Shown in pieces: positions 1 to 64,000 of a stretch of 64,000 nt of DNA; the first letter of the stretch is position 1, and each line of letters begins with the position of its first letter. The notes beneath the pieces are model-generated. The model made no database searches. It was not told where the DNA came from and saw only the letters and a list, made by a program, of their open reading frames with translations. Made by a program: the position numbers and the translations under genes. Location of the stretch: NCBI RefSeq assembly GCF_950295315.1, contig NC_080170.1:94534054-94598053 (forward strand). The letters are read 5' to 3'. Source of the DNA: Erinaceus europaeus. Lineage: Eukaryota; Chordata; Mammalia; Eulipotyphla; Erinaceidae.

Positions 1-170
1 TTTGTATCTGCATAATTTATTCTATCATCTAGGGAATTTCCAAAGTTCTATTATCATCTCTATATACCTTTATGTATGTTTTATACCTAATTAAGTTTCC
101 TTAATACGTTATTTAAATTTTTAAGTTAATTAAAATATGATATTCATGAAAATTTTTTCATCAATGAAAG

Positions 171-237
171 GTTACAGAAGAATTAGAAAAGGTAAAACAA
201 GAAATGGAAGAAAAAGGCAGCAGTATGACTGATGGTG
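171..237 (+). CDS. IFT57: IFT57 penultimate coding exon
   Basis: The exon encodes V-T-E-E-L-E-K-V-K-Q-E-M-E-E-K-G-S-S-M-T-D-G plus one base. I recognise this as the C-terminal coiled-coil region of IFT57 (HIPPI), a subunit of intraflagellar transport complex B needed to build cilia. It begins after an AG at 169-170 and ends before GTAAGT at 238, leaving one base that joins the next exon to make the Ala of DGAPLVK. Heptad-like E/K/L spacing fits coiled coil. Bases 1-170 are the end of the preceding intron. The acceptor has only a modest pyrimidine tract. The product continues at 1205; the rest of the gene lies outside the window. Confidence 0.93.
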
Positions 238-1204
238 GTAAGTACACACTCATTTTAAGCACATAATGAGCAAGAGTATCTTTAAAAAAATCCACCCAAC
301 TAAATGATATGTCTAAATAAATTCTGTTGTTTTATAATGAACTAGTTTGAGAGTAGTTAAACAGTTCAAAAAATGGTTAGAGTACTGTTTTCCTTATCAT
401 TTGAAAAGAGTTGTAACTGTTTACTCTCGTTTAAGTTATTTTTTGTAATCAAGCTGTATTAAGTTAGAGATAGACTATATTATATTTAAATATGCACTTT
501 TGTGTCAGTATTATTTAGAAACAATATTTTATTCTATTTTCATCAAGTGAGTTTCTTTCTTTTTTTTTTTTTTCCATTTTGTATATAAGAGAGCACTAAG
601 TGTATGCCCAAATGGCACAAAGGCAGTAATGTGATGACCCTCGTATTTCTCTCTCTTCCCAGTAGACCTGAGTGGGCAGGGGTCAAACAGAGAAAATTTA
701 ATAACCCTTCAGTAACACTCTCTATAGTGAACTATTACTTTGACATAGCCCAATAATTATTGCCTATGGCCTTACTTTGGTATAGAAAGACTTATTAGAG
801 TTAGAAGGCATATACTAAGTGATCTCTCATGAGGAGATGTATAGGGTTTTTGATTATATTATTTATATCTTCAGGGTAATATTTAATCTCCTTTCTCCCC
901 ATCCTATCTACTTTATCTACAGACAGTCTAGCCCTTAAAAATCACATATTTAAACACCCTTTTATTAACTCATTGCCTAGAAAAGAAGAGAAAGTTCAAC
1001 CTCAGCACATCAAATGCTCCATTATTTCCCATCCTAAAAATCTCTGATGTTTAAAATGCCACAGCAAAACTTTGTAAACATCAGTAAGGCTGTGCTTTTA
1101 ACCCTATTTTGGGCTTAAGACAAAGTGAGGAAAATGTCATATAATCCCTTAAGAAGGTGATACTGCCATAAACTTTGTTATTCCATATTATTTCTACTCT
1201 ACAG
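238..1204 (+). other. IFT57: IFT57 last intron
   Basis: This is a 967-bp intron that starts GTAAGT and ends CTCTACAG. It is AT-rich with a short T-run near 560-573. I see no repeat that can be named with confidence and no embedded gene. Confidence 0.85.
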
Positions 1205-1383
1205 CTCCTTTGGTGAAGATTAAACAGAGTTTAACAAAACTGAAGCAAGAAACTGTTCAGATGGACATTAGAATTGGTGTCGTTGAACACACATTACTCC
1301 AATCAAAACTGAAGGAGAAGTCTAACATGACTAGGGACATGCATGCAACAATTATTCCAGAATCTGCAATAGGTTCTTATTAA
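1205..1383 (+). CDS. IFT57: IFT57 terminal coding exon
   Basis: Joined to the single base carried from the exon ending at 237, this gives 59 codons and a TAA stop at 1381-1383. The peptide starts A-P-L-V-K-I-K-Q-S-L and finishes I-I-P-E-S-A-I-G-S-Y. It closely follows the conserved IFT57 C-terminus, including the VVEHTLLQSKLKEKSNMTR stretch. The segment is helical coiled coil followed by a short, variable tail. No frameshift or stop interrupts it, so the gene looks functional. Confidence 0.95.
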
Positions 1384-1575
1384 AGCTTGATGTTTTTAGT
1401 GTTTCTGATGAATTGTTTTTTATATCAGATAAATACAGTTATATCTCTTAAAGTATGTTCAACGGTTATTTTTTTACATACATATATACACATTGTATAA
1501 TGGTGATTATGAATGATTAAAACCTTTAAATTGAAGGTAATGTTTAATAAAATAATTAAAATATTTACTTTTGAA
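1384..1575 (+). promoter_or_regulatory. IFT57: IFT57 3' UTR and probable polyadenylation site
   Basis: The first canonical AATAAA after the stop is at 1546-1551, in an AT-rich 3' UTR. Cleavage would be expected 10-30 bases later, giving a short 3' UTR, which is usual for this gene. A second AATAAA at 2419-2424 could serve a longer form. The cleavage site itself is inferred. Confidence 0.55.
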
Positions 1576-2635
1576 GGAGCTTTTGCTAACTGTTACATAT
1601 GTCAAACTTCCACCTGGAAGTTTTTTTCTTACTGTGCCTTCGTTAAGTCTATCTATGTGACCTATATTTTCTGTAACTTTATCCAAAGTTACATTTTTTT
1701 TTCAAAAAGAATAAGAAAAAACTTCACTGTGCTAATTAATGTTTGAAGTTGATTATCTGTCATGAGTGTTTCATTGACCAGGATGAATTTATAGGGTATA
1801 TGTTATTTATGATATGTGGTCACTAAGTCGGTCACTCACATTTGACTCACATTTGACAGTAACTTCATATATGATTCAGTTCTACTTTTGTTTTTTCCCC
1901 TTGTAACAAGGTACCAATTTAACTAAGGAATTATTTTGTTATTTCTTAGCATATGGGATATGACATATCATGTGAAGTTCATCCTGACAGTAGTGGTGAT
2001 CACATCTTACCAAACAACTTTTTAGATTGGGGTTTCTAAATTGGTGAAATACACAATATTAAAATATCTAGGACTGGGGGAAAACTGTTGAGCGAAAACA
2101 AATCAGAAGGCTTTTGATAAGAGTATTATACATATAAGATGACAAAAATAACACGTGTGTGTGTGTGTGTGTGTATGTGTGTGTAGCCATTACCTTGCTC
2201 ATGTGTAAATGTGTAATTTTCTAGGTACCCTGAGCAGTGAACTCTGCCTTTGCAGCCCCTCTTTTTTCAGTTTTTATCCTATTCTTCCTACCTCACCTCA
2301 ATTAATTCTTTGCTTTTACTTTCTCTACTTATACCCTAACAGACAAATATTTCTTTCTTTTAAACTCTAGTTAAAGAAGTATAGTTTAAAAACAGTCAGT
2401 GTGTATAAACTGTTACTCAATAAAATGGCAATCAACACAACAGCAAACTGGTTTATTTAATTGATAAGGAAGACCAGGGGGAAATCCACTATAAGATAAT
2501 AGACAGTTTTAGAAACTATAAATAATTTCCCTCCTTATAAGGTTATTGGGAGGTACCTTGTACAAAAACTGACCTAATGTTTGGTCGTACAAAACTAACA
2601 TTGCCTGGAATTTGTTTGGACCTGATTTTTGTCTT
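1576..2635. other. Downstream flank without recognised genes
   Basis: AT-rich single-copy-looking sequence. It contains a short (GT)n tract around 2153-2185 and the alternative polyadenylation signal at 2419-2424. The 77-codon frame at 1513-1746 is low-complexity and is not supported as a gene. Confidence 0.5.
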
Positions 2636-2645
2636 GACTGAGCAA

Positions 2646-2914
2646 GGTTTTTGTTATTTGTTTTTATTTTTTATTGCCATCAGGATTATTGCTGGAGCTG
2701 GATACCAGCACTAAGAATCCATCTCTCCTGTTTTTTTTCTTCTCCTTCTCCTCCTCTTATCCCTCCTCCTCCATCTTCAGTAGCACAGAGAGAAATTGAG
2801 ATGGGAGGGGGAAATAGAGAAGGAGAGAGAAAGATAGACATCTATATTCCTGAACCATTCACCCCTGCAGGTGGGAAACACCTGTGCTCAGAAGGGTGTG
2901 CCACTGCCCAGCCT
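2646..2914 (-). mobile_element. Type A tRNA-derived SINE, minus
   Basis: Read on the minus strand this is an erinaceid SINE with its 3' module (the GGTTATTGCTGG region lies at the left). Direct repeats of GACTGAGCAA at 2636-2645 and 2915-2924 are the target-site duplication. The pyrimidine-rich middle is degraded. Confidence 0.85.
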
Positions 2915-2935
2915 GACTGAGCAATTTATTTTTTT

Positions 2936-2937
2936 TC

Positions 2938-2981
<44 letters not shown>

Positions 2982-2982
2982 T
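2936..2982. repeat. (TTTC)n microsatellite
   Basis: Uninterrupted CTTT/TTTC tetranucleotide tract between two SINEs. It probably grew from the A-rich tail of the minus-strand SINE that follows. Confidence 0.9.
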
Positions 2983-3180
2983 TTTTTATTTTTATTTACT
3001 TACTGGATAGAGATAGAAATCAAAAAGAAAAGGGGAGATAGAGAGGAAGAGAGACAGCCACCTGCAGCACTGATTCACCACTCACAAAGCTTTCCTCATG
3101 CAGGTGGGTACCAAGGGCTCAAACCAGGATCCTTGAGCATTGTAACATATGAACTCAACCAGATGCACCACCACCTGGCC
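2983..3180 (-). mobile_element. Type B tRNA-derived SINE, minus
   Basis: It starts with T-rich tail sequence, then the GGATAGAGATAGAAAT motif, CACCTGCAGCACTG, and ends in the tRNA-like head (ACCAGATGCACCACCACCTGGCC). It lacks the ACAACAAT middle of type A. Confidence 0.85.
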
Positions 3181-3195
3181 TCTTGTTTATTCTTT

Positions 3196-3250
3196 TCTTC
3201 CTTCCTTCCTTCATTCCTTCCTTCCTTCCTTCCTTCCTTCCTTTTTTTTT
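3196..3250. repeat. (CCTT)n microsatellite
   Basis: TTCC tetranucleotide repeat with one ATTC interruption, ending in a T-run. Confidence 0.9.
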
Positions 3251-3901
3251 AAATGAAATCAGTGTACAGGACTTTTATACATAAATCAGAACTCTACATA
3301 AAATATATTTTTGCTTAGAAGCAAAATACACTCTTCATTTCATGTGAGCACACAGTAATCTAAGAACTCTTCTAATGAGTAGTCTATTTTTGTTTCACTC
3401 TCTAAAATGATTCACTTAGGTTAGAATGGATATCCCTCCTGTCTATTCCCATGGAATGCTGAATACCTCTAAAATAAAACTTATGGTAGTATAAATTTCT
3501 TCTTTCACCCTTTAACAATTAAACTGCCTAGGGTTAAAGAGGAAATTATTCCATTTCCATATTTCTAGTCAAGTACTTAGCACACAGAGTGTGAGTAAGT
3601 GAGTGGGTAGATGAATGAATTGGTGCAGTTCTAGAATATCCTTAGCTTCAGTTTTACAATTTGGCAAATTTAATGACAAACCTGTGAGTTTCGACATAGT
3701 TTCAAGATAGTAATTATACATAAGGGGAGATTTCCTGTAGTACTGGACTAGAATTGGAAGCATCCGTGTACATGTGTAGTTTTCACATACATATGGTCTA
3801 GTAGAAATATTTATGTAAAAATACCTCTGTTCATAGTACATATATTTACTAATTCTAAATTGTGAGAGATCTTAGAAGCAATGAAAACCCACTAGCAATA
3901 A
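3251..3901. other. Single-copy-looking intergenic sequence
   Basis: No repeat, exon or RNA gene recognised. The 90-codon minus frame at 3569-3841 has no recognisable domain and is probably chance. Confidence 0.4.
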
Positions 3902-4132
3902 GAATGTCTAGTGAGTGCGATCTGGCTGCGACATCTGTCACCCCATTGATCGCCAGAGTTGATTAGGCTGATCTGGCTGGCTAGGCAGGTGTTCCCTTCC
4001 TTCCTCACCGCTCCATGTGCGTCCCTCCAGAAGCTGAGCGCTTGGTGAAAGAGGACGGCCTTCCCCGAATAGAGACGGACCGGGTATACGAGTATATGCG
4101 CTCCTCTGCTAGAACCGCCAAACAAGCTCTCT
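3902..4132 (+). pseudogene. RN7SK: 7SK snRNA pseudogene, 3'-truncated
   Basis: The segment follows 7SK RNA from its first nucleotides through GCGATCTGGCTGCGACATC, the GATCGCCAG pairing partner, and on to CCAAACAAGCTCTC. Functional 7SK is a ~330-nt Pol III RNA that holds P-TEFb inactive with HEXIM and LARP7. Here about 100 nt of the 3' end are missing, including the terminal hairpin and U-tract. An internal stretch around 4080 (the TCTTCGGTCAA part of the second stem) is deleted, and there are many substitutions. No A-tail or clear target duplication is visible. It is a dead copy; the true 7SK gene is elsewhere. Confidence 0.93.
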
Positions 4133-4422
4133 CTTAACACTTTCTTAACCTGAAAAGTATTCTCCAGATAGCAGTCTCTGGAATTTTTAATCCAGAATCA
4201 GAATCCATTAGGTAGCTTAAAATAATTTTCCAGCATACATACACCTTGATTCTTATTTCATGTTTTTGTTGGGACCGGGCATCAGGAAAACATTTAAAAC
4301 CCCACAAATGATACAGCTAATCCGAAAACTCCTTTGAGAGATAACCTGTCTAGTAATTATTCTTGGCTATAAGTAAACAAGTACAGAGTCTTATATCTGA
4401 AGAAGTCTTTAAAGAACACTTA

Positions 4423-4685
4423 GGGAGTCAGGCGGTAGCACACTGTGTTAAGCGCAGGTGGCACAAAGTGCAAGGACCAGCGTAAGGACCCCAGTTCGAG
4501 CCCTGACTCCCCACCTGCAGGGGAGTCACTTCACAGGAGGTGAAGCAGGTCTGCAGGTGTCTTTCTCTCCCCCCTCTCTGTCTTCCCCTCCTCTCTCCAT
4601 TTCTCTCTGTCCTATCTAACAATGACGACAACAATAACAACAAAAATAAAAAACAAGGTCAACAAAAGGGAAAATAAATATTTTT
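4423..4685 (+). mobile_element. Type A SINE, plus
   Basis: It starts GGGAGTCAGGCGGTAGCAC, has a tRNA B-box-like GTTCGAGCCC near 4494, the CTGCAGGTGTCTTTCTCTCC middle, an ACAACAATAAC stretch and the terminal AACAAAAGGGAAAATAAAT. This is the short form without the 3' module. Confidence 0.9.
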
Positions 4686-4737
4686 AAAAATATGCTTTAA
4701 TGTCAGTTTTTCAAAGGTTAAGCTACTTATGAGTGAA

Positions 4738-4852
4738 ACAGAATAGAGAGAAAACCAGAGTACACATATGGTGCTGGAAGTCAAACTCGGGCCATTGTTT
4801 GCAAGTCTGAAGCTTTACCTGCTGCATAATCCCCATAGCCACTAAACTTCTG
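4738..4852 (-). mobile_element. Type C SINE, minus
   Basis: A purine-rich stretch is followed by GTGCTGGAAGTCAAACTCGGG and a degraded tRNA head. It matches the type C copy at 47.4 kb. Boundaries are approximate. Confidence 0.6.
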
Positions 4853-5029
4853 TTTCTTGAAGTGGACAGTGGATTGATATTTAGTAATTACCCTAGATAT
4901 GATCCAGGTATACTAACAGCAAAGACTGTCACTTAAGTGAAATCAGAAAAATCAAACCCCAAAATGACCAAGTAGCTTCTCCATTTGCAAAGTAAGATTA
5001 CAAAACTATAGTTTCCTAAAATTTTCTTA

Positions 5030-5258
5030 TATATTTTTTATTATTTTCCCTTTTGTTGCCCTTGTTTTTTATTGCTTTTATAGTTATTGTTGTTGTCATT
5101 GATTCCATCCTTGTTAGATAGGACAGAGAGAAATGGAGAGAGGAGGGGAAGACAGAGAAGGGGAGAGAAAGATAGACACCTGCAGACCTGTTTTACCGCC
5201 TGTGAAGTGACTCCCCTGCAGGTGGGGAGCCCAGGGCTCAAACTGGGATCCTTACATA
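5030..5258 (-). mobile_element. Type A SINE, minus, incomplete head
   Basis: TTTTCCCTTTTGTTGCCC and GGATAGGACAGAGAGAAATGG mark a minus-strand type A SINE. It ends near GGATCCTTACATAGGTC, so the tRNA head is missing, and it abuts an L1 fragment directly. Confidence 0.85.
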
Positions 5259-5402
5259 GGTCTTTGCATAGCCAAAGAAACTCTCACACAAACAAAGAGA
5301 CCCCTCACAGAATGGGAGAAGATCTTCACATGCCAAACATCAGACAAGACACTAGTCACCAAAATACACAAAGAGCTCAGCAAACTTAGCAACAAAAAAA
5401 TG
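5259..5402 (+). mobile_element. L1 ORF2 fragment, plus
   Basis: Bases such as CACAGAATGGGAGAAGATC and the CAGACAAGACACTAGTCACC motif match the ORF2 3' portion of mammalian L1. They parallel the copy at 14.7 kb. It is broken by stops and short. Confidence 0.75.
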
Positions 5403-5663
5403 ACCCCATTTGAGACTTATCAGCCAATTATAATAATTTGTATTCCAATTTGAAAAATATTATGCCACACCAAGAGACATTGAGTACTGAGTTGGCTCTG
5501 AATAAGCAATTAGCAATATTTTTATGATAATCTTAGTTTTTTATACTCTTCTAGAGTATACATAAAAATATTCCAGTTGAAAAAAAAAAGATTTCTCTCC
5601 AGAAATTCCTCACTTTTAAATCTATGCAGGCTAATTATTGTTCTTAATACTTTGAAATGCTGT
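5403..5663. other. Intergenic sequence
   Basis: AT-rich, with an A-run at 5580. Nothing recognised. Confidence 0.4.
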
Positions 5664-5905
5664 ATAGGGGCCAGGTAATGCTTGAAAATCTGAGTTGAAA
5701 CCTCTGGTCCCTACTAGCAGGAGGGGAAGTTTCACAAGCAGTGAAGCAGTACTGCAGATGTTTCTTCTCTCTATCTCCTCTCTTACTCTCCCTCTATCTT
5801 TCATCATATATATATTTGAAAAAACATTGCCCACCAGGAACAGTGGAATCAAGCAGGCACCTAGTCCCAGCAACAACCTAGTGGCAAAAAGAAAAAAAGA
5901 GTTAC
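5664..5905 (+). mobile_element. Old type A SINE with 3' module, plus
   Basis: A degraded SINE. GGGGCCAGGTAATGC is the worn head, GTGAAGCAGTACTGCAG the middle, and CCACCAGGAACAGTGG to CAACCTAGTGGC the 3' module. Confidence 0.75.
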
Positions 5906-6475
5906 AGTGTATAAATGCCTAGTATTTGACACTGAATGTCAAGGTTCAGTGCCACTTAAAAGCAAATAACCAAAAGACAACTATTTTTGAAAGAAAGAAA
6001 AGTTCATTTTAGGTGCTAATTATCTGAGTAGGTGACTGATTCATCTTTTGAAACCATCTTGCTCTCAAGCTAGGGACTTTGGGCTTTATAACAGGAAAAA
6101 GAGAGGAGAAGCTTGGGAAAGGGACATTATGTTGGTGAAGGTTGAAGAGGTCCATTGTGTATTCAATCTAGACAGCTACATTGTTATATATGTAACATCT
6201 TACATATAGAGTTCTTCATGATTGGCATAGAAAACTCCTCCAAGAATATATCTTGTCTGTTCTCCACTTTCCATCTGCAGCTGGCTCCTGTTTTCTCAGA
6301 CACACACAGTGAAATTATCGCTTTCTAGCTGGTGTGACAAAGCAAAATATCATGGGAAAGCTTCAAGAGAAGGGCAGAGAGGGTTGCTATGACAAAGTAA
6401 AGATACATGAAAAGACCCCCAACTAAAAGCCTTGGCTAGTGCAGAGTGGCTAAGTTAAACATTAAAATGGGAGGG
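5906..6475. other. Intergenic sequence
   Basis: No repeat or exon recognised. Confidence 0.4.
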
Positions 6476-6765
6476 GAAAAGGCAGGTGGTGGCACACGGG
6501 TTAAGCATGCATGTTACCAAGTGCAATGACCAGGGTTCAAACCCCTGTTTCATGAGTGGTGAAGCAGGTCTCCATGTGTCTGTCTTCTTCCTTCCCTCTT
6601 TATCTCCCCCTTCTCTCTCAATTTCTCTCTGTCCTAGCCAATAAAAAAGAAAGGAAAGAGAGAGAGAGAGGAGAGAGAGAGATGGCCCCTAGATTCATAG
6701 TGCTGTCACTAAGTCCCAGTGATCATCACCTTAGTGGCAAAATAGAATAAATAAATAAATTTAAA
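6476..6765 (+). mobile_element. SINE with 3' module, plus
   Basis: Head GGTGGTGGCACACGGGTTAAG, middle GTGAAGCAGGTCTCC, a GAGA-rich patch around 6655-6681, then a module ending CATCACCTTAGTGGC and an (AAAT)n tail. Confidence 0.8.
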
Positions 6766-6847
6766 TGGGATCTCTCCTGCTTAGTTATAAGTTATAAGCC
6801 ATACCATAATCAAATATTTTGAGAACAGTTGTTAAAATAGTTGGAAG

Positions 6848-7048
6848 TAGGAGACCATGTACTGGCACACGGGTTGAGTGCATATGTTACAATTAGCAAG
6901 ACCTGAATTCAAGCCCTCAGTCACCACCTGCAGAGGGAAAGCTTCACAAGTGCTGAAACAGTGCTGCAGCTGACGATCTCTCTTCCCCTTTATTTCCCCT
7001 TTCCCCCTCAATTTCTCTCTATATCAAATAAATAAAATATTTTTAAAA
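6848..7048 (+). mobile_element. Type B SINE, plus
   Basis: Head with GGCACACGGGTTGAGTGC, pyrimidine middle, tail CAAATAAATAAAATATTTTT. AGTTGGAAG occurs on both sides and is a likely short target duplication. Confidence 0.85.
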
Positions 7049-8029
7049 AACTAGTTGGAAGCTTAAAACCATTGCAAACTTCCAGTATTTACACCATGGT
7101 AATAGGGGAACATGAAAATTTGGGGTTTCAATAATCGAAGCAGAGAACTGGCTTAGCAGCACACAACAGATAATAGGGATTATAATGTTTCATAGGCCAG
7201 AACCAACTGTAGTAAATGTGTAACATACTGTTCCATCATATTTTAAGGTAGGTTATTATAGTAATAACTGAATTAGACCAGATTTGCAAACTGTTCTCAA
7301 AAATCATTAAGTCTCCATAAAACCACTCGGTGTGTCAAATAAGCATCTCTTGCACCATTTTATTGATTTTTACTTCATTGCCTTCCTAGCTAAAGCTAGT
7401 TCCATTCAATGCTTCTCAAATCAATAGGCTAACACAGCTTAGCATCTTCCTATACGACATATGCAAAGATCATGCATGTACAACTGAAAAATGTAGAATG
7501 CACAGCTAGTTCAATTACTTGACTATAAAAATACCCCCAACTAATTGAGTTCACTGCATCATTGATCCATTTAATTGCAAAGCAGCTTCCTATTGATAAC
7601 AGGAAATGTCCCTGACCCAACCAAGCTGAAATTAAAATTGGCCGGTTTTCCACAACCATAAATTTCAATAATGATTCTACATAATACAGTGGGACTAAAA
7701 TTCATATTTGTTAGCTCTTTCACTTTACTGACCTATTTCTTTTCATATGGCCCACTTTCTTTTATGTTTGCTGGACTACATTGGTCATTACTGTTAACCT
7801 ATATTTATGTTCACAATTAGATATATTGTTTCATATATAGACTGTGATAAATTTTAAAACATCTATTCATTTGGGCCTTGCAAGCCATTCAGCAACCCAT
7901 GAGATTTACAGAAGTTACTGTAGATTAAAAGTGCTACCTTCACTTATATTTCCTACCTCTTAAATAGACACTACTTAATATATATATATATGTATATATA
8001 TTATATAATATATTATCGATAGTACAAAA
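7049..8029. other. Intergenic sequence with AT microsatellite
   Basis: A (TA)n patch lies at 7979-8015. No gene or named repeat recognised. Confidence 0.4.
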
Positions 8030-8400
8030 ATGTGATGGATAGTTGCTCTATACTGAGCAGAGTACTGGGTGCTGAGGGAAACAGATAGACATCAGCTCAC
8101 ATTCTAATGGGAAATCTGAGTTTAGACGAATACTAATTTGGGGGGGAAAAAAGAGGGAGAGAGAATTGACAGAGGACAGAAACTAATAACTTAGTAGGAG
8201 AATCCAGCTTCTAATGTTTCCTTTCTGCCCTCACCCAGTTCCTGTGTGGCCTTGATTTTAAGTTTTGATTTGTGTTTGGGACACAGTTTCAGAAAACAGA
8301 CTCGCTTTATTATAAGATAATGGAAAGATGGCTCTCTCTGGGGAAGCCGGGAGTATTAAATGGGATAATTCACATCCCTGCACCTATCAGGTGTTCAACA
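8030..8400. mobile_element. Old L2 (minus) and MIR (plus) fragments
   Basis: Bases 8043-8130 resemble the reverse complement of the L2 3' end (ACTGAGCAGAGTACTGGGTGCTG). Bases 8200-8400 resemble a plus MIR, ending in TTAAATGGGATAATTCAC. Both are badly decayed. Confidence 0.5.
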
Positions 8401-9424
8401 CACCTCTTTCTTTGTGCCACTCTCTACCACTTCGGCCTGCATGTCCCCTCCCCCTGGGTTATATGCTTAGCTTATAAATCCTTTGATCTCATCATCAAAA
8501 TGGAAGCAGCAGTGATCAAATTAGGCATGGTTGATTTCTACAGACAGACTAAGCAGTGTAAGAAAAAATTCAAGTCTTTGGTTTCCAAATCAGCTTTCAC
8601 AGTACTTTGAAGAGGTGTTCTTTGCCTATACCTTTTGATGGGTGAGAAAATAGAAATAATCAACTGAACAGAGATACTTTTTACAAATTCATAGTTATAG
8701 TCTGTGTTTAGGCAGATATTTTCTTGGCTGTCACTTAGCATTAGGAAAATTTCATAGTGTCAAAAGCTGCACAGCCTTGAATCCTTAGGTAGTTCTTATT
8801 CCTTTGATTCTAGAACAAACCAGTTTACCCAGAGTCACATTTTAGGATGTCTGATACATAGTTATATTTTTCAGCATTGCCATTTTATAAGTGCTAAGAT
8901 GCTTATCATATAAGCTTATAGTCTTTTCTTTCTGCCTAGAAATAGCTGGTGTTTATGATCATAAGGGTCATTGTGTGAATTCCTTTACTTGTATGGGTCT
9001 GTGGTTCACCTGGAAAACTTACATCACTTTCAAAGCTAACTTCCAGTATCCACATCTTACTTCTTTATACTTGGAGGACCTATGATCTTTGACACAACAA
9101 AGGGGAAATAGAAAATAATTGTAAAGTAATCCTTCTTAAACCCCAGTTCCTAGAAAAGTGATAAATACATACATTGGAGGTCAGAAGCCTCTTATCCCAC
9201 CTCAGAGGTCAGACTGAATTCCAGGAGAGAAAATGACTATGTCATCATAGAGTTAGATTTTAATCATTTCTTCTCATCCCAGCTGACAACATCCTCTTCT
9301 CTTTACTACCAGAAGGTCCAAAGAACTCCAACAAGACTATACCAATTTGTCTCCCATAGTGATTTGTAGATATAGGTGTGAATATGTATATACCTACACC
9401 AAGATTAAAAAATAAAACTTACCC
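8401..9424. other. Intergenic sequence
   Basis: Nothing recognised. The frame at 8272-8610 overlaps the MIR remnant and is not a gene. Confidence 0.4.
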
Positions 9425-9890
9425 CAAATCTTCATCTGCAGTATTCCAGCATTTAGGTTCATGATTAGTCAACAATTTGTTCTGCTTTATATCTTAACCC
9501 TTTCAACCACCAGGTTCCAGATGCTACCATGATGCAAACCGGACTTCCCTGGGCAGATGATCCCAAAGTGTCCTGGAGCTCCACTTCCCCAGAGGTCTGC
9601 CCCACTAAAGAAAGAGAGAGACAGGCTGAGAGTATGGATCAACCTGTCAACACCCATGTTCAGTGGGGAAGCAATTAAAGAAGCCAGACCTTTCACCTTC
9701 TGCATCCCATAATGACCCTGGGTCCACTCTCTGGGGGTTAAAGAATAGGAAAGCTATCAGGGAAGGTGATGGGATACAGAGTTCTGGTGGTGGGAATTGT
9801 GTGGAATTGTACCCCTCTTACCATATGGTTTTGCCAGCATTTACATTTTATAAATAGCAATTAAAAAATAAGTAAATAAAAACAAACAAA
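9425..9890 (+). mobile_element. Hedgehog L1 3'-UTR-type fragment, plus
   Basis: It shares with 15.5, 19.5, 27.8 and 45.8 kb the diagnostic order CCACCAGGTTCCAGATGC, then a ~300-bp body, then GTGGTGGGAATTGTGTGG and an A-rich tail. Copies share one 3' end but start at different places. That is the pattern of 5'-truncated LINE insertions, so I read it as the 3' UTR of a hedgehog L1 lineage. It has no coding content. Confidence 0.75.
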
Positions 9891-10277
9891 AAACCCTTAA
9901 GATTTCAAACTTTGACTATTGCTCAGAAGATGCCACCCTTGAAGTCTGTAGGTCCACCTGGGACATTCAGATCCAGTGGGATGATGCTCTCTCAACTCTT
10001 GATTGCATTCCTGAAATGAAGTTATCAATTGCAGGTTTGAATGCTAATTATGATGCCACTGGATTATAGTAATTCTTAACTTTTTTACTCTTGTGCATTA
10101 TCTGCTTAGGCCAGCAGACATTTAAGTGGAAACAAATTATTTTTCTCTGATTTCTAGATGCTAGTCACTGACTTAGTCACCAACATCACCATTCTTCATT
10201 TAGTTATTATTTCCAGATAATAATGATCAACAGAATTTTTCCCTTCATTGAGTGTCTATAGTTCTTGAAGTAGTACC

Positions 10278-10455
10278 TGTACTAGAGTGAACAGGAAGTA
10301 GCCTACCCAGTAAAGAACATGCCTTTCTACATGTGAGCCCATGGGTTTGAGTAGTAGCACCACACTCATGAACTGTACTAGGGAAGCATCATAGATGATG
10401 AAACAGTGTTATAATGTCTCTCATCTCTGTCTCTTTTCTCTCACAAAAAATAATG
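10278..10455 (+). mobile_element. Type C-like SINE, plus
   Basis: A tRNA-like head (AGCCTACCCAGTAAAGAAC) is followed by a TCTCTCATCTCTGTCTC tract and an A-rich end. It is degraded. Confidence 0.55.
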
Positions 10456-12489
10456 AAGTCTATAAAAATTGGACCTAGGAGGTTACTTAGAGGTATTCTG
10501 CATGTGTCAGGGCCTAGACTTATTAACTGGAATTGCATGAGAAAAAGAGAATCTACACAAAGCTCTCAGGGCCATTCAAAGGCCATGAAATTGTTACCCA
10601 GAGCTAGAACACATGTGGACAAACCTCTGATTTGGCTCTGGGACCCTTTGACACTTTCTGACTCTCCTCAGGAACAAAACAAAACAAAACAAACCAAAAA
10701 AAAAAAAAAGACTACTCTCATAGCCATAGGAACCAACTGAAGATTCATTTTTATCATCATAGTGAATTTGTTATGTATTAACTTTTATTTTATAGATGTA
10801 TTTTATATATACATAGGCTGATAGATTTTTGATATCTCATTGTAAATATATTGAGAAAGTATCAGCATTCATCATCCTAATAATATGTAATGGGCCTTTT
10901 CTACTGAAAAAGCCTTTATGCATTGTATTCGTGTTGTTGCTTAAACGTTGATTTATTCATCTTATGAAAGATACATAAACACCACTCTGTGGGGCCCATA
11001 GATGCAAGTCCTGCCTGCTGAGCTGCTCCCCCAGAGCTTGGATATACATGCTCAATGAATTCTCCCTTTCTGCCACAGAGATTAATTTGGCAGAAATCAT
11101 TTCCTAGAGCTAATGAAAAGAAAACCAAGGTCCAGGTGAAGTGAGCTGTTCTCTGGTAACCAGGTAGTTGGGCTGGAATCAGAGGGGAAAAAAACGCCTC
11201 CTAGTAAGCAGCTCGTGGCTCTCTCTGAGAATGATGCCACCACCAGAATTCGGTGAACATTTAAAATGTATCTGTTGATTGAGTAAACTACCCTCAATCC
11301 AAAGTGGTTTGTACATAAGAAGATAAAGCAGAATATGAGAAATTTTATGCGCTACTGAAAGTTCCTTGATACTGTACTGGAGGAGTTAGAGGCTTAGAGC
11401 AGTTGTCAAGGTGCTCTATAATGAAAAATGGTCATGGTTGGAATATGTTCCTTTATCTCACTAATTCTATAACCCTTTTTTTTTTTATCAAGAACCTCAG
11501 GCCTGAGGAACTCAAACTGCATTTTCAAGCTTATGTCATTATGATTCACTAGCAGACCCCTCAAAAGGTCCAGGGCATGTATTACTATCTTCAAATTTCA
11601 GGTGGGTTATGGTCACAAAGAGAAGCATAGCCATGTGTATCTGAATTAAAGACTGAAGGGCTGTTTTTCTTTTAGCACCATCATCCACGTTTGATTCGAC
11701 TTTGCTTGCACCTGTCAGAAACAACACTGAGATGAACCAAGTGGAATTCTGTTATTTAGCCTCATGTCCCCAGTATCACAGTCTGAACAAAATAAGATCA
11801 AAGCCCTAAGGCTAGGATGAAAATGAAAGGCTAAGATAAAGGGGATTGGCAAATAATCCATTAGAGATTGGTGGGGATACTCAAATGTCCTTAGAAAAAT
11901 ATTAAAAACACTGAGATGTACTTTATGCAGTGACAGTCAAAACCTATGCCTTGCAGTAAACGCAGTCAGCTTAGAAATCCATGCAGTGACTACACAAGAG
12001 CTGGAATTTTAGACTTGTTTCCACTATGATCTTTCGGCATGATCTTGAACATCTGTGTGTCAATTTTGCTGCTTCTAATACATTTCTCTCTTCCTGGTAT
12101 GGCAAAAAGATGGCATTAAACAAACGCAGTGTGCTCCAAGGGAAAAACAAGAAATAGCATGGCAGATCAGTGGTGTTTTAGAGCAAGAATTCTGTCACCA
12201 GTATCTGAGGCATTTGACATGATTTCTTTTAAAACTGGTATTCCAGATCCTAGAACTTATCCTGAAAATACATTGCCATCTAATGTTGATCAGTGCAGTG
12301 AGACCTGCAATAGCAAAAGGACAGAAGCCAACTAAATTATAAGAGTTTACTTGACTACATTACATATATCCTTACAATAGAATATACCTCAGCACATAAA
12401 AAAAGCGAGAATAGATTGTCAAGTTAATAAGGCAAGATACATCTAAGTGAATGTGCACTGCATACTATTATCTATTTAAAAGGTGTGGG
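10456..12489. other. Long intergenic stretch
   Basis: No gene recognised. There is an A-run at 10697-10709, and a weak MIR-like patch (minus) around 11580-11640. The ORFs here (60-108 codons) have no recognisable domain. Confidence 0.4.
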
Positions 12490-12615
12490 GTGAATATATT
12501 TGATCACTTAGCAGCTATTTATTGAGCACCTTCTATGCTCCCAAGAATATTTCTAGGTGCTGAGCATATGGCAATGAATAAAACAGAATGAAGTTACTGA
12601 CTTCAAGGAATTTAT
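12490..12615 (-). mobile_element. L2 fragment, minus
   Basis: TATTTATTGAGCACCTTC and GGTGCTGAGCATATGGC followed by AATGAATAAAACAGA are the reverse complement of the mammalian L2 3' end. Confidence 0.75.
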
Positions 12616-13433
12616 TCTTTTTGTGTGTGTACTTTTTTAAATAATCAGAAAGAAATACAGGAAACTCATAACACTATAACACTGATTATCTACTGAAGGA
12701 GAATAGGGACTGGACAGATGTGGTACAGATGTGATTGAAGTTTTCACTCTGTGATCTATAATTTTCTTAAATATTTACCTAAAATAAAATGCAAAAAAGT
12801 CACAAAATCTTGGACAAACATGCGTATAAGTCTGATATGCATTTACATTCATTAATTCATTCATACTGTCTTGAACCTTCTTACCTATTCAGCCTACAGT
12901 GTTTCCCTGTTAGCACAGACTTTTCCAAGTAGTTTCTTGAGGAATTTAAATGAAATAGCATTCTTTTATCCTATAGGCATTTCACTCTTGGTTGCAAAAC
13001 ATCCCTTTCTTTTAATATTCTGAGATTGAGCGTTTAATGCTCATATTTATGTTTATTGTCCTCAAACCATTCATTAATTTATAAACTTTAATAAGGTCTC
13101 CCCATTATCTTTGCCTCTTCTCACTGAAGAGTTCTTATTTTTACTAATAAATTCCTCATTTCCATTCTGCTGGCTACAAAAAACCATCTTCTTTCCTTGG
13201 AACTGAAATGATTCAAAATTCTTTCCTTCCCAGTGCCAGGAACACAAGCCATTGGGATCACCACACCCACATCTACTTTTTCACTTTTATTCAAATACTC
13301 TTTTCTCTCTGAAAAAAAAATAACAGTTATCATTCTGGAACACATATAGTCTTTAAAAAATATTTTAAAAATTTATTAGTGCTTTAAAAGGAGTTTAAAA
13401 CATAAGTTTTCAGAGGTATAATTTCACATATAA

Positions 13434-13434
<1 letters not shown>
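12616..13434. other. Intergenic sequence
   Basis: AT-rich. No feature recognised. Confidence 0.4.

Positions 13435-13472
<38 letters not shown>
13435..13472. repeat. (GT)n microsatellite
   Basis: Pure TG dinucleotide run of about 19 units. It accounts for the cysteine/valine ORF read across it. Confidence 0.95.
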
Positions 13473-13474
<2 letters not shown>

Positions 13475-13763
13475 TGTTAGTGCAAGCTGGCTTGCTAAAA
13501 TTAATAAACAAACAAGATCTTAGACTTGGTGACAACTGTGTTGCCTATGGGGTGATGGGATGGTTGGGGATCAACAGGAATTGGATGGTAACTGTAGTGA
13601 CTTATAAATTCTTTTTTTCCCCCTAATTCTAAATAACAGTAGATACATTTTTTCTTGTCCTTTATACCCTTTTATATACCTATTCTTTATACCTTTTTTT
13701 ATACCTATTCTTGTCCACAGATGATGCTGTGCTCATTGCTGATTTTTACTTTCCATTTTCTTT

Positions 13764-14090
13764 TTTTTTTAATTTCTTTATTGGGGGATTAGTGTTTACA
13801 TTCCACAGTAAATACAATAGTTTATACATGCATAACATTTCTCACATAACAATATTACCTTCACTAGGTCCTCTGTCATCCTTATCCAGGAGGACCTGTA
13901 TTCTCCCCTCCACCCACCCCAGTCTTTTACTTTGGTGAAATACACCAACTCCAGTCCAGTTTCCACTTAGTTTTTTCTCTTCTGATCTTGTTTTTCCACT
14001 TCTGCCTGAGAGTGAGATCAGCCCATATTCATCCTTCTGTTTCTGACTTATTTCACTTAACATGATTTCTTCAAGCTCCATCCAAGATCA
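13764..14090 (-). mobile_element. L1 3' end, minus
   Basis: TTAATTTCTTTATTGGGGG, TACATGCATAACATTTC, and the block from CTCTTCTGATCTTG to CTTCAAGCTCCATCCAAG are collinear with the L1 at 31.4 kb. It covers 3' UTR and the last part of ORF2. Confidence 0.85.
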
Positions 14091-14252
14091 CCTACCATTT
14101 TCACCTTGTCTTACCAATTTGCTTTCTTCCCTTCTCTCTCACCCATACCTCTAATCGACAAACTCAAAAGTATCTTCCATTTTGATCACTCTCGAGCCTT
14201 CTGCAGGTTTGACATAGTTTTAAATCATTTGTAACTGTCGTGGTTCACAGAA

Positions 14253-14504
14253 CTTTTTTAATTGTTGTTGTAGTTATCATTGTTCTTGTTATTGATGCTG
14301 TCATTGTTAGATAGGACAGAAAGAAATGGAGAGAGGAGGGGAAGACAGAGAGGGGGAGAGAAAGATAAACACCTGACTTGCTTCACTGCCTTTGAAGTGA
14401 CTCCCCTGCAGGTGGGGAGCAGCAGGCTCAAACGGGGATCCTTATGTGGGTCCTTGAGCTTTGCGCCATGTGTGCTTAACCCACTGTTCTACTGCCTGAC
14501 TCCC
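14253..14504 (-). mobile_element. Type A SINE inserted near L1, minus
   Basis: Typical minus-strand SINE (GGATAGGACAGA-like TAGATAGGACAGAAAG, then CACTGCCTTTGAAGTGACTC). The flanks GGTTCACAGAA (14242-14252) and GGTTCACGGAA (14505-14515) are its target duplication. Confidence 0.9.
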
Positions 14505-14515
14505 GGTTCACGGAA

Positions 14516-15124
14516 TTTTATCAAAGATGTAGATGTTAGACCAGAAATCATAAAAATACATGGAAGCAAACATCAGCAAAACACTTACATGATGTCTGCT
14601 TTGGGAATGTCTTCAGAGACTCAAGCCCAACAGCAGGGAAAATAAAAACAAAAACAAACCATTGAGACTACATCAAACTGAAAATCTTTTGCGCAGCAAA
14701 AGGAGCTATCACCAAAACAGAAAGACACCCTACAGAATGGGAAAAGATAATTACATGTCATATATCAGACAATTGGTTAATAAAATATATTAAAATATAT
14801 AAAGAACTCACCAAACTCAGCAACAGAAAAACAAAATAGCCCCATTAAAAACTGAGGGGAAGAATTGAACAGACTTGTCACATTCAGATGACTAACAGGC
14901 ATATGAATGAAAATAAGCTCAAAATCACTGATTATCAGAGAACTGCAAATTGAGACATCAATGTGATACTACCTCAGCCCTGTGAGAATGAACAGAAACA
15001 GCAAGTTATTGCAAGGATGTGAATAGAAAAGAGTCTTTCTTTTTCCACAGTTGGTAGAAATAGAAACTGGGTCAGCCACTGTGGAAAACAGTTTGGAGAG
15101 TCCCCAAAACAGTAAAATGGACCT
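14516..15124 (+). mobile_element. L1 ORF2 C-terminal fragment, plus
   Basis: Collinear with the ORF2 3' portion of L1: CTACATCAAACTGAAAATC, GCGCAGCAAAAGGAGC, CAGAATGGGAAAAGATAA, and the CTGTGGAAAACAGTTTGG region. It is interrupted by stops. It continues at 15986 after a younger insertion. Confidence 0.85.
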
Positions 15125-15985
15125 ATTCCAAAGGGAGGCTGGACAACATAATCTTTGTTTTACCTGAGGAAGATGGATCCTGAAATTGGGGCAGCTTGGT
15201 ATGTTCCTACTCATGACCACAGAATATGAGCTCAGATCTACAGGGATGCAGAGTTCACATAGCTGAATATGGGCCCCAGATCAGACCAAATCAATGGGGT
15301 TTACAGTCAACAATATTTATATACCTTTCCCATATTTGGGAGCTACTTTCTTCCCTGATGCAGCTTTCTAACCCTTTTTCCAGCCATGACATTATCTTCT
15401 CAGACAAGAACTTGGATCTACCTGCATATCAGATTTCAGGCTCAGGGAAAAAAAAAAAAAACACTAGTATAGTCATGGGCCCTTTGAAATAGAACTAAAA
15501 TAGATCTACTAGCTATCTACAAAACGGAGACCCCCTCAACTCTTCATCTGCACTATTACAGCCTTTAGGTTCATGATTACTCAGCAACTTGTTTGACTTT
15601 ATATGTTAACTCTCTTTCAGCCACCAGGTTCCAGATGCTACCATGATGCCAACCAGACTTCCCTGTACAGACAATCCCACAAATGTGTCCTGGAGCTCCA
15701 ATCCCCCAGAGCCCCACCCCGCTAGGGAAAGAGAGAGACAGCTGGGAGTGTGGATCCACCTGTCAATGCGCATGTTCAGCAGGGAAGCAATTACAGAAGC
15801 CAGGCCTTCTACCTTCTGCATCCCAAAATGACCTTGGGTCCATACTCCCAGAGGGATAAAGAATAGGAAAGCTATCAGGGGAGGGGATGGGATAAGGAGT
15901 TCTGATGGTGGGAATTGTGTGGATTTGTACCCCTCATATCCTATGGTTTTATCAATGTTTCCTTTTTACAAATAAATTTTTAAAA
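15125..15985 (+). mobile_element. Hedgehog L1 3'-UTR-type insertion nested in L1, plus
   Basis: About 860 bp that split an older L1. The L1 text breaks after AATGGACCTATT and resumes at AACCTACTATCTGATCC, so a short imperfect target duplication flanks the insert. The right part is the same body as at 9.4 kb and ends in an A-rich tail. This is the longest uninterrupted plus-strand copy of the family here. It extends the shared unit leftward through GGCTCAGGG and an A-run at 15449-15461. Confidence 0.75.
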
Positions 15986-16600
15986 ATTAACCTACTATCT
16001 GATCCATCAATTCCTTTTCTAAACAAAATTTATCCAAAGGACACAAAAACATCTATTGGCAAAGATCTGTGCACATTCATGTTTGTGGCAATGCTATTTG
16101 TAATATCAGCAATCTAAACAATCCAAGTGCCCAATAACAGACGAAAGCATGAATATTCCCAGCATGGAATGCATGGGGTCCACAGTTGTATACACAATGG
16201 AGTGCTATCTAGCTGTAATAAACCATGAAATCTAATCTTCTACTACAACACGAGTAGAACTGGAAGGAGTTTTATTGGTGAAAAAAGCCAGAAGAAGAAT
16301 GACTACTAGATGATCTTGATCACAGATGGGGTCTAAAAATCAAAGCAAAAAACAATACTAGATGAGTCCTCAGAGGGCTTCACTATATTACAGCAGATTT
16401 GGGTCTTAGAAGGGTAACACACAAAGAATTACAGGGAGGTCGGGGACCTAAATTTTTGTAGTGAAATATGTTGACAAATTGCTGGAGGATGAGATGTACT
16501 GACACCTATCCTGAAGAAATGTGGAAATGTGCCATTGTGACAACAGTTTTGTAGTAAACATTCTCCCAATAAAGGGATAATGATGTTGAAAAAATTAGAG
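15986..16600 (+). mobile_element. L1 3' end, plus, continuation
   Basis: Continues the L1 interrupted at 15124 through CCAATAACAGACGAAAGC, the GGAGTGCTATCTAGCTG motif and a 3' UTR that ends near AATGATGTTGAAAAAATT. Confidence 0.8.
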
Positions 16601-16639
16601 GATCATTGATTACTAGTTGAGTTTCAACGTCTCTAGTTT

Positions 16640-16805
16640 ATTATTGTTGTTGTTGTTGTTTTTAGTGATTTAATGATTAACAAGATTATAGGATAAAAGG
16701 GGTACAATTCCATACAGTCCCCACCACCAGAGTTCCCTGTCCCATCTCCTCCATTGGAAGCTTCCCTAATCTTTATTTTTCTCTGGGAGTATGGACTAAA
16801 ATTCT
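16640..16805 (-). mobile_element. L1 3'-UTR fragment, minus
   Basis: (TTG)n then TAGTGATTTAATGATTAAC and TCCCCACCACCAGAGTTCC match the left end of the copy at 22.7 kb. Confidence 0.75.
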
Positions 16806-17231
16806 TTAAGCCTTCACTTCCCTATCCCTTTTCCAGTTCCTCCTGGGAGCATCCTAGTAAGTCACACCCTTATCTCCGAGTCTGCTTCTGAGAAGTCAAA
16901 TGCTTTTTACTACCAATATAGCAAACTATACCCAAATGAAGTTATGGTTGATAGTAACCATTTTATTATTTCTCACAATTCAGTGGGAATGGACTAGGTG
17001 GCTTTTATTTCAAGTGATGACAATTTGAACTGCAGTCAACTGGGGACTGTAGTGGGATGAATGTCCACATACCAAAGATTTGTGTTTCATAACAGCTCAA
17101 CTTATCTCATTTAGGGGTCAATCATGTGACCATGGTCAGATAGTTAGTTACTGGGGCTGGAGTTATCAGATCAGCCTCAATATTTGACAGTGAATCTTCA
17201 CTCTCTCGCAATGTAGTTGCAAGGCATTACC
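16806..17231. other. Intergenic sequence, possible old transposon
   Basis: Bases 16960-17110 weakly resemble a mammalian interspersed repeat (TTTCTCACAATTCAGTGGG). I cannot name the family. No gene seen. Confidence 0.3.
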
Positions 17232-17560
17232 TCTTATATTTGTTTACAATAACAGAGTACCACAAATGGATGCCCTAAAAATAACAGATAATTAATCTCT
17301 CACAGTCCTAGAGGCTTGAAGTCCAAAATCAAAGCGTTAACAGGGCTGTGCTCCTACAGAAATCTCCAGGGAAGAATCTTTTCTTCTCTCTTTTCTAGCT
17401 TCCAGTGATCCCTGTTTGTCCCTGATGTTCCTTGGCTTGCAGCTCCATTACTACCACCTTCGCCTCTTTCATCATATGGTCTTCTCGCTATGTGTGCACC
17501 TGTGTTTTCACATGGCCTTTATGTAAGGATGTATCAGTCATTGGCTTTCATTCTATCTAT
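17232..17560 (-). mobile_element. MLT1-like (MaLR) LTR remnant, minus
   Basis: AGAGTACCACAAATGG, TCTCACAGTCCTAGAGGC, AAGTCCAAAATCAAAG and TTCACATGGCC are the reverse complement of MLT1-class solo LTRs. Only the LTR is present, with no internal genes. Confidence 0.7.
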
Positions 17561-17577
17561 CTGTGTATAATCTTTTT

Positions 17578-17675
17578 TTAAAATTGCCACCAGGATTATC
17601 ACTGGGGCTCAGTGCCAGCACTACAAATCCACTGCTACCAGCAGTCATTTTTTCTTCTTACTTTTAAAAAATATT

Positions 17676-17710
<35 letters not shown>

Positions 17711-17880
17711 TTTTGGATAGAGGCAGAAATTAAAAGGGAATGGAGAGAGAGGGTGAGAGAGAGGGGAGAAAGAGAAAGAAGCGGAGAGAGAGGGAGAGAC
17801 AGAAAAAGAGGGAGAGAGAGGCTTATAACACAACTTCACTACTAATGAAGCTTACTAGTGAAGGTGAGGAGCAGGGCTTA
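17578..17880 (-). mobile_element. Two adjoining SINE pieces, minus
   Basis: 17578-17655 is a type A 3' module (GCCACCAGGATTATCACTGG). 17660-17880 is a type B SINE with a (TATT)n tract at 17677-17713 and a GAGA-rich body. The type B copy appears inserted into the A copy. Confidence 0.75.
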
Positions 17881-18335
17881 AGATGAAAGGATGAATACTT
17901 ACAGAGGAGAAGAAAGAGAATTACATTCCTGGACGGTCAGAAACTACTCCCACTCCATAGGATAGCTCATGTCCTTGTGCACTATCTTTTACACTTTGAC
18001 AGTTTTCTAGATTATTAATACGCACCTTCTCAAATTGTGGTTTTCATCTCAACTAACCCATTTGGCAGGAGTGACAGGCTGCAAATTGTGATCTGGGCTA
18101 ACATCCTATGACTTTTTATCATTGCTATCTTGAGAATACACCTGTTACAGAGAACACCAGGTGGTAGGCGACAGATGTTCCTGAGATACACAAAAACAGG
18201 TAACAGCTTCTCTATGCTTCTTAGCATAACAACACAAAGATCCCCATTTATATATTTTAATGAGGGGGACCTAAAGGGTCAGCTTATGTGGTTGAATTCA
18301 TGTGTCATATTTTAAGCAAATCAGGAAAACTGAGA
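17881..18335. other. Intergenic sequence
   Basis: Nothing recognised. Confidence 0.4.
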
Positions 18336-18348
18336 ATAAGGAAGTTTT

Positions 18349-18640
18349 TGTTTGTTTTAAATATTTATTTATTTTCCCTTTTGCTGCCCTTGTTGTTTTA
18401 TTGTTGTAGTTATTATTGTTGTTGTTATTGGTGTCGTTGTTGTTGGATAGGACAGAGAGAAATGGAGAAAGAGGGGAAGCCAGAGAGGGGAGAGAAAGAT
18501 AGACACCTGCAACCTGCTTCACCGCCTGTGAAGCAACTTCCCTGCAGGTAGGGAGCCAGAGGCTGGAACCGGAATCCTTACACTGGTCCTTGCGCTTTGT
18601 GCCACGTGTGCTTAACCCGCTGTGCTGCTGCCCAATTCCC
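18349..18640 (-). mobile_element. Type A SINE, minus, with clear target duplication
   Basis: A good-quality SINE flanked by ATAAGGAAGTTTT at 18336-18348 and 18641-18653. Head, B-box region (GGCTGGAACCGGAATCC) and CTGCAGGTAGGGAGCC are all present. Confidence 0.92.
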
Positions 18641-18704
18641 ATAAGGAAGTTTTCTTAAGAGTAAGTGTTGACATTGCTCTGAAAAAAAGGTGTCTCTTCT
18701 TTAA

Positions 18705-18860
18705 AATGCAGTACTAGGTCCACATGCATTAAAATTGCTTGGGCTGCTTATTAAATAAGGACATTGGGGCAAATATCAGAGATTCAAAGTAAGGAGGCTG
18801 GCACTTACTTTCCAAATCACAAACTAGTGCAATAGGATCACAATAGTAAATCCGATCAGC
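18705..18860. mobile_element. MER5-like hAT transposon fossil
   Basis: CACATGCATTAAAATTGC, GGGCTGCTTATTAAATAAGG and CAGAGATTCAAAGTAAGG align by eye with the core of MER5A. Short and worn. Confidence 0.45.
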
Positions 18861-18961
18861 ATCTCAAGTTTTCTTTCAGCCCTCAGTATTATCATCCTTT
18901 CCCAATGGACTCTGAAGCTATAGGACAGAAAATCCAAAACTGAAGCAAAAAAATTAGTTGC

Positions 18962-19118
18962 AAAACACCAGTGAGATAGCCCACTTGAATAACTGTGCTT
19001 TGCCATATGCATGAAGACTCAAATCTGGCTCTTACCTCACTGAAGGAAACATTGGTGCTGAGGTCTCTTTCACACTCTCTCTCCATAAAATAAATAAATA
19101 GATAAATAAATAATAAAA
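18962..19118 (+). mobile_element. Type C SINE, plus
   Basis: Head CCAGTGAGATAGCCCACTTG, GCATGAAGACTCAAATC, a CTCTCTCTCC tract and a (AAAT)n tail. Confidence 0.65.
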
Positions 19119-19436
19119 GGGAATTAGTTTAAAGAATCACTCTAACCAGAGGGGAGCTGAGCTATAGGATCTGACTCAAAGCTAGATAGCTGGGAAGTCA
19201 GAGATGAGAGAGGCACAGTAGCGTGCTGTGCAGAAGGAACACAGGAAGAGCAGCAGGTTTTGACTACCAAACACTCAGTGGGGTCAACTTTCAGAACCAA
19301 GGGAGGGACAAGGTCATATCATACTTTTTTGTCAGTTCTATTGAGAAAAATTTAAAGGGTTTACACAATGAGATATTCAGTGTGCTTAAAACAATTAATA
19401 AAGGATGGGGAGTTTATAACAAAATTTTTTAAATGT
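19119..19436. other. Intergenic sequence
   Basis: Nothing recognised. Confidence 0.4.
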
Positions 19437-20544
19437 ATTTTTTATTTAAGAAAGGATAAATTAACAAAACCATAAGGTAGGAGGGGTACAACTCCACACA
19501 ATTCCCACCACCCAGTCTCCATATCCCATCCCCTCTCCTGATAGCTTTCCCATTCTCTATCCCTCTGGGAGCATGGACCCAGGGTCATTGTGGGTTGTAG
19601 AAGGTGGAAGGTCTGGTTTCTGTAATTGCTTCCCCGCTGAACATGGGTGTTGACTGGTCGGTCCATACTCCCAGTATGCCTCTCTCTTTCCCTAGTAGGG
19701 TGGGTCTCTGGGGAAGCAGAGCTCCAGGACACATTGGTGGGGTCTTCAGTCCAAGGAAGCCTGGCCGGCATCCTGATGGCATCTGGAACCTGGTGGCTGA
19801 AAAGAGAGTTAACATACAAAGCCAAACAAATTGTTGAGCAAACATGGACCCAAATGTTGGAATAGTGGAGAGGAAGTGTTGGGGGGTATGCACTGCAAAC
19901 TCTAGTGTACTTCTGCTTTCAGGTACATATTTTGCACTAGTTTATGGATACTTGTGAACATATGCTCTGTCTCACAGAACCTGGTCTATATCTAGGTTTT
20001 GGGACTTTGTTAGAATGTCATCCACCTGGGATAGAATTAGAGTATACTATGAAAGGAAAGGTCTCACCCGAGTAATGAAGCTGAAGGGTTGTCATTCCAC
20101 ACGTGAAGTCTCTGGACACAGTCTGAGCTGAAGCGTGTTGAGGTGGCAATCATTGCGTTGATTAGGTTGCGATGGGCTGATGTAATATTATTTGATATGG
20201 ATTGGGAGAGGCATGTGGGAAAGTGGGCCCTATCCTAAGGTTCCAGGACTGGGGGAAATATAGGCCCTATAGTGGAGATGTAAGGTTCCAGCTGCCTTAG
20301 GGTTCAAAAAGTCAATCGATAGTTAATGTTATCATCACATTATTTGGTAATTGGGTTAACTTTGAAAAGTCCTTTTGTTAGGGTTTGCTGTATAGTACCT
20401 AGTATCTTATATAGCTGTGCCACTGGTTGCTTCTGATCTACTTGGTCTAGGCTTTTGAGAGAGTCCGCATATCAAATACACAGCCTATGTATTAACAAGA
20501 CTCAGTCTGTGTTTTAAAAACTTCGAGACATACAATTAATTTTC
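19437..20544 (-). mobile_element. Hedgehog L1 3'-UTR-type copy, minus
   Basis: Starts with a T-rich tail and AACAAAACCATAAGGTAGG, then the same body as 45.7 kb. The first ~430 bp are clearly shared with other copies. Bases 19880-20544 have no second copy here and may be a deeper part of the same element. ORFs on both strands (up to 127 codons) are repeats read through. Confidence 0.65.
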
Positions 20545-21262
20545 CCCCTCTCGTATTAATTAACTAGTGATTTATATGACTACACTTTACTAGGAGTGTA
20601 CATAAACACCATTCCCACCACCAAAAGACTGTGTCCCATCCCATCCACCCACCCCCAACCCCCTCTGGCCCAGGAAGCCGCATGTCCACCCTCCCCCTCA
20701 CCACAGGGTTTTTACTTTAGTGCCCTACTTTCAATTTAGTCAGATTCTGCTTTAGTTTCCCTTCCAGATCTTCTTCCTCAACTTCTGTTGATGAGTGCGA
20801 TCATCCCATACTCATCTTTATCTTTCTGACTTAGCTCACTTAATATAATTCCTTCTAGCTCTGTCCAAGATGGGTCAGAGAAGGAGGGTTCATTGTTCTT
20901 GATAGCTGTATAGTATTCCATTGTGTATATATACACCACAGCTTTCTCAGCCACTCATCTGTTGTTGGGCACCTGGGTTGCTTCCAGGTTTTAGCTATTA
21001 TGAATTGTGCTGCTATGAACATAGGAGTACATACCTCTTTTTAGTTGGGTGTTATGGAATCCTTGGGGTATAACCCCAGGAGAGGAATTACTGGATCATA
21101 TGGAAGGTCCATGTCTAGCCTTGTGAGAGTTTTCCAGACTGCTCTCCACAGAGGCTGGACCAATTTACATTCCCACCAGCAGTGTAGAAGGGTTACTCTC
21201 TCTGTCCCCACATCCTCTCCAGCATTTGTTGCTGCTGTCCTTTTTGATGTATGCCATTCAAA
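20545..21262 (-). mobile_element. L1 3' UTR and ORF2 end, minus
   Basis: GTACATAAACACCATTCCC, AACTTCTGTTGATGAGTGC, GTATTCCATTGTGTATATA, CTGTTGTTGGGCACCTGGG and ACATTCCCACCAGCAGTG are standard L1 ORF2/3' UTR landmarks in reverse. Truncated at the ORF2 side. Confidence 0.9.
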
Positions 21263-21265
21263 CAG

Positions 21266-21333
21266 AATTTTTAAATATTTTATTTATTTATCTATTTGGG
21301 TGGATGCAGAAAAAAATCAAGAGGGAATTGAGG

Positions 21334-21383
<50 letters not shown>

Positions 21384-21507
21384 GCAGCATTGTCTTACCA
21401 CTTGCAAAGCTTTTCTCCCCGCAGGTGGGGACCAGGGGCTTGAACCTCTGTCTTTGTACACTATAGCATGTGTAGTCAGCCAGGTTTGCCACCTCTTGGC
21501 CACAAAG
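21266..21507 (-). mobile_element. Type B SINE with (GA)n, minus
   Basis: TTTTATTTATTTATCTATT tail, an expanded (GA)n at 21340-21380, CTTGCAGCATTGTC, GCAGGTGGGGACCAGGG and the tRNA head ending CCACCTCTTGGCC. Confidence 0.9.
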
Positions 21508-21611
21508 GGAAGTTTTGAGTCAAACATAATTTTAACTCACTAAGCATTTACTATATGCCCTATCACTCAATAAAGTGTTCTTATAATTTAATCTATTTAA
21601 AACCTGTTGTG

Positions 21612-21912
21612 TTTTAAAGTCATTCATTCATGCAGTGAATACTTATTGATAGCATGCAGTGGTTAAAACTGACTTGTACCCTCCTCTGAGGAGTTTATAA
21701 ATCTTTAAAAGGAGAGAACTGTTGAGTAAATAATCACATGAGCAAAAGTATAGTTATGAACTAAGTGTTATGCCAGTAAGGATTATGACACCATAAGGAT
21801 ATACTATAGGAGACCTTGATTTATTCTTGGGAAGGGGGTGAGCAGGGATGTATCTGAAAAATCAACCTGTTATCTGAGAACTAAAGAACTGATGAAGTAG
21901 AAGTTAAACTTT
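21612..21912 (-). mobile_element. L2 fragment, minus
   Basis: CATTCATTCATGCAGTGAA and the following several hundred bases follow the reverse complement of L2. Related sequence resumes at 22350-22500 beyond two SINEs. Confidence 0.65.
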
Positions 21913-21914
21913 GG

Positions 21915-22100
21915 GGGGCTGGTTAGTGGCACACATGGTACAGTACACATATTACCATGTGTAAGAACAGGGGTTCAAATCCCTGATCCTTACTTGCAGG
22001 AAGAAGCTTCAAACGGTGAGCAGTACTATAAGTGTCTCTCTTCTCTGTCTCTGTCTCTTCTATCTCTGTCTCAATCTCTATGCAAAATAAATGAATAACT
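21915..22100 (+). mobile_element. Type B SINE, plus
   Basis: GGTTAGTGGCACACATGG head, GGTTCAAATCCC B-box region, TCTCTGTCTCTGTCTC middle, AAATAAATG tail, then a (TA)n run. Confidence 0.85.
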
Positions 22101-22125
22101 AAATATATATATATATATTTAAAAA

Positions 22126-22342
22126 CCTTTTTGCTTTATTTTATTTTTCTTATATTTGATAGGACAGAGAGAAATTGAGGTGTCAGGGGAAGATGAAGAG
22201 GGAGAGAAAAAGAGAGAAACTTGCAGCACTGCTTTGTCTTTCATGATACTCTCCCCCCACATCCCCAGAGGGGGAGTCTTGAACCCAGATCCTTGTGCAT
22301 GGAAATGTGTGTGCTCAACTAAGTGTGCTACCACCCAGCCTT
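22126..22342 (-). mobile_element. Type A/B SINE, minus
   Basis: TTGATAGGACAGAGAGAAATTG, AACTTGCAGCACTGC and GTGTGCTACCACCCAGCC give a full head in reverse. Confidence 0.85.
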
Positions 22343-22500
22343 TTAAATGTATATATCTTTAGACTTCAGGAGGAGAAAAAAGAGCATATTAGATTGAGAG
22401 AATAACAGATGTAAAGATATTGGTGTAGAATGAAGATGAAATGAATTGAGTTAACCCAAGTAGGGAGAGCAAGAAGAGAATCCATACAAAGCCAGGGCTA

Positions 22501-22674
22501 TAAGAACTTACAAGGACAGACTCTGCCGGGCCTAAATAGATCAGTCCTTTTGGAATATCTCACTTAATTTTATCTTCTAATCCCATCCAAGATGATGCAA
22601 ATAAGATGACTTCATCACTTTTATGTAATATTTTTTTGTTTGTCTTTTAATTTTTATTAGTGATTTGTTTTTTT
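22501..22674. other. Intergenic sequence
   Basis: Nothing recognised apart from T-rich runs. Confidence 0.35.
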
Positions 22675-23087
22675 ACAATTTATTGTTATTAGTGATTTAA
22701 TAATGATTAACATGGTTATAAGATAAAAGGGGTATAATTCCACATAGTTCCCACCACCAGAGTTTGAGTCTCATCCCCTAGAAGCTTTCTTATTCTTTAT
22801 CCCCCCAGGAGTACGGACCAAAGATCTTTATGGGGTGCATAAGGTAGAAGGTCTGGCTTCTGTAACTGTTCCTCTGCTGGACATGAACATTGGCAGGTCG
22901 ATCCATACCCCAGCCTATTTCTATCCTTCTTTTGCGGGGTAGGGTTCTGGAGAGGTTAGATTTTGGGACACATTGGTGAGGTTGTCTGCCCAGGGAAGGA
23001 AGGATGGCCTTATGGTAGCATTGCAACTTGGTAGCTATAACACAGTAAGATATAAAGCAGGACAAATTGTTTAACAAACAGAAACCA
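22675..23087 (-). mobile_element. Hedgehog L1 3'-UTR-type copy, minus, left part
   Basis: GTTCCCACCACCAGAG, AGGTCGATCCATACCCC and TTGTCTGCCCAGGGAAG identify the family. The element is split by the SINE at 23088 and resumes at 23465-23700. Confidence 0.8.
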
Positions 23088-23450
23088 GGGGGTCGGGCAG
23101 TGGCGCAGTGGGTTAAGCGCATGTGTCGCAAAGCACAGGGACCGGCGTAGGGATCCCGGTTCGAGCCCCCGGCTCCCCACCTGCAGGGGAGTCGCTTCAC
23201 AGGCGGTGAAGCAGGTCTGCAGGTGTCTATCTTTCTCTCCCCCTCTCTGTCTTCCCCTCCTCTCTCCATTTTTCTCTGTTCTATCCAACAACCAACAACG
23301 TCAACAATGGCAATAATAACCACAACGAGGCTACAACAACAATGGCAACAAAAGGGGGAAAAATGGCCTCCAGAAGCAGTGGATTCATGGTGCAGGCACC
23401 GAGCCCAGCAATAACCCTGGAGGGAAAAATAAATAAATAAATAAATAAAC
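23088..23450 (+). mobile_element. Full-length type A SINE with 3' module, plus
   Basis: One of the cleanest copies: tRNA-like head with GTGGCGCAGTGGGTTAAGC (A-box side) and CGGTTCGAGCCCC (B-box side), CTGCAGGTGTCTATCTTTC, ACAACAACAATGGC, then CCTCCAGAAGCAGTGG to ACCCTGGAGG and an (AAAT)n tail. Near-perfect 14-bp target duplications lie at 23073-23086 and 23451-23464. The insertion site AGTGCAGGCACT used at 40 kb reads GGTGCAGGCACC here and is empty. Confidence 0.93.
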
Positions 23451-23464
23451 AAACAAACAAGAAC

Positions 23465-23700
23465 CTAAAGGTAGGAGTAGAGCAGATGAAATTAGAGGTC
23501 TTTGTGTGGTAAGAAACTAGAAGTCTATTTTAGGTATGTCCCAAGGGGCCAATGACTTTAGCAATTTTTGGCTGAGCCTATAGCTAACGTGCAGGTGGAT
23601 TAAAAATATTGTCTGGGAAGATGTTGACAGAGATTAAAATAGGGCTAGGAAGCTGGATTAGGGCAAAGAATAGCTTCCAAACATGAAGAAAGAATATAAG
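23465..23700 (-). mobile_element. L1 3'-UTR-type copy, minus, right part
   Basis: AACCTAAAGGTAGGAGTAG and GTCCCAAGGGGCCAATG continue the copy interrupted at 23088. Confidence 0.65.
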
Positions 23701-23734
23701 TACCATTGACTTTTGACCCCATGATTAACAGCTG

Positions 23735-23875
23735 AGTAGTCTGTCTCTTTCTTTCCATAGCTCTCTCTGTCTCTCATGCTCTATCAAAAGAAAGAAAAGG
23801 GAAAAAATAGCCACCAAGAGTGACAAAGATGTGCAGGCAATGAGCCCCAGAGATAAAACTGGTGGGGAAAAAATT
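23735..23875 (+). mobile_element. SINE 3' half, plus
   Basis: TCTCTCTGTCTCTCATGC then GCCACCAAGAGTGAC and the module end AAAACTGGTGGGG. The head is missing. Confidence 0.6.
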
Positions 23876-24023
23876 GCTTACTAAGAAAAAAAAAAAAGAA
23901 AGCTAGAAGTGGGGTGACCAGGCGAGGTTCTATGACACTTGATCAGATGAGAGACTCACCACCCATTAGAGCAAATGGTTCAGCTGCCACATCCGGAATC
24001 TTCTAGAGTGGGCTGTCCTCTTT

Positions 24024-24069
24024 AAAGCACCAAGAAAGGAAAAATAAATAAATAAAGCACCAAGAAAGG
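24024..24069 (+). repeat. Target duplication around a bare A-rich tail
   Basis: AAAGCACCAAGAAAGG occurs twice (24024-24039, 24054-24069), separated only by AAAAATAAATAAAT. This is the footprint of a retroposition event so 5'-truncated that only the tail was copied. Confidence 0.7.
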
Positions 24070-25889
24070 GGGTCAAGAGTCTACACAGAGAAGCCCAAGC
24101 CAAAGATATGCTCCAATGATTGAAGGGAGCGGTAAACCAGGGGATAGTTAAACAGAGTCAGGAAAAAGCTGGAAATAAGTTAAAAAGAGCCAGAAAACAG
24201 ACACCTAGTGGCTTATGAACATCCTCACAAAGACAAGCGGACTGGACAAGAGAAACCACGGGATTTCTTAAATAAATGCCTGCTGCTCCTAGGAATACTT
24301 TAAAATGTTCTATATAGAGACAACGAAATAGCAGGCTTGGGTATCTCTTCTTGTTCAAGAGTTTATGAGTTTCCTACATTTTATAAGTTTAATCATGAAA
24401 CTAGAATATCGCTACTTACCTATGTTAATACGTCACTTTTAAATGTATATAGTTTCTGGCCTTCTAAATTAGTGTTATTGTTTGGGGTTATAATATACCA
24501 ACTGCAAAGTAGTGGTTGACAGTCACCTTCAACATGTTCTAAAAATGTTATTTGATAAAATAATAATGATGAAGGCAATAGTGGTGTCATCTATATCATT
24601 ATCTGTTGCCCAGTAGCAATAGAATAAATGTGACACAGGAGCTATAAAAATAAATAAATAAAACAACTTGGGGGAGTTCAATGGGAAGAAAACTTAATTA
24701 AAAGCAAATTTGGATCGAGACCAAACATGTAGTAGTAGAATTTACATTATTAAATAAAATATCGATATTGGCTCACTTCCTAAAAGTCTAGTCTCACTAT
24801 TATGATAGCTTCTATTTCTCCCATTAGATTGATGAGTTGCTGAAGGAAGCAAAAAGTGAATTTGACTCCATAAATGAAAAATCATTTCACTGAACACAAA
24901 TTACTTTTGGTCAAGCACCCCACCCCTAAACTAAAATAGCCAGAAGTTGGGTAAAAAAAAAGGTATCTGGTTTTAGGCTATTCACAGACAAACATGTGAC
25001 ACTTGTTGAAAGAAACATTATTACTTGAAATTAAACAAAGAGCCTGGGAACTATTTAAATAAACCAAATCTACTTTAATTCTTTACCCTGCATGGAAGTG
25101 TTGTTCTAAAAGGTCTTCAGACTGACATTTTCTGTTTACTTATTAACGACATGATTCCCATTGTGTTGACAGCATTCTAGTCCCTGGGATCACTGTTAGG
25201 TGTGGCTCTTTAGTTTTAAAAATTAAGACATGGTAATTTGTTAAAGACAGGGAGAGAATGAGAATTAGTTGTGGCTTCACACATACCCATAGGCACACAT
25301 ATATCTCAATGATATTCCTTCCCTGCCCCAGCCTTCCCCTTTTTAAGAGTCCTTGCACAGAATCAATTTGTAAACCTGGGTTAAAAAAGACTGAATGGCT
25401 CAAGCATGCTATCAATTTTATGTTATGGATAAGACAACACAGGCCTCTTTGTTAAACTGTGCAGAAAATATAGCTGGGCCAACTACTTCTTTGTTCCAGT
25501 CTTCATCTCGGGAACTACTGAATCAAGACTCACTATCCAGTACAGGTGGTGAAGCAAGAATCAGGGATGCAGCAGTTGACCAGTCAACCACCTGGAGACA
25601 TAAGACAAGAAGCTCCTAGGAGTACTTGGGTGTGAGAGATTAAGAGAAAAAGAACAAAAGTTGATCAAAACTTAACTTTGTCTAGCAAAGAGGTGTGATT
25701 ACACATATGTATTTCCTCCAGTTTCACCAATCAGAAAAACCATCTTACTTGCAAAAGAATAACTGAAACCACAGGAAATGGAAAAATCACAACCCCCCTT
25801 TCTAAGAGAACCACTGACTGTTCTAGATGTATATAGATAAACTATTATACTTCTGATTTTATTGTCTTTATCAGGGATTCACTGATCCT
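24070..25889. other. Long intergenic stretch
   Basis: No repeat family or gene recognised. A 22-codon frame after an acceptor-like CCCATTAG at 24827 is discussed under rejected items. Confidence 0.4.
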
Positions 25890-26060
25890 CCCCAGTATTT
25901 TCGAAAGAAAAGAGACAGAGATAGAGATAGAAGGTGATTAGGAACTACAACTCAGCACTGAATCTTTCCCAAGGGCAGTGGGACTGAGGCTTGAACCTGG
26001 GTTACATGCATGACAAAGATGGCACCCTCCCCAATGAACTATCTTGTCAGTCTTCACTAT
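25890..26060 (-). mobile_element. Type C-like SINE, minus
   Basis: GAGACAGAGATAGAGATAG, GAGGCTTGAACCTGGG and a degraded head. Boundaries approximate. Confidence 0.6.
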
Positions 26061-27084
26061 TTATTTAATGGAAATAAACAAAACTCCCCCTTTCATATCA
26101 GACGCTAGTCACAAATGACCCAGAAAAGAAGGATGCAAAGGGCTTTACTGAGGTAAATCATTCGTGTTCACCATTTTGATGATTACTAGCCTTCTTTCTT
26201 AAATGGTCGCAAAGAATTTCCAGAGATCAGTTAATTTGGTCTCTCTGAGGAAGCTGATACAGTTTGTTGTAAATGTTTTTTGCTTCACATACAATCGTAC
26301 TATGATGGAATGGTTAGTCCATGAGCCTGTGAATAAATGAATAAATCACACACCTGTTAAATTGTGTGCTGCTGATAATGAAAGGGTTGTGATGTGGGTT
26401 TTGTTGTTGTTGTTGTTGTTTTAAGCAAAATGTTGCTTCTCTTCATTTGCTGCTCCTAAACAATTTCTGAATGTAAATTCTTGTATATTTCCCCTTTTCC
26501 TGAAGCTCAAAGTACTTCGTGGTGTTTGCACATTCGAATTGCTACTTTATTTATTCTCCCCATTAATTCTCAGAGCTGCTGCAAATATAAACATTGTGAT
26601 TTAGAAGATGAACAAAACAAAATATATTAACATTATGATCCCATATCAGGTCATATTGTAAGACAAATATGTGAAGATAAGAGTGGTAGTATCTTTAAAG
26701 TTACCATAGACATGCCACTCACCTAAGCAGGTATCCTGGAGTAGGGCATAAAGTATACAGGTTTTTAAGGGAGCCCATGTAAGCCTTGGAAGGTCAGGCA
26801 CTAATCCAGCAATCTCTACTATGGAAGGTATTTTCATGCCAGGAGGTAGCCATTGTATTCACTGGCCCCAGATACAAGAAGAAAACCATGAAGCTGTTGA
26901 GTTTTAAAACATGTGTATGGGTAATTTCTCAGTTCCTAGTTGTATCTTGTAGCTTCCCATATCCATTTCCAGAATAAGGTAGATGTTCTCTATTATGAAT
27001 GAAGACATGATATCTTTATCTAAGTTTAACAGTAATTACAGCATTGATTTCTGTCCCACTTGTACTTATTATCACCCAGGAAAT
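26061..27084. other. Intergenic sequence
   Basis: A (TTG)n run lies at 26401-26420. A weak MIR-like patch is present near 26570. No gene recognised. Confidence 0.4.
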
Positions 27085-27205
27085 GCTGAAAAAGAGCAGT
27101 CTTTAAAATCAGACAATTTAGCTTTAAATTCATGTTCTACATTCGAGTTGTCATTGTCTGACTACTTAGTGAAGACAACAGAGACAGAGAAGTTTCTTGC
27201 CTGAG
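27085..27205 (+). mobile_element. MIR fragment, plus
   Basis: Order of AAAATCAGACAATTTAG, AAATTCATGTTC and TTGTCTGACTACTTAGTGA fits the MIR core. Worn. Confidence 0.4.
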
Positions 27206-27535
27206 ACAACTATTTTCCCTCCTTGTATTAGTTCAATTGAGCTTGCCCCACGTGATCTGAGAGTCTGCTTCTTTGAGCTGGCCCCTGAGTTTAGTGTTGC
27301 TTCATTCCCTTGATTCCCTTCAGTTTACTTTGAGAACATCTCATATCATTGTGTTGATAGAGGGTCTTCAAACCCTCTAGTAATTCAATCAAAACACTCA
27401 TCACTATATACTTATAATAACATTAAAATACTTCTCTTTTTATGCTTTTTTCTAGAAATATTTTATATTTTTATCTTAATAGTCTATGTTATATTGTATG
27501 CATGACAGATTACTTTTGATTTTTGTTTCATCCAG

Positions 27536-27636
27536 TACTCCTGTTGGTGAAGGAAGATGTTTCCAACATGGTTTCAACACAAATGATGGATTTCCTTGTT
27601 GATCAAGATATGGATGCCATGGCATTATCTGTATAA
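27536..27636 (+). CDS. Candidate alternative terminal exon (speculative)
   Basis: After TTTGTTTCATCCAG an open frame of 32 codons runs to TAA at 27634-27636 if one base is carried in from upstream. That is the phase left by the IFT57 exon ending at 237. Peptide: L-L-L-V-K-E-D-V-S-N-M-V-S-T-Q. No homologue recognised. No AATAAA was confirmed close after the stop. It may be chance. Confidence 0.15.
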
Positions 27637-27774
27637 TTTCTAGAAAATTAAAGGTCTTGGTGGCTGTAGCAAGTCGAAGGTAGACTTTTTAACCACTTAT
27701 GGCCAATCCTGAGTGAGTTTCTAAAGCTTTTAAAATGATATACCTAAAATAGACTTCCTAGCTTCTTCCATAAT

Positions 27775-28230
27775 GAAGACCCCAAATTTTACCTGCTATA
27801 CTCTTGCCTTTAGGTTCTTGATTATTAGACAATTTGTTCTTCTTTACATCTCAATTCTTTTCAGCCACCAAGTTATAGATGCTACAGTGATGCCAACTTG
27901 ACTTCCCTGGGCAGATAACTTCACCAATAACTTGTCCTGGAACCCCACCTCCACAGAGCCCTACCCCACTAGGGAAAGATAGAAACAAGCTGGGGGTTAT
28001 GGATCGACCTATCAATGCCCATGCTTAGTGAAGAAACTATTATAGAAGCCAGACCTCCCACCTTCTGCACTCTATAAAGATTTTTGGCCCGTTCACCCAG
28101 AGGGAATAAAGTATAGGGAAACTTCTAAGAGGCGCATGGGGATATGCAACTCTGGTGGTGGGAACTGTATAGAATTGTACTCCTCTTATCCCACAATTTT
28201 GTCAATCATCATTAAATCACTAATAAAAGA
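27775..28230 (+). mobile_element. Hedgehog L1 3'-UTR-type copy, plus
   Basis: CAGCCACCAAGTTATAG, TGGATCGACCTATCAATGC, CTGGTGGTGGGAACTG and ATCATTAAATCACTAATAA match the other copies. More diverged than the 9.4 and 15.5 kb copies. Confidence 0.8.
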
Positions 28231-28348
28231 AACAGTGAAAACAATGATATTGAAATCCCTATTGTCCTCAAGTAGCAATTGAGAAAGGCTTTTTTAAGCA
28301 GGACCTTCTAAAAGATAAAGTAGTGTGCATAAAGAAAAAGCCATCTGG

Positions 28349-28657
28349 GGGGCTGGGCTCAAAGCGCAAGGACTGGAGTAAGGATCCCGGTTCAAGTCCC
28401 TGGCTCCCCACCTGCAGGGGAGTCGCTTCACAGGTGACTGCAGGTGTCTATCTTTCCCCCTCTCTGTCTTCCCCTCCTCTCCATTTCTCTCCATCCTATC
28501 CAACAGCAACGACATCAATAGCAGTGATAATAATAACCACAACAATGATAAAAACAATTAGGGTAACAAAAGGGAAAAAATGGTCTCCAGGAGCAATGGA
28601 TTCGTGGTGCTGTTACTGAGCCCAGCAATAACCCTGCAGGCAAAAGGAAAAAAAAGA
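28349..28657 (+). mobile_element. Type A SINE with 18-bp target duplication, plus
   Basis: Flanked by identical 18-bp repeats ending GCCATCTGG (28331-28348, 28658-28675). The head is shortened: GGGGGGCTGGG jumps to CTCAAAGCGCAAGG, dropping the A-box part. The rest, including the 3' module and ACCCTGCAGGC, is intact. The perfect duplication marks a young insertion. Confidence 0.93.
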
Positions 28658-28739
28658 AAAGAAAAAGCCATCTGGTCTCCAAAGTACTGATTTATTTCTC
28701 CCTCACCACTATACTTTTATGTAGCTCCTGAAATTCTCA

Positions 28740-29010
28740 GCACAATTCATTCATTCTTCAATCTATGAGTATTTACTGAAGCTCCTCCAAGTATTCAATC
28801 ACAGAACTAGGTGGTAGGAAATAACATAATGGTCTGTATATATGAAATACACAAGGAGGTGCACACACAGAGCTCATGATCAAAACAGAAAAAAGATAAG
28901 TAAAGAAATGCTCATAATAAATTGGTACTACATGCTGTGACAGGAAAAGAACAGCTTGTTTAGAAGCCTTACCAGGAACTTCTAACCTGCGGGGGTGGAA
29001 GGAGGCAGGA
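28740..29010 (-). mobile_element. L2 fragment, minus
   Basis: AATTCATTCATTCTTCAATC, TATTTACTGAAGC and the downstream GGAGATGCTTCCTGGAGG fit reverse-complement L2. Confidence 0.55.
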
Positions 29011-29847
29011 GATGCTTCCTGGAGGAAGCAAAATTTTAACCTTCCTATGGAACCATTCTTTTAGCTAAGGCATGCATTTCCTCTTATTAAAATGCCAGTC
29101 ACAAACGCAAAATAACACCTTGGATTCATAAGAACTGCGGGTATTAACTGGGATTAATATTCACAGGCTATGGTTATGAAGAAATAAATATTAGAACTGT
29201 TAAATTTCAGATATTAGCAAAAAGGAAATTAAGTCCAACACACTGTTTAAAGAACTAGGATCTGCTTTTGTAGAGGAGTTGGTTGGTGTCTGTGGAGGTT
29301 TGAGGTTCAGGGAGGTGAAGAGAGAACTTAGAATTAAGAATGGAATGAAAAGGAAATAGCTTTTCTTACATCAGTTTTGCCTCAAGCCTACTCTTACTCT
29401 TGAATTAGTCCTTACAAGTCCCAACTCATCCCAGAAAATGCCTAGACTTGGCTTCCAGATTGAGAAAGGAAAGTGTAAGTGTAAAGAAAAGTACCCTTTA
29501 TGAAATCTGACAGTATATCTAAAGTTGTGAGCCAAGACAAATTTGGCTGGAAAAACCTGTTTTCCTAAGGTTGGTTCCATGACCTCACATCCCATGTAAA
29601 TTGTTTGTAACCATGTGATACTAAAACAAAACTTAGAAAAGTAGTTGTTCCTTATTTGATTACCTTGTAGGAGCATGTGCTGACAACTACATTTTCACGT
29701 ACCTAAAGCATTTCAGAAGTGCCAGTAAATGAATCTCCTCTAGAAAAGCTTTCAACTAAACATCAGTGCAACATAATTTATATGCTACTCTAAACTGTAA
29801 TGTAAATCCATAACCTTAATCTCAGCCTATGCTCTTTCTTCTTCCAG
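29011..29847. other. Intergenic sequence
   Basis: Nothing recognised. The 101-codon minus frame at 29371-29676 has no known domain. Confidence 0.4.
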
Positions 29848-29957
29848 TTCCAAATGCTTGTCAAGTAATTGACTGGGAAGATCCCTTCTGTGAAGCGACT
29901 AACAGAAAAATGTTTCCTTGTGAAAGTGATATGAGTTCACAAGTTATCAGCAAGTAG
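29848..29957 (+). CDS. Candidate alternative terminal exon (speculative)
   Basis: A strong acceptor (CTTTCTTCTTCCAG) precedes a frame open only in phase 1: P-N-A-C-Q-V-I-D-W-E-D-P-F-C-E-A-T-N-R-K..., ending at TAG 29955-29957. The other two phases close within a few codons. A weak donor-like CAAGTAGGA overlaps the stop, so an internal exon is also possible. I do not recognise the peptide. Confidence 0.2.
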
Positions 29958-30332
29958 GAATTTTTGCCTTTGTTCCCTTTCTTTCTGTTAGAATGTGAAC
30001 CAGGACCCCAAACCTCTCTTCCCTATGGTGGTGGTTGCTGGTAGTGACTATACACTTGGAATGAGAAAAGACTAAGTTTTTTCCCCCCTTTCACTGTGCC
30101 TAGAGTATGTGTCCCTGATGTTCTTACATGGAAGTAAAAACATAGGACATGCTTTGTACAAATAATAGCAAAGATATGAATAGTGTTCTGCCACTTTTTC
30201 ATTGTATTCCAACAAGTCTAAAGCAAGACTTTACTTGCAAATGCTCTTCTTCTTTAAGACTTACAACCTACAATCTTTCTCCTCTCAGAACATACTATAG
30301 CCACCTAGAAGAGACTCCATTTTAACTTTTTA

Positions 30333-30625
30333 TTTGTTTGTTTATTTGTTTTCCCTTTCGTTGTCCTTTTTGTTTTATCATTGTTGTGGTTATTATTATT
30401 TTTTGTTATTGATGTCATTGTTGTTGGATAGGACAGAGAGAAATCAATAGAAGAGGGGAAGACAGAGAGGGGGAGAGAAGGATAGACACCTGCTGACCTG
30501 CTTCACCGCTTGTGAGGCGATCCCCCTGCAGGTGGGGAGCCGGGGGCTTGAACCAGTATCCTTATGCTGGCCCTTGTGCTTTGCGCCATGTGCACTTAAC
30601 CCTCTGCGCTACTGCCCGGCCCCCT
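30333..30625 (-). mobile_element. Type A SINE, minus
   Basis: Flanked by CATTTTAACTTTTTA at 30318-30332 and 30626-30640. Full head in reverse, ending GCGCTACTGCCCGGCC. Young by its exact 15-bp duplication. Confidence 0.93.
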
Positions 30626-30640
30626 CATTTTAACTTTTTA

Positions 30641-31258
30641 ACTTAGCCACCCTGCACTAACCATGACCTTCATTTTGAGCCACACCATTTATCTCTACTT
30701 TGCCATAGCAAACCTCTTCATGAACTTCTACTTGGCTATTTTGTGGTGTTTCTACTGAGCTATAGGTACTAGGAAAGAATATTTTTCACTAACTATGTAT
30801 GTGTGCTGATAATCAAGGACCAACTGCAGATAGAAAACAGAAAGACAAAAGGATGTCCTTGAGATGGTCTCTGATATTTAGCATGAAGAACTCCAGATGA
30901 AAGTCTTGCACAGGATGCTACCTTGAATTTATGTTTAACAATTTCACACCCACCACTGGTGCCAGAGAAACTTGATGACCTTTCACCCTAACCAGTGCAC
31001 TACTCCTTCCCTGAGTGCCTCTGCTCTTCTCTCCTTTAGAAACCCAAGTCCCAGCCTGAGAGTAAGATAGATTTTGGGGACATAAGTCTGCTATCTTCTC
31101 AGGTAGCACACACTTGATAATAAACCCATTTACCTTTCACCAAGACTCACTTCTTAAATATTGGCTTCGAAGAGGTGAACACTGAACCTTGGTATTCATG
31201 AACAACACATGTAGTATCAACAGATGAGATTAGAGAGAATGTTTGCTATCTTTTGACT
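30641..31258. other. Intergenic sequence
   Basis: Nothing recognised. Confidence 0.4.
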
Positions 31259-31273
31259 TGAAAACTGCACATT

Positions 31274-32574
31274 TTTTATGTCTCGATACAATTCTTAATT
31301 CTTTATTGTTGAAAAGCTGATTAACAAGATTTGTAGTTGATAAAATTTTACACAATATATTCAAGTCTTGTATGCAAACTAATTTTATTTCTTTTTTATT
31401 TCTTTATTGGGGAATTAATGTTTTACATTTGACAGTAAATACAATAATTTGTACATGCATAACATTTCCCAGTTTTCCATATAACAATACAACCCCCACT
31501 GGATCCTCTGTCATCCTTTTGGACCTGTATTTCCCCCCACCCCCACTCACCCCAGAGTCTTTCACTTTGGTGCAATAGGCCAATTCCAGTTCAGGTTCTA
31601 CTTGTGTTTTCTCTTCTGATCTTGTTCTTCAACTTCTGCCTGAGAGTGAGATCATCCCATATTCATCCTTCTGTTTCTGACTTATTTCACTTAACATGAT
31701 TTCTTCAAGCTCCATCCAAGATGGGCTGAAAACGGTGAAGTCACCATTTTTTAATAGCTGAGTAGTATTACATTGTGTACATATACCAAAACTTGCTCAG
31801 CCACTCATCTGTTGTTGGACACCTGGGTTGCTTCCAGGTTTGGTCTATGACATATTGTGCTGCTAATAACATATGTGTACACAGATCTTTTTGGATGAGT
31901 GTGTGGATTTCCTTAGGCTATATCCCCAGGAGAGGAATTGCAGGATCACAGGGTAGGTCCAGGTTGCTTCCAGGTTTGTTCTATGACATATTGTGCTGCT
32001 AATAACATATGTGTACACAGATCTTTTTGGATGAGTGTGTTGGTTTCCTTAGGCTATATCCCCAGGAGAGGAATTGCAGGATCACAGGGTAGGTCCATTT
32101 CTAACCTTCTGAGAGTTCTCCAGACTGTTCTCCGCAGAGGTTGGGCCAATTTACATTCCCACCAGCAGTGCAGGAGGGTTCCTTAGACCCCACAACCTCT
32201 CCAGCATTTGCTGCTGCTACCTTTTCTGATGCATTAAGTTCTCACAGGAGTCAAGTGGTATCTCACTGTTGTCTTTATTTGCATTTCTCTGACAATCAAA
32301 GACTTGGAGCATTTTTTCATTTCTCAGTCTTTTGGATCTCTTCTGTGATGAATATTCTGTCCATGTCCTCCCCCCATTTTTAGATGGTGTTATTTGTTTT
32401 CTTGTTGTTGAGTTTGGCAAGCTCTTTATATATTTTGGTTATTAGCCTCTTGTATGATGTATGACATGTAAGATCTCCCATTCTGTGAGGGGATTTCTTT
32501 GGGTAGTAGCTCCTTTTACTGTGCAGAAGCTTTTTAATTTGATATAGTCCCATAGGTTTATATTTGTCTTAGTC
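31274..32574 (-). mobile_element. L1 insertion, minus, 5'-truncated
   Basis: TGAAAACTGCACATT occurs at 31259-31273 and 32575-32589 and brackets the element. From left: 3' UTR (TTTCTTTATTGGGGAATTA, TACATGCATAACATTTCCC), then ORF2 in reverse through GTTGTTGGACACCTGGG, ACATTCCCACCAGCAGTG and GTGCAGAAGCTTTTTAATT. ORF2 is not open. Bases 31274-31384 look like a second L1 3' tail (CTGATTAACAAGATTTG). An internal duplication is listed separately. Confidence 0.88.
31826..32097 (-). repeat. 136-bp tandem duplication inside L1 ORF2
   Basis: GGTTGCTTCCAGGTTTG starts at 31826 and again at 31962. Each 136-bp unit ends with GGATCACAGGGTAGGTCC, and the two differ at only a few bases. Because 136 is not a multiple of three, it would shift the ORF2 frame. 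Confidence 0.92.
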
Positions 32575-32643
32575 TGAAAACTGCACATTCTACCAGTAGT
32601 GAATTTTGCTGTATTTGTGTCTACTTTGAAATGTTTTTTAAAG

Positions 32644-32852
32644 GGGCCAGACGGTAGCACACCTGGTTAAGCGCTCATGTTACAGTGCACAAGGAGGAAG
32701 GCTCAAGCCCCTGGCCCACGCCTGCAGGGAAAAGCTTCATGAGTAGTGAAACAATGGAGCAGGTGTCTTTCTGTCTCTCTCCCTCTCTATCTCCCCCCTC
32801 CCCTATCAGTTTCTCTCTGTCTCTAGCTAGTAAATAAATAAATAAATAAATA
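32644..32852 (+). mobile_element. Type B SINE, plus
   Basis: GGGGCCAGACGGTAGCACACC head, CAAGCCCCTGGCCC, TCTCTCCCTCTCTATCTCC and a clean (AAAT)n tail. TTTTTAAAG repeats on both sides. Confidence 0.88.
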
Positions 32853-33355
32853 ACTTTTTAAAGCATTATTAGCCACATCAGGTCAAATAAGTCCAAGAGT
32901 AGTGAGAGTGTTAAAAGTCCTTGTCAAGATATACAATTACTATGGAAACAAGAAAAAAAAAATTAAAAGTGTGAGAAAAAGAGGAATGCTTCCTATGAAC
33001 ACAGAATGAGTAATTCAAGGGTAGAAATATTCTGAAGGATGAAGAGTGAATCGTGAAGCCTCTGTCGATAGCAATAGTGTTAGTACAACAGACTCCCATG
33101 GCTGAGGCAACAGATCTCCCAGGTTCAGTACTTACCACCATAATAACAAGTAGGCATTGCTTTGGGAAGGAAAACAAAAACAAACAAAGAAGCAAAAAAA
33201 AACCCAAGAAAATCAATCATGAAAACACACAAAATCACTGTCAGCAGTGATGTATGCCATTGACAAAACAACAAACAGAAGGGTAATATTTCTGAGTGTG
33301 CAGCTGGACACTGAGTAGGTGAGAACCTCACGCTAAACTTTTTAGTTTTATATTT
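32853..33355. other. Intergenic sequence
   Basis: A-rich stretches. The minus ORFs at 32911-33376 are low-complexity F/L-rich readings of these and are not genes. Confidence 0.4.
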
Positions 33356-33943
33356 TTTCCCCTCCAGGGTTATCACTAGGGCTTGGTTCCAGCATTAGGA
33401 ATCCAGGGCTCCTGGTGGCCATTTTTTCCTTTTTTTTTTTTTTTAATTATTATTGGATAGGAAAGACAGAAATTGAAAGAAGGGAGTTGGGCGGTATCCC
33501 AGCAGGTTAAGCACAGGTAGCGCAAAACAAGGACGGGCTTAAGGATCCGGGTTCCAGCCTCTGGCTCCCCACCTGTGGGGGAGTTGTTTCACAAGCAGTG
33601 AAGCAGGTCTGCACGTGTCTTTCTCTCCCTCTCTCTGTCTTCCCTGCCTCTCTCCATTTCTCTCTGTCCTATCTAACAATGATGATGTCAATAATAACTA
33701 CAACAATAAAAAAAACAAGGTCAACAAAAGGGAATAAATAAACAAACAAATAAATATAAAAAATTGAGAGAAGAGGGGGATATGGAGAGGGAGAGAGGAG
33801 GATAGATACCTGCAGACTTGCTTTGCCACTTGTGAGGTCTCCTTCCTGAAGGTAGGGAACCAGGAACTCAAACCCAGATCCTTGTGCTGGTCTTTGTGCT
33901 TGGTAATATGCACTTAACCAGATGCACCACCGCCTGGACCCCC
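33356..33943 (-). mobile_element. SINE (minus) split by another SINE
   Basis: Outer copy: 3' module CCTCCAGGGTTATCACTAGG at the left, GGATAGGAAAGACAGAAATTG, then after an interruption GATAGATACCTGCAGAC and the head ending CACCACCGCCTGGACCC. Confidence 0.85.
33482..33752 (+). mobile_element. Type A SINE nested in a SINE, plus
   Basis: GGAGTTGGGCGGTATCCC to GGGAATAAATAAACAAAC, inserted antiparallel into the outer copy. AAATTGAAAGAAG before and AAATTGAGAGAAG after are its target duplication. Confidence 0.85.
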
Positions 33944-34394
33944 TGCTCCTGAAATTTTTATCTCAAGCCGAAAGAATGCCTCTCCAAATATTTACACTGA
34001 CCACAAGCATTGAAGTGCAGAGAATGAGATCAGATACTAGATGCCACTTAAAGAACCCTAAGGGGGAAAGTTTTTGATCTCCACAAACTTCCAGTAGGCA
34101 AACAAGTATGGACTGGAGGAAACAATACTATTCACCATATATATGAAAATACACATTCAGCATATATATGAATATATATTCAAAGCCTTCTATGTGCCAG
34201 TTATTTTTCTCTTGTTTTGACACACATAATATAGCACATATATGAAGAAGAGTATTAGCCTTAGCTGAAAGTTTTGAAAAGCTTTTAATTTTTACCCCCA
34301 GAAGTGCATCTACGACTATAAACCTAGTCATTTTGGATTTTTCTACCTATGGATGAATTTAAATGTAAAATTTATAGCAACTAAATGAGTTTCC
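33944..34394. other. Intergenic sequence
   Basis: AT-rich, with CATATATATGAA repeated twice near 34136-34170. No gene. Confidence 0.35.
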
Positions 34395-34490
34395 ACTTTT
34401 ATTTTCTTAGTTTACTGATAAGGAATGTGGGCTTAAGAAAGGTTAAGAGACTTCCTCAGCTAATTAGAGATAGAAAAGAAGTTAAAGCAT
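34395..34490 (-). mobile_element. MIR fragment, minus
   Basis: TTTACTGATAAGGAATGTGG and AAAGGTTAAGAGACTTCC match the reverse complement of the MIR core. Confidence 0.6.
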
Positions 34491-34491
34491 A

Positions 34492-34752
34492 CGTGGTGCA
34501 AAGCGCAAGGACCAGCATAAGGATCCTGGTTCGAGCCCCCGGCTCCCCACCTGCAGGGGAGTCACTTCATAGGCTGTGAAGCAGGTCTGCAGGTGTCTAT
34601 CTTTCTCTCCCCCTCTCTGTCTTCCCCTCCTCTATCCATTTCTCTCTGTCCTATACAACAATGACAACATCAATAACAACAACAATAATAACTACAACAA
34701 CAATAAAAAAACAACAAGGGCAACAAAAGGGAAAAATAAATAAATATTAAAA
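34492..34752 (+). mobile_element. Type A SINE, 5'-truncated, plus
   Basis: Begins in the head at GGTGCAAAGCGCAAGG, keeps GGTTCGAGCCCCCGG and the full middle and tail. AGAAAAGAAGTTAAA precedes and a similar AAGAAAGAAATTAAA follows. Confidence 0.9.
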
Positions 34753-35049
34753 AATTTTTAAAAAGAAAGAAATTAAAATTCTGTTGCTAACTTCTAACTA
34801 GTGCTTTCTTTTATATTATGTTTCTTTAAACTATTGCCCAACATGATATCTGATGTATGAACCAAAAACTGACCCACAGAAAATCTTCCTTTAGTTCTTG
34901 AAAGCAAATTATATACAATGCACAATATTTTCTCTTTACACATGATAACACATGTTGAGTTTTTTTGTAATCTAAAAATCATATTGCTGAGATGTACTAA
35001 AATCAAAACATAATGATTTAATGTTAACATATTATTGGAGTTTTAAAAA
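34753..35049. other. Intergenic sequence
   Basis: Nothing recognised. Confidence 0.35.
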
Positions 35050-35195
35050 TTTTGTATTTGTGAGAGAAAAAAAGAAGGTAAGAGAACTACCATAGCATTT
35101 TGGCACAGGGGATGCAATGCTAGGGATCAAACTCACGGGGACCTGAGACAAGATTCCAATACATCATTTACTGTGTCACCTCCTTTGCCACAAGA
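35050..35195 (-). mobile_element. Type C-like SINE, minus
   Basis: GTGAGAGAAAAAAAGAAGG, GATCAAACTCACGGGG and CACCTCCTTTGCC suggest a decayed tRNA SINE. Confidence 0.5.
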
Positions 35196-35204
35196 AGATC
35201 CCAT

Positions 35205-35290
35205 TCATCACCTTCTTCCCCTTCTTCTTCTCCTTCTTCTTCTTCTTCACCTCCTCCTCCTTATTCTTAACCTCTTCCTCCTCATCATCA
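35205..35290. repeat. (CTT/CCT)n pyrimidine tract
   Basis: Imperfect CTT and CTC triplets. This is not the (AAG)n tail of the LINE family, because no CTAGCGTTTGCCC follows. Confidence 0.85.
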
Positions 35291-35304
35291 TATCATCACA
35301 ACAC

Positions 35305-35400
35305 TGCTCATTTATTTATTGATGGTACTGTGGATTGAGCCTAGGGCCTCTGCTGTAGGCAGCAAAATCTGTTAGGTAGACCACTGTGCTATTTATTCAC
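35305..35400 (-). mobile_element. Tail of a Type C-like SINE, minus
   Basis: TTTATTTATTGATGGTACTG, GATTGAGCCTAGGGCC and TAGACCACTGTGCTA. Confidence 0.5.
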
Positions 35401-36655
35401 AGTGCCATATTAAGGGAATTATGAAGGACTCGATTGTATATATATTTCAGTAATAATATTGAACAATAGCAGAAAATTGTTAACTTTGGCAGGTGACCTA
35501 CTTAAACACATGGAGTTATTTTGAAACTTCTATAACTTTTTTTTACAAATACTGTACATTTTGAGTGTTGTTATCATGAGTGGGTTGTAATATCAACTTC
35601 TGTCATTCTTCCTTTAATTATAGTTCATTGTTAACTTAATTTTAGAATTCACATTTTAGTTTGTGTTGAGTACTGATATTTTTTTCATAAGGGTCTTGAA
35701 GCAACTTCACTAGTACTATAGTTAATAGTAGTGTATCCATAGCATTTTGGTTCATTATTACAAATGAATAGGTTTAACAGATATATCCACTGAAGCTCCA
35801 AATAAGAATTGATATTCTTAATGCACCTTTATGCAGAATCCAAAGTTGTACAAGAATATTTCTGTACAGAAACATTTCATTATTTTATCAAACTATTTTT
35901 TATTAGAGAGTTTGAATGAGTACAATAGTAAACATATAGCATTTCCAACTGTGCCCAGAATCAAGAGCCACTTTATAATACGAATACTATTACTCCTTTC
36001 CTTAAGGTAGAAGAACCATTCAGTACACAGGTGCTTGTTTCTATTCAAGAGTCACTCTCACAACTTTCCCTTGCTCTTTCCTACCATAGAGGGAAAAATA
36101 TCACATTCTTTTCTTATTTTTCTTGAAGATAAAGGCAGCTATGTAATACTATCTGACCCATCAGATGGAATTAGAAATCTTTTGAAGGAGGTTACCTACA
36201 GAGCCCTTTCTTCTCTTAAGAATGGGAGCACCTCATTTCCAAATCCTTCTGGCTTTGCAGACAATGCCTGGAACAACCACTCTGCAGCTCCCATGCAACT
36301 ATCAAGAAGATAACAAGGATGCATTGCTAAAACCCTGAACTTAGGCTGGTAGTTGCCTACCTACAAGTATACGAAAAAAACAAACCTCCCTTTCTTAATC
36401 TCAGTGAATACCGAGGTTTTTGTTTTGTTTTTATAAGAGACTTGAAAGCATCTTCACTAATACTTATGTTTGGACAAGTAACAATTTCAGTGCTGACCTT
36501 TGTAAGTAATTGTCATTAACACATTAGTTCTGGAGGAGGAAAAAACATATATGGGTTCAAACAGACTTTAAAAAGTTGAAACATCATTCCTATAGTAGAT
36601 AAGCACATTTTAAGAGTTAAATTTCATTGTATCTTTCTCAACTCCATGCACTAGC

Positions 36656-36699
<44 letters not shown>

Positions 36700-37119
36700 T
36701 CACACACCTGCTCAAAGACTTATATTTTCCCCTATTACCAAGTGTTGGGATGATAAATAGGTCTCATCTCAGGCGCCAAAACTGATAGATTGGTAGTGGG
36801 TATTTAGATCACTATGCTGAGAAAAAATTTGAGACAGACAGCACAACTCATGAAGAAGAGAGGTGTGATCAATTGGCCAAGTCCCCCATGAATGTGAAAA
36901 ATGGACTGACAGTCCCTGTGCTTTTGTAACAGTTGACCCAATCCAGTGTATCAAATTTTAATTATTCAACCTTTTAGTCTCTTCTCTTAAACCTACAGGT
37001 AGGAATGTAGTTTATTCAGACTGAGGCATTAATCTTTACATGGTCTTTGACTTATTAACTGGAAAGGTAGGACATCCTAAATAAAACAATATCCTGTAGT
37101 AAATAAACAATATTAATGC
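35401..37119. other. Long intergenic stretch with (CA)n
   Basis: (CA)n at 36658-36695. A 92-codon plus frame (36035-36313) has no recognised domain, no flanking splice logic that I can defend, and a weak start context. No gene called. Confidence 0.4.
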
Positions 37120-37580
37120 TGGGTTGTAGAGAAAGTAGCACATCTTCAAGAAAAAAATCAAGGCATACTGTGTTCATTACAGGAGTGCATTACCAGCATC
37201 TTCTTTCAAGAAGGAACTTGTCTTTGTTCACAGTAGCTGGGGGTTGGAAACACACACACCAGACACACATTCTGTCATTAGCAACACATAGGTAGAACTT
37301 GAGATCATTACACTAAGTGAAGTAAATCTTATGGAGAAAGACATACTATGATTTTGTTCACATGTACACAAAGAAAAAATGAACCAAGTAAAACAAAAAA
37401 TACACTCTTAGACTATAAGCACAAAATCATATTTATCAAAATGGAATCAGGAAGAGTGGATAGGTATATCAGATAAAGGTGGCCAATTGTATGGTGATGG
37501 AAAGAAGCCAGAATTCTAACAGTGGACATATGATAGTATTTACAGGTGTTGAGTTTAAAAAAAAACTGTACATATCAAAC
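37120..37580 (+). mobile_element. Old L1 3' end, plus
   Basis: TGAGATCATTACACTAAGTG, AATCTTATGGAGAAAGACA and CATGTACACAAAGAAAAAA are the pattern of an ancient L1 3' terminus. Heavily mutated. Confidence 0.5.
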
Positions 37581-38037
37581 CAATATTCTACAAAAAAAAT
37601 CTGCCATTCAGCTGTGAGATAAGTGTAATTACCTAATGACATCCAACTACAGTGCCTGTAGAAAATATATCAATATTCAATATTCAAATCAAGGTTACAT
37701 GCTTCCTAGTGAGATCTAGATAATAATTGAAAACAGATGGGGAAATGAGAGAGGCGGTCACAGCTAAGTTATTTCTAGCCTCTGAAGGGCTCCTCTCCAG
37801 GCTGTTGTTGCTCCTGGTCTCACAATGACTTCATCAGATCTGCATCATGGTCTGAGAAATTCCCAACGCAATTCTGGTTCTTTCCATCTCTCCCCTCATA
37901 GGTTCCAGATCAACTAAACTACCCTTTCTTTCCCTCTTTATCTTTTATAGGTAGCACTTCCTCCTCACTCTCTCCTAACTCCACCAGAGTAACTGCTCCC
38001 TGGAGGACCCAAAATGACACACTAACAACTATGGATG
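37581..38037. other. Intergenic sequence
   Basis: Nothing recognised. Confidence 0.35.
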
Positions 38038-38053
38038 TAGTTACTTAAATTTA

Positions 38054-38191
38054 TTTATTTATTTGTTTGTTTTTAAACCAGAGCACTGATTAGCTCTGGC
38101 TCATGGTGGTGTGGGGCATTGAACCTGGAACTGCGGAGCCTCAGGTATGAGAGTCTCTTTGCATAATTATTATGCTATCTACCCCTGCCCT
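38054..38191 (-). mobile_element. Type C-like SINE, minus
   Basis: Bracketed by TAGTTACTTAAATTTA at 38038-38053 and 38192-38207. The body has GGGGCATTGAACCTGG and a head with CTCAGGTATGAGAGTC. Confidence 0.85.
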
Positions 38192-38429
38192 TAGTTACTT
38201 AAATTTAAAAAGCATTTACATTAAATTTATAATTCCAGTACAGGCAAAGAGTTATATTGGCTTTGGCATCAGAGAGTATTGTTTAAAATCCCAAATATTT
38301 CTCATCCAGTAGAATTAAACTAGTGTCCTCATAATAAGAATGCTATAGGTTATACTGATTGAGATTGTATGATGATTATATGAGATGATATCCATGAAAT
38401 TTATTTCTAAACTATTAAGTATTGTGTAA

Positions 38430-38975
38430 GGACCAGGTGGTGTCTCATCCCATAGAGTACACACAATACTGTGTGAAGACCTGAAGTCAGAGGGTGGGTG
38501 GTGGTGCACCTGGTTGAGTGCACATGTTATAACACAAAAGGACCCAGGTTTGAGCCCCCAGTCTCCACTTGTAGGGAGAAAGTTTTGTGAGTGGTGAAGC
38601 AGTGTTACAAGTGTTTCTCTGTCTCTCTCCTTCTCTAACTCTCTCCTCCGCTCTCAATTTCTGGCTGTCTCTATCCAATAAATAAATAAAGATTTAAAAA
38701 AGTACCTTGGGTTCAAGCCCCTAATTCCCAGCTACAGAAGAGAAGCTCTACAAGCAATAGAGACATGCTGTAGGTGTTTCTCTTTTCTTTCTTTTTCTCT
38801 CTCTTTCTCACTTTCTTTCCCTCCCCTTCTTGCTATCTCTATTTTTGTTTCTCTCTTTCTCTCTCTCCTCTATAAAAAATGGGAGCGGGGAAAACACCAG
38901 TAACAGGGCAGTAGTGATGCAGGCATGGAGCCACAATCATAACCTAGTGACAAAAACAAACAAACAACTGCACAC
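38430..38975 (+). mobile_element. SINE split by a type B SINE, both plus
   Basis: 38430-38487 (GGACCAGGTGGTGTC...) is the head of an old SINE. A type B copy follows at 38493-38700 (GGTGGTGGTGCACCTGG to AATAAATAAAGATT). Then 38704-38975 resumes the first one with GGGTTCAAGCCCC, a CTTTCTCTC middle and a module ending AACCTAGTGAC. Confidence 0.75.
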
Positions 38976-40014
38976 ATACTATGACTATCACTTATCCACT
39001 GACAATTAGCATTCTTTAAATAATTATATATTATGCCATATATAACTCTTATGATGATGAAAGGAAAGAGCAGTATGAAGTGCCTCCTGGTCTAGTGACG
39101 CTTACACTGTTTAATTAACCAAGTAAATACTTTTACTTTTAAAATAATGATAATAAGTTAGCAACAGAAGTGTTGAACTAATAAGGGACACCTTACCTCT
39201 GAATTAGTTCAAATCTAATAACAGGATAGTCTTGCCCCAGAATTTGTCTTCCTTGCTTTTTCTTACTGAACTGCTTTTTTTTTTTTTTCTTTGAATCACC
39301 ATCCTTGGTGCTGTGAACCCAGCAGGGGACTAACTTACCAGGGTGATAGCTTCTCACTACACTCACAGCTCAGCAGGCCTGGCCACTTGCCTCATCCACA
39401 TTATTTCCTCCTAGCTTGTCTCTCTTTCATGACCCTACCCATTTCTGAACATTGGCTACATGTCACCTCTAGGCCCCTTGATTTCTCTTTTCTTCACTTT
39501 GTGTCCTTTTGCTGTCACCTTCAGCTGGGAGATAGTCTCTCTATTTTTTTTTTTCAGGTGGCCTTGCTGATTTGACAAAATCACAAAATCAAACTTCTTG
39601 ACAGAGAAAACAGGAAGACACACACACTTCTCAGGAAACAGAACCTCTCCTAACACATCCTGGAGTCTTGTAGCCACAAAAATCAACTTGTGTTCTAAAA
39701 GGTGTTTTCACTTCAGATAATCTCAGTCCTCAGTAAAGCAGAGAGGGAAAGAAGAGAAGTAGCCCTCAATTTAGAGATTGTAATCAGGCTCATGTGTCTC
39801 CACCAGCTGAGAGGTTGGTGAGAATGTGGCTAAGAGAAGTGTCTACCATTAACCGTCCACATAAGAGCAAAGCCTTCTGGTCCAAAATATAATTTATGAT
39901 TATTTCAAGCTCATAATTATAAAGTGGAGTTCCAAATTTTTCTCAGTTGTCAAGAAAACTATAGATCAGTGATTATCATTTTCACTATGTTTTATTGTTA
40001 GAAATATGTATATG
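38976..40014. other. Intergenic sequence
   Basis: T-runs at 39277-39289 and 39545-39554. No gene or named repeat. Confidence 0.4.
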
Positions 40015-40276
40015 GGCTGGGCAGTGGGTTAAGTGCACTTGGTGCAAAGCACAAGAATCAGTGCAAGGATCCTGGTTTGAGCCCCCAGCTTCCCACCAGC
40101 AGGGGGGTTGCTTCGCAACCAGTGAAGCAGGTCTACAGGTGTCTTTCTCTCCCTCTCTCTGTCCTATCCAACAACGACAGCAAAAACAACAATGATAACA
40201 ACCACAACAACGTTAAACAACAAGGGCAACAAAAGGGAAAAACCTCCAAAAGCAGTGGATTCATAGTGCAGGCACT

Positions 40277-40472
40277 TCTTCTTCTTCTAGCGTTTGCCCT
40301 TCTTCCATAGCCAGTCAACAGGTCAGGTTGAAAGCTGTCAGGAGCTGCTTGTTGCTGGCTTTGAAAGTGACTGGGAACCATGTGGATTCAGTCAGTTAGG
40401 AAGGATCGTCAGTTTCCCCAATGAATGGGTACTCACGGGATGCACCACGAGAAGGTCGATCCAATGCATCCC
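40277..40472 (-). mobile_element. 196-bp non-autonomous retroelement with LINE-like 3' tail
   Basis: On the minus strand it starts GGGATGCATTGG directly at the target duplication and ends CTAGAAGAAGAAGAAG directly before the other copy. It is therefore a complete insertion (duplication AGTGCAGGCACT on the plus strand, 40265-40276 and 40473-40484). Its last ~50 nt (40277-40329) match the 3' end of the LINE at 57231, including GAAGAAGGGCAAACGCTAG and the (AAG)n tail. They diverge upstream. The first ~70 nt fold like an HDV-type ribozyme. There is no open frame and no Pol III box pair that I can see. Sharing only the tail with a LINE is the usual sign of a non-autonomous partner. An internally deleted LINE with authentic LINE 5' and 3' ends is equally possible. 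Confidence 0.85.
40401..40472 (-). ncRNA. Candidate HDV-like self-cleaving ribozyme
   Basis: Numbering on the minus strand from nt 1 = 40472. P1 is nt 1-7 with 30-36 (GGGATGC/GCATCCC, 7 bp). P2 is 11-16 with 65-70 (GGATCG/CGATCC, 6 bp). P3 is 17-19 with 27-29 (ACC/GGT). L3 is TTCTCGT, 7 nt, close to the HDV genomic loop UCCUCGC. P4 is 44-47 with 53-56 (CCCA/TGGG, loop TTCAT). The P4-P2 joining strand holds C61-U-G-A, matching the C-N-R-A placement of the catalytic cytosine (plus-strand 40412). This is the nested double pseudoknot of HDV-like ribozymes, which are known at the 5' ends of several non-LTR retrotransposons, where cleavage frees the exact 5' end. Weak points: P1.1 can form only one good pair (C22-G37), and the joining strand has four extra nt before C61. 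Activity is inferred. Confidence 0.72.
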
Positions 40473-40784
40473 AGTGCAGGCACTGAGCCCCAGTGATAAC
40501 CCTGGAGGAAAAGAAAGAGAAAGAAAGAAAGAGAAAGAGAGAGGGGGGGATGGAGAGAGAGAAGAGATAGATAGAGAGAAAGGTATATAAGGAAACACAT
40601 ATATTTTTACGCCCAGAAATTTGTGCATTTGAAACAAAAGTTCAGAAACAAAAGAGTCCTCATTTTTATTATATGTGAGACTCAAATTCTTTTATTTCTT
40701 TTTAACCTAGTTGATCATAATAACCTTTTCAAAATTATCTTTTTGACTTACAGGGTTTAAACTATACTTGTGTGTACCATTTTT

Positions 40785-41117
40785 TTTTTCCTTTTTTAAT
40801 TTTTTTTTTTTTTTTTGCCTCCAGGGGCCTCGGTGCCTGCACTATGAATCCACTGCTCCTGGAGGCCATTTTTCCCATTTTGTTGCCCTTGTTGTAGTTA
40901 TTATTGTTTTCATAGCTGTTGTTGCTCTTGGATAGGACTGAGAGAAATCGAGAGAGGAGGGGGAGACAGAGGAGGAGAGAAAGACACCTGCAGACCTGCT
41001 TCACCGCTTGTGAAGCGACCCCCTACAGGGGTTGCTGGGGGCTGGAACCCATGGTTACACAAGCCCTTGCACTTTGAGCTATGTGCGCTTTACTCACTTA
41101 GCCACTGCCCAGCCCCC
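40785..41117 (-). mobile_element. Full-length type A SINE with 3' module, minus
   Basis: T-rich tail, GCCTCCAGGGGCC to CTCCTGGAGGCC (module with the inverted repeat), GGATAGGACTGAGAGAAATCG, and head ending GCCACTGCCCAGCCCCC. CTTGTGTACCATTT before and CTTGTGCCATTT after are target repeats. The site hit at 40276 and 57230 is present here and empty. Confidence 0.9.
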
Positions 41118-41458
41118 ATGCTTGTGCCATTTCTATTCAAGGTGATGAGGTTTATGTATTCTTTCTTGAAGTGATGTTTTTAAATGTGTAAAACAAAGCT
41201 CATAGGATTGCAGAGAAGTCCAACTGTACTAGAATACAGTCCTACCCTTGGGAGGAGGGTCATCCATATTCATTACCATAGACCCCAACTTAAGAGACTC
41301 TACATGACTAAAATGACTTTGCCAACAACTGATGAGCCACAGCCTGCAGTTTTCCAAACTCAGAAGATGTGTAGTAATTAAATATTTTAGATGCTTATTA
41401 TCTTGTCATTTTAAAGTGTTCTTTCCCTCCCTTTTCCCATGCATTTCTCTTTCTGTGC
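41118..41458. other. Intergenic sequence
   Basis: Nothing recognised. Confidence 0.35.
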
Positions 41459-41461
41459 GCA

Positions 41462-41498
<37 letters not shown>

Positions 41499-41542
41499 TG
41501 AGGGAGAGAGAGGGAGAGAGAGAGAGAAAGAGAGAGAGAGAT
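41459..41542. repeat. (CA)n(GA)n compound microsatellite
   Basis: ACACAC run followed by AGAGAG run with GGGAGA interruptions. It explains the arginine/glutamate ORF across it. Confidence 0.95.
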
Positions 41543-42127
41543 CAGAAATAGCATATTTGACATAAAATGAAGTGCTCTCCTAGTCCACACTCCTTTTACC
41601 TTCTGAGACCCATGCCCTATCTGCCCCCAGGGACCCATCCCTCTGCTTCCCACCTCAGAGCTATTTACGTGATACTTTTCTTTTTCCCTGTAGACCGGTG
41701 TTCACATTTGTGACATTCTTGGTTTCCTTTACAGCACTGTGAACCTGTAGGTACATTCTGTCCTGCAATAACAGACACTGGTGATCAACAACCCAGAATC
41801 CTCAATCTTTATTTTATCAGGATCCAGTGAACCTTTTACAACAAGTGTTTCCCATTAACATGCAAATTTAGGGCAGTAACTCTGGGTGTTAGTCCCTACC
41901 TGCAGCTGAAGCACTGGCTTAGCTCTCAGTAGCCACCATGCTGTACATACTGTATCTCCAATGATGCAGTTCATCAAGGGGTGCTGGCAGGAAACGCACT
42001 TACTACCACATTAAATTCTCCCGGTACTTTCTCAAAAATTTTGCTACTGTTGTTTCCCATGGAAGTATGAGCCTTTTCAAGAATGTGTAAAAAAAAAAGA
42101 AGGAAAAAAAGAAAGAAAAGAAGCAGA
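41543..42127. other. Intergenic sequence
   Basis: Nothing recognised before the A/G-rich run at 42085-42125. Confidence 0.35.
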
Positions 42128-42437
42128 GGGGGTCAGCAGTGGTATACTAGGTTAAGCTCACATAGTATGAAGAGCAAGGACCCGTGCAAGAATTCTGGTT
42201 CGAGCCCCCAGCTCCCCACCTGCAGGGAGGGGGTCACTTCACAAGCAGTGAAGCAGGTTTGCAGGTGTCTGTATTTCTCTCCTCCTCTCTATCTCCCCCT
42301 CTTCTCTCAATTTCTCTCTGTCGTAATAATAATAATTTAAAAAATGCCTCCAGGAGCAGTGGATTCGTAGTGCTGGCACTAAGCTGCAGTGATAACCCTG
42401 GAGGCAAAAATAAAATAATAAGTAAATAAATAAATAA
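42128..42437 (+). mobile_element. Type A SINE with 3' module, plus
   Basis: Head with GGTCAGCAGTGGTATAC, GGTTCGAGCCCCCAG, CTGTATTTCTCTCC, then the module bounded by GCCTCCAGG (42346-42354) and CCTGGAGGC (42397-42405), a perfect 9-bp inverted repeat. Tail (AAAT)n. Confidence 0.92.
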
Positions 42438-42540
42438 AACCAGAAATTTGCACTTCATCTTTGGCGTGGGAGTATGTCAGATTTCTCCAGAGTAAGTAGA
42501 ACTACCTGGTCCAATGTATAGATGTGCTTCTTATTACACA

Positions 42541-42612
42541 GAAACACACACACAGACACAGACACAGACACACACAGACACACACAGACACAGACACACA
42601 CACACACACACA

Positions 42613-42680
<68 letters not shown>
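42541..42680. repeat. Long (CA)n microsatellite
   Basis: About 140 bp of CA with CAGACA interruptions in the left half and a pure run on the right. ORFs of Cys/Val or Thr/His here are artefacts. Confidence 0.97.
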
Positions 42681-42681
<1 letters not shown>

Positions 42682-43011
42682 TCTTAACAGATCCTCTGAG
42701 TTTACCCTAGTGGCCAGTGACTTCAAAAATATTTTCACCATGATCCAGAATGTGAATCTATAGAATAAGGTCTCAGAAGCAGTCAGTGCAAGGGTTTGAT
42801 ACAGAGAACAGAATCCTGAGACCCTGAGAGGTCAGGGGATTTGTGCAAAATCAGTGATCAGAAAGGAACAAGTTGGGACTTCAAATTCTGCCCTTACTTG
42901 CAGAAATCTCCATCTGAGCCATAAAATACAAAATACATATCATGAAAATTTATTTCTTTTTCTTCATGCTTTGCCACCATCACCTCATACAAGCGTTTAG
43001 AAATTAACAGT
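42681..43011. other. Intergenic sequence
   Basis: Nothing recognised. Confidence 0.35.
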
Positions 43012-43280
43012 TGAGAATCGGGTGGTAGCACAGTGGGTTAAGTGCAGGTGGCACAAAATAAAAGGATCTGCTAAGGATCTCTGTTCAAGCCCCCGGCTTC
43101 TCACCTGCAGGGGGTTACTTCACAAGTGGTGAAGCAGGTCTGCAGGGGTCTATCTTTCTTTCCCCCTCTCTGTCTTACCCTCCTCCCTCCATTTCTCTCT
43201 GTCCTATCCAACAACAACAACAATAATAACTACAACAATAAATCAACAAGGGTAGAAAAAGGGAATAAATAAAAAAAAAA
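43012..43280 (+). mobile_element. Type A SINE, plus
   Basis: Flanked by AGAAATTAACAGT (42999-43011) and AGAAGTTAACAGT (43281-43293). Full short form, ending AGGGAATAAAT and an A-run. Confidence 0.93.
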
Positions 43281-43322
43281 AGAAGTTAACAGTCACAAAA
43301 CCCTATACAATTACCTAGAAGA

Positions 43323-43485
43323 ATACTTACTTGGCAGGGGAGATACCATGGTCACAAATGTGGTCTCCCCAGGGAAAGGCTATCCATTGCACTCCAGGTG
43401 TGCTGACCACTGTGATTTCTCCATATGTGGGAAACTGAACTGCATAATTTGTGGTAGTGGGGGACTGTGTTCATAATTTCCCCTG
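43323..43485 (+). pseudogene. RNU1: U1 snRNA retropseudogene
   Basis: All of U1 (about 164 nt) is present: the 5' splice-site recognition start ATACTTACTTGGCAGGGG, CATTGCACTCC, the Sm region ATAATTTGTGGTAG and the 3' end TTTCCCCTG. U1 RNA recognises 5' splice sites; this copy carries about 20 substitutions, including a changed base in the recognition sequence. An A-run follows within a few bases (43489-43500), suggesting L1-mediated retroposition. No proximal sequence element is recognised upstream; a SINE lies ~40 bp before it. Not expected to be transcribed as U1. Confidence 0.95.
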
Positions 43486-43500
43486 ACTAAAAAAAAAAAA

Positions 43501-44035
43501 ACTCTCAACTGAAAAGACAGCTGATGACAAAAGTCTTCATTTCAAACTATCTGTTTTTCATAAAAACACTGCACTGTTTATCAACTTAGATGAAATTCAG
43601 TGTTCTTATTCTTGTTTCTGGTGTTCTTTTAATTGTGCCTAGACCTTCCTTAAGAAAGTATTTGAAATAGTTCTTTCTGTACATTGATTTTGTTACAATA
43701 TGACCTTTTCCAGGAAACATTCCAAAATGGTTCACTTTTTTATCATAATTCACATTTCCTATGCAACAAATTATACAATTAATTTTTTTCAACTTCCAAA
43801 TGACCTACTATTGTGCATATCATAGTCTTCTATGTGAGAAAATCTGAATTCATACAATAGTGCCATTGCTTTTATTATTCTTTCTGTCACTGAAGTGGGG
43901 ATAAAAATGAAGACCAAACAATGAGGCTTTTATCCATATATACAGCCACTGAAGAATGGTCTTGGGGTCACTATAAGTAGCTGCCATTGTGTTCCTCCAT
44001 CTTTAGTGCTGAAACCCATAGAGTGTCAGCAGTCT
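43501..44035. other. Intergenic sequence
   Basis: Nothing recognised. Confidence 0.35.
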
Positions 44036-44170
44036 TCCAGACTATGGAATCTAATCCTTTCATCTCACAGATGAGAAATTTGAAGCAACTTGGTGAATCC
44101 AAGGATACACAAATAACTAAAGGCATATCTAAAACCCGACATCAGGTATCTGACTCCTAGATTACTGTAT
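44036..44170 (-). mobile_element. MIR fragment, minus
   Basis: CATCTCACAGATGAGAAATTT and GGATACACAAATAACTAAAGG are the reverse complement of the MIR core. Confidence 0.65.
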
Positions 44171-44551
44171 TTCTCCATTGGGAATTACTACTGAGATGCT
44201 CAAATTACCCAAAGCTGGTGTTGCAATCCTCTTGTATTTATTTCTGCAGTATGATGTATAGGGAATATCATGACTACTGCCTCTAAAACATACATGATAA
44301 TATATATGACCCATTGATTAGTTCCTAATTGTTCCAACTCCAGTCTTCCAGCATCTTCCTAAGTTCTATGTTTCCTTGGAAACATTCTTCAGAAGTGCTT
44401 TTATTAAAATCTAGATGTCTACCACTAATACACATGGTCAGAGGTGGTCAGAGACTGGGCTGTAGTATCAGTCTTCCTCTTTTTCATTCCATTATATATC
44501 AACTAAGGATACCAGCAGCACCTACTCACGATGCCTTTTTTTTTTCTTTTT

Positions 44552-44880
44552 GAGGATTAAATGAGATAATGCATGAACAGAGCTTAATATTCATAATAAT
44601 TCAATATTAGTATTATCCTAGATACCAATAAGTAATACTACATGGTAGCATTTTAATAAGCATGTATAAGGAAGTGTAAAAGATTAATTAGTGTAACTGT
44701 ATCACTTGTAGTGTGGTGTATTAGTAATCATCCTCCACTGTGATTTGGGAAATTTGAGCACCTGATTCAGCTTTGCCACTAATGAGCTCTGTGGCCAGCG
44801 AGAAACAGGTTCATCTCTCTGGGTCTCAATTTTTTAATCAAGAAAATGAATTCTAATTTCTAAATGGGAGAGAGGGACTT
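44552..44880 (+). mobile_element. Two MIR-type fragments, plus
   Basis: 44552-44625 (GAGGATTAAATGAGATAATGC) resembles the MIR tail. 44755-44880 (GCCACTAATGAGCTCTGTGG, TCTCTGGGTCTCAATTTT) resembles the MIR core. They may be two insertions. Confidence 0.55.
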
Positions 44881-45699
44881 CCTGAGAAGTACAACTTAGC
44901 AGATTCAAAACCAGTCGGCACAAGGCCATCTTCAAAACAGAAGAAGGTGCACCACTGCCAAGAACTATCTTCTCTGCAACGAGAAAGTTGGTATCTCAGT
45001 CCACTTTCATGAGTAAAAGAACTGCCAGGACACTATTCTGAGACAGCCCTATCTCTAATGAAAGTGAGGATTAATTCCATCCTTGCTTTCACATAAGCCA
45101 CCTGCCTGAGCTCAAGCCAGAGAAGAGAGCAGATGAACAATGAATGTCACAGCAATTAGTTTTGGCAATTAGGTTGACAATTAGTTTTGCAGCATGTAGA
45201 ATGGGAGGAGAAAGTAAATCAGCACTGAGAGGTGACAGGGAAATATGATTAGGACATTAAGTTCCAGAGACTCCCAGGTGGGAAGTGATATATCTGGGCC
45301 CTCGACTCCCCTTTCCCACCGTCACTGTGACAGAAAAGAATACTTTCCAGAAGACTTTGAAAAGAGTCCCTTCCAGTCCACTGCTCTAGTCTCCTTCCTG
45401 AGGTCACTTCATGAGTCCAGTGCTCACTCCAGTCTGAAGTTACCACTGGTTTTCTCCAAGGAACTTTCACTATGGGGGTTGAACATGGAGATGTTAATAA
45501 AATGGACCAGAAGTTAGGCTGAGACTATTTTTCACTTAACTGAGCATATGCTTGGGTTTTGTTTGTTCTAATAGCTTTGGTAGTTTCCCCCTGGAACAAA
45601 TTAGTCACACATTTTTCTTGGAGTAGGGCAGAGGGAGCTATTAAATAATTGTATTATTTAGTGAGAGGAAAAATTTAGTTTTATTTTTCTTTTCTTCTA
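44881..45699. other. Intergenic sequence
   Basis: A 90-codon plus frame at 45245-45517 has no recognised domain. Not called. Confidence 0.4.
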
Positions 45700-46265
45700 C
45701 TTTTTTTTTTATTTATAAAAAAAGAAACATTGACAAAACCATAGGATAAGAGGGATACAACTCCACACAATTCCTACCATCAGAATTCCTTATCCCATCC
45801 CCTTCCCTGATAGCTTTCCTATTCTTTATCCCTCTGGGAGTATGAACCCAAGGTCATTGTGGGTTGCAGAAGGTGGAAGGTATGGCTTCTGTAATTGCTT
45901 CCCCGCTGAACATGGGCATTGACATGTCGATCCATACTCCCATCCTGCCTCTCTCTTTCCCTGGTGGGGTGGAGCTCTGGGGAATCAGAGCTCCAGGACA
46001 CATTGGTGGGGTTGTCTGTCCAGGGAAGTCTAGTCAGCATCATGCTAGCATCTGGAACCTGGTGGCTGAAAAGAGAGTTAACATATAAAGCCAAACAAGT
46101 TGCTGAGTAATCATGAACCTAAAGGCTGGAATAGTGCAGATGAAGAATTGGAGGGTCTCTGTTTTGTAGATATCTAGTAGGCCTATTTTAGTTAGATTCC
46201 AAAGGGCCTGTGACTATACTAGTTTTTTTTTTCCCTGAGCCTGAAATCTGATATAGTTTTAGAGT
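45700..46265 (-). mobile_element. Hedgehog L1 3'-UTR-type copy, minus
   Basis: T-rich tail, AACCATAGGATAAGAGGG, CTCCACACAATTCC, GGTGGGGTGGAGCTCTGG, CACATTGGTGGGGTTG and the part beyond AAGAGAGTTAACATATAAAGC. Well preserved, and collinear with 19.4 and 15.5 kb. Confidence 0.85.
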
Positions 46266-46274
46266 CAAAGATCC

Positions 46275-46595
46275 CAGGTTGGCAGGTGGTGGCTTACTTG
46301 GTGAAGCACAAAGAGTATGTGCTAGTCGAAGGACTAGCACAAGTATCCTTGTTTGGTCCCCTAGCTTCCCACCTGCAGAAGAGTCACTTCACAAGCAGTG
46401 AAGCAGCTATGCAGGTGTCTATCTTTCTCTCTCCTTCTCTATCTTCCCTTCCTCTCTTAATTTCTGTCCTATCCAAAAATAAACAAAAACAAACAAACAA
46501 AAAAACCCCAAAAAATGGGCACAGGAGCAGTGGATTCATACTGCAGGCACTGAACTGTAGTGATAACCCTAAAGGAAAAAATTTTAAATTTAAGA
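46275..46595 (+). mobile_element. Type A SINE with 3' module, plus
   Basis: GGTTGGCAGGTGGTGGC head, CTTCCCACCTGCAGAAG, CTATCTTTCTCTCTCC, then GAGCAGTGGATTCATACTGC and ATAACCCTAAAGG. Confidence 0.85.
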
Positions 46596-46763
46596 AAATA
46601 ATAAAATGAAGGATCCAGATTTGAATTCCAACTATGCTCTGAACTTTTCTCCTCAATTCCAATAATAGAGTTGCCAAGTAAAATGCATGCCATTTATCTC
46701 TCTTCTCCGAAGAAAACTTAATTTCAAATCAGGGAGACATTTTAGTATTAAAAAATAATGTTT

Positions 46764-47055
46764 GGGAGTCGGGCTGTAGCGCAGCGGGTTAAGCGCAGGT
46801 GGCGCAAAGCACAAGGACTGGCATAAGGATCCCGGTTCGAACCCCGGCTCCCCACCTGCAGGGGAGTCGCTTCACAGGCGGTGAAGCAGGTCTGCAGGTG
46901 TCTATCTTTCTCTCCTCCTCTCTGTCTTCCCCTCCCTCTCTCCATTTCTCTCTGTCCTATCCAACAACAACAATAATAACTACAACAATAAAACAACAAG
47001 GGCAATAAAAGGGAATAAATAAATAAAATAAGTTAAAAAAAATTTAAAAAAAAAT
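46764..47055 (+). mobile_element. Near-consensus type A SINE, plus
   Basis: GGGAGTCGGGCTGTAGCGCAG start, B-box GGTTCGAACCCC, CTGCAGGGGAGTCGC, pyrimidine middle, AACAACAACAATAATAAC and GGGAATAAATAAATAAAAT. Exact AATAATGTTT repeats flank it (46754-46763, 47056-47065). Retained CpGs and intact boxes mark it as the youngest-looking SINE here. Confidence 0.95.
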
Positions 47056-47224
47056 AATAATGTTTATCTGAAAATCTAATTTCACTGGAAATTCTCTACT
47101 ACATTTCCTAAATCTTGTACTATCATTAAGATAGTAATCTTAATGATTTTATGTGAATATAAGTCAAACTCCCTTCAATATGACTAATGGGGAAACAGAA
47201 GAATAATTCAAGCCAATTTTTCTT

Positions 47225-48190
47225 CTAAAAATTTGTTTTATTAAGGAGATAACAATTTACAAGACAGTTGTCACATGAATGCAATTTATCTCTCCATGAT
47301 AGGTGTCTGCACGCTGCTCCCCACCTCCTCTCCTGTCCTCCAACATTAGTCCTACTTCCCCATCATGCATTTCTTCCACTGCCACAAACCACAGTAGTCT
47401 AAGCACAAGTCACATATTTTGCTTCTGTGGCTTTTTAAAAAATTTATTTATTTATGAGAAAGATAGAAAGAGAGAGAGAACCAGCCATCACTCTGGTACA
47501 TGTGCTTCCAGAAGTCAAACTCGGGACCTCATGCTTGAGAGTCCGGTGCCTTAGCCACTGTGCCATCTCCCAGACCACGTCTCTGTGTTATTTCTTAAGT
47601 TCCACCTATATGTGAGAGATCATTTGGTACTCATCCTTCTACTTCTGGCTTATCTCATTGAACTAGATTTCTTCCAGTTCAATCCAAGATGCTTGAAAAA
47701 AGGAGAAGAGTTCATCATACTTACAGCTGAGTATTCCACTGTCTGTGTGCATGTATATGTAAGTGCACATACACATATACACTCGCCACCAAGGTTCTGT
47801 GTTCCCATCCTTCCACCTCCAAGGATAACAGATAACCACCACTGTTCTCACAAAGTTTCAAAAACTGTTTGTTTTCTTTTTCTTTTTTTCAAGTTCATAT
47901 ATATGTCAGTTTTCTAGATGCCACACATTAGTGAAATTATATGGTGCTTATCTTTTCTCTCTTAACTTATTTTGCTATGCATAATCACCTCCTATTCCAC
48001 CTACTTCTGTCCCCTTTGATTGCAGAGCAGTATTCCATTGACTATATATCCCATAACTTCTTTAGCTAGTCATTGGTTGATGGACATTTTGGCTGCTTTC
48101 ACTCTGGCTATTGTGAATAATGCAGTTATGAACGTAGGGTGCATATGTCCCTTTGAATTACTACATTTATGTCCATTGAATAAATTCTTT
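47225..48190 (-). mobile_element. Old L1 3' end, minus, interrupted by a SINE
   Basis: TTTTATTAAGGAGATAACA, TGTGAGAGATCATTTGG, TCTTCCAGTTCAATCC and, further right, AGTATTCCATTGACTATATA, TCATTGGTTGATGGAC, TATTGTGAATAATGC are old L1 3' landmarks. The block is partly duplicated (47580-47720 and 47880-48190), probably two L1 fragments. Confidence 0.75.
47432..47578 (-). mobile_element. Type C SINE, minus
   Basis: AATTTATTTATTTATGAG tail, purine run, AAGTCAAACTCGGGACC and a head with TGCTTGAGAGTCCGGTG and GCCACTGTGCCATCTCCC. This is the best type C copy. Confidence 0.88.
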
Positions 48191-49417
48191 CTTTCCACTT
48201 GTCTCTGTCATTATTGCCTGAAGACTTAGACTTGATTTACTGAGCCCATAACATGGAGAAATGCTAGTAAGACTGTTTTTGACTCAAGACAAGAGCAGAC
48301 TTTTCTGATACGTTATTTTTGCAGGTAAAGGGTTAGAACTCAGGTCTCTAATTTAAAAAAATCACCCAGCAGAGGAATAGCTCCATATAGTCCTCAAGTA
48401 ATTCTTTTTCTTCCCTGAGATTCTGAACTGGTATTTCAAGTTCCTTTTCCCATGACTAAGAACTGAGGGTGGCTTAAGAGAGAAGAGAAGGGAAATTGGT
48501 GTGGTAATATGAGAAACAAAAACCACAACAGCTGTCTACCAAACACAGTCATGGTGGTTCTTAGGAAAAATTGGGCAAGGAGATCTGAAGCTAGATTTCC
48601 CACTTCCTGGTATTTGGTTGTTCCCATGACCCACCTAATCAAGGGCACCTTCAGGTTTTGCAATACATGAAGATTATACAATTACTGTAGCCCTCCTTAA
48701 GAGTAAGAATGCATATTTGCAAATGCAGAATTAGGCACAAAAGAGAATATTTACATTGCACGAGAAAATAGATAATGACAAATTACAGGTGCATTGAAAA
48801 ATTAGGTTCTTTTCTTCTGAGACTTCCTTTAGCAATTTATCAGAAATGCTGACACAGATATGTTTCTGATTATAACCTGGCTCTTCTTCCATTTGGAATA
48901 TTCTATAGCTCAGCAAGTCAGATACTCATAAGTGAGTGGAGCTTTAGTTTGAACTTTATTATTTTCAAGGCACACTTTCTGTTTTTAACTAAATACTTCT
49001 ACACTTATACGTACTAAATAAGGAATATTTAAGAATGTTAGTGAAAACTGCAAAAGGGGTCCTCTTATAATCCAGTCATCTTAATCAACCATCAGTTTCT
49101 TTTTTTCAATATTTATTTTCCATCCCTACTCATACATACATAATTTATATACTTGAAATCATGCTATGACTATAAATTCATATGCCTTTATTCACTTAGT
49201 ACAGTATTATTTTCCTATAGGGATCCATTGCTTTAATATGCTAGTTCAAGGCTGCATTATAATCCACTATTCCACTATAACTACAAATTTATATTTTAGA
49301 AATGAAGATTATGGATTTGGGAATAGAATTTCAGCTTCATGATGGATAGATAACTCTAACCTCAAAAGGAATAGGAGGAGGAGAAGATGAAGAAGGAGGA
49401 GGAAAAAAGAAGGAGTT
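48191..49417. other. Intergenic sequence
   Basis: Nothing recognised. Confidence 0.4.
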
Positions 49418-49712
49418 TCCCCCCTCATAGTCACCAGAGTTATTGCTGAGGCTCAGTGCTTGCACGTTAAATCCACTACTCCAAGTGACCAATTTATTTT
49501 CCCTTTTACCCCTTATTTTTGGTAAAGATAGAAATAACTTGAGAGAGAAAGGAGAGACATAAACGTACATAGAAAGAGAGACATCTGTAGCACTGCTTCA
49601 CTGCTTACAAAGCATTTCCCCACCCTGCAGGTAGGGACTAGTAGATCGAACCCAGGTCCTTAGACATGATCATATGTGTGTTTTACAGGGTGTACCACCA
49701 TCCCATTCCACT
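49418..49712 (-). mobile_element. Old SINE with 3' module, minus
   Basis: CACCAGAGTTATTGCTGAGG, CCACTACTCCAAGTGACC, ACATCTGTAGCACTGC and a worn head ending GGTGTACCACCATCCC. Confidence 0.75.
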
Positions 49713-51287
49713 CCCCACTCCCCTATAAAGGTGCTTTCTTTTAAATAAAAGAAATAAAGATTCTAGCAGCATTGTAAATCACAGAGGTGTAAATAATCTG
49801 TCAATGTAAAGAGAAAAATAAGTCAAACCAATTATTAGGTGTGGGTAGATAAAGAAACTATCAGCAGGATGAATTTCCACTTTCTAACTGATTCTTCAGT
49901 CAAGCAATTGAAAATCAGTGAGAATGACCCTCCTATTGGGGTTACCGAATTGAATAGAGACTGCCATTTGAGATTGGTTGCTACAGTGGACACTCTCCCA
50001 CTCCCTCTGAAATATTGTTTAGTGCAAAGTTATTACTGTCAGGGTTGCACAACACCCAACTTTATGGCAATAATTTAATTATGCCAATTAGAATGCAAAT
50101 TGTTCCACAAAATACTACGTGGAACCCTCTCTTTGAGAGACTTATGAACAAAACATTTCAGTAGTGCTTAGTGGTTTTGCCTTCCTGGGTAGAAATTTGG
50201 AGTCAAGAACAGTATGATTCATAACCTCATAGAACAATTGCTGTGGGTGGACGCATGTCACTCATGTCCCTTTACGCCCATTCTACACCTCCTTACTCTT
50301 TACTTTCTCAATTTCTCAGTGGGGTGCATCAACCAAATCACCCTGTAGGGCGTTGACTTTTTAAAACTCTAGTTTTGGAAAAAAAAAAACTTAGGTGGTA
50401 AAGATGTGACAAAATAATCAAAAGCTCCTATTCTAAATTCTCTGTGTGTCATATCAAGTGGCAAGATCAGGGTTGAAAATGCCTTTTCTGTGGTTTGAGA
50501 CTGTCTCCACAGCCCATCAAATTCATAAGTAAAGTGACGACTGATCATCACAACTCACAACATTATACCAAGGTAGGTAAAAGCTACCAAAATCATAGAT
50601 ATGTCAATTTTTAGAATAAACAATTACATTAATCAACATGACTCATCTATTTTAGGATACTAATATACCAAAGGCTAATGCAAAATCTCCCTATGAGGTT
50701 TCAAATCTGAATCTTTCCTGTTCTCATATTAAGGGCAGGATAGGGGTTTTGAGAGCATTTACCTGGTAGACAGGTTGGAAAGGATGCTCTCCATTTCAGC
50801 AAAATGTGTCTTAGATCCTGAGTTATAACAATGTCAAGGCTTAACCCCTCCCCAAGCCTCAGCCTGTACCATTCCTGCAGAGTTTATGGCTCTGTGCCTT
50901 GTAATGAGAGGCAAGATTTGTGGGACTAACTACAAAGAACTGATTTCACAGGGTCTCTTAAAATATTTGTCTTCCTTCTGCATCAGCGACTCACCTGATG
51001 TCACGAGGATGGTAGTGATCACAGGGCATCTTCCTGACAAAAGCAACAATGGGCACATTTATTTATTTATTTTTAATTTTATAAAAGTCAAAGTTTCTGT
51101 GGAAAAAAAAATAGAAGATGACATTTTGACCAGCCAATTTTCTCACTGAGGCTTTTATAAAATAAAATCTTCTTTGCTTCCTATTTTTATGCTGTCTTAT
51201 AGCATTGCTGGCATGGGTAACAATCACACTTGGCGCGTCTGTCCTGCTTTTCATCCAAAGATTTCAAAGTGCTCCACACAGGATTTT
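49713..51287. other. Long intergenic stretch
   Basis: No repeat family or gene recognised. An inverted repeat GGCAATAATTTAATTATGCC lies near 50066. Confidence 0.4.
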
Positions 51288-51440
51288 AGTCTCACTGCAG
51301 GGTAGGGAGGAAGGTCAGCACTATTATGCCTGGTGAGCAGATGGGATGCGAGGAGAGGTGACATGACTTATGTGCATAGCCAGCAAAGCTACAGCAGCAG
51401 ACCTGGTTAAAGCCAAAGCTTCCTAATTCCTAATTTAGTC
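51288..51440 (-). mobile_element. MIR, minus
   Basis: GCACTATTATGCCTGGTGAG, GGTGACATGACTTATGTGC and GCAGACCTGGTTAAAGCC follow the reverse complement of MIR. Confidence 0.65.
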
Positions 51441-52184
51441 TGCTGCTCACTTGTCCAAGCAAATGTGGCCTCTTCTTCAAAGAACATTAGTCCCAGCTTG
51501 ACACATCATGAACAGCTTATTGACTTTTTTCTGGAGAGCCACCAAGTCAAGGTGACTGACCTCTAGAAGAAGCTAGAAGCCCAGATCAAAAGAGGATTGA
51601 CTTGTTTTGGAGAACTACTTTTCAGTCTTTGAGGACTTGGTCCAATACACCTAAAAAAAAGTTGGTGCAAATTTGCTGAAGTAAAAATGGCAACCAGATT
51701 TAAATACCTGGAAATATCAAAATATTGGCAAGGAAGTCATGAGATGGGAATCTTATATCTGACTTTGGGAGTGTAATTAGTACAACCTCTCAGAAAACAA
51801 CTTAGCTGTGGATTGTAAAACCCAACATGCTTATACACTTCTACCCAGTAATTTCATTCTCATCTACATACACATATGTATATATATATATATACTACAC
51901 ATGCACATATATTTATGGAATAAAATATTACCCATAGTTGAAAATGAATGAACTCACATGAAATATGAATAAATCACATATGCACATATATATATATATT
52001 GTAGCTAATTTTAAAAAAACATCTGATACTGAGAAAATGAGAAAAAAGATATTCAGAAGTATAAAAACCAAACATATGCTTATAAGGAAAGAAATGGATA
52101 AAAAATAAAGTAAGAAAACGATAAAAGCAAAAGCACGATAGTAGTTACACCTTAGGAAAGACAAGAATCTATGACTGGGAAGTA
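51441..52184. other. Intergenic sequence
   Basis: (TA)n patches near 51880 and 51990. Bases 51700-51870 weakly resemble an L1 3' fragment. No gene. Confidence 0.4.
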
Positions 52185-52685
52185 CATTGATGAGGATTCT
52201 CCAGAGAAATAGAACCAATAGGGTCTATTAATACATGTGCACCTTTATATTACATATATATGAAGAGATTTATAATAAGGAACTTGCTAACACAATTATG
52301 GCTATTGGGAAGCCCCAGCATTTGTCATCAGCAAATTGGAGAGCCAAGAGAGTCAGTGGCACAATTCTATTCCAAGATGCTAAGAGACAGTGGACTTACT
52401 GCCATCCAAGAGCTTGAGAGATCAGGGTCCCTGCTCAGGCAGAAGACAGGAAGCAAAGGGGCAAATCCTTATTTCCCTCTCCTTTCTATTCTAGCGGTTC
52501 ACTCAGTGGATTGGATGTTGATCACTCACAATGAGGAAGTCCATTCATTCAACTGAATCCATTGATCCAAATGTTATTCTCATCCAGAGCCAGCTCATAG
52601 ACATACTGGGAAATCTCCTCAGTTTGGGGCACCCTGAGATATGGTCAAGTTGGAACATAAAATTAGCAATCAATCATAGTGAGGA
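52185..52685 (+). mobile_element. MLT2-like (ERVL) solo LTR remnant, plus
   Basis: GATTCTCCAGAGAAATAGAAC, AGATTTATAATAAGGAAC, CAATTATGGCTATTGGG, AAATGTTATTCTCATCC and the end AACATAAAATTAGCAATCA follow the MLT2-type LTR in order. No retroviral coding sequence accompanies it. Confidence 0.75.
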
Positions 52686-52789
52686 ATACAGAGTAAATGA
52701 CATGCTTTCATTTTTAGATTGGGTAGTAGATTTGTGCAATCTTCTTTTACCATTTTTCTTCAAAATGGCATATATGCAATTTTTTTCTT

Positions 52790-53005
52790 TTTTAAAAATA
52801 TTTTATTTATTTGACAGAGATAGAGAAGTATTGAGAGGGAAAGAGAGAAAGATGGAGAGAGAAAGACACCTGCAGCACCGTTTCATTACTTGTGAAGCTT
52901 CCCCGCTCCCACCCCCTGCAGGAGGGGATGAGATAGATAGAACCCAGGCCCTCGCACACTGTAGTGTTTATATTTTACCAGGTGCAACAACACCTGCCTC
53001 CCAAC
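52790..53005 (-). mobile_element. Type B SINE, minus
   Basis: AAATATTTTATTTATTTG tail, GACAGAGATAGAGAAG, CACCTGCAGCACCG, and GGTGCAACAACACCTGCC head. The 172-codon frame running into it is composite and not a gene. Confidence 0.88.
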
Positions 53006-53539
53006 ACATGGGTTTTTCAGATACTGACATTTTGAGTCTGTTGAGCTAATAGTGAGAAAAGGAGTTTTTAAGGCAAATGTTTAGGCCATCTAAGTGCTTC
53101 ATTTGTACTGCTAATATACTGCTTACAGACCATAAAACATTTAAAAAACATCTAGCAAACAATAAATTAGAAAAAAATATAAGAAATGGGATCACATAAA
53201 AATCATTATTACAGGTAGCTTGTAAGAAAAGTTCATGTAAGTTGATAAATACTTTACAAATTAATATAAAGCCTATGAAACTCTACAAATAATTTACAGG
53301 AAAAAATTAATGTGCAAAAGATATGAAAGAATCTTAAACATCATTAATAAACAAAGAGATGACAATTATTTAGGGAAGTTTTCTTTTTAACTCACCATAT
53401 TAATGAATCTTGCAAAAAGACTGCTTGGCTGGTGTACAGTAGAATGGGCAGAAACATGCCCAACTTTTTTATGTTAATGTATAACCTTTTATGGAAATAT
53501 TTTGAAGACAGGATTTAGTATCTTTAAATAAGTATGTAA
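53006..53539. other. Intergenic sequence
   Basis: AT-rich. Bases 53100-53400 loosely resemble L1 ORF2-like text but too weakly to call. Confidence 0.35.
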
Positions 53540-53760
53540 CTTTTCATCCAACAAGGTCCTGGGCACCTTTCCAAAGGAAATGATTAGATACTCAATGTTC
53601 ACAGTCACATTATCTAAAAAAGAACAAATTAGCCTAAATGTTGAACAACAGGTGTATGATTAAGTAAATATAGCACATCCTCAATGGAAATGATGCAATT
53701 ATTAGTAATGGTATTTCAGAATTATTTGCTGACATGAGAAAACATTCAGACTAAACGAAA
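53540..53760 (+). mobile_element. Old L1 ORF2 end fragment, plus
   Basis: CTAAATGTTGAACAACAGG, AAATATAGCACATCCTC and ATGGAAATGATGCAATTATT match the L1 ORF2 terminal region. Confidence 0.6.
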
Positions 53761-53802
53761 TTCAGTATATGTAATTGTTCTGTACAGATTTATAAAACAT
53801 GC

Positions 53803-53805
<3 letters not shown>

Positions 53806-53846
<41 letters not shown>
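53806..53846. repeat. (GT)n microsatellite
   Basis: About 20 TG units. Confidence 0.95.
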
Positions 53847-53848
<2 letters not shown>

Positions 53849-53879
53849 TATGTATGTGAATATACACACAAAGAAAAGC

Positions 53880-54332
53880 CTGTGGAAAGTGTCAGAAAGG
53901 TTTGTGTATTAATTGCTTTGGTATAAACTTTTTTTTTGGTTTTTAGTTTCTCTGTTTCTTTCGACAGTTTCTGAATTTTCTGGTATAGTGATGAGTATAT
54001 TAGAAATTATTTACAATATAAAGTAAAATGGATTTGCTGTAACATAATGGTGCTTGTGCATCAACTATCCATTGGGGGTTGATCAAATGTCTTAATTAAC
54101 CTATTACTCTCCCACTTTCAGCAACCAAAGAGTCATGACCTGGGAAGGCTCTCTGTCTAGAGGGAATCCAGGATGCTTGGCCACACCCACTGTCTCCAAA
54201 GATTCATTGGAGAGAAAAGATATTCCAGAACTCTAAATTGCATCAACATCCATCTTCATAATACCTTCAAACTCCCTATAAAAGTGATGATTTTGACCTT
54301 GAAGATGTGTGAAGATTTTTAAATAAACATGT
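53880..54332. other. Intergenic sequence
   Basis: A TATAAA (54278) and an AATAAA (54321) 40 bases apart hint at a worn LTR, but nothing else supports it. Confidence 0.3.
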
Positions 54333-54598
54333 CTTTTTTCTCTTTTTTTCAATTGTGGTTGTAGTTATCATTGTTGTTTTATTGATGTCGCCATTGTTAC
54401 ATAAAGAGAAATGGAGAGAGGAGGGGAAGACAGAGAGGGAGAGAAAGACACCTGCAGACCTGCTTCACCACCAGTGAAGCGAGTGCCCTGCAGGTGGGGA
54501 GCTGGGAGCTCAAACCGGGATCCTTACACTGATCCTTACACCGGTCCTTGCGTTTTGCACCACCAGCGCTTAACCCGCTGCACTACCACCTGACTCCC
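54333..54598 (-). mobile_element. Type A SINE, minus
   Basis: TTGTTTTATTGATGTCGCC, AAAGAGAAATGGAGAGAGG, CTGCAGGTGGGGAGCTGG and the head ending CACCTGACTCCC. The body holds a short internal repeat (GATCCTTACACTGATCC). Confidence 0.88.
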
Positions 54599-54989
54599 AA
54601 ATAAAGTCATATCTTAAGGAGATTGGTGAAACCTAAGCAGATGCATAAATGCTAAACAGGTTGGTTAAGCTACATTATACAAGCGCTGAATGTGTACTCA
54701 AATAGGTCAGGAAATAAGAACTATCTCGTTTTAGGGAAAAGAAGTGTATTTAGTTTTCATTTTGTTTTTTGTGCTGTGTATATTCTTTCTTTTTATAAGA
54801 ATAGATGTGACAGGTATATCAAGTCATCAAAGGAAAACTGAGCTCTGTTGATCAGCTCATAGGGTAAAATGATTTTCTCAGGTTCAGCACTATAGAGGAA
54901 CAAGGTTTCAAGTTGAAACTGAATTTCCCACACAATCAGGATAAATCTCCATTCTTCCATTCTCTTTCTCCTTTTCTTTCTTTCCTCTA
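54599..54989. other. Intergenic sequence
   Basis: Nothing recognised. Confidence 0.35.
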
Positions 54990-55308
54990 TTTTTTTTTTT
55001 TTACCTCCAGGGTTATCACTGGGGCTCAATGCCTGCAGCATGAATCCACTGCTCCTGGAGACCATTTTCTTTTCTGTTGTTGTTGTTATTATTATTGTTG
55101 TTGCTGATGGGTAAGACAGAGAGAAATTGAGAGAGGAAAGCAAGACAGAGAGGGGGAGAGAAAGATAGACACCTGCAGACCTGCTTCACTGCTTGTGAAG
55201 TGACCACCCCCCTGCAGGTGGGGAGCCAGGGGCTGGAACCCGTATCTTTGTGCAGGTTCTTGCACTTTGTACTATGCACTTAACTCGGGTGTGTTATCAC
55301 CAGGCCCC
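54990..55308 (-). mobile_element. Type A SINE with 3' module, minus
   Basis: ACCTCCAGGGTTATCACTGG to CTCCTGGAGACC module, (TTG)n/(ATT)n, GACAGAGAGAAATTGAG, CTGCAGGTGGGGAGCC, head ending ATCACCAGGCCCC. Confidence 0.9.
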
Positions 55309-55419
55309 AGAAAAATCTTCTTCTATGCTAAATCTCCAGGAAATTCTTCCATAATGTCACTTAGGAAAACGTCTTGCAAAAAAGACAGGACTAGTATAGT
55401 GAGTCAAAAAGAAAGGACA

Positions 55420-55620
55420 TGTGTCAGATCAGGAGATGGTGGAACATCGGAGACCTGTATTTCAGTCAAATCTTTACCACTTCCCAGCCACATGAGTACA
55501 TTTGGGGGGTCACTCTGCCACTCTGTGTTGTGCCTCAGTTTCCTCACATACAGAATGAGGATATAAATAGTACCTACCACACAGTGTTGTGAGGATTACC
55601 TTTACTCAAAGATAATAACA
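55420..55620 (+). mobile_element. MIR, plus
   Basis: TTTACCACTTCCCAGCCAC, TGTGCCTCAGTTTCCTCAC, GAATGAGGATATAAATAG and TACCACACAGTGTTGTGAGG make a nearly complete MIR. Confidence 0.85.
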
Positions 55621-56075
55621 GCTTGGATCAGTGTTTGGAGACAGGTATCTAAGTCATGTATTAGGGACTGCTGCTAAAGTTAGCAGCAGGTGTAGCTAAG
55701 GCAAAGCACAGCAGGCTAGAGCAGAGGGAGAGGTTGAGCTGCGATAAAGCCCTGACACTGTCTCACTGGGGACCCTCCAGATCTGTTCAGGATTGGGAGG
55801 AGAAGGCAGGGCCTTGATATCTTTGCAGTCAAACAGCAAGGGCCACTCCATGAAGAGGTTCTGTCTAGTGTTGCAGTAGTGAGAGTCATCTCAGACATTC
55901 TCTTACAGACCCAGGGGCCAGAATCTGAAATCCATTCCTGTGTCTGTGCTGACAGAAGCCCTTAAGGTGGTCCTTCCTTGGGAAATCAGTGACTGATATC
56001 ATAGCTGATTTCAGCCACAAAGAGCTCCTACAGCTCTGCTCCCTTAGACTTCACAATGAACTCAGTTGCTTTCAC

Positions 56076-56079
<4 letters not shown>
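55621..56079. other. Intergenic sequence
   Basis: Nothing recognised. Confidence 0.35.
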
Positions 56080-56126
<47 letters not shown>

Positions 56127-56434
56127 CCTCCAGGGTTATTGCTGGCGTTCAGTGACTAGACTACCGATCCACTGCTCCTTGAGGCCATCTTTTCCTTTTT
56201 GTTGCCTTGTTGTTATTGATATAGCTGTTGTTGTTGTTGGATAGGACAGAGAGAAATCGAGAGAGAAGGGGAAGACAGAGAGGGGGAAAGATAAGACACC
56301 TGCGGGCCTGTTTCATCACTTGTGAAGTGACCCTCCTGCAGGTGGGGGGCTGGGGACTCGAATCAGCATGCTTATGCCAGGCCTTGTGCTTCACCCCATG
56401 TGCTTTTAACCTGCTCCACTACCGCCTGGCCCCT
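56080..56434 (-). mobile_element. (GT)n plus type A SINE with 3' module, minus
   Basis: A (GT)n run at 56080-56125 abuts GGCCTCCAGGGTTATTGC. GCTCCTTGAGGCC closes the module. Then GGATAGGACAGAGAGAAATC, and head ending CCACTACCGCCTGGCCCC. Confidence 0.88.
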
Positions 56435-56694
56435 TAGCCTACTTTTTATTTTTCCTTCACTGAGAAATGTGTGGTCTATACTCTGGTGTGTTTACTCAGC
56501 CTCCCTTTAGGAATAATGTTTAACTTTCACTTGTTAAAATCCATTTAATTTTATTTTTTGGATATGTAAAACTTCGCGATTCAGAAGTCAAAACTAAAAA
56601 TTCTAACAAGCCAAACCAAACAAGCAAAAACAGGTATGTTTAGAGAATTCAGATGCCCATACTGAAAAAAGTATAATAAAAAATTAATTAAACA
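56435..56694. other. Intergenic sequence
   Basis: Nothing recognised. Confidence 0.35.
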
Positions 56695-56886
56695 GGGTTC
56701 TGGTAGTGGCACACTTGGTTAAGCGCACACATTACCATGTGTGCAAGAATCTCAGTTCAAAGCCATCATCCTACCTGCAGGAGGGAAACTTCACAAGTGG
56801 TGAAGCAGTGCTGCAGGTCCCCCCCCCACCCTTCACTTCCTTCTTAATTTCTTTCTCTGGCTCTATAGTAAGTAAATATTTTTTGT
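56695..56886 (+). mobile_element. Type B SINE, plus
   Basis: GTTCTGGTAGTGGCACACTTG head, CTGCAGGAGGGAAACTTC, GTGAAGCAGTGCTGCAGG and a short pyrimidine tract. Confidence 0.85.
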
Positions 56887-56967
56887 TATTAAAACTGCTT
56901 AAACAAATAAACAAAAAACAGAGTAGATGAATTGTTTAGACTAAAGAGAACAGAGCAACACTGTAGT

Positions 56968-57230
56968 AGGTGTCAGGCGATGGTGCACCAGGCTAAGTGC
57001 ACATAGTACTAAGCACAAGGACTCACACGTGGATCCCCTTTCAAGCTCCAGGCTTCCCACCTGCAAGAGTATTGCTTCATAAGTGTTGAAGCAGGGCTAT
57101 AGGTGCCTATCTTTCTCTGTCCCTCTTAACTTCTCTCTCCTCTCTCAATTTATCTCTGTCCTATCCAATTAAAGAAAATGGGATGGGAGAAAATGGCCAC
57201 CAGGAGCAGTGGAGTCTTAGTACAGACACT
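56968..57230 (+). mobile_element. Type A SINE cut off at the LINE insertion site
   Basis: GGTGTCAGGCGATGGTGCACC head, CACCTGCAAGAGTATTGC, CTATCTTTCTCTGTCC, then the module start GCCACCAGGAGCAGTGG and AGTACAGACACT, where the LINE tail begins. The rest of the module (GAGCCCC... CCTGGAGG) is absent downstream of the LINE. Confidence 0.88.
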
Positions 57231-58775
57231 TCTTCTTCTAGCGTTTGCCCTTCTTCCGTAACCAGTCAACAGCGTCAGGTTGAGCCTGATGTAAAGTTTC
57301 GAGACCTCCTTTGAATCTGGAGAGGTGGCAGTCGTTGACTATGTGGGTCATAGTCTGTCTGGAGCCGCAGGGGCAGTTCGGGTCGTCTCTGGCTCCCCAG
57401 CGATGGAACATAGCGGCGCACCGGCCATGGCCTGTTCGATAGCGATTGAGGAGGGCCCAATCATAACGTGCTAGGTCAAAGCCAGGTTGACAGGTTACAG
57501 GGGTCTGTGATGAGGTATTTGTTCTTTACCTCAGCTGATTGCCAACTCTGTTTCCAAGAGACTGGAACAGAGAAGTTCAGTGTAGGCGTAGGGGACCAGA
57601 TTGGGTGACGAGACGTCAAGGGTTGGACAGGGTGGGCGAAGATATCTGCGTAGTCGAGCGTAGACGTGGGAAATGTACTTAGATGATGCCGTATCCCGAC
57701 GAATATTTGGTGGGGCGATGTTGCTAAGAACTGGCAGCCATGGAAGCGGGGTGGAACGGATGGTTCCAGAAATTATCCTCATGGAGGAATATAATTTGGA
57801 ATCGACCAAGTGGACATGGGGGCTACGGAACCATACTGGGGCACAGTATTCTGCAGTGGAATAGCATAATGCCAGAGATGATGATCGTAGTGTGGAAGCG
57901 CTCGCGCCCCATGAGGAGCTGGCCAGTCTTGCAATGATGTTATTCCTCGCGCCCACCTTTGCTGCAGTTTTTATGAGATGTTCGTGAAATGACAGAGTGC
58001 GATCGAGAGTAACGCCAAGATAGACTGGGTGGGCTTCATGCCAGATTCTCGTATTGCCAAGCTGCACATTAAGCTCACGCGAGGCCGAGGCATGGTGTAG
58101 ATGGAAAACAGATGATACCATTTTTGCAGTGCTAGGGATTAGTCGCCATTTTTTACAGTAATCAGATATCAGAGACATATCTTTCGTGAGTGTTTCCTCG
58201 AGGATGTCGAACTTGGATGCCTGAGTTGCACAGCAGGTGTCATCGGCGTAGATGAACTTCCTTGAAGAAGTTTCTGGGAGGTCATTGATGTAAATATTAA
58301 ATAGCGTAGGAGCCAGAACAGAGCCCTGGGGGAGGCCACTTGAGACAAGTCTCCATCTGCTAGACTTGTCACCCAGATGTACCCGGAATCTTCTGTTTTG
58401 GAGAAGAAACGATATAGTGTTGGCCACCCATGGAGGCAGGCATCTTGAGATCTTGACTAGGAGACCACGGTGCCAGACCGTGTCATAGGCTGCTGTGAGA
58501 TCAACAAAGACAGCACCCATCTTTAAATTCTTCTGGAATCCATTTTCAATGTAAGTTGAGAGGGCTAGGGCTTGTTCGCAGGTAGATCTTCCTGGGCGGA
58601 AACCAGCTTGGGCGGGTGATAGGAATTTCTCTGTAAGATGAGAAATACGTGACAGAAGCAGCCTCTCAAGGAGTTTGTAACACACGGAGAGGAGAGAAAT
58701 TGGTCTATAGCTGGCGGCCAGTGTTGGGTCTTTCTTTGGTTTCAAAACTGCTATTATCTTCGCACGACGCCAAAT
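57231..58775 (-). mobile_element. Jockey/RTE-like non-LTR retrotransposon, 5'-truncated
   Basis: On the minus strand it begins within the reverse transcriptase (W-R-R-A-K-I-I-A-V-L-K-P) and ends at TAG plus (AAG)n at 57231-57240. The endonuclease and 5' end are missing. The stop codon sits directly against the tail, so there is no 3' UTR. The sequence is richer in GC and CpG than its surroundings, unlike the old L1 and L2 around it, which suggests a recent arrival. The protein resembles jockey/RTE-like elements of invertebrates and fish and differs from mammalian L1, L2 and BovB. The left junction is inside a SINE. No matching target repeat is found at 58775-58802, so the exact 5' breakpoint is uncertain (58765-58802). 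Confidence 0.88.
57238..58775 (-). pseudogene. LINE reverse transcriptase ORF with two C-terminal frameshifts
   Basis: The open frame runs from the truncation to TGA at 57531-57533. Within its 404 residues (counted from L-K-P-K-K-D at 58745): motif 1/2 SYRPISLLS (12-20), GFRPGRST (48-55), motif A FVDLTAAYD with catalytic Asp at 82, motif B GLPQGS (137-142), motif C YADD (166-169), and the thumb-side YLGVTLDRTLSFHEHL and YSTAEYCAPVW blocks. All catalytic Asp are intact. Downstream, two single-base shifts between about 57560 and 57490 move the frame. It then reads P-G-F-D-L-A-R-Y-D-W, RTGHGRCAA and a CCHC-like P-C-G-x(6)-M-T-H-I-V-N-D-C, ending K-K-G-K-R at TAG 57238-57240. The RT would copy element RNA at the cut target. 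As it stands, the copy cannot encode a complete protein. Confidence 0.88.
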
Positions 58776-58802
58776 TTTATTATTAGTTAAGAGTAGAATT
58801 TC

Positions 58803-58873
58803 AATATTTTTAATTTTTATCTACTTATTATTAGAGACAGATAGAAATTGAGATGGGATAGGAAATAAAGAGG

Positions 58874-58910
<37 letters not shown>

Positions 58911-59027
58911 AGCCCTACTTCCCCACTCATGAAGCTTTCCCCTCGCAGGTGGGGGCCAGGGGATTGAACCTGGGTCCTTGTGCACTACAAGGTATGCGCT
59001 TAACCAGATGCGCAACCTCCTGGCCCC
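58803..59027 (-). mobile_element. Type B SINE at the 5' edge of the LINE, minus
   Basis: AATTTTTATCTACTTATTATT tail, (GA)n, GACCTGCAGCCCTAC, head ending CAACCTCCTGGCCCC. Target repeats AAGAGTAGAATTTC (58789-58802) and AAGAGTAGTATTTC (59028-59041). Confidence 0.93.
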
Positions 59028-59041
59028 AAGAGTAGTATTTC

Positions 59042-59589
59042 TAGACTTTCATATAACACCTTTTAGTCCTCAATGAAATTCTAGAGAGGGCTAAATGCAG
59101 TGATCTCTAGAAGACTGAAAATATTTTCATGAAAACCTTGTCTGGAGAACATCAAAGATATAATGTGATTTAATTACACAAAAGTATTTGAAAAAGTCAA
59201 TCACAATGTCTATGTGGTTTAAGTAGAGAGTTATATGCTGGGTTGTTAGGTGAACTTTCTTTTTTATGCTGCCTTCATTTCTTCACTCATTTATCCAGTG
59301 TTGATAATATTTCTAGCCCTGCGCTAAACAGTCACAACAGTCTATTGAAATGGATGAAAACATTGCTATCAACTTAAAGAAAATTTCTAAAGTGTATTCT
59401 AACATGTGATGAAAAAATACACATTAGACACACATCTAGTGCTTGAAAAAATGCAAATTCACAGAATTACATCCCACATTTAACAAAACAAAATTTCTAC
59501 AAATGAGATTTGGGAATCTGTCCAAATAAGCTAACTTGCCGGCCCCAGGAGTCTGCTTATTTCCCAACTGTCACGGATAATTTTTTTCC
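59042..59589. other. Intergenic sequence
   Basis: AT-rich. Nothing recognised. Confidence 0.35.
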
Positions 59590-60430
59590 ACACTAAAATA
59601 AGAGAACTATTGATGATGGTGATTCTATGTCCTCTGTCTCAAAAGAAACAGAGAATTTCAGCACAAACCTCACTTATCAAATTTGTAGATAACTGAAAGT
59701 TGGAGACAAAACATATTAAAGCACCAAACTTGAAAAAGACCTTGACAAAGGAGAGAGGTGGAATGAAATTAACGACATACAACTTAATAGGGTTAAATGT
59801 TAAGTTCTCCATCTAAGTTCAAAGCATCAACTACTTAAATACAAGGTAGGAAAACCCTGGAATGACAGCAGTTCACTTGAAAAAGATTTAAGGTTCAGTG
59901 AGAGTCAAAAAAAAAAAAGTGATATAATTTAGAAAAAAAAACTAATACAAATTTTAGAATGCATTAATAGAGAGTAAAATTAAAGAAGGGAGGGACAGGG
60001 TTACACCTATTGTATTTTGCTTTGGCAAAAAATATCAATTTCAAAATATTTAAATAATTTTTAAAAAGACTGTTAAACTAGAATGTGTTCAAGGGACAGT
60101 GATTAGGTTATAAAGTGTCTTATAAAGCACATCAAATGAAGAATTAATTAGGAAGTAGAACATCTTTCACACACAAAAAAATGAAGGTTAATATGCCATG
60201 ATAGCTAATTTTATGTGATTGATAAGATGTTATGGAAAGTTACAGAAAAAAATTTGGCTTAATTAAAAAAAATAAGAATTTAAAGTTTCTATATGGTATA
60301 GGCTATTCTCTTTTGTGATTATGAGTTCCAATAAGTTGGATGAAAAATACCTGTTAGAGTATTGTGGAAAGAATTCCAACTATGCAATAAATTAATTGAA
60401 AGGGGAGCCTTTCATGGATCAATAGTGATG
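59590..60430 (+). mobile_element. Ancient CR1/L3-clade LINE fossil, plus
   Basis: CAAATTTGTAGATAACTGAAAG corresponds to the F-A-D-D-T-K motif C region. GACAGCAGTTCACTTGAAAAAG and AATGCATTAATAGAG follow in the order of the L3/CR1 ORF. Many indels and stops. Far older than the LINE at 57.2 kb and from a different clade. Confidence 0.6.
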
Positions 60431-61507
60431 ATGGACTAGGAACTAGAAATAAATTTAACTCTACCCTCCATCATTAAAAGAAAAGGAAATAAAAAAGAAA
60501 CCACTACTAAAAAAAAAAGAAAAGAAAAAGAAATAAGAGATATATCATACTACAAAGGTGGTCCCTCAAATTAAAATTTCATTTATTGAATTTCTATATG
60601 TTTATCCAGAACATTGACTTCAGTGAAAGCGTTCAGATCATTATCTGGTTATAAAAGTTGTTCATTTCAAAGGATTCTACTTCTACTATTACTTATAGAA
60701 GTTTGTTGTTGTTGTAGTTTTATGAAATCAAGTCAAAATGCTCATGGCATACTTTCCCAGTCTCCTGCAGAGGAAACCTGCCCATGTTGAATCCTTCAAC
60801 TAAAATGATTTACTCCACTGCCACACCAACAGCCAGTCACAACACAAATGGGAACTGAATTCAAGGGCGACAACAGTGTAGGTTGGCTCATGGTGATTAA
60901 TCAAAGGAGTTATAGTCTCTCCTTTGGAAAGTTGTACAATTCTTATACAAATTGATTTAGGCATTTGGAAAATGGAGCAGAAACAAAAGGAAGAAAGCAG
61001 ACTGTAGAGCTTACAAAAGGCCACTGGATATGATAAAATTATTAGTAGGAAAAAAGGCATAAAAAGGGAAGGGGGAGGTATCTGACTGGTGGAAACAACT
61101 ATATGTACAGTGTAAAGTTACCTGAAAGGCAAAGGATAAAGACTTCAATTGCTGAGGTGAGAACAAGATAATCCAGTTTTCAGAGTCATCTTGGGTTGTT
61201 TAGAAGACTCTTTTCTGTATTTCAGTCTCCAACATTAACTTTTGTGCAATACTTGTTATTATCCTTGTTTCTTTGTGAATTCTATACAATATTTCTCTTT
61301 TTCACTTAATCAAAGAAAGACTGCATGCTACTAGCTGTCTGGGACTCAACCCAAATAGTTTATCACAAGTTCAGCATTTCTTTGCAGTCTCGTGTTATTT
61401 TTATCTTTAAAACTTCATGAAATTTTGAAAAATTTGCATTCTCCTCCTCAAAAGATTTATACTAGTTTTATATAAAACTGATGCTTAAGTCACTGATTAG
61501 AGTTATG
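60431..61507. other. Intergenic sequence
   Basis: A-rich tracts at 60478-60535. No gene recognised. Confidence 0.4.
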
Positions 61508-61652
61508 GCTTAGGAGCAGCCTACCACAGTGGATAAAGTGTTGGACTCTCAAACGCCCTAGCATTGCATGTGCCAGAGTGAAATTCTGGTTTTCTCTCTC
61601 TCTCTCTCTCTCTTCAATTAATGGCTAAGTGACTAGATAAATATATTACTAT
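61508..61652 (+). mobile_element. Type C SINE, plus
   Basis: CCTACCACAGTGGATAAAGTG, GGACTCTCAAACGCCCTAGC, then a (CT)n run at 61595-61613 and an AAATATATT end. Confidence 0.75.
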
Positions 61653-61654
61653 TA

Positions 61655-61955
61655 TTATTACCACCAAGGTTATCAGTGGGGCTTGGTGCTAGCACTACGA
61701 ACCACTCCTAGCAGCCATCCCCCCCTTTTTTTTCTTGCTACTTTTATTAGATAGGACAGATAGAAACTGAGAGGGGAAAGGGAGATAGAGATGGAAAGAG
61801 AGAGAGAGAGGAACCAACAGACTTACTTCACTGCTCCTGAAGCATCCCCCTGTGGGCAAGAAAGCAGGGGCTTAAATTCAAATCCTTGTTCATGGTAATA
61901 TGTGCACTTAACCAGATATGCCACCACTGGCTGCCTAAATAAATCTTAAAAAATA
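61655..61955 (-). mobile_element. SINE with 3' module, minus
   Basis: CCACCAAGGTTATCAGTGGGG, CACTCCTAGCAGCC, TTAGATAGGACAGATAGAAAC, purine run, head ending ATATGCCACCACTGGCTGCC. Confidence 0.8.
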
Positions 61956-62368
61956 ACTTCACAAAACTTCTAACTGATAACTGATTTGATTCCCTGAGGT
62001 ATGGCCACATAAGTCTGAGAGACATGTCCTTGCAATAAACTTACATAACATGAAATTATCTGAGTTATCTGGAAATCTTAACTAATGCAGAGACTGCAGG
62101 GAGACAAAAATGTGTGTGTGTGTGTGTGTGTATGTATCCCCAATTACAGAAGCTCTTTTGATTTACAAGAGACAAAATAAACAGCATCTTAGCTGTTTTT
62201 TTATGTATTGATTTATAATAAAATTGAATACATTCTATAAAAATGGGATTTGATATTCAAACCTAAATATATTTAATTGTAGCTATTTTATATTATCTAT
62301 ATACTAAAAACTGTTATCTTGTATTTGTTTTTCCTACCTCAGTGCTAATTCCCCCCACATTGTTGCAG
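61956..62368. other. Intergenic sequence
   Basis: (GT)n at 62111-62132. Nothing else recognised. Confidence 0.35.
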
Positions 62369-62481
62369 GCTTGAAGAAAATTCATCTTATTTCACATGAA
62401 CCTCACCAAAGAAATAATTTGGAGGCAAAAGTCACAAGTGTGATCAAAATGAAGAAAACTGAAGATGAGAATTTAAACTAA
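62369..62481 (+). CDS. Candidate alternative terminal exon (speculative)
   Basis: After the acceptor-like CCCCCCACATTGTTGCAG, a lysine-rich frame is open when one base is carried in: (G)-L-K-K-I-H-L-I-S-H-E-P-H-Q-R-N-N... to M-K-K-T-E-D-E-N-L-N and TAA at 62479-62481. Composition (K/E-rich, 36 residues) looks more protein-like than the background. No homologue recognised and no cDNA evidence. Confidence 0.25.
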
Positions 62482-63349
62482 AACTCAGTCAAGATGCCGA
62501 GTTGTTTGCAGAGTATTTGTTTCCATTACATTTTACTTGAAAAATCAATTATGTTAAAATTGTTTTCATGTGCTGAAATATCATTGTTAGTTATTAATTA
62601 TTAACATCCTGATAATAATAAGATTCTTAAATTAAATATTGACTCCTAATAAATTACATTTAATGATTAGGCGAGCATTAATGGCAAGGGATTGTAGAAG
62701 AGGAGAAGTCCATAGTAGGAAAACTAGCTTTTTGGTTTTATACAAGTCATGTCTTAAACACTTGTGATTTTCCAAGTCACCTATCTTGCCCATCGCTATT
62801 GTCTACTTTGTTCAGAAACAGACTAAGTCTTCCTGGGCACTATTATATTCAATACAGTTTGCTGAGTACTCAGTAATGATTGTGCATACCAATTTAGTTC
62901 AAAAGCCTTCAATGGACAGTGGTACATACCAGGGGTAGTGAAGGAGGACTTAAGTTGTGACCCCACTCTGCAAGAACACATGGAATGGAGTTAGGGAGGG
63001 ACCAATGATTAAATATATGCAAAATAATGTCAATAGGAAATATTGTGCAAGTGTTAAAGTTGGAGGTTAGGATGTTTAATGAGCAGTGTTAGCAATCCAA
63101 TGATGACTCTGGAAATTGAATGATCTTGACCTCGCCTCAGCAACTGAATGCTTCATTCTCCATCCTACAGCTAACTCTAACCTGTGTGTATAGCCCTTCG
63201 TACTTACCTTACCGTGCTGCATGATACATGCAAGATAGGAAATGTATAAAGGGCACGGTGGCAAAAAAAAACAACAACTCGAGAGTCTTGAGAGAAACAG
63301 TAACTCCTGGCTGGTGTTTTGACAGAATATTACTTAGGACTTTGACAGC
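62482..63349. other. Intergenic sequence
   Basis: Nothing recognised with confidence. Confidence 0.35.
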
Positions 63350-63640
63350 TGACTGCCAGAGAGGGAATTCCAGGTGGTAGAACTTCGTATGTATAGAGGT
63401 GTGAAGTAGCAGGAAGTGTTGGAGGGACTGCTTTGTTTCAGTGGAACTGGGAGAGCTTAGTGGAAATGAATTGCTGCATGAGTGAGAAAAGAAATGGGGT
63501 GAAGGCTAGATATGCCATTTATTCTCTCCCTATGACTTTAGGCAAATTGCCTTGCCTCTATAAGTTTCAATTCCTCATTTATAATAATTTCTTCCAACAA
63601 TTATTGGGGAAAATGAATAAAATAAAGCCATTTAAGATTA
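63350..63640. mobile_element. L2 (minus) and MIR (plus) fragments
   Basis: 63350-63480 (CAGAGAGGGAATTCCAGG, AGCAGGAAGTGTTGG) fits reverse-complement L2. 63510-63640 (CTATGACTTTAGGCAAATTG, AATTCCTCATTTATAATAA) fits the MIR core. Confidence 0.55.
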
Positions 63641-63832
63641 TGGTCAAGTTCCTGACCTCCACTTCTTAATGAAGATTAGCTGTTCATAGTGTTCATAGAA
63701 TCTGACACAATTAAAGGAGAAATGAAGACACCAGGCCCTTGGCCCCAGAAGACCACCTCAAACTTATTACATTATGCCTACATCTATAAATTGGGGGCAG
63801 AACAAGGGACGAATAGTGTGTGTATGCCTGCG

Positions 63833-63835
<3 letters not shown>

Positions 63836-63882
<47 letters not shown>
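63836..63882. repeat. (GT)n microsatellite
   Basis: Pure TG run of about 23 units, with related TGTGCATG sequence on either side. Confidence 0.95.
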
Positions 63883-63883
<1 letters not shown>

Positions 63884-64000
63884 ATGTGTGTGCATTTGTG
63901 TAAGTAGAAGAAGGGCAGCAAGAGACTGACCATGAGAATTCTTCTACTCTCTGAAATCTAGGTGATTGTAATATTATATTCACTCTTATAATAAAACAAT

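Follow-up and report, generated by a model that had tools for sequence, protein, structure and literature searches.

A candidate HDV-like ribozyme at the start of a recently active hedgehog LINE and its internally deleted derivatives

A short retroelement on the minus strand of hedgehog (Erinaceus europaeus) contig NC_080170.1 begins with a well-supported candidate for an HDV-like ribozyme, and the same domain is found at the 5′ end of the recently active LINE to which the element belongs. The element was located in a window of 64,000 nt (positions 94,534,054–94,598,053 of the contig), the whole stretch of DNA analysed here. We consider it probable that it represents the 5′ end of an internally deleted derivative of an ingi-related LINE, with an HDV-like ribozyme setting the 5′ ends of the RNA. 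An earlier, sequence-only reading of this DNA had proposed that the element is, or was, processed by such a ribozyme, and we infer the same: this is the best reading of the results, supported by the coincidence of the predicted cut with the insertion boundary, the common 5′ start of most copies read, the letters of L3 and J4/2, and the presence of the domain on a copy of the parent LINE. The tie to the LINE of the window and to an ingi-related clade goes beyond the earlier reading and is the strongest support added by the present analysis.

The element, running from 40472 down to 40277, is a short non-autonomous retroelement inserted into a SINE. Its nt 1–145 can be aligned with the 5′ terminus of a LINE copy found elsewhere in the genome (L083), and its nt 142–195 match the 3′ end of the LINE in the window, with a (GAA)n tail after them. 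A direct repeat of 12 bp (AGTGCAGGCACT in both copies, plus strand) brackets the element, so that nt 1 is the first base past the duplication; the first two bases of the copy at 40265–40276 may also belong to the GAA tail. The coordinates of all features are collected in Table 1, in which, as in the text, base 40472 of the minus strand is nt 1.

Table 1. Coordinates of the retroelement, its candidate ribozyme and the parent LINE in the window
Feature	Position	Strand	Evidence
Non-autonomous retroelement, about 196–198 nt	40277..40472	−	Sequence alignments
5′ copy of 12-bp target site duplication, inside SINE	40473..40484	−	Exact direct repeat
3′ copy of target site duplication	40265..40276	−	Exact direct repeat
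HDV-like ribozyme candidate, nt 1–70	40403..40472	−	Pairing, Rfam alignment, descriptor, shuffles
P1 5′ strand GGGATGC, nt 1–7; predicted cut 5′ of base 40472	40466..40472	−	
P2 5′ strand GGATCG, nt 11–16	40457..40462	−	
P3 5′ strand ACC, nt 17–19	40454..40456	−	
L3 TTCTCGT (UUCUCGU in RNA), nt 20–26	40447..40453	−	
P3 3′ strand GGT, nt 27–29	40444..40446	−	
P1 3′ strand GCATCCC, nt 30–36	40437..40443	−	
P4 hairpin CCCA-TTCAT-TGGG, pairs nt 44–47 with 53–56	40417..40429	−	
J4/2 GAAACTGA, nt 57–64	40409..40416	−	
P2 3′ strand CGATCC, nt 65–70	40403..40408	−	
ATG at nt 92, start of the endonuclease frame in L083; vestigial in the short derivative	40379..40381	−	
Parent LINE copy, 5′-truncated, frame-broken, with reverse transcriptase (RVT_1)	57229..58778	−	

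The pairings named in the sequence-only reading (P1, P2, P3 with its L3, P4 and the C-U-G-A joining strand) are all present on the minus strand, with 7 bp in P1, 6 in P2, 3 in P3 and 4 in P4 (20 pairs in all), and from 40472 onwards the strands follow the order P1-P2-P3-P3′-P1′-P4-P2′ of the nested double pseudoknot, as that reading had described. Its observation that the predicted cut site falls on the insertion boundary was also borne out, nt 1 directly adjoining the target duplication, and so was its reservation about a poor P1.1, for which one pair at most can be drawn: C22–G37 (L3 to J1/4) is possible, and U21 stands opposite U38. J4/2 ends in C61-U62-G63-A64, adjoining P2′. C61, which is base 40412, is the cytosine of J4/2 proposed to act in catalysis, and its spacing matches that of the catalytic cytosine of HDV. 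In L3, U20 and G25 fall at the positions expected for a reverse wobble, which is described for L3 of HDV-like ribozymes in PMC3774820. A minimum-energy fold, in which pseudoknots are not representable, gave an extended P1 hairpin plus P4 with a z value of −2.31, and five of 200 shuffles folded equally well.

Our own HDV-like descriptor matched a single start in the window on both strands, at 40472. Applied to one strand of each of 36 dinucleotide-shuffled versions of the window, 2.30 Mb in total, the same descriptor found nine starts, so that about 0.5 match would be expected anywhere in a window of this size. As one match per window is not rare, the weight rests on its exact coincidence with the insertion boundary. 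When the first 90 nt of the element were subjected to mononucleotide shuffling, the fold arose at nt 1 in three of 759,292 sequences. With P1 held fixed, it arose in 623 of 389,987 (191 with P2 of at least 6 bp), and with the first 36 nt held fixed in 984 of 105,492 (344 with P2 of at least 6 bp).

The sequence-only reading had suggested examining the segment with an HDV covariance model. The Rfam model RF00094 aligned to 40405–40474 of the minus strand over the full length of the model, beginning 2 nt upstream of the boundary, with 25.1 bits and an E value of 0.092 (301 bases), half of the gathering cut-off of 50. On the LINE copy L083, the model scored 25.6 bits, likewise below the cut-off of 50. 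A blind Rfam scan of the window gave no match of the HDV model at its gathering cut-off, and RF00094 was absent from the 67 Rfam matches that the whole window gave at E≤10, so a blind scan would overlook this ribozyme candidate.

We searched the hedgehog's own genome (2.72 Gb) with the whole element. The best 40 of 102 candidate copies were scored and proved 94–100% identical to the element; 28 of these start at nt 1, and the other 12 are short by 1–9 nt. An exact 35-letter core with five free positions had 3,438 matches in the genome, against none for the reversed control, and the core is therefore present in thousands of copies. From 100 of the core places listed, all on a single contig (C1), 40 copies were fetched as a pattern sample, 30 of which start exactly at nt 1. 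That most copies might start elsewhere, which the sequence-only reading had named as evidence that would speak against a ribozyme, was accordingly not seen in either set. We aligned 45 exact starters, 28 from the best-scoring set and 17 from the pattern sample. In 31 of these 45, a target duplication with no more than one mismatch ends exactly at −1, and the same holds for 20 of the 30 pattern-sampled copies that start at nt 1; the two sets have 17 copies in common. A G at −1 was seen in one of the 45 and in three of the 30, suggesting that an additional G derived from a cap is uncommon. A T occupied −1 in 33 of the 45 aligned copies, perhaps a preference of the endonuclease. Our own covariance model (R1), run on the window plus 20 blindly placed loci of 10 kb each (200 kb), matched the element alone; the 200 kb of blindly placed loci contained two LINE matches and no ribozyme.

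Reading of the individual copies revealed that C61, the putative catalytic base, is present in 80 of 80 (presence only), and G25 in 78 of 80, having been fixed by the search pattern in 40 of them. All 20 pairs are intact in 19 of the 40 best-scoring and in 18 of the 40 pattern-sampled copies. Pairing amounted to 97.7%, compared with 97.8% when partners were shuffled among sequences and 39–50% when partners were slid. None of the 20 pairs had changed on both sides (24 distinct sequences among the 45, with a mean column identity of 99%). The compensatory changes in P1 and P2 that the sequence-only reading had proposed to look for were thus absent from the 45 aligned copies, which differ so little that covariation has no power within this genome.

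One variant recurs, in which A4 is replaced by T with T33 unchanged (GGGTTGC), giving an uncompensated U–U mismatch in P1. It was found in eight of the 40 pattern-sampled copies (L061, L068, L070, L077, L078, L123, L127 and L128) and also in two of the 28 best-scoring copies with an exact start. The concern of the sequence-only reading that copies might break P1 or P2 without compensation therefore holds in part, for A4T in P1. According to PMC3774820, P1 mismatches have been postulated as one cause of cleavage being lost in other HDV-like ribozymes unless magnesium is raised. The recurrence of A4T suggests either that the ribozyme tolerates the mismatch or that amplification is not strictly dependent on cleavage. 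The variant may serve as a natural test of the importance of P1 pairing for amplification.

The last 55 nt of the LINE at 57229–58778 were 94.5% identical to the 3′ end of the element over 55 columns. Among 858 candidates, the best-scoring 39 other LINE copies were 99% identical over ~282 nt, and the two copies in the blindly placed loci 94–95% identical. The copy L083 begins with nt 1–145 of the element, the ribozyme domain included, and has all 20 pairs intact. The domain ends 21 nt before the ATG at nt 92, and the frame opened by this ATG reaches the endonuclease domain PF03372, with a stop at codon 159 in L083. This 5′ end was found upstream of one (L083) of the 39 LINE copies examined, five of which were followed over 2 kb and 34 in a 220-nt stretch placed by the L083 spacing, so that shifted 5′ ends would be missed in the latter. 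A member of the pattern sample, L138, matches L083 over ~224 nt with its first bases altered; the LINE 5′ end is thus represented by one clear copy, L083, together with L138. The derivatives join the 5′ and 3′ parts of the LINE at several breakpoints, of which at least three types were sampled. The shared 5′ and 3′ parts, the varied breakpoints and L083 together indicate that the short elements are deletion products and that the ribozyme domain is a feature of the LINE.

Pfam analysis of the reverse transcriptase and C-terminal pieces of the LINE in the window gave RVT_1 at E≤0.001 and no further family, RNase H included; the evidence for PF03372 and RVT_1 comes from pieces of two different copies. 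Homologues of the LINE reverse transcriptase accounted for 3,150 of 8,000 scored candidates, the best at 96% and the next at 65%. No relatives were confirmed by a protein search of viral contigs, nor by a search of viral and prokaryotic contigs with an exact 20-letter ribozyme pattern. The LINE and the short element both adjoin the same SINE part at their 3′ side (GTGCCTGCACT and GTGTCTGTACT), suggestive of a preference for a common target. No matching 5′ duplication was seen by eye for the LINE, as if its 5′ flank had been rearranged.

Elsewhere in the window, full-length matches were obtained to 7SK RNA (189.9 bits, 3911–4233), as a gene or retropseudogene, and to U1 snRNA (111.7 bits, 43323–43485), as a gene or pseudogene. 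Three stop-free stretches on the minus strand (19442–19918, 22790–23464 and 45819–46118) encode similar peptides (HVQRGSNYR/HVQQRNSYR) and by eye resemble a dispersed repeat; a protein search with the second of them returned no homologue at E≤0.001.

We propose that the element would be transcribed as part of a longer host RNA or from a start lying upstream, and that its first 70 nt, common to the LINE, would fold as an HDV-like ribozyme and cut immediately before G1, C61 being the presumed catalytic base. The 5′ end of the released RNA would then be nt 1, and the start codon of the LINE would lie 21 nt past the ribozyme. The LINE protein would recognize the common 3′ end and reverse transcribe up to the cut end, and the resulting copies would have GGGATGC as their first bases, adjoining the target duplication.

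Exact starts would likewise be obtained from an internal promoter that initiates at nt 1, with transcription rather than cleavage setting the 5′ ends and the fold being an inactive relic, or active but dispensable. Pr77 of L1Tc is such a dual sequence, combining the ribozyme with promoter activity and having a CGTG motif at +25 to +28 (PMC4748587 and PMC8190864), and CGTG is present at nt 24–27 of the window element. Furthermore, the broken P1 pair of A4T in eight of 40 copies suggests that amplification may tolerate a weak ribozyme. However, this CGTG lies within L3 and P3, where it would be constrained by the ribozyme fold anyway, and few junctions have a cap-like additional G (1/45 and 3/30). 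A promoter could also coexist with a ribozyme, as PMC8190864 reports for Pr77. We therefore consider it unlikely that a promoter takes the place of the ribozyme at these 5′ ends.

A chance 5′ hairpin with an accidental pseudoknot, having no ribozyme ancestry, would be consistent with the ~0.5 descriptor match expected per window, the Rfam score under the cut-off and the lack of covariation among copies. The fold nevertheless lies exactly at nt 1, as in three of 759,292 shuffles, its L3 and J4/2 letters are as expected, and the element probably has its relatives in a clade whose ribozymes have been tested; chance thus appears a very improbable origin. Nor does the element read well as a SINE of other origin that captured a LINE tail and is unrelated to the LINE 5′ end. 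Its short length, multiple copies and LINE-like 3′ end would fit, but nt 1–145 can be aligned with the 5′ terminus of L083, the same 5′ and 3′ parts recur in the sampled derivatives with breakpoints in several places, and the idea is contradicted by L083 and by the ~224-nt match of L138 to it, which makes such an origin barely credible.

With an HDV-like ribozyme as the preferred reading, we see an even prospect that a recently active mammalian LINE and its thousands of short derivatives obtain their RNA 5′ ends by a ribozyme inherited from an Ingi/Vingi ancestor, and that sense copies in host genes are genuine self-cutting sites. Insects and trypanosomes already provide examples of LINEs with an HDV-like ribozyme at the 5′ end (PMC3774820 and PMC4035085). 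A recently amplified mammalian case would bring ribozyme-made 5′ ends together with thousands of near-identical natural copies, and self-cutting sites would be spread through a mammalian transcriptome, where the effects of the copies on host transcripts would be measurable. Such a case would, in addition, suggest an L1Tc/ingi ribozyme older than the split from its animal relatives.

Compared by description, the LINE family is most likely the hedgehog Vingi or Vingi-1. Kojima, Kapitonov and Jurka, in the title of their 2011 paper, present Vingi as an Ingi-related clade in hedgehogs, and reportedly described non-autonomous derivatives and the lack of RNase H. A Vingi LINE is defined by an endonuclease and a reverse transcriptase without RNase H, and Vingi-1 with Vingi-1N is a young family with several internal-deletion derivatives. 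The family in the window is similarly a young LINE with internal-deletion derivatives, as judged from the 99% identity among the best 39 copies and the breakpoint types (at least three). According to PMC3183009, Vingi-1N3_EE has 311 copies, the largest hedgehog count under 1% divergence. In a library of open-licence papers, we found none linking Vingi with ribozymes and none on HDV-like ribozymes in hedgehog or Erinaceus; the main text of PMC4035085 mentions neither Vingi nor hedgehog.

The window element has the same strand order, P3/L3 and J4/2 cytosine position as the HDV ribozyme (RF00094), and differs from HDV proper in its 25.1 bits against a cut-off of 50 and in a P1.1 of one pair at most. 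In insects, R2 has a 5′-end HDV-like ribozyme that is kept by internal-deletion derivatives (PMC3414825 and PMC3774820), and R2 ribozymes keep the U and G positions of L3, as does the window element. R2 is site-specific in 28S genes, whereas the hedgehog family is inserted at many sites, two of them in the same SINE part. The L1TcRz/Pr77 of L1Tc, NARTc, RIME and SIDER, which we compared by description, is likewise an HDV-like fold in the first ~77 nt, with the cut at nt 1 that is predicted for the window element, and the CGTG motif of L1Tc lies at almost the same position as in the window element. The sequence-only reading had counted L1Tc among the elements with a 5′ ribozyme, in agreement with PMC4035085, in which in vitro cleavage was seen for several Pr77 ribozymes of the L1Tc/ingi clade, although not for all, from LINEs and short derivatives. 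In contrast with trypanosomatid L1Tc, the host here is a mammal and no RNase H family was found in the LINE pieces tested. In the L1Tc/ingi clade, as in the hedgehog family, the domain is common to the autonomous LINE and its short derivatives.
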